From: a virus
DNA: 20,658 nt
Reading direction: 5' to 3' (one strand)
IMG/VR virus record: IMGVR_UViG_3300038548_000834
Span: 1-20,658 of that record
The position numbers were made by a program, and so were the translations under genes. Under the pieces are notes generated by a model, which did no database searches, was not told the DNA's origin, and saw only the letters and a program-made list of their open reading frames with translations. Of the stretch, positions 1 to 20,658 are shown piece by piece; position 1 is the stretch's first letter; the number at the start of each line of letters is the position of its first letter.

Positions 1-6
1 AATAAT

Positions 7-552
7 ATGCCACTTTCACAGGCTCAAATTAATGCGGGCGCTTTTCTTCCAACTACAAATATATGGGATACAGCAGAAATAGAAGATATCGATGTTAGAA
101 GTGAAGAATTTAAAGAATTATTAATCAAACTATATAGAAATATTAATAATATTGCACTTTCCGTAAATATTAGGGATGCAGGATTTTATCCTCAAACCGA
201 ATTTATTAATGGGCAATTATTTTTTCCTAATCCAGCATTATCTTCACAAACTCCACAAGTTCCTACCCAAAGACAGGTCTTTAGAAAAGTTGTAAATTTT
301 GGAGCTCTTCCGAACTCATCAACAAAAAACTTTCTGCACGAAATTGATATTAATGATAAATTTACTTTTACAAGAATTTATGGTGCAGCATCTGATACAA
401 CTGGGTTTACCTATATACCCCTACCATATGTTTCTACCGGCGCTGCCTCTATAGAACTCAGCGTAAGTCAAACCAATGTAATTGTAACAACAGCAACAAA
501 TCGAAGTAATTTTAATTCAACCTATATCATATTAGAATACATTAAGAATTAA
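7..552 (+). CDS. Putative virion/tail-associated protein, 181 aa
   Basis: The product is soluble with no signal peptide. Residues 25-60 look helical and charged. A middle segment carries the motif FINGQLFFPNP near residue 67, and the C-terminal part (about 90-181) is rich in Thr, Ser, Asn and aromatic residues and looks like a beta-sandwich ending in IILEYIKN. From memory, proteins with this middle motif and a RQVFRKVVNFG-like segment occur beside tail genes of uncultured environmental phages, so I infer a fibre or baseplate-type virion component; no domain is firmly recognised. It lies on the strand opposite to the main structural operon and converges on the next gene with a 3-base gap. Only 6 bases precede the ATG, so the ribosome binding site cannot be judged. 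Confidence 0.6.
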   Translation: MPLSQAQINAGAFLPTTNIWDTAEIEDIDVRSEEFKELLIKLYRNINNIALSVNIRDAGFYPQTEFINGQLFFPNPALSSQTPQVPTQRQVFRKVVNFGALPNSSTKNFLHEIDINDKFTFTRIYGAASDTTGFTYIPLPYVSTGAASIELSVSQTNVIVTTATNRSNFNSTYIILEYIKN

Positions 553-555
553 TCT

Positions 556-912
556 TTAAAAATAATATATATAATAGATTATGCATGCTACTACCCCCAA
601 AAAAGACATCGTTATTAATTGATTATTTGGAGCCCAATTTGGCTTCCGTTTAATTAATAACGGCGAAGAAGTTTTTCTAACTTTATCAGTTTTTTTATTC
701 ATTAATACAGGATCCATTGTTTCCTTAGAAGGAACCCATTTCCCTTTTATTTCTGATACAATGTCCTTTTTTGTATTGATTGGATAAAGCCATGCGCTAA
801 CTGTTTGTACACCAATTTCTTTAAATGTTTTTACGGGACTAGCAGGGTATTTTGTAGGATATAAATTAAAAAAATAAAATAATAGAATTGAATATAAAAT
901 TGTTGTGTTCAA
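556..912 (-). CDS. Small bitopic membrane protein, 118 aa, unknown function
   Basis: There are two hydrophobic segments: an N-terminal one (about residues 5-20, ILYSILLFYFFNLY) and a C-terminal one (last about 20 residues, ending YYIYYF). The basic, Pro-rich loop between them contains many Lys residues. The open frame extends to a TTG at 945, but nothing like a Shine-Dalgarno site precedes that codon. An internal TTG at 912 has AAGGT eight bases upstream, so I prefer it. The gene is the last of the minus-strand structural operon. A holin or an internal virion membrane-active protein is possible from its two hydrophobic segments, but nothing identifies it. It is not the shadow of a plus-strand gene. 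Confidence 0.5.
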   Translation of the reverse strand: MNTTILYSILLFYFFNLYPTKYPASPVKTFKEIGVQTVSAWLYPINTKKDIVSEIKGKWVPSKETMDPVLMNKKTDKVRKTSSPLLIKRKPNWAPNNQLITMSFLGVVACIIYYIYYF

Positions 913-983
913 AGTAATTTTACCTTCGACTTGCTCTCTCCACAATAATCGCTTATACGATTACTACATAAAAAGCATAGCAC

Positions 984-1001
984 AAAAAGATTTTATAATC
1001 T
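984..1001 (-). terminator. Weak intrinsic terminator at end of the hub protein gene
   Basis: On the minus strand AGATT-ATAA-AATCT (988-1001) overlaps the stop codon of the upstream gene and is followed by a run of T. The stem is only 5 bp, so termination may be partial; a second small hairpin (TAATCG, 6-base loop, CGATTA) sits at 946-963. Confidence 0.35.
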
Positions 1002-3200
1002 GTCAGAGGCAGGCATTGTATGGAAAATCATAGCATGAAGCTCAAATGCACTATGAGCGATATCGATATTATTAAGTTGTTCATTGGTATGATAAAACCT
1101 TAATTGTATACTTTGACCTTCTGCTTGAAAATAAACAGCATGCCATAATCGTTTTTGAGAATCTTCTATCGGAACACTATCAAATGGCCTTGTCTCTAAA
1201 ACACTATTTCCCAACAAAGTATCACTTGCAATTCCACCTTCTCTTAAAGATAACCCGGTAGTAGAAACAAAAGAGTCTACAGTAATCTCACCTTTTTCTG
1301 TTTTTTCAACAAGAAAATCAACTTTTGAAAGATTAACAACTCTTCCCTTGCTTACATAGAAATTGTATTGCTTTGTTTTAATATCAATTTGACTTATTCT
1401 TGAAAATCTTCCACCACCCGAATATGTATCAGTTACCACTATTTTTGCTCCACTTATGGGATCAATTAAAGAAAGAGAATTACTGTTTATTATTAAAACA
1501 ATAAAGACTTTGCCATTAAGTGCTCTCATGCCGGCACCCCCAACAATTCCCTCAATTAAAATAAAGTTTCCATTTATTAAATTATGATCCACAATGGTAA
1601 AAATAGCGGCCGGTGAAGAAATATCAGTAATATAAAGAGATGGGGCATTCCGTCCTAATCCTGGGTCCAAAACAACCACAAGACCTTGTTGATTCCCGGC
1701 TATTACACTTCTGAAACGAGCTTGAAATTGTGGGTCGGCCCATGGATCTAAAGATTCTAACCATGTTTGTGGAGATGAATTCCATGTTTTAGTTGCAATA
1801 TTAGGTTGATAATAACCAAAAGCAGTAAAAGAACCATTAAAAAAAGCCCAAGACTTCGTTGAATAGTTATATGCTAAAATCTTATTTGAAAACTTCCCAC
1901 TTGTTGGGAATGTCCAATAAACCATTTCAGCAAAATAGTCTCTTATTCCATATACACGATCCGTTGCATTTTCAAGTTCATGGATTCTAAAAATACTATC
2001 TGGGATTTTAGAATCTATTCTTTCTACTGAAGCACCATTACATGCATGAATCCCAACATTTCCAATACCAATTGCTACTTTATCAAAAGGAACTACAGAA
2101 AATGGTGATTCTACGCCTAATTCAGAATTAATTTGTTGCCACCTAAAAGGTAATATTTGATTACCGGTATAAACTAATTCCCAAGTACTTCTTTCAAAAA
2201 ATACAATCAATCTATCTCTTATTATTTGTGCACTAATAATTTGTTGTTTAATTGGTGTATCAATAAAACCACCTTTCCCAGCAGGAATTTTTTCTTGCCA
2301 CGCATCCGATTGAAGCGGATCACCATTTTGTGAAAATCTACATCTATTTACAAATGATTTATCCACAGCAGAAACAGTTTCAATAGTATTAAGTAAAACT
2401 AGCCGGTCTTTAAATGGCAATATAATTCTACATGTTTTTATAGTATCACCACCAATATTAAATGTTAATACGGGCCGTACCCATGCAACACCATCCCAGT
2501 ACCTTATACCATCCGCTACATTAAAATTTGTTGCATATAAAAATGTTTGATCCGATGTTATTCCTCTATAATTGGAGGCCCAAAATAACTGATGATTGTT
2601 CCCGGTCCACGTACCTGTTGCACCTGTACCGATTCTTGCCCAAAATCCCCCACTAAACTGATAGGCGAATTGTGTATCCCATGCAATTGTTGATTCAAAA
2701 TTTACAATGGGAGTCTCAAGATTTGTAATTCCCATCACTGGTTCCGAAGGATAAAAATAGGTCACAGCCGTTGTCGCTGCTGCTGCTATTATAAATGCCC
2801 CAGTAGTGGTATCAAAAGTCGGTGCGGGTGACACACCTGTTGTCAACATGGTTCCGGGAGTGCCAAGAGCATTAACCGTGAATATTTCATCTTTTATAGA
2901 AAATTGTTGACCCACCTTGAAAACTGTTCCCGGGACAGTCCCAGAAATAAAACCTGTACCATCTGTTGTCCCCACAGAAACTCTCAATCTGGAAGACATT
3001 TGTGGTGCATCAGTAACCGCATTAACTGACTCATTCATTAAATAAGTTCCGAATTTCTTTTTAACTCTTCCCCTAAAAACATATGCATCAATTAATAATT
3101 CAAAAGCATCATCTGGGATTAACCACGGCTTAACATCTGTTTGTAATCCGCTTGCGATTGGGCCAATAAAAAAACGATCCCTACTGGCCATGCGTGCCAT
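993..3200 (-). CDS. Tail hub / DNA-stabilisation-like structural protein, 735 aa
   Basis: This large protein is beta-rich with few charged clusters and repeated aromatic-Gly strands. The segments PFKDRLVLLN (about residue 263), IVFFERSTWELVY (about 332) and KIPDSIFRI (about 398) resemble the beta-propeller hub or stabilisation proteins that plug the portal-adaptor complex of P22-like podoviruses (P22 gp10 type). The family placement comes from these motifs plus operon position after portal, capsid and adaptor, not from a database search. The C-terminal third (about 500-735) has Gly/Ile-rich strands and may be an extra tail domain. The start codon overlaps the upstream stop as TAATG, with AGGT six bases before it, suggesting translational coupling. 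A second in-frame ATG lies three codons downstream. Confidence 0.7.
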   Translation of the reverse strand: MARMASRDRFFIGPIASGLQTDVKPWLIPDDAFELLIDAYVFRGRVKKKFGTYLMNESVNAVTDAPQMSSRLRVSVGTTDGTGFISGTVPGTVFKVGQQFSIKDEIFTVNALGTPGTMLTTGVSPAPTFDTTTGAFIIAAAATTAVTYFYPSEPVMGITNLETPIVNFESTIAWDTQFAYQFSGGFWARIGTGATGTWTGNNHQLFWASNYRGITSDQTFLYATNFNVADGIRYWDGVAWVRPVLTFNIGGDTIKTCRIILPFKDRLVLLNTIETVSAVDKSFVNRCRFSQNGDPLQSDAWQEKIPAGKGGFIDTPIKQQIISAQIIRDRLIVFFERSTWELVYTGNQILPFRWQQINSELGVESPFSVVPFDKVAIGIGNVGIHACNGASVERIDSKIPDSIFRIHELENATDRVYGIRDYFAEMVYWTFPTSGKFSNKILAYNYSTKSWAFFNGSFTAFGYYQPNIATKTWNSSPQTWLESLDPWADPQFQARFRSVIAGNQQGLVVVLDPGLGRNAPSLYITDISSPAAIFTIVDHNLINGNFILIEGIVGGAGMRALNGKVFIVLIINSNSLSLIDPISGAKIVVTDTYSGGGRFSRISQIDIKTKQYNFYVSKGRVVNLSKVDFLVEKTEKGEITVDSFVSTTGLSLREGGIASDTLLGNSVLETRPFDSVPIEDSQKRLWHAVYFQAEGQSIQLRFYHTNEQLNNIDIAHSAFELHAMIFHTMPASDRL

Positions 3201-3781
3201 TATATACCTATTATTAAATATCTAAAACTTGCAGCTGCCGCTCCGAATTCTGTTCTTTTAGAACAATAAACTTCTATTTGTGTGTTTGTAAGATTCGAAA
3301 CCCTAACAGCAATATCAATATCACCTGCCCCTACACCATCAACAGTTATTATGGCATTATACGCTGTTGTAAGATTAGGTATAGTTGCTCCGACCGGGAA
3401 AACGGTTGTTACAGGCCCACTACCATTTCCTCTTCCCCATTTCAATAATATTCCAGACGGCAAATATGACCATCCTTCTGCGGCCCCTCCAAAAACAGTA
3501 ATAGGAATAGGTATTCCGGGGGAAGGACGCTTCACAAATACAGATGTGCCTCCAGCTAATGAAGTTGTATTGGTATAAAACACACCGTCTGTGCCACTAA
3601 ACGTTGGAGTTACACCCAAGTTTGGCATCGCTACTTGTGCGTGCTTTCCTTCTGTAGCAGAACCGAAGGTACTATGATTTACATCTATTAACTGTTTAAG
3701 AGCTTGAAAATTAGCCAATAAATCTGCTTGAGATTGTTGTAAAATATCTGTTGGTTGTGGAATTGAATCGTTATATGCCAT
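3200..3781 (-). CDS. Small tail-fibre-like virion protein, 193 aa
   Basis: The N-terminal 50 residues form a helical, Gln/Leu-rich segment (QSQADLLANFQALKQLIDVNH), typical of virion proteins that dock as short helices. From about residue 100 the sequence WSYLPSGILLKWGRG and the later strands to YLIIGI resemble the C-terminal tip domain of phage fibre proteins of the gp53-like type. I infer a short receptor-binding or fibre protein. The ATG is preceded by GAGGT at a 5-base spacing, and the stop overlaps the next start by one base. The family resemblance is from memory and should be treated as moderate. Confidence 0.65.
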   Translation of the reverse strand: MAYNDSIPQPTDILQQSQADLLANFQALKQLIDVNHSTFGSATEGKHAQVAMPNLGVTPTFSGTDGVFYTNTTSLAGGTSVFVKRPSPGIPIPITVFGGAAEGWSYLPSGILLKWGRGNGSGPVTTVFPVGATIPNLTTAYNAIITVDGVGAGDIDIAVRVSNLTNTQIEVYCSKRTEFGAAAASFRYLIIGI

Positions 3782-3796
3782 TATGACCTCATAATT

Positions 3797-4771
3797 CTAA
3801 AATCTTGAACGACCGCCAGAAACATCAAATTCGCTGTTTTCTGTATATATTGTTGCCGTTCTTTCATTGCTTTGTTGAACTAATGACCGCCTTAAAACTA
3901 AACGTTCTTGTTGTTTAAATTCAGGCATAATTAGAGCCACACTATCTAAATCCATTCTATCTTCAAATATTTTTTTTGCGCCACCATATGCAATATATTG
4001 CCACCATTGATTTAATTCCGGTGTAGCTCCAGCTGTCAATAAATCAGTTAATGACTGATAAACTTGCATTTCTACTGAATAAATATTGTCTGGTATTGGC
4101 CTAAGAGTAAATGTATTTGAATAATACATAATTGCTCTTGGTCTTGCTGCTTTATATGGAAGTGTATGCGAATATATTGGTGATAATGCTGAAGGTGCCG
4201 ATGAAAATTGCAATTGGTATGCACCTGTCACATAATTAATAGTTCCTGTACCAGTACCAGTCAATACACCAGCTAATTCTGTATCAACCAAGTTTAATTG
4301 ATTACCCAAAACTGTTTCGCTTGTAAATGAAACTGAATGTCTTTGTACAGGGATTGAATCCAATGTCCCAGAAAAATTAGTAATTACACCATCATGAGCT
4401 AATCCCGTATCACCCATTTGCTTATTTTTCGGATAGATACCAAAGAATTCACCAGGAGATTGAGTGAAAAATGCTTTATCACCTTCTATATAAATTGGTG
4501 GATGTACTGATATAACTCTGTTTTTAAAATCAGAAAGTGTATTTACACTAGAAATTGCATCAGCATTTGTAGCGTAAACATCGACATTTGGAAGCGTATA
4601 AAATGTAAATGGCACCAAATTTGTTAATAAGCGCAAATGAGCCGGAAAATCAAGCTGATAAAATGTATTTATATATTCATCTATTTGTGCTGTTGTAATC
4701 TGGGCTTCAGCTGGACTATCAGTAAGTCTTCTAACCTTTATTCTTATTTGCGCCAAAGTTGACTGAGACAT
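3797..4771 (-). CDS. Head-tail adaptor / tail accessory protein, 324 aa
   Basis: The N-terminus (LAQIRIKVRRLTDSPAEAQI, then TTAQIDEYINTFYQLDFP) is a helical pattern often seen in connector proteins that dock under the portal (P22 gp4 or T7 gp11-like adaptors). The middle is beta-rich, and the C-terminal part (WWQYIAYGGAKKIFEDR, about residue 260 onward) is helical again, as expected for an adaptor with an embracing C-terminal tail. Position between capsid-associated genes and the hub protein fits. It begins four bases after the 125-aa gene, so the two are surely co-transcribed. Confidence 0.65.
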   Translation of the reverse strand: MSQSTLAQIRIKVRRLTDSPAEAQITTAQIDEYINTFYQLDFPAHLRLLTNLVPFTFYTLPNVDVYATNADAISSVNTLSDFKNRVISVHPPIYIEGDKAFFTQSPGEFFGIYPKNKQMGDTGLAHDGVITNFSGTLDSIPVQRHSVSFTSETVLGNQLNLVDTELAGVLTGTGTGTINYVTGAYQLQFSSAPSALSPIYSHTLPYKAARPRAIMYYSNTFTLRPIPDNIYSVEMQVYQSLTDLLTAGATPELNQWWQYIAYGGAKKIFEDRMDLDSVALIMPEFKQQERLVLRRSLVQQSNERTATIYTENSEFDVSGGRSRF

Positions 4772-4775
4772 TTTA

Positions 4776-5153
4776 CTATCCTATAGATTCTGCTGTCACT
4801 ATATTATAACCATCTGAAAAGTCTTCACTAACACCAAAATCTAAACCTTGGAATCCAAAACGACGGACCTTTTTACCAATTTTCATTGATGGTTTTTCTT
4901 TTGCATCCATTGTAAACGCGTGGACAGGATACCAACCATTTTTGTTAAGATGTTTAGCAACACCCAATGGAATTGTATACATTTGCCCATCAACTAAATC
5001 ATATTTTTTTATAGGTTCTTGTCTATATTTTTTATAAACAAAACTCATTTTACCACCACGAACTTCATGAAAATTAAAAATACCACGCACCATTTTTTTG
5101 TCTGCTATGTATTCTTTTTCTAATTCTTTTTGTTTATTGTTTTTTTGACTCAT
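4776..5153 (-). CDS. Conserved hypothetical head/neck-cluster protein, 125 aa
   Basis: This basic protein has a charged N-terminal helix (about residues 1-25), then a compact central region with FVYKKY, YDLVDGQMYTIPLGVAKHLN and WYPVHAF. I recall similar small proteins next to capsid genes in uncultured phages but know no function. AGGAG stands eight bases before the ATG. A G/C palindrome lies just upstream of the ribosome binding site and may set expression relative to the head genes. A minor head, completion or nucleic-acid-contacting protein is possible from its charge; this is inference only. Confidence 0.6.
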   Translation of the reverse strand: MSQKNNKQKELEKEYIADKKMVRGIFNFHEVRGGKMSFVYKKYRQEPIKKYDLVDGQMYTIPLGVAKHLNKNGWYPVHAFTMDAKEKPSMKIGKKVRRFGFQGLDFGVSEDFSDGYNIVTAESIG

Positions 5154-5171
5154 AATAATACTCCTATTGTG

Positions 5172-5189
5172 GGGGGGGATATCCCCCCC
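5172..5189 (-). repeat. Perfect G7-ATAT-C7 palindrome between two structural genes
   Basis: The plus strand reads seven G, ATAT, seven C (with an eighth G at 5171), in an otherwise AT-rich region. On the minus-strand transcript it would form a very stable hairpin just before the AGGAG site of the 125-aa gene and just after the 320-aa gene stops. No T-run follows, so it looks like an mRNA stability or translation-lowering hairpin rather than a classical terminator. Confidence 0.6.
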
Positions 5190-5210
5190 AATTTAATGTT
5201 AATTATGGTT

Positions 5211-6173
5211 TTAACCGTTAAATGATTTGATTGCTTTCCAATATATTACATCCCCAACTGAACCAGCCGGACCGTTTATACCGCCAGCCATTTTCATACC
5301 GATCAAAGATCGATTTTCAGTCGCATCTCCTAAAAGATTAGAATATGGTTCTTCTGCCGCTTCACCAACCGGTGTAACAATAGCAGGAGAAAATGGAACT
5401 GCTCCTGTAAGAGGGAAAAAGAATGGTGTAAACCCACTTGAATCTATATCTACTACAATAATATTAAAGTTTGTAGGTAAATCGACCGTTGAAGAGGTTA
5501 TTGTTCCAGAAAGACCATCTAATTGTGTTGTGCCAAAGCCACTAGGAATTTTAAATCTAACCTTTTGACCCACTGTATAATTATGGGAAACGGACATTGC
5601 AACTGTAGTTGATGTGCCCAAAGTTAAGCCCGTAATATAACGATATGATGGATAAAAAATTGGATCAGTTAAAACTTTAGTAAAGTTGCCTGTAGTACCA
5701 GCAAGAATTCCACCCATATAGGATAATTCAAAGGTTGTTCCAGTTAAAACATCTATAGAAAAATCATAACCACCCAATTGTTGAGCCCCAATAACATTAT
5801 AAATTCTAACAACATCATTATCAGAAAGAGTAGCTGTTGATCCAGTTGTAACTACTGGGGGCACAGCATTAGAAATTGCTGTCAATGCTAACGGAGTCGC
5901 AAGCTGCTGGGAACTAGTGTCAACTAATGTATAACCACTTACTGTAAGATTAATCATACCTATTGTATCTAGACCAGCATCTTTACCCCAAGATATTCCT
6001 GTTCCGGAAGCCATTCCTTTTTGCCAAAAAGTCTTTACACTTCTTCCCGGAGTCTGTTGGGTACTGATTTGTGTGAAATTATGTGTTTCAAAAATATCAA
6101 TATCAGAACGAACAGGAATTGTTGTTGTTAAACCTGTAGAAATAAAAGAACCTTGTTGAATTATTGTACTCAT
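5211..6173 (-). CDS. Head-associated structural protein, 320 aa
   Basis: The protein lies directly downstream of the capsid gene (2-base gap), with GGGAG eight bases before its ATG. It is rich in Thr, Ser, Gly and Val with regular beta-strand spacing and no charged clusters, like head decoration or fibre-type proteins. The N-terminus (IIQQGSFISTGLTTTIPVRSD) and the C-terminus (GDVIYWKAIKSF) resemble, from memory, proteins paired with N4-gp56-type capsid proteins in environmental phages. Likely roles are a capsid decoration protein or a head-fibre protein. No enzyme motif is visible. Confidence 0.6.
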   Translation of the reverse strand: MSTIIQQGSFISTGLTTTIPVRSDIDIFETHNFTQISTQQTPGRSVKTFWQKGMASGTGISWGKDAGLDTIGMINLTVSGYTLVDTSSQQLATPLALTAISNAVPPVVTTGSTATLSDNDVVRIYNVIGAQQLGGYDFSIDVLTGTTFELSYMGGILAGTTGNFTKVLTDPIFYPSYRYITGLTLGTSTTVAMSVSHNYTVGQKVRFKIPSGFGTTQLDGLSGTITSSTVDLPTNFNIIVVDIDSSGFTPFFFPLTGAVPFSPAIVTPVGEAAEEPYSNLLGDATENRSLIGMKMAGGINGPAGSVGDVIYWKAIKSFNG

Positions 6174-6175
6174 AA

Positions 6176-7126
6176 TTATGCTCCCAATGTGCTACGAAGA
6201 TTAACAATCCAAAGATCATTTGTTATGCGCGGAACTTCAGCAAACTTATAACCAACAGAAGCATTTAAAGCTAATGGACCATCATAAATTGGTGGTCTAT
6301 AGATAAACTGTGCACTATAGCCATCTTGTTCTATACAAGCATATGCTTCCATACCAACACAAAATGTATTATAAACATCTGCACCAAGATTAGATGCTAA
6401 TGTTGAAACAGATCCAATTGAAGAAACAAAAAACCTTAGATTTCCTATTGCTCCCCACTCTGAACGCATTGCATTCATAGGTGATGGATATTGATTTTTT
6501 TGAATGAACCCAGCAACTGTATCTAGTTGACCAGTTAATTGTGTACTTGCTAATGCAAAATATGCATCGCGAACAGGCGCGGTTCCAAACTTATCTTCAC
6601 CTTCAATGTTATCACTAATAGTGTAAGCATCGTTAGTTAATAAAGTACGGACAACGAGATCAACATCTGATCTTTCAATTTGTGTTGGATTATCTCCATT
6701 AACACCACCGGTTGCATTTATAAATGAAGCGGTTGACGCCAACATATCACGAGTCAATTGATCTTCAGTTTGACGCAGTGAAACACCTAATCTAGCTGCA
6801 GCTTCGTTCAAAACTGGATCTTGATTTTGCAATGTTACCTGTTCATTTAAAGAAATATAGGTACCATAAAATGAAATTTTTGCATCGATATTTACTGCTG
6901 TTAAAGTTTGCGCAGGAGGTGTAACACCCGTATTACCCAATGGCACCATTGCTGTTGCAAGTGGATTATATCTACGCATTCTAAGAGTTGTACCACCATT
7001 ACGAGGCATCTCTTTTTTCATTGCAGGAATTTTGTGAATCATATTCGGAACAGGAACAGCCAACAGTTTAAAACTAAAACTTTGTTGTACTGCCGCTGGC
7101 AAAACAGATGTGGTAGTAATAGCCAC
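6176..7126 (-). CDS. Major capsid protein, N4-gp56 family, 316 aa
   Basis: The region RNGGTTLRMRRYNPLATAM (about residues 43-61), the following GVTPPAQTLTAV, YGTYISLNEQ and DPVLNEAAARLG, then DQLTRDML, match the characteristic order of the N4-gp56 major capsid family (HK97-like fold). The open frame reaches an ATG at 7189, but no ribosome site precedes it and its first 21 residues do not resemble the family. The GTG at 7126 has AGGGAG six bases upstream and gives the expected beginning VAITTTSVLPAAVQQSF, so I use it. The gene follows a scaffold-like gene but is separated from it by 222 bases carrying a long hairpin. It is the main target one would propose for the phage chaperonin. Confidence 0.85.
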   Translation of the reverse strand: MAITTTSVLPAAVQQSFSFKLLAVPVPNMIHKIPAMKKEMPRNGGTTLRMRRYNPLATAMVPLGNTGVTPPAQTLTAVNIDAKISFYGTYISLNEQVTLQNQDPVLNEAAARLGVSLRQTEDQLTRDMLASTASFINATGGVNGDNPTQIERSDVDLVVRTLLTNDAYTISDNIEGEDKFGTAPVRDAYFALASTQLTGQLDTVAGFIQKNQYPSPMNAMRSEWGAIGNLRFFVSSIGSVSTLASNLGADVYNTFCVGMEAYACIEQDGYSAQFIYRPPIYDGPLALNASVGYKFAEVPRITNDLWIVNLRSTLGA

Positions 7127-7132
7127 TTCAAT

Positions 7133-7138
7133 CTCCCT
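7133..7138 (-). promoter_or_regulatory. Shine-Dalgarno site fixing the capsid GTG start
   Basis: AGGGAG on the minus strand lies six bases before the GTG at 7126. The upstream ATG at 7189 is preceded by GGTTCACC-type sequence with no match to the ribosome. Confidence 0.7.
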
Positions 7139-7264
7139 AAAAAAGTTAAAATTTACGTCCCAAGCTGACGAAACTTGATTACAGTCCATGGTGAACCGGC
7201 GAAATTCTATACAACCTAATTAGGTGTGGGAGCGAACCACAATACAACTAAAATTACTATACAA

Positions 7265-7335
7265 CATTTTTTGCAATAAGTACTGTGACAAACAAGGAGA
7301 AAACAATAAAATCACAGGACCTATTGCAAAAAATG
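7265..7335 (-). other. Long leader hairpin upstream of the capsid gene
   Basis: The arms 7265-7288 and 7312-7335 pair over 24 positions with one mismatch and one position that is A-C on the plus strand but U-G on the minus transcript; the loop is 23 bases. The outer 13 paired bases after the closing pair (ATTTTTTGCAATA and its complement) are perfect. No T-run follows on either strand, so it is not a standard terminator. It lies in the 222-base leader between scaffold and capsid genes. The rest of that leader holds two copies of CTATACAAC 50 bases apart (7207, 7257) and the palindrome CCTAATTAGG (7215-7224). A double-strand RNA cleavage (RNase III-type) site or a capsid translation control element is inferred. 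Confidence 0.6.
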
Positions 7336-7348
7336 ATAAACTATTCCA

Positions 7349-8044
7349 CTAAAATGATTTTCTAGCGTCTTCCATTTCTTGCCTTAATTTTTTCCTTAAT
7401 TCAGGAGTCAATCCATTAGCAAATGCATTAGCATGAGAAAGTGGACTTTCACCTTGTTGAGGAGAAACTGATGCTAAAGGACGCGGCTTATTATAGTTTT
7501 CTTGAGCTATCCCTTTATCTTTTTCATGTTTATCCGTAATCCCTATTCCGCTTCTCACTATTTCTTCATAAGCGAGAGCACCTGCAGCAAACAAATCAGT
7601 TGACGATGAAATTGCTCTTGCCATAACCGGGTTTTTTTCTTTAAGATCTTTAAAATTTTGTCCGGATACAACCTTATCAAAATCTGTATATTTAGCTCTT
7701 AATTGAGATTCTATAGCAAGATTCTTTGCACCTTCTTGTTGTTGCATAAATTTGGATTCTAAATTTTTAAACTTTCTTCCCAATTTTGTAAGATGTTTCC
7801 CTTCAACCAAGTCATCATCTCGCAACCTATCTTCTTCTTTATTTTCTTCTTTATTAAAATCGCCGCGATCTTGTTCTTGATATTTCTTTAACATAGATGC
7901 CATCGCATCACGTTCTTTTTCTATTTTCTTTTTAGAGTCTCTTAACTCTCTATAATTAACTTCTTCTCTTTTTACCTTATCATTATCTGCCACACCAACA
8001 GAATTATTAAGATTTTCACCATTTATACTTTTATTTTCATCCAT
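7349..8044 (-). CDS. Scaffolding-like protein, 231 aa
   Basis: The protein is highly charged and largely helical: a disordered N-terminus (about 1-30), then Lys/Glu coiled-coil stretches (about 35-110, including KKKIEKERDAMASMLKKYQE), a middle helical part, and a basic C-terminal helix LTPELRKKLRQEMEDARKSF that would suit coat binding. Composition, size and position immediately before the capsid gene are those of phage scaffolding proteins; no protease motif was seen. GAGG precedes the ATG by about eight bases. The assignment rests on position and composition, since scaffolds diverge quickly. Confidence 0.7.
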   Translation of the reverse strand: MDENKSINGENLNNSVGVADNDKVKREEVNYRELRDSKKKIEKERDAMASMLKKYQEQDRGDFNKEENKEEDRLRDDDLVEGKHLTKLGRKFKNLESKFMQQQEGAKNLAIESQLRAKYTDFDKVVSGQNFKDLKEKNPVMARAISSSTDLFAAGALAYEEIVRSGIGITDKHEKDKGIAQENYNKPRPLASVSPQQGESPLSHANAFANGLTPELRKKLRQEMEDARKSF

Positions 8045-8056
8045 AATCTTTTTCCT

Positions 8057-8527
8057 CTATGTTTTTAATGTTGGGGTATCAGCTTCTTCCCCATTTAATT
8101 TCTTAGATAATCTGAACAATGTTCCATCTTCATAGTCTAAAATAAACTTTAAAAGAGGTTTTTCTTCCTTGCTTATATCCATTATATTATCCTTGAATAC
8201 CCCACATGTATAATTAGATGGGACTACCCACAAAAACTCTAACTTTTCAGGCCCAGGATGATAGTGATAAACAACCTGATCCCATTCAGGAGTAGGACAG
8301 CTCTTGCGAAAGAAAAAATAATTCCTTAAAACATTATCCATTAGCCTTTCTTTTTTTGTAATAACAACAATATAAAAATCTGATTCCAAAGCTTTTTTAC
8401 CACGCTTAACACAATTATAAATATTCTTCTCATATTTTTTTTGCATCTCACGTTGAAGCTCAATTGGATCCCTGGTGGGAGCTTTTTTTACTTTAAGTTC
8501 TTGAGAAATTTTCCCTATAGAATCCAT
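8057..8527 (-). CDS. Conserved hypothetical protein of the head cluster, 156 aa
   Basis: A mixed alpha/beta protein with the segments FYIVVITKKERLM, NVLRNYFFFRKSCPTPEWDQ and LEFLWVVPS, and a helical C-terminal part ending ADTPTLKT. I recall the central segments from unnamed proteins of uncultured podovirus-like phages; function is unknown. The frame is open to a TTG at 8578 with no ribosome site. A GTG at 8554 has GGGGA seven bases upstream, and the ATG at 8527 begins MDSIGKISQEL, which best matches my memory of the family start; all three remain possible. It sits between groEL and the scaffold gene and ends 12 bases before the scaffold start. Confidence 0.6.
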   Translation of the reverse strand: MDSIGKISQELKVKKAPTRDPIELQREMQKKYEKNIYNCVKRGKKALESDFYIVVITKKERLMDNVLRNYFFFRKSCPTPEWDQVVYHYHPGPEKLEFLWVVPSNYTCGVFKDNIMDISKEEKPLLKFILDYEDGTLFRLSKKLNGEEADTPTLKT

Positions 8528-8642
8528 ATATACACTATGGTCAATATAATCCACGCTGCCATCCCCGATAAAAAACAAACAAAATGTGTCATATCATACA
8601 TATTGGTGTACCGAATACTTATATCTAAATTATTAATAACTT

Positions 8643-10280
8643 CTAAAATCTTGGTGGCAATCCCATTCCAGGTGCACCCGGTGAAAATGTATTCTTTTCA
8701 TCATTTGATTCTTCGGCTATAACACATTCTGTTGTTAAAAGTAGGCCAGCAATAGAAGCAGCATTTTGCAACGCAATTGTAACCACTTTTACTGGATCTT
8801 TTATCCCATCTTCTAACATATTTACGAATTCTCCGGTAGAAGCATTAAAGCCAGTAACATCATCGTCAAAACCTTCGATTGCATTAATAATAACTGAACC
8901 TTCAAATCCTGCATTTTCAACAATCAATCTCAATGGTTCTTCTAGAGCTTTCAATACAATTTGGTAACCAAGCCCCTCATCTCCGGAAGGTTTATCTTTT
9001 GCTATATAATCAGCTGCCTTTAGCAAAGAAAGTCCTCCTCCTGGAACTACACCGCATTCTACTGCTGCTCTAGTTGCATGAAGAGCATCTTCTGCCCGAT
9101 CTTTTTTTTCTTTCATTTCTGTTTCAGAAACTGCTCCAATTTTTATTACAGCAACACCACCAGAAAGTTTTGCAATTCTTTCTTTTAGTTTTTCTTTATC
9201 GTAATCGGATTCAGAAAATTCAACTTGGGCTTTTAAAGTATTTATTCTTAATTCTATATCTTCACCTCTACCCATTCCATCAACAATAACGGTAGAATCT
9301 GATTTTACAACTACCTTTTTTGCAGAACCAAAATCATCTTCTACAACAGACTCTAAAGTTCTTCCGATATCTTCAGATATAAGTTTACCGCCAGTTAAAA
9401 TAGCGATATCAGATAAGATTCTTTTTTGTCTATCACCAAATCCAGGAGCTTTAATAGCCATCACATTTAAAGATCCCCTCATTTTATTTACAACAAGGGT
9501 AGTTAATGCGTCACCACAAATATCTTCTGCAATAATCAATAATGGTTTGCCAGATCTAGCAGATTTTTCTAATATCGGAAGCAATGGTTTAATCGTAGAT
9601 ATTCGTTTGTCATATAAAAGAATATTCGGATCAGATAATTCTGATTTGCGTGAAGTTTTTTCATTAAATAAATATGGAGAAACTGAACCGTTTTCAAAGT
9701 TCATGCCTTTAACCACATCAGTAGAACTTTCAACCCCTTGTGCTTCTTCGACAGTAACAACTCCATCTTTACCGACAGTATATACAGCTTTTGCAATCTG
9801 TGCCCCGATAATTCTATCTCCATTTGCAGAAATAGTTGCTATTTGGATCATATCTTCTATACCAGAAACAGAAATCGCTCTCTCATTAATATAATCAATA
9901 GCATTTTTAACAGCCATATCAATTCCGCGCTTAAGTTCCATTGGATTTGCACCAGAAACTACATATTTATTCCCCTCGTAGAAAATTGATTTTGCTAAAA
10001 CGGTAGCAGTAGTTGTCCCATCCCCCGAAACATTTGCTGTTTTGTGAGCAACTTCGTTTATCATTTGAGCACCAATTTCTTCAAAAGGATCATTTAAATG
10101 AATCGCCTTAGAAACAGTCGCACCATCTTTTGTTATTACTGCTGATTCAAACTGTTTACCCAATACAACATTTCTTCCACACGGACCCAATGTAACCTGA
10201 ACAGCACTTGCCAATTTTTCAACCCCTACACCGATTCTTTGACGAGCATCAAATCCGAATAGTATCTCTTTCCCAGCCAT
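8643..10280 (-). CDS. groEL: Phage-encoded chaperonin GroEL, 545 aa
   Basis: Full-length type I chaperonin, collinear with bacterial GroEL (548 aa in E. coli). Nucleotide-site motifs are intact: TLGP at 30-33, Asp52 in ITKDG, GDGTTT at 86-91, Asp398 in RAEDALHATRAAVE, GGG near 414-416, and Asp495. Apical substrate-binding positions are mostly kept (Tyr203, Leu234, Leu237, Leu259, Val263, Val264) but Tyr199 is Ser and Phe204 is Leu. Lys34 next to the phosphate loop is Cys. The tail ends GAPGMGLPPRF and lacks the GGM repeats. Two ATGs compete; the second, at 10280, has AGGAG six bases upstream and gives MAGKEILFG, so it is chosen. It follows groES by 44 bases and lies among head genes, suggesting it folds capsid or other virion proteins in the host cytoplasm. 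Confidence 0.97.
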   Translation of the reverse strand: MAGKEILFGFDARQRIGVGVEKLASAVQVTLGPCGRNVVLGKQFESAVITKDGATVSKAIHLNDPFEEIGAQMINEVAHKTANVSGDGTTTATVLAKSIFYEGNKYVVSGANPMELKRGIDMAVKNAIDYINERAISVSGIEDMIQIATISANGDRIIGAQIAKAVYTVGKDGVVTVEEAQGVESSTDVVKGMNFENGSVSPYLFNEKTSRKSELSDPNILLYDKRISTIKPLLPILEKSARSGKPLLIIAEDICGDALTTLVVNKMRGSLNVMAIKAPGFGDRQKRILSDIAILTGGKLISEDIGRTLESVVEDDFGSAKKVVVKSDSTVIVDGMGRGEDIELRINTLKAQVEFSESDYDKEKLKERIAKLSGGVAVIKIGAVSETEMKEKKDRAEDALHATRAAVECGVVPGGGLSLLKAADYIAKDKPSGDEGLGYQIVLKALEEPLRLIVENAGFEGSVIINAIEGFDDDVTGFNASTGEFVNMLEDGIKDPVKVVTIALQNAASIAGLLLTTECVIAEESNDEKNTFSPGAPGMGLPPRF

Positions 10281-10286
10281 GAACAT

Positions 10287-10291
10287 CTCCT
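10287..10291 (-). promoter_or_regulatory. Shine-Dalgarno site fixing the groEL start
   Basis: AGGAG on the minus strand overlaps an upstream ATG and stands six bases before the ATG at 10280, which matches the usual MAxKE beginning of GroEL. Confidence 0.65.
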
Positions 10292-10324
10292 AAAATGAAA
10301 TTTATTTATTTATTCAATTATAAA

Positions 10325-10621
10325 TTACTTATTGTAAACTGTACGACCCAATACTTCGGCTTCCCCTACAACAACCCTAGTATCATCAATACTAATTCCA
10401 GCGTAATCTGCACAAACAACAAAGTCTCCAGACTTTATCAACAATGGAACAATCTTGCCGTCAGTCATCAATCGACCACATCCAACTGCTAAAACTTTAA
10501 ATATTCTTGATTTGCCTTCTTCACTACCAGTAAGAACAATGCCTGAAGCAGTTTCTTTGTTTTTTAGCGGCAATTTCTCCACTAAAATTTTATCATATAA
10601 AGGAATAATATTATTTTCCAT
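10325..10621 (-). CDS. groES: Phage-encoded co-chaperonin GroES, 98 aa
   Basis: Complete GroES of normal length (97 aa in E. coli). It starts IIPLYDKILVEKL, has the mobile loop at about residues 18-34 with the conserved hydrophobic tripeptide Ile-Val-Leu (28-30) that contacts GroEL, then KVLAVGCGR, a roof region, and the GDFVV strand. The order groES-groEL is the bacterial one, with 44 bases between. GGGAAAG precedes the ATG. As lid of the chaperonin cavity it would work with the adjacent GroEL; unlike T4 gp31, which borrows host GroEL, this phage supplies both partners. Confidence 0.96.
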   Translation of the reverse strand: MENNIIPLYDKILVEKLPLKNKETASGIVLTGSEEGKSRIFKVLAVGCGRLMTDGKIVPLLIKSGDFVVCADYAGISIDDTRVVVGEAEVLGRTVYNK

Positions 10622-10662
10622 GTCTTTCCCAAGCTCTTTAAACGCAACAAAATTATAATAAT

Positions 10663-10691
10663 AATATATTTAATTTACCTTAATAATGCAA
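10663..10691 (-). promoter_or_regulatory. Candidate groES promoter embedded in the inverted repeat
   Basis: The minus strand reads TTGCAT, 17 bases, TATATT, about 42 bases before the groES ATG. The -10 matches 5 of 6 consensus bases, the -35 only 3 of 6. The -35 lies inside one arm of the 15-bp inverted repeat, so a protein or RNA structure on that repeat could control it. Confidence 0.35.
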
Positions 10692-10761
10692 CTACGGCCT
10701 GAATCGCTCGGAAAGAAGGGGTGAAAAGGGGATGTAAAACAAGCAATAGTTGCATTATTAA
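10680..10761 (-). repeat. 15-bp perfect inverted repeat upstream of groES
   Basis: Arms 10680-10694 (TTAATAATGCAACTA) and 10747-10761 are exact reverse complements, separated by 52 bases containing a G-rich stretch with two GGGG runs. It lies in the noncoding space between the 49-aa gene and groES. It resembles the position, not the sequence, of the CIRCE operator of bacterial groE operons. It may act as an operator or as a folded RNA leader. Confidence 0.65.
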
Positions 10762-10762
10762 A

Positions 10763-10807
10763 ATATCACAGTGGATTCTATCTTGAGAACAAAACCCACT
10801 ATGATAT
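10763..10807 (-). terminator. Probable terminator after the portal-side transcript
   Basis: On the minus strand a 12-bp stem (arms 10796-10807 and 10763-10774, with one U-G pair) and a 21-base loop is followed by ATTTT. The pair is mismatched on the plus strand, so the minus transcript is the one that folds. It would separate portal-side transcription from groESL. The T-run is short, so confidence is moderate. Confidence 0.45.
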
Positions 10808-10837
10808 ATACTTAAATAACTTAACAATAAATATCCA

Positions 10838-10859
10838 AATAAATATATATATATTTATT
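10838..10859. repeat. 22-bp perfect A/T palindrome
   Basis: AATAAATATAT followed by its reverse complement, overlapping the stop codon of the 49-aa gene. It consists only of A and T, so it may be a weak RNA hairpin or simply low-complexity sequence. Confidence 0.5.
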
Positions 10860-11007
10860 AATAACCGAAACGTTTATCAAGATCTAATTCTCGTTCGTCT
10901 TTCAACGATCGTCTTATTTTCTTATGCTTACGCATACTTACAGGAACTCCAATAATTTTATCAACTATTTTTTGAGCCTTTGACGATGTTCTTGGCATTC
11001 CAGGCAT
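10858..11007 (-). CDS. Small basic protein, 49 aa, unknown function
   Basis: An open frame from ATG at 11007 to TAA at 10858 encodes MPGMPRTSSKAQKIVDKIIG, then a basic segment MRKHKKIRRSLKDEREL, and ends DKRFGY. The ATG follows the stop of the 127-aa gene with a single base between, which suggests translational coupling; no strong ribosome site is visible. Base composition is like that of its neighbours, and no gene is on the other strand. The basic centre would suit nucleic acid or portal/scaffold contact, but no family is recognised. Confidence 0.55.
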   Translation of the reverse strand: MPGMPRTSSKAQKIVDKIIGVPVSMRKHKKIRRSLKDERELDLDKRFGY

Positions 11008-11008
11008 A

Positions 11009-11392
11009 TTAGTATTTTTCTGGGTATTCGCTTCGCTTCATTCCGCGAGCATCTTCTTTCATTTGTCTGTCAACACCACTAACAGTGTCATCTAATCCGA
11101 CTTCATAACCATAATTATTGCCTTTATAATAATCTTTCATAATTACATTTTGTGGCAAATTAGCAGTGGCATTACGATCTTCACGGATCATTCCTGAGTC
11201 TTCTAACTCCATTCTTTTGCGAGCATCATAACCCACATAAAATTCTCGCTTTTTATCTTCATATTTATTTTTATATTCTTTTTCCATAGACCCACGCATT
11301 TTGCGCTCCATCCCTTTTTCTTCTTTGCGTTCCATTCCCATCTTTTCATCCATACGATCTTTGGAAGATTGGTAATATCTTTCTTTTGGCAT
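11009..11392 (-). CDS. Highly charged conserved hypothetical protein, 127 aa
   Basis: The N-terminal half (about 1-50) is a low-complexity Lys/Glu/Met/Arg helix with repeated EKGMERK-like pieces. The second half has recognisable blocks ANLPQNVIMKDY, YGYEVGLDDTVSGVD and a basic tail ending YPEKY. I recall the second block from small proteins between portal and capsid genes in uncultured phages, with no known function. AAGGA stands seven bases before the ATG. Position directly after the portal gene suggests a head-assembly accessory or internal head protein. Confidence 0.6.
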   Translation of the reverse strand: MPKERYYQSSKDRMDEKMGMERKEEKGMERKMRGSMEKEYKNKYEDKKREFYVGYDARKRMELEDSGMIREDRNATANLPQNVIMKDYYKGNNYGYEVGLDDTVSGVDRQMKEDARGMKRSEYPEKY

Positions 11393-11444
11393 TGTTATTC
11401 CTTAATGTAGAAAATGTTTGCTTTAACAAACAAGGTTAATAAAA

Positions 11445-13520
11445 CTATATCCCTCTAACTACTTCCACCTGTCCCGATTCTTTCCCCAAATGCTCCCTTT
11501 TAATATGTACTTCTTCTGCAGGCATCTGTTCAATTTCGCTAGCTTCCTCTTGTTTTTTCAATACATTTGCAAGCGCTAATAATTTTTCTATTTGGCTAAT
11601 ATCCATTTCCTGTAATTCTTTTAACATTTTAACATGTTCAAGTCCAGCTGATTCTCGATCTCTATAAGCTTGTGCGCTTCTTTCTTCAGCCAATGCATGA
11701 TTCTCTCTTATCCTTGATATTCTTTCAAGGCCCAGCCCTTCATTTGCAACAGCTTGTGCATTTGCCACCTTAACAGTTGCTTTTAATCTCTCAAGTTCTA
11801 ATTGTTCTTGTTTGGCTGCTAGTTCCGCTTTAGCTTTTTGGTCCGCTTCAATAGTAGAAATAAGTTCAGTTTTATTTTGTAATGTAGCTGCCTTCAACAA
11901 TTCAATATCCGGAATAGGAACCCCGACTTCTTTTAACTGCAATAACTGAACAAAATTTGTTTGCTTTTGAGTTACAGTGTTGAAACCCTGAACAATATCT
12001 GCATCATAAACACCAAAATTTTTATTATAAAATTGTTTTTTAGGCTCTTCTTCAATGATTTTCTTTATTTTTCCAGGTGTAAAGTTATTTTGTATTACAC
12101 TTAACATTAATCTTCCCAATATCTTTTGGGAATAATCTAACTGGTCAAATAATATCTGAAGAGTTGTTAATCCGGCACCCTGTCTTAACATGGATAGAAT
12201 CCCAGCTTTATCATCTTGTGCAGAACCCAATAACTCTTCATTAACTCCTGAAATTTCTTGAATCTCTCTCGCAAGGATATTTGACAACTCGATCATAGAC
12301 GGTGGAACTTGAGCCGGCTGAATCTTTTCTACATCAGACATCAATGCTTCTTCTTTAAGCGCTAGACCACGACCACTCCCAGACAAAAATACATCTTTGG
12401 GGTTAACAAGAGCATTTTCTTTATATTTCCATCCAGAATTAATTTGGCTCTCTAATACATCAAGTTCAATCTGTTTTCTTCGATTGTATAAATATTGTGC
12501 ATCCCTAAGCCCACGAACAACTCCCTGCACCCTTAAAGGGTAATATGGTATTTGTGGATTATAATATCCCAAAACAGGAACAAATGGATACGTATCAACT
12601 CCAATAGGATTTGGTCCATGATACATAACTTTGCCTTCGATCACAATTGCCAATTTCACAGTTGGAACTTCTTGATCCAGAGTAGTAATTGAAGGATAGA
12701 AACTTAAAAACTCTTTTAAATCTTTGTTGCTTTTTCCTTGCCATTCTTGAGACTCACCAGTAACAGTATCAACTAATACAGTTTGAGTACGATAATCTTT
12801 ATAATAAAACTCATCATAAGTTAATAAGTTTTTCATTCCATAGTTATAATTTTCTGGTAAAAAGTTAAATTTACCATCTCTATTGTTAACTCCCCTTAAA
12901 CTTGCAATCTCATCTGCTTTATTTGGCAAAAGAGAAATACATTCCCGGCTCGTCAAAAATGTTCTTTTCCAAATAGAATTACAATCTGAGAGGTCAGGCT
13001 CTCTAAAATATGGATCTACTAAAAAACTATTATAACTACAGTTGTCTACCTTAATATTTCCAGAAATAGGATCGGAACGATAATCAACCCAAACCTGCAT
13101 TAAATTCATTCCAGTAACAAGAGCTCCATGAAACGATTTAGAAAGAGTATCTAAAACCCCCTCTCTATTGTTCGCCCACATTAATACTTTGCTAAACTGA
13201 TCTGCTGTTTCTTGGTCCCCATTTTCTATTGGAATAACTATGCTAGAATGACGATTTCTACGCTGGTGCCCACTAATCATATTAATGATGCGACGAATTC
13301 TATTGAAACTGAACTGTTTCCTTCCGCCGGCTGGCAATGAACCATATACTTCATTCCACAATGTTTGATCTCCCGCTTCAAAGCGAGTATCAATATCAGC
13401 TTCCCCCCAAAAAGATTGATTAAGAGAAATGCTTTCTGAATAAAAATTTTCCATCCTGGCTTTTATAGATTTATCTTTTTCATCATAATATTCAGGACCA
13501 AAGGTAGGGAAGAGAGCCAT
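11445..13520 (-). CDS. Portal protein, P22-like, 691 aa
   Basis: Portal proteins form the dodecameric ring through which DNA enters the head. Length, the early RRIINMISGHQRRNR segment (about 75-89), the VDPYFREPDLSDC region (about 168), and the RGLRDAQYLYNRRK and EISGVNEELLGSAQDDKAG blocks (about 340-450) fit the P22-type portal family. The C-terminal 150 residues form a long Ala/Glu/Lys-rich coiled coil (about 545-665), as expected for the helical barrel that projects into the head. AGGAG precedes the ATG by seven bases. The gene opens the left minus-strand cluster and is separated from large terminase by two plus-strand genes. Confidence 0.88.
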   Translation of the reverse strand: MALFPTFGPEYYDEKDKSIKARMENFYSESISLNQSFWGEADIDTRFEAGDQTLWNEVYGSLPAGGRKQFSFNRIRRIINMISGHQRRNRHSSIVIPIENGDQETADQFSKVLMWANNREGVLDTLSKSFHGALVTGMNLMQVWVDYRSDPISGNIKVDNCSYNSFLVDPYFREPDLSDCNSIWKRTFLTSRECISLLPNKADEIASLRGVNNRDGKFNFLPENYNYGMKNLLTYDEFYYKDYRTQTVLVDTVTGESQEWQGKSNKDLKEFLSFYPSITTLDQEVPTVKLAIVIEGKVMYHGPNPIGVDTYPFVPVLGYYNPQIPYYPLRVQGVVRGLRDAQYLYNRRKQIELDVLESQINSGWKYKENALVNPKDVFLSGSGRGLALKEEALMSDVEKIQPAQVPPSMIELSNILAREIQEISGVNEELLGSAQDDKAGILSMLRQGAGLTTLQILFDQLDYSQKILGRLMLSVIQNNFTPGKIKKIIEEEPKKQFYNKNFGVYDADIVQGFNTVTQKQTNFVQLLQLKEVGVPIPDIELLKAATLQNKTELISTIEADQKAKAELAAKQEQLELERLKATVKVANAQAVANEGLGLERISRIRENHALAEERSAQAYRDRESAGLEHVKMLKELQEMDISQIEKLLALANVLKKQEEASEIEQMPAEEVHIKREHLGKESGQVEVVRGI

Positions 13521-13645
13521 TTAAACTCCTGTTATATATAGTATTATAATCGACTTTCTCAATAGTCTATTAGTTAGCCAGGTTATAAGCAAATTATAGT
13601 ACAATATATAAAGCATTTTCCCCAAAACTTTTGTACCCAAACAGA

Positions 13646-13674
13646 TTGCAAGCATTGCAAAGGCTTTGTATGCT
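13646..13674 (+). promoter_or_regulatory. Promoter and possible operator of the small helix-turn-helix gene
   Basis: TTGCAA (13646-13651), 17 bases, TATGCT (13669-13674), about 30 bases before the ATG at 13705. TTGCAA, itself palindromic, is repeated at 13655-13660, so TTGCAAGCATTGCAA could be an operator over the -35. The rest of the divergent gap (13521-13645) holds no recognised element apart from the portal ribosome site. Confidence 0.45.
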
Positions 13675-13704
13675 ATAAGGTATATTATTAACAGGAACAT
13701 AATT

Positions 13705-13893
13705 ATGAAGAAACTAAACGACTATTTGATGATTAAAGAAGCTGCTAAGTATATTGGTGTAGACAAAAATACACTCAGGAACTGGGAAAGAGAAAAAAAA
13801 ATTACAGTATATAGAAACCCAATCAACAAATATCGCTTATACAAAAAAGAAGATTTGGAAAAATTGCTTAATGATGTGGAAGTATCACAATAG
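13705..13893 (+). CDS. Small MerR/excisionase-type helix-turn-helix protein, 62 aa
   Basis: The protein is essentially one DNA-binding domain: LMIKEAAKYIGVDKNTLRNW forms the helix-turn-helix and EREKKITVYRNPINKYRLYK the following wing, with a helix DLEKLLNDVE. This is the helix-turn-helix type shared by MerR-like regulators and small excisionases. The frame opens at 13666, but AGGA precedes the ATG at 13705 and the first 13 residues have no family counterpart. It has its own promoter, runs against the surrounding genes, and is followed by a small membrane protein gene. A regulator of its own unit is the simplest role; an excisionase is less likely because no integrase is in view. Confidence 0.75.
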   Translation: MKKLNDYLMIKEAAKYIGVDKNTLRNWEREKKITVYRNPINKYRLYKKEDLEKLLNDVEVSQ

Positions 13894-13906
13894 ATAAATT
13901 GAATCA

Positions 13907-13935
13907 TAGACATATAGGTCTATCTATGTTATACT
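13907..13935 (+). promoter_or_regulatory. Promoter of the 60-aa membrane protein gene
   Basis: TAGACA (13907-13912), 17 bases, TATACT (13930-13935): five of six consensus matches in each box. TAGAC-ATATAG-GTCTA (13907-13922) is an inverted repeat covering the -35, a likely regulator site. Confidence 0.55.
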
Positions 13936-13970
13936 ATTATTAGTAAAACAAATTAACAAGGGAAAACAAA

Positions 13971-14153
13971 ATGATAAATTCACTAACTGTACCTTTAACT
14001 GCCACATATTTTATTGCCATAGGTTTTTTAGTGGTTGCGTTTTCAGATCGAATTAAGTTTAAAAATGGGAGAAATGTATGGAAAAAATTTGCGAAAACTT
14101 TTAGTATAATAATAATGATTTACTTGCTCTTTCTATTGCCCGCACTTTTTTAA
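13971..14153 (+). CDS. Small two-helix membrane protein, 60 aa
   Basis: Two hydrophobic segments (about residues 8-25 and 44-60) flank a basic loop DRIKFKNGRNVWKKFAKT, which should face the cytoplasm. AAGGG stands about eight bases before the ATG, and a good promoter lies upstream. Together with the preceding helix-turn-helix gene it forms a plus-strand unit between terminase and portal, the arrangement of a moron (an extra gene expressed independently of the phage programme). A superinfection-exclusion or host-modifying membrane protein is plausible but not shown; small size alone does not identify it. Confidence 0.6.
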   Translation: MINSLTVPLTATYFIAIGFLVVAFSDRIKFKNGRNVWKKFAKTFSIIIMIYLLFLLPALF

Positions 14154-14184
14154 AAAGAAATATCAAAAATCAAACCACAAAGTA

Positions 14185-15534
14185 TTAAGTATTAAATATT
14201 TCGGGCTTGAACAATAGATTCCCACCATAAACAGCTTCATGATAACGTTTGTCTAGTTCCTCGGCTGTTAATCCATTTTTTATTTGGGTATGGCCAATAG
14301 CAAGATATCTCATAGCATCGGCACAATTACTAGCCCAATCATGTCTTGGTTTTATTTTATAAACACCTAACTTGCGATCATATTCTTGTCTATAATTTTC
14401 TAGGGCTTTTATTAGACTCTTACAATTAACTTGATCTATCCATAATTTAGAGAAAATGCTTCTAACCGCTTCTATCCCATCAATAACAGGAATGCTAGGA
14501 GCAATGATAAACTTTATTCCCAGGTTTCTTGCTTTTATCAATCTAGTCATTCCACTTCCGAATTCTTTTACTTTAATATCATGTGGAGCGATATGTTGCC
14601 CGTATATGTATGGTTTATTTTTAACAACATTAATATAGTGTTCAAGGCCTTCTTTATTTTTCTCATAATAATCAATAACCCTAACGATTTGTCCAATTGT
14701 CTGAAAAAATATAATAGAAGTAGAATCTCTTACTCCAAGATCCCAAGCTGTATGAACTTTATGTGAAGATTCCCAAGGAACACATCCTATTCTTCCGCTT
14801 ATCTTCATTTCATCTAAATACTTAGAGTAATACGCACCCTCCACACCCATTGTAAATGAAGTATAATATTCTTGCTGTATAAGATCTTCGCTCATTAATC
14901 CGTCTTCTCGCTCTTTTTCTATTTCCTCAAATGGAATATGTTTTGTATCGTCTAGGGTTAATTTAGAACAAAACCAAAATGAAGATTTTTCTGCTATTTT
15001 ATAAAGCTCCCACAAATGATTTTTACCACGTGGTGTCCCCACAAAAAGAGCCCATCCCTTATTAGCTGCTAAAATAGGCCTTATAAATTGGTATGTCCTA
15101 GGATCTTGCAATGCATATTCTGAAAAAACACAACCGCATGGATTAGATCCAACAATACTATCTATATTATCTGAACCAATAAGTTGTATAAATGAACCGT
15201 TAATAAGCAATATTTTCATTTGTTGGGAGTTTAATTTTTCTATTAATTCTCTAGGGATAAAATCAATAAATCTTTCACCTTCAATGGTCATTGAATCCCA
15301 AATTACTTTTCTAGCCTGAGAATATGTTGGGAATATATAATAATATACACCCACTTTTCTTAATGCTTGACGAACCATAAGATTAAAAGCAGAAATATCT
15401 TTACCAGATCTTCTTGGCCAAATACAAACCATTCTTCTAAACTTTTTATTTTCAAAGGCATCAAAAAGAGGGAACTGGAAGATTCTTGGTTTAAATTTAT
15501 TGAGATGAATTATTTTTTTATTATTGTTGTCCAC
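14185..15534 (-). CDS. terL: Terminase large subunit (packaging ATPase/nuclease), 449 aa
   Basis: The DNA-packaging motor. Counting from the chosen start, the ATPase shows a Walker A motif PRRSGKD near residue 40, a Walker B-like CVFSEY near residue 136, and the coupling motif VGTPRGK near 170. The C-terminal nuclease has AWDLGVRDSTS (metal-binding Asp), APHDIK, and NCADAMRYL with the final Asp. The frame opens at a GTG at 15603, which would overlap the small terminase by 83 bases. The GTG at 15534 overlaps by 14 bases and starts just before KIIHLNKFKPRIFQFPLFDA, the usual beginning of this family, so I chose it despite a poor ribosome site. Reinitiation after the upstream stop is likely. Confidence 0.92.
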   Translation of the reverse strand: MDNNNKKIIHLNKFKPRIFQFPLFDAFENKKFRRMVCIWPRRSGKDISAFNLMVRQALRKVGVYYYIFPTYSQARKVIWDSMTIEGERFIDFIPRELIEKLNSQQMKILLINGSFIQLIGSDNIDSIVGSNPCGCVFSEYALQDPRTYQFIRPILAANKGWALFVGTPRGKNHLWELYKIAEKSSFWFCSKLTLDDTKHIPFEEIEKEREDGLMSEDLIQQEYYTSFTMGVEGAYYSKYLDEMKISGRIGCVPWESSHKVHTAWDLGVRDSTSIIFFQTIGQIVRVIDYYEKNKEGLEHYINVVKNKPYIYGQHIAPHDIKVKEFGSGMTRLIKARNLGIKFIIAPSIPVIDGIEAVRSIFSKLWIDQVNCKSLIKALENYRQEYDRKLGVYKIKPRHDWASNCADAMRYLAIGHTQIKNGLTAEELDKRYHEAVYGGNLLFKPEIFNT

Positions 15535-16108
15535 TATATGACTCGTGGGCTCGCTTTGCCGTTTTCCTGCGTATCTTGCCAGCAACTTCTTCTGGTGTTG
15601 CACTAAACTTCTCTATCACTACAATTTTCTCTTTTTCGCTCTCATTTTCACTAATCCTTAAAGAAGATCTCCATTTCTCCAGTTCTTTCCAGTCACTATC
15701 GTAATGAGGCATAGTGTGCTTTACAATGCCGGAATCTAGCTCCTTATGAAGTCCCCCGAGTTCTCTTCTTGTACCAATAACCTCAAGTGCAAATTTATGA
15801 GCTTCGGCTAAATTCTCACACTTATATGTCCAGCTATAAAATGTACGTGAATTAACATTAAATTGATGAAAAAATGAATTCAATTTGTAAGAATCTTTTC
15901 TTTTTACCCATTCAACCAAAGTCATAGCCATTCTCTCTAAAGTCTCATGCGTAAAGGGTATTTTCTTCATCGTAGATAACTCAAGATATTCCTGCCACAT
16001 ATGATCTTTAAATGCTTCTGAAGAACACATTTTGATTTTTTTTGTGTTTCCATGGTCAGTATTTGACCCATCTTTTAAAATATTTGTATTATGTATCACT
16101 TTTGCCAA
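15521..16108 (-). CDS. terS: Terminase small subunit-like protein, 195 aa
   Basis: Recognises packaging DNA and hands it to the large subunit. The segment from about residue 60 (RMAMTLVEWVKRKDSYKLNS, then FHQFNVNSRTFYSWTYKCEN) looks like the helix-turn-helix DNA-binding part, followed by helical AEAHKFALEVIGTRRELG and a C-terminal charged tail. Gene order resolvase, this gene, large terminase, and overlap with the latter support the call. The start is TTG at 16108, directly abutting the upstream TAA (TAATTG), with GAGG five bases before it; no better start exists nearby. Function is inferred from domain pattern and position. Confidence 0.72.
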   Translation of the reverse strand: MAKVIHNTNILKDGSNTDHGNTKKIKMCSSEAFKDHMWQEYLELSTMKKIPFTHETLERMAMTLVEWVKRKDSYKLNSFFHQFNVNSRTFYSWTYKCENLAEAHKFALEVIGTRRELGGLHKELDSGIVKHTMPHYDSDWKELEKWRSSLRISENESEKEKIVVIEKFSATPEEVAGKIRRKTAKRAHESYSGQQ

Positions 16109-16558
16109 TTAATCCTCATTGCAAATTTTACGAAGGTAAAACTCTGTTCTTGGGTTAGTGCTATACTTTTTTATGGCATGGCATTCGACAATTAGCTTAT
16201 CATCAGTATATAAGATACCACAACAGGCATCTTCTACAAATTTAATTAAATTACTTAGATCTGGTTTAATGTGATGACAATCTTCGGGAAAAACTTTTTT
16301 TCTCTTTGATACAGGTATTCTCATATGAAAATCAACAAATAAGACCAAGGGACAAGATAGTGCATCTTGATTAATGGATGGCATTTGTGCTTGTACACGC
16401 ATGGCCCATATCCTCTTATCTGCTTTTTGCGAGTCATACACCCCTGTTTTACAAAACCTTGGTCTTTGAAGCGGTATAGGGTTCCCTAGGACTACATATG
16501 TTACTTCGGACAAGCACTTATTCTTTTTCTCTGGTTTTTTTATCTCTTTTGTTATCAT
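16109..16558 (-). CDS. rusA: RusA-family Holliday junction resolvase, 149 aa
   Basis: RusA enzymes are dimeric nucleases that cut four-way junctions, here probably to remove branches before packaging. The protein has the family start VVLGNPIPLQRPR (about 22-34), then VDFHMRIPV, and the signature IKPDLSNLIKFVEDACCGIL followed by TDDKLIVE (about 98-125). The signature normally reads KPDxDN: the second aspartate is Ser here, while the first Asp and the DD pair remain, so activity is not certain. The ATG at 16558 lies within the end of the winged-helix gene (41-base overlap), with a weak GGAAA site upstream. Position before the terminases fits a processing role. Confidence 0.85.
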   Translation of the reverse strand: MITKEIKKPEKKNKCLSEVTYVVLGNPIPLQRPRFCKTGVYDSQKADKRIWAMRVQAQMPSINQDALSCPLVLFVDFHMRIPVSKRKKVFPEDCHHIKPDLSNLIKFVEDACCGILYTDDKLIVECHAIKKYSTNPRTEFYLRKICNED

Positions 16559-17345
16559 CGCTTAAGTTTCCAGTTAAAATTTTCGGAATTATAAAGTTAT
16601 TAAGAATTTTTTTAAGAAAGCCGCCTGATTTTTCTGCGATTTTCTTTAACTTAAATAAATTTGTTTTTAGTTTTGGATCATTTTTTATGGTATTGACCGG
16701 CTTAACAATACTTTTTTTTGCCATTAATGTATTCAAATACAATTGATATGTTGTGATTGCTTTCTTTTTTGGGTCTTCAAAGAGTGATTTATGACTTTTA
16801 TTACCGGCCATTCTTTTTTTATATAGAAATAGTTTTTTATTAATCATGATTTCCCTTTTAATTCTCATTTCCAAATTGTTTTTATAAGACAGAATCCTTT
16901 TTTCTATATCACTAATCCCATTTTCTAATATCTTAATATTATTATTCAATACTAGTGTCGCCTTTATAGATAAATACCATAAGTTAGGTATTTTAAATTG
17001 CGTTATCAAAGAAGAAATGCGCTCTCTTGTAGAATAGCTTTTAAAGAACGAACTGACTGAATAAATACAAGACCTTCTATATCGATATACCTTCGCTAAT
17101 ACACCATCTTTACAGAATTTCTTAATGATTTTATTTATGTATTGACGACATACTCCCAACTTCTCAGCCATATGTGACTGGGTAGAATAAATCTTACCAA
17201 CTCTTAAGTCCATCCAAAAGAAATACTTCAGTAATTTAAACTGAGTATCTGTTAGACCACGTAAATACAATTCCGGATCCCTTACAATCTTAATGTTTGG
17301 GATTAAGAAATTTGCTCTTTTTATTTGACTTCTGCGCTTTTTCAT
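16518..17345 (-). CDS. Winged-helix DNA-binding protein, possible replication initiator, 275 aa
   Basis: Residues about 20-100 form a winged-helix domain: LTDTQFKLLKYFFWMDL, then a recognition region STQSHMAEKLGVCRQYINKI, then a wing YRYRRSCIYSV. This arrangement is common in phage and plasmid replication proteins and in regulators. The rest (about 125-275) is very Lys-rich and helical, with no enzyme motif. AAGG stands five bases before the ATG. Four 15-bp tandem repeats and a noncoding region full of hairpins lie immediately upstream, the usual arrangement of an initiator beside its origin, so I infer that role with caution. Extreme Lys/Ile content reflects AT-rich coding. A transcription regulator is the alternative. 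Confidence 0.6.
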   Translation of the reverse strand: MKKRRSQIKRANFLIPNIKIVRDPELYLRGLTDTQFKLLKYFFWMDLRVGKIYSTQSHMAEKLGVCRQYINKIIKKFCKDGVLAKVYRYRRSCIYSVSSFFKSYSTRERISSLITQFKIPNLWYLSIKATLVLNNNIKILENGISDIEKRILSYKNNLEMRIKREIMINKKLFLYKKRMAGNKSHKSLFEDPKKKAITTYQLYLNTLMAKKSIVKPVNTIKNDPKLKTNLFKLKKIAEKSGGFLKKILNNFIIPKILTGNLSDDNKRDKKTREKE

Positions 17346-17398
17346 AATAACCTTTTTTCGTGTAACATTTTTTCGTGTAACATTTTTTTATGTAGCAT
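17342..17398 (-). CDS. Repeat leader peptide overlapping the winged-helix gene start, 18 aa
   Basis: An open frame encodes MLHKKMLHEKMLHEKRLL, i.e. three pentapeptide repeats, and its TGA overlaps the next gene's ATG as ATGA, the classical form of translational coupling. Each repeat is a 15-bp unit, so the frame is kept. No Shine-Dalgarno site is visible before its first ATG (A-rich only), and the AAAGG serving the downstream gene lies inside it. It could instead be a by-product of DNA repeats that act as binding sites. Confidence 0.3.
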   Translation of the reverse strand: MLHKKMLHEKMLHEKRLL

Positions 17399-17413
17399 TT
17401 TTTTATGTTATTA
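17354..17413 (-). repeat. Four tandem 15-bp repeats (iteron-like)
   Basis: On the minus strand, units at 17354-17368 and 17369-17383 are identical (ATGTTACACGAAAAA); the next (17384-17398) is ATGCTACATAAAAAA and the outermost (17399-17413) TAATAACATAAAAAA. They directly precede the winged-helix gene, like iterons before a replication protein gene. Confidence 0.65.
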
Positions 17414-17460
17414 GTGATGTGATTAATTTTTTGCGGAATTTTCCATCCTTTTTTTTAATT

Positions 17461-17595
17461 ATTGATGATTTTATCTATAGCTATTTTCATCAATTAAAAA
17501 TCTTAAGATAATTTTAATTAAGATTTTTTCTATTACATTTCATTTAGAATTTTATTTGGTTCTAAATGAAATGTTTTTAGTCTTACTAAAGACTA
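17461..17595. other. Array of four consecutive hairpins in the smpB/winged-helix gap
   Basis: Four inverted repeats lie end to end: 17461-17468 with 17487-17494 (8 bp); 17496-17506 with 17518-17528 (11 bp, AAAAATCTTAA); 17535-17549 with 17560-17574 (15 bp, 10-base loop, then TTTT on the plus strand); 17578-17584 with 17589-17595 (7 bp, 4-base loop). All are perfect. The remaining noncoding sequence, 17596-17714, has one further 6-bp repeat (17646-17651 with 17663-17668) and no gene. The array could be an origin, a structured RNA, or stacked bidirectional terminators. Confidence 0.6.
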
Positions 17596-17714
17596 CATTA
17601 TTAGCTTTTTCTGGATTTGGCAAGACATTGAATAGATAGCCACTGTCCTAACATCGAGTGATTTAGGAAGTTTTCATTTATTATTGCTGTTATAGCCCCC
17701 TTTTTTTATTGATA

Positions 17715-18176
17715 TTAATAATCATATTTCCCCTTAAGTTCTCTACGCGTTTCTCGTTTAATATCTTTTTCGCGTTGTTCATCTTTTTTTTGATGAATTT
17801 TTTTGTGTTTACACAGTCCAATTTGAACTTTTATAAGACCTCTGGAAAAATAGAGTTTTAAGGGTATTAGCGTAACTCCTTTGCGAGAAATTTCACCAAT
17901 TAAGCGATTTATCTCTTTTCGTTTCATTAAAATTTTACGGGAACGACGACTTTTATCATCATCATGTTTTCTGTCGTATGCGTGGGAATATGGTGAAATA
18001 TGAGCATTTATCATAAATAATTCATTTCCGCGAGAGGTTACAAAAGCTCCAGTTAAATTGCCTTTTCCAGCGCGTAATGATTTAACTTCGTCACCCGTGA
18101 GCACAATACCCCCCTCAACAGTCTTTTCTATAGTATAATCGTGGGATGCTTTTTTATTTTGAGCTATTATTTTCAT
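17715..18176 (-). CDS. smpB: SmpB, tmRNA-binding protein of trans-translation, 153 aa
   Basis: SmpB binds tmRNA and brings it to stalled ribosomes. The protein shows the family beginning NKKASHDYTIEKTVEGGIVL, then TGDEVKSLRAGKGNLTGAFV, INAHISPYSHA, a basic RRSRKILMKRKEI segment, GVTLIPLKLYF, and KVQIGLCKHKKIH near the end of the barrel. The C-terminal tail (from about residue 128) is Lys/Arg/Glu-rich, as needed to enter the ribosomal channel. Length is close to the usual 155-160. The frame reaches a GTG two codons earlier, but the ATG at 18176 gives the more standard start; neither has a clear ribosome site. No tmRNA gene is recognised nearby, so the protein may act on host tmRNA or have another role. 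Confidence 0.92.
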   Translation of the reverse strand: MKIIAQNKKASHDYTIEKTVEGGIVLTGDEVKSLRAGKGNLTGAFVTSRGNELFMINAHISPYSHAYDRKHDDDKSRRSRKILMKRKEINRLIGEISRKGVTLIPLKLYFSRGLIKVQIGLCKHKKIHQKKDEQREKDIKRETRRELKGKYDY

Positions 18177-18197
18177 AGTCACATATATTCTATTTTA

Positions 18198-18413
18198 TTA
18201 TTCCTGTTTCTTTAAAAAATTATAAATTTTCATTATTGTAGTACGCGATGTTCCTCTTCTTTTTTTCAAAAAGTCCCCCGCTACAGTTTCACCAAGTGGA
18301 ACAATTCTAGATATAGCACTCATAGATAATTCATTTTTTAAAGAATATTCTAATAGCAACTCCCTTAAATCATCCACATTCTCTAAATAAAAACCAAACT
18401 TTTTCAAACTCAT
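18198..18413 (-). CDS. Small helix-turn-helix regulator, Cro/CI-like, 71 aa
   Basis: The C-terminal half, LSMSAISRIVPLGETVAGDF followed by LKKRRGTSRTTIMKIYNFL, has the spacing of a lambda-repressor-type helix-turn-helix: two helices with a turn, then the recognition and packing helices. It is the first minus-strand gene at a divergent promoter region, where a phage repressor or Cro gene is expected. AAGGA lies nine bases before the ATG, and the 19-bp inverted repeat just upstream is its likely operator. Sequence match to any named repressor was not recognised, so the regulator role is inference. Confidence 0.55.
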   Translation of the reverse strand: MSLKKFGFYLENVDDLRELLLEYSLKNELSMSAISRIVPLGETVAGDFLKKRRGTSRTTIMKIYNFLKKQE

Positions 18414-18443
18414 AATTTAATATCCTTATAATAAAAACTTACC

Positions 18444-18499
18444 ATATACTTATTATAACATATATATCTATTAAAATCTTTATGTTATAATAAGTATAT
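18444..18499. promoter_or_regulatory. 19-bp inverted-repeat operator between divergent genes
   Basis: Arms 18444-18462 and 18481-18499 are exact reverse complements with an 18-base spacer. Read outward, each arm contains TATAAT (18486-18491 on plus; 18457-18452 on minus), so the repeat overlaps two symmetric -10 boxes. The corresponding -35 positions match consensus poorly, so activation or regulation is likely. It lies 31 bases before the 71-aa regulator gene. Confidence 0.65.
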
Positions 18500-18519
18500 A
18501 ATATTTGAGCTGATATCTA

Positions 18520-18548
18520 TTGACATCTACATTTATATGCATTATAAT
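18520..18548 (+). promoter_or_regulatory. Perfect consensus sigma70 promoter for the early plus-strand operon
   Basis: TTGACA (18520-18525), exactly 17 bases, TATAAT (18543-18548): identical to the bacterial housekeeping consensus in both boxes and spacing. It points into the 104-aa and erf genes with an untranslated leader of roughly 68 bases, in which I see nothing else beyond the ribosome site GGGA before 18623. Confidence 0.8.
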
Positions 18549-18622
18549 ATATATAGAGGTAGTTGATTAAGAACACCGGAATATAAAAAGTATTAAACTT
18601 AAATTTTGATTGGGATCATATA

Positions 18623-18937
18623 ATGGAAAAACTACAAAGAATGAAAGAACTAGAAAGAGTAAAAGAACTAAATGAAGAAAATGAACTACAAAAAATAGAA
18701 GATCTAAAAACCATAGAAGAAATGGGAAAATTAGATAACTTTGAAGCATTTATATTACTTGGCAAAGCACAAAAGCTTTTAATGTATACTATATACGACA
18801 ATGGAGATGCCCTCAAAGGATTAAGACAGGCCCAAGCAATTCTCCTGAAAACTATGACCCCAGATGATAAAGATAGATTAAACAAGGTTAAACCAGGAAT
18901 GTCTGAATTCATTAAAATTTTAAAAGCGGTATATTAA
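18623..18937 (+). CDS. Early protein with N-terminal coiled coil, 104 aa
   Basis: Residues 1-35 form a Glu/Lys/Leu heptad-like helix (RMKELERVKELNEENELQKI). Residues 38-104 form a compact helical domain with AFILLGKAQKLLMYTIYD and LRQAQAILLKT. GGGA precedes the ATG by seven bases. The gene is the first of the operon driven by the consensus promoter and sits one base before erf, so it probably works with recombination or early DNA metabolism; an ERF partner or modulator is a guess from context. No family is recognised. Confidence 0.6.
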   Translation: MEKLQRMKELERVKELNEENELQKIEDLKTIEEMGKLDNFEAFILLGKAQKLLMYTIYDNGDALKGLRQAQAILLKTMTPDDKDRLNKVKPGMSEFIKILKAVY

Positions 18938-18938
18938 T

Positions 18939-19562
18939 ATGAAATCATCTTCTGAAGATCTTAGGGAATTATTTAAAGCTTTAGCAAAAGCACAAAGTGA
19001 TATGGCTGTAGCGTACAAAGAAAACTCTAACCCGTTCTATAAATCAAAATATGCTGATTTCGCTTCTATAATTAAGGCCTCAAGAAAGCATTTATCTAGC
19101 AATGGATTATGTGTTATACAACGAACAATGATAGCGGAAGATAAATCTATGATACTATCAACTGTTTTAGGACATCTTAGTGGACAATGGATTGAAAGTT
19201 TAATAAAAATTAATCCAGTTAAAAGTGATATACAAAGTCTTGGAAGTTATATTACATATTTAAAAAGATACTCATATTCAGCAATAGTTGGTGTTGCAAC
19301 AGATGATGATGATGGAGAAAGCGCTTCAGTTAATCATGGCGTAACAGCCCCGAGACCACCGAGACAGAACACCACAATAACATGCGTATCAGAAGATCAA
19401 CTTGAACAATTAGAATTTGAATTAAGCAGAGAAGACGATCTTAGAAAAGATATTTTAAGCGCTATGAAAATTAGTTCAATTAAACAAATGCCCAAAAAAA
19501 GATTTATGGGTGCTATACAAAGAATCAGAGAAATTAAAAGCAGAAAAAGAAATGCTAACTAA
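18939..19562 (+). CDS. erf: ERF-family single-strand annealing protein, 207 aa
   Basis: ERF proteins anneal complementary single-stranded DNA ends and drive phage recombination and genome circularisation. The family core is present: LFKALAKAQSDM, NPFYKSKYADFASIIKASRK (about 31-50), LSSNGLCVIQ, VLGHLSGQWIES, and the signature SLGSYITYLKRYSYSAIVGV followed by ATDDDDGE (about 101-128). The C-terminal 75 residues are a variable basic tail, usual for the family. The start follows the upstream stop by one base, so translation is probably coupled. Together with the RusA-like resolvase it would supply the recombination branch of phage DNA maturation. Confidence 0.92.
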   Translation: MKSSSEDLRELFKALAKAQSDMAVAYKENSNPFYKSKYADFASIIKASRKHLSSNGLCVIQRTMIAEDKSMILSTVLGHLSGQWIESLIKINPVKSDIQSLGSYITYLKRYSYSAIVGVATDDDDGESASVNHGVTAPRPPRQNTTITCVSEDQLEQLEFELSREDDLRKDILSAMKISSIKQMPKKRFMGAIQRIREIKSRKRNAN

Positions 19563-19566
19563 CAAA

Positions 19567-19689
19567 TGTACCGTTGGTACACTGCGTAACAGTGGGGTGT
19601 ATTACACGCATACATCTCACTGTTATTGACAATATCTCTATGTAGATAGCTATGTAAACATGATTTAGAGACACCATCAATAACAGTGA
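19567..19689 (+). other. Competing hairpins in the convergent gap after erf
   Basis: TGTACC-GTT-GGTACA (19567-19581) is followed by a 16-bp stem, 19587-19602 with 19610-19625, loop TACACGC, continuous only in plus-strand RNA because two pairs are G-U. The 3' arm overlaps a second 13-bp perfect stem, 19617-19629 with 19677-19689, which has an inner 6-bp stem (19635-19640 with 19666-19671). The two large stems cannot form together, the layout of a conformational switch. No T-run follows, so it is not an ordinary terminator. The gap (19563-19701) holds no open frame I would support. Confidence 0.6.
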
Positions 19690-19701
19690 AAAACTTATAC
19701 T

Positions 19702-20037
19702 CTAAAGATCAGCACCATTGTCAACTATTTTTTCTTTATGTCCTTCTGCACTGCGAGCTTCATCGTCTTTATAATTTGGCTGTTTAAATACGAGCTCTGC
19801 AAATTCATCTTTATCGGCAGGGAAACTTTTAACGCCATTCGCTATTAACTTGGGCTCCCATTCTTTTTTTAATCTTTCAAAACAATTTTCATATTTATGC
19901 ATTATTACCCAATTCACTCTTCTTTTTAAATCACTTTCAAGGTCACTTTTTGCTATATTATATTTAAGAACATTTAATTGTGTTCCATTTAACTTTGTAA
20001 CTCGTTCGCCATTTACAAATATTTCGATTTCTTCCAT
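19702..20037 (-). CDS. Conserved hypothetical protein, 111 aa
   Basis: A small beta strand pair at the start (IEIFVNGERVTKL) is followed by a helical middle (QLNVLKYNIAKSDLESDLKR, VIMHKYENCFERLKKEWEP) and a charged tail. From memory, similar proteins lie next to fibre genes of uncultured phages; function unknown. AGAGAA before the ATG is a weak ribosome site. It follows the fibre gene on the same strand with a 47-base gap, so it is probably co-transcribed. A fibre chaperone or assembly helper is possible from position only. Confidence 0.6.
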   Translation of the reverse strand: MEEIEIFVNGERVTKLNGTQLNVLKYNIAKSDLESDLKRRVNWVIMHKYENCFERLKKEWEPKLIANGVKSFPADKDEFAELVFKQPNYKDDEARSAEGHKEKIVDNGADL

Positions 20038-20084
20038 TATTATTCTCTTTTTAGTTTTGGCATTAATATAAATTAAACATATTT

Positions 20085-20658
20085 TTAAATTCTAAAACCA
20101 GAAATCCAACTCGTAAACCCAACTAAAAGATGTTTCCCCCTTATCCTTCCCCTATGTGTGCTGAAAGCCACTTGTTTAACCACAAGAGTATCCCCCGCGT
20201 CAAGTTCAATCAAAATATTTACATTGGTCGCAAGCTCCTTTACAATTCCCCCAAGACTCGATGAGGTGATAGCCCCTCCATAAATGATCCCAGCTATTTC
20301 CGCATACGATTGAATGCCAGCACCATTGCCCGCTACTCCCGCATTTGCAATAGAAATATTAAAGCAATATTGATCTTTTGTCGGGGCCGTAAATTTACAG
20401 CCATTTCCAGCACCATCTCCCGGGAAAAAGTGCCCACCTATATTTAGTGGGTTATCCCAAATCTGCACTGTTCCTGCTTCATGAGTCCCGATGGATGGAA
20501 AGTCTTCATCTGTTGTCAAGGTAGCAAGAAACGAAACAGTACCACCGCCTCCCGCAGTCTTTAAGTCAATTGTATTGGCACCGCTTGTTACCACTATACT
20601 TCCGTCTGCAGAAGTAATATTTGCCCATTCTGGAGCTTGTCCAGTTTCCCCTATTAAA
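20085..20658 (-). CDS. Tail fibre protein with C1q-like tip, 5' end beyond window
   Basis: At least 190 residues are visible, and the frame continues off the right edge. The upstream part carries GETGQAPEWANITSADGSIV and NTIDLKTAGGGG, the turn-rich linker typical of trimeric phage fibres. The rest (VSFLATLTTDEDFPSIGT, FTAPTKDQYCFNISIANAG, LIELDAGDTLVVKQVAF, ending FTSWISGFRI) has the strand pattern of a C1q/TNF-like jelly roll: a first strand, a central F..S strand, and a final GF..W..GF strand. Such tips often bind the host surface. The GTG at 20594 is only an internal codon, not the start. It faces the same way as the structural genes. Confidence 0.75.
   Translation of the reverse strand, partial: LIGETGQAPEWANITSADGSIVVTSGANTIDLKTAGGGGTVSFLATLTTDEDFPSIGTHEAGTVQIWDNPLNIGGHFFPGDGAGNGCKFTAPTKDQYCFNISIANAGVAGNGAGIQSYAEIAGIIYGGAITSSSLGGIVKELATNVNILIELDAGDTLVVKQVAFSTHRGRIRGKHLLVGFTSWISGFRI

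Follow-up and report, generated by a model that had tools for sequence, protein, structure and literature searches.

The hairpins that lie between smpB and a winged-helix gene in this phage probably make up the structured terminal part of a short antisense transcription unit resembling lambda pO-oop-tO, placed at the start of a probable replication initiator gene and probably at the replication origin. The window, by which is meant the whole stretch of viral DNA analysed here, comprises 20,658 bases of a record classed as linear and probably a fragment; the features on which the argument rests are collected in Table 1.

Table 1. Coordinates of features in and around the gap between smpB and the winged-helix gene
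Feature	Position	Strand	Basis or remark
Winged-helix gene, probable O-like replication initiator	16518-17345	-	PHROG_270 replication initiation, E 1.7e-4
Candidate pO-like promoter	17325-17353	+	TTGACT 17325-17330, 17-bp spacer, TAACCT 17348-17353
4.7 copies of a 15-bp tandem repeat, iteron-like (ATGTTACACGAAAAA on the - strand)	17338-17408		Abut the winged-helix gene start
Predicted antisense RNA, ~220 nt	~17360-17580	+	Inferred from promoter and terminator
Hairpin, 8-bp stem	17461-17494	+	Stem search, fold
Hairpin, 11-bp stem, then TTTTTTC on the + strand side	17496-17528	+	Stem search, fold
Hairpin, 15-bp perfect stem (17 with G-U), then T5 on the + strand	17535-17574	+	tO-like intrinsic terminator
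Hairpin, 7-bp stem, past the terminator, no T tract	17578-17595		Stem search, fold
Hairpin, 6-bp stem, holds the proposed CACT/AGTG pseudoknot	17646-17668		Consistent with chance
smpB	17715-18182	-	Pfam SmpB 3.9e-50; first ATG ~18176
Cro-like small HTH gene	18198-18413	-	Homologues upstream of the winged-helix gene in 23/54 members, including the window
Perfect inverted repeat, 19 bp, loop 18, between divergent early operons	18444-18499		Operator-like
ERF recombination gene, divergent PL-like operon	18939-19562	+	Pfam ERF 1.7e-22

Hairpins downstream of smpB

An earlier note on this DNA had described a noncoding gap of about 300 bases holding four perfect hairpins and, beyond them, a further inverted repeat. 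The gap was measured at 369 bp (17346-17714), with no ORF of more than 30 aa wholly within it, and the hairpins were found where they had been placed, the four within 17461-17595 having stems of 8, 11, 15 and 7 bp and the further inverted repeat, at 17646-17668, one of 6 bp. The interval singled out in that note omits two features, the 15-bp tandem repeats at 17338-17408 and a promoter-like site where the winged-helix gene begins. When 17461-17714 was compared with 1000 dinucleotide shuffles of itself, five or more non-overlapping hairpins of at least 6 bp were seen in 0.2% of the shuffles, and a 15-bp stem, or a total of 47 stem bp, in none of the 1000. The RNA fold of 17461-17600 reached a z of -7.5 versus shuffles, and the first four hairpins are thus beyond chance. 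The proposed pseudoknot fared less well: CACT at 17641-17644 is indeed complementary to AGTG at 17657-17660, but the fold of 17600-17714 was matched or beaten by 69 of 200 shuffles (z -0.37), and the pseudoknot was rejected as not rising above chance. No relatives could be aligned to the gap, and a DNA search of the region in phages was empty; SmpB and the winged-helix protein, each used singly as a query, brought up no viral relatives.

A predicted antisense unit facing away from the probable initiator gene

The third hairpin is the only terminator-like site in 16400-19100; it faces the + strand and ends about 135 bp short of smpB. At the other end of the putative unit, the -35 element of the candidate promoter sits in codons 6-7 of the winged-helix gene, and its motif, spacing and position fit those seen in the gene family described below, although the -10 element is weak (p 0.2 for the window promoter alone). 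The predicted RNA would include three of the four hairpins, the last of them being the terminator, and folds with a z of -6.9. In the proposed mechanism, a sigma70-type promoter over the initiator start codon would fire away from the gene on the + strand, and the transcript would copy the iteron-like repeats and the leader before stopping at 17535-17574. The unit would tune replication in one of two ways: transcription arriving from the early promoter would be opposed over the leader and origin, or the antisense RNA would pair with the leader of the initiator. Initiator bound to the iterons would occupy the antisense promoter, which may allow feedback. Production of the RNA, the identity of the repeats as origin iterons and the tuning of replication by the unit are all inferred.

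The winged-helix gene is a probable replication initiator on the strength of weak profile matches; five of seven relatives also match named replication PHROGs (O-like, DnaD-like or initiator), again weakly. A model of the window protein has an N-terminal winged helix with a pLDDT above 90. Its best PDB matches are MarR-type regulators, its viral structure matches include proteins named replication initiator, and the fold alone therefore does not settle function. On the minus strand, the order of genes is a divergent switch region, the Cro-like HTH gene, smpB, the gap, the winged-helix gene, RusA and the packaging genes. This is the gene order of the lambda and P22 early regions, with smpB in place of cII or c1. 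The inverted repeat between the divergent early operons, together with its adjoining promoter, resembles a cro/repressor switch operator. A perfect TTGACA-17-TATAAT lies near this repeat on the + strand (18520-18548), and 18-bp tandem repeats (18630-18721) were observed inside a small coding gene before ERF.

Antisense terminators across the gene family

An ORF profile search yielded 86 loci with the winged-helix gene, which gave 54 non-redundant upstream regions falling into 47 blastn DNA clusters. A lenient scan of the upstream regions found an antisense intrinsic terminator in 40 of 54 (11.5 +/- 2.5 in shuffles) and a sense terminator in 21 of 54 (5.3 in shuffles), a pattern that was first noticed by eye in the same set in which it was later tested. 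Under strict settings, a terminator no more than 400 nt upstream was antisense in 30 of 54 members and sense in 4 of 54; random windows held one in 2.7% (antisense) and 4.8% (sense) of cases, and regions upstream of other genes in the same phages in 0-14%. These counts come from simple scans of relatives that share ancestry, with the comparisons of strand, spacing and control genes serving as internal controls; counted by DNA cluster, the strict terminator was antisense in 26 and sense in 3 of the 47. In lambda, used as a control, the terminator scan recovered tO and nothing else. A cro-like gene lies upstream in the sense orientation in 23 members; of these, 20 carried the antisense terminator and 10 both terminator and promoter, and in relatives with a sense upstream gene the antisense unit does not overlap the cro-like gene. 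Since the predicted RNA stops short of the upstream gene, in the window as in these relatives, a target of the cII type is absent, and the likelier roles are opposition to early transcription or pairing with the leader.

Candidate antisense promoters over the initiator start codon

A first promoter scan, ending at the start codon, gave a weak signal (6/30 at p<0.1). In lambda, pO is placed over the O start codon; the scan was for this reason widened to +60 nt into the gene, whereupon 16 of the 36 members with a terminator reached p<=0.05 on the antisense strand (combined p 1e-15), compared with 2/36 on the sense strand (combined p 0.23). Enrichment was seen only for start sites from -30 to +29 relative to the start codon, as judged against 420 other gene starts and the sense strand, and the scan recovered pO in the lambda control. 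Two further tests are independent of the choice to widen the scan. In the first, TTGAY occurred within the first ~70 coding nt 44 times antisense and 7 times sense (9.3 expected), and TAnnnT followed the antisense TTGAY at a 17-bp spacer in 20 of the 44, other spacings accounting for at most 6 each. In the second, Ser/Arg/Asn-Gln pairs were encoded as AGT/CGT/AAT-CAA in 24 of 36 cases in the first codons and in 30 of 177 later in the gene (p 7e-9), a codon choice pointing to a constraint on the DNA in the first codons of the initiator. By DNA cluster, the TTGAY-17-TAnnnT motif was present antisense in 27/47 and sense in 2/47, over a background of 2.4%. At the level of sequence, then, the analysis shows a terminator and a promoter-like motif, and it shows that both recur in relatives in a strand-specific manner.

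Comparison with lambda and P22

The resemblance to lambda pO-oop-tO lies in a candidate antisense promoter at the initiator start codon, a short unit and a terminator just upstream of the gene, all within an early cro-X-O operon. In lambda, the firing of pO against pR affects replication initiation and the oop RNA acts on cII (PMC3985674, PMC5869508). Lambda oop is 77 nt by its published coordinates, whereas the RNA predicted here would be about 220 nt with extra hairpins; oop overlaps cII, whereas the window unit overlaps no upstream gene; and the lambda iterons lie inside O, whereas the window repeats are upstream of the gene and within the predicted RNA. In P22, oop is annotated at the same place as the window unit, and P22 and prophage BTP1 have the gene order of the window, with erf in the left operon and, in the right operon, cro, a cII-like gene, an antisense oop and an O-like gene (PMC7067206). 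The P22 oop terminator, however, overlaps the end of c1, and no sequence relation to the window region was found. Weighing against an antisense unit in the window are its weak -10 element, the poor yield of the first promoter scan, the origin of the terminator pattern in the very set used to test it, the weak initiator profile matches together with the MarR-type structure matches and, unlike lambda, the missing overlap with an upstream gene.

Alternative explanations for the gap

The earlier note had also considered a replication origin next to its initiator gene, and part of this proposal stood, as the gene matches initiator-family profiles and iteron-like repeats abut it; the region is an origin candidate only, and the hairpins fit an antisense terminator. 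If the gap acted solely as DNA, with iterons for the winged-helix protein, an AT-rich melting zone of hairpins and no small RNA, this would account for the 15-bp repeats adjoining the initiator gene, for the AT-richness of the region and for the enrichment, among relatives, of tandem repeats upstream of this gene (5 of 21 members vs 1.1 expected, P 0.003). It would, however, leave the strand-specific terminator and promoter signals of the relatives unexplained, tandem repeats are found in only those 5 of 21 members, and the annotated origin of both lambda and P22 lies inside the initiator gene. An origin acting as DNA alone was therefore judged unlikely; an origin reading and the antisense unit are mutually compatible. 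In one relative (L040), the gap upstream of the winged-helix gene is filled as far as the start codon by about 12-13 copies of a 21-bp repeat, an extreme form of such iteron-like arrays.

CopA and the ctRNAs are antisense RNAs that control plasmid copy number, and they resemble the predicted RNA in being structured and antisense to the leader of a replication gene. Control of this kind, with hairpins of the antisense RNA pairing with the initiator leader and halting its transcription or translation, would suit an RNA that has several serial hairpins and is fully complementary to the leader, the only cis target since the RNA overlaps no upstream gene. A structured body is, however, not common to the RNAs predicted in relatives, whose bodies do not as a rule fold better than shuffles (mean z about -1), and lambda oop leaves the stability of O-P mRNA unchanged (PMC3985674), so that plasmid-like copy control was considered improbable. 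An equally low probability was given to a terminator and nothing more, which would stop stray antisense transcripts or insulate neighbouring operons and yield no functional RNA. In favour of such an element are the terminator hairpin, whose T tract is on one strand, and the leftward gene that adjoins the gap in some relatives; against it, most DNA clusters have a promoter motif on the same strand at a fixed place over the start codon, and the antisense terminator is kept in 20 of the 23 members whose upstream gene is in the sense orientation.

SmpB and the absence of a tmRNA in the gap

The other proposal of the earlier note, a phage RNA working with SmpB, did not hold up; such an RNA, whether tmRNA-like or of another kind, is very improbable. 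Huge phages are known to encode both tmRNA and SmpB (PMC7162821), and the window shares with the tmRNA (Rfam RF00023) and SmpB system a phage-encoded SmpB and a gap after smpB. In several genomes of Candidatus Dependentiae, ssrA lies directly behind smpB, the very place of the gap, and the tmRNA idea was therefore reasonable by synteny; a GGGGGC is also found close to the expected tmRNA 5' end. The gap differs, however, in having no tmRNA feature. A tRNA-like 3' end or T-loop is absent from it, and the covariance search for a tmRNA or permuted tmRNA that had been named as a check was negative there with Rfam, both at the gathering threshold and at E values up to 10, as was ARAGORN. A profile built from 17 Dependentiae tmRNAs, whose own members score about 290-300 bits, likewise had no match in the gap, and as a positive control a tmRNA scored above the Rfam cut-off in 19 of 20 Dependentiae genomes. 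A reading frame in the gap that looks like a tag was weighed by eye but set aside, because it would be meaningless without a tRNA-like domain. The hairpin layout also occurs in phages that lack smpB, a gene carried by none of 50 relative phage records. It is proposed that smpB was inserted as a passenger between the cro-like gene and the antisense unit.

The window SmpB retains the conserved residues of its family and is 55-65% identical to SmpB of Dependentiae. Since the protein is closest to those of Dependentiae, whose genomes carry ordinary tmRNAs, it presumably works with the host tmRNA. The genome with the closest SmpB (G001, locus L161; 65%) yielded no full tmRNA but only 76-nt tRNA-like matches, along with poor GroEL matches, and may be an incomplete assembly. 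Two viral contigs (L266 and L267) encode, at their ends, SmpB proteins about 48-49% identical to that of the window, and might be closer relatives or bacterial fragments.

Genome setting and likely host

Pfam matches in the window include a P22-like portal, RusA, ERF and SmpB, and GroEL/GroES-like chaperonin genes are also encoded. A large-terminase-like gene, which has no Pfam match, owes its name to gene order and to its 224 viral relatives. The portal and terminase have many relatives in IMG/VR but only distant ones in sequenced phages (20-24% identity for the portal), and the phage belongs to a family far from sequenced phages. A palindrome of 8 bp, nearly pure G/C, lies between two minus-strand structural genes (TGGGGGGGGATATCCCCCCCA at 5170-5190).

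Candidatus Dependentiae are intracellular bacteria of protists. They are the likely host, judging by SmpB and GroEL: the top ~33 genome matches of SmpB (50-65% identity) are nearly all from Candidatus Dependentiae/Babeliales. The phage GroEL/GroES genes lie at 8643-10621, with GroEL at most 60% identical to Dependentiae GroEL; a tblastn search of about 160 relative loci found GroEL in 2 and GroES in 1. No portal relative was found as a sign of a prophage in 20 Dependentiae genomes, and the searches made here found no described phage of Candidatus Dependentiae.

Implications for phage replication control

For a long time, descriptions of oop RNA were confined to the lambdoid phages of enteric bacteria (PMC4933390). 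It has been debated whether the lambda oop promoter serves lysogeny, through cII, or replication (PMC3985674). The recurrence, at sequence level, of an oop-like unit in unrelated phages from the environment, across 47 DNA clusters and with no cII-like gene overlapped, suggests that its role in replication may be the wider one, and this wider role becomes testable. For the phage described here, which probably infects Candidatus Dependentiae, the predicted antisense unit provides a concrete model of early control. It is conceivable, though on balance still doubtful, that a convergent antisense promoter and terminator at the initiator gene is a general control of phage replication, kept across a large environmental family without the cII overlap on which its known role in lambda rests, and grown in the window into a multi-hairpin, plasmid-like control RNA. 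Were the device general, its first duty would be control of the initiator or the origin, with the -35 boxes written into the N-terminal codons of the initiator itself.
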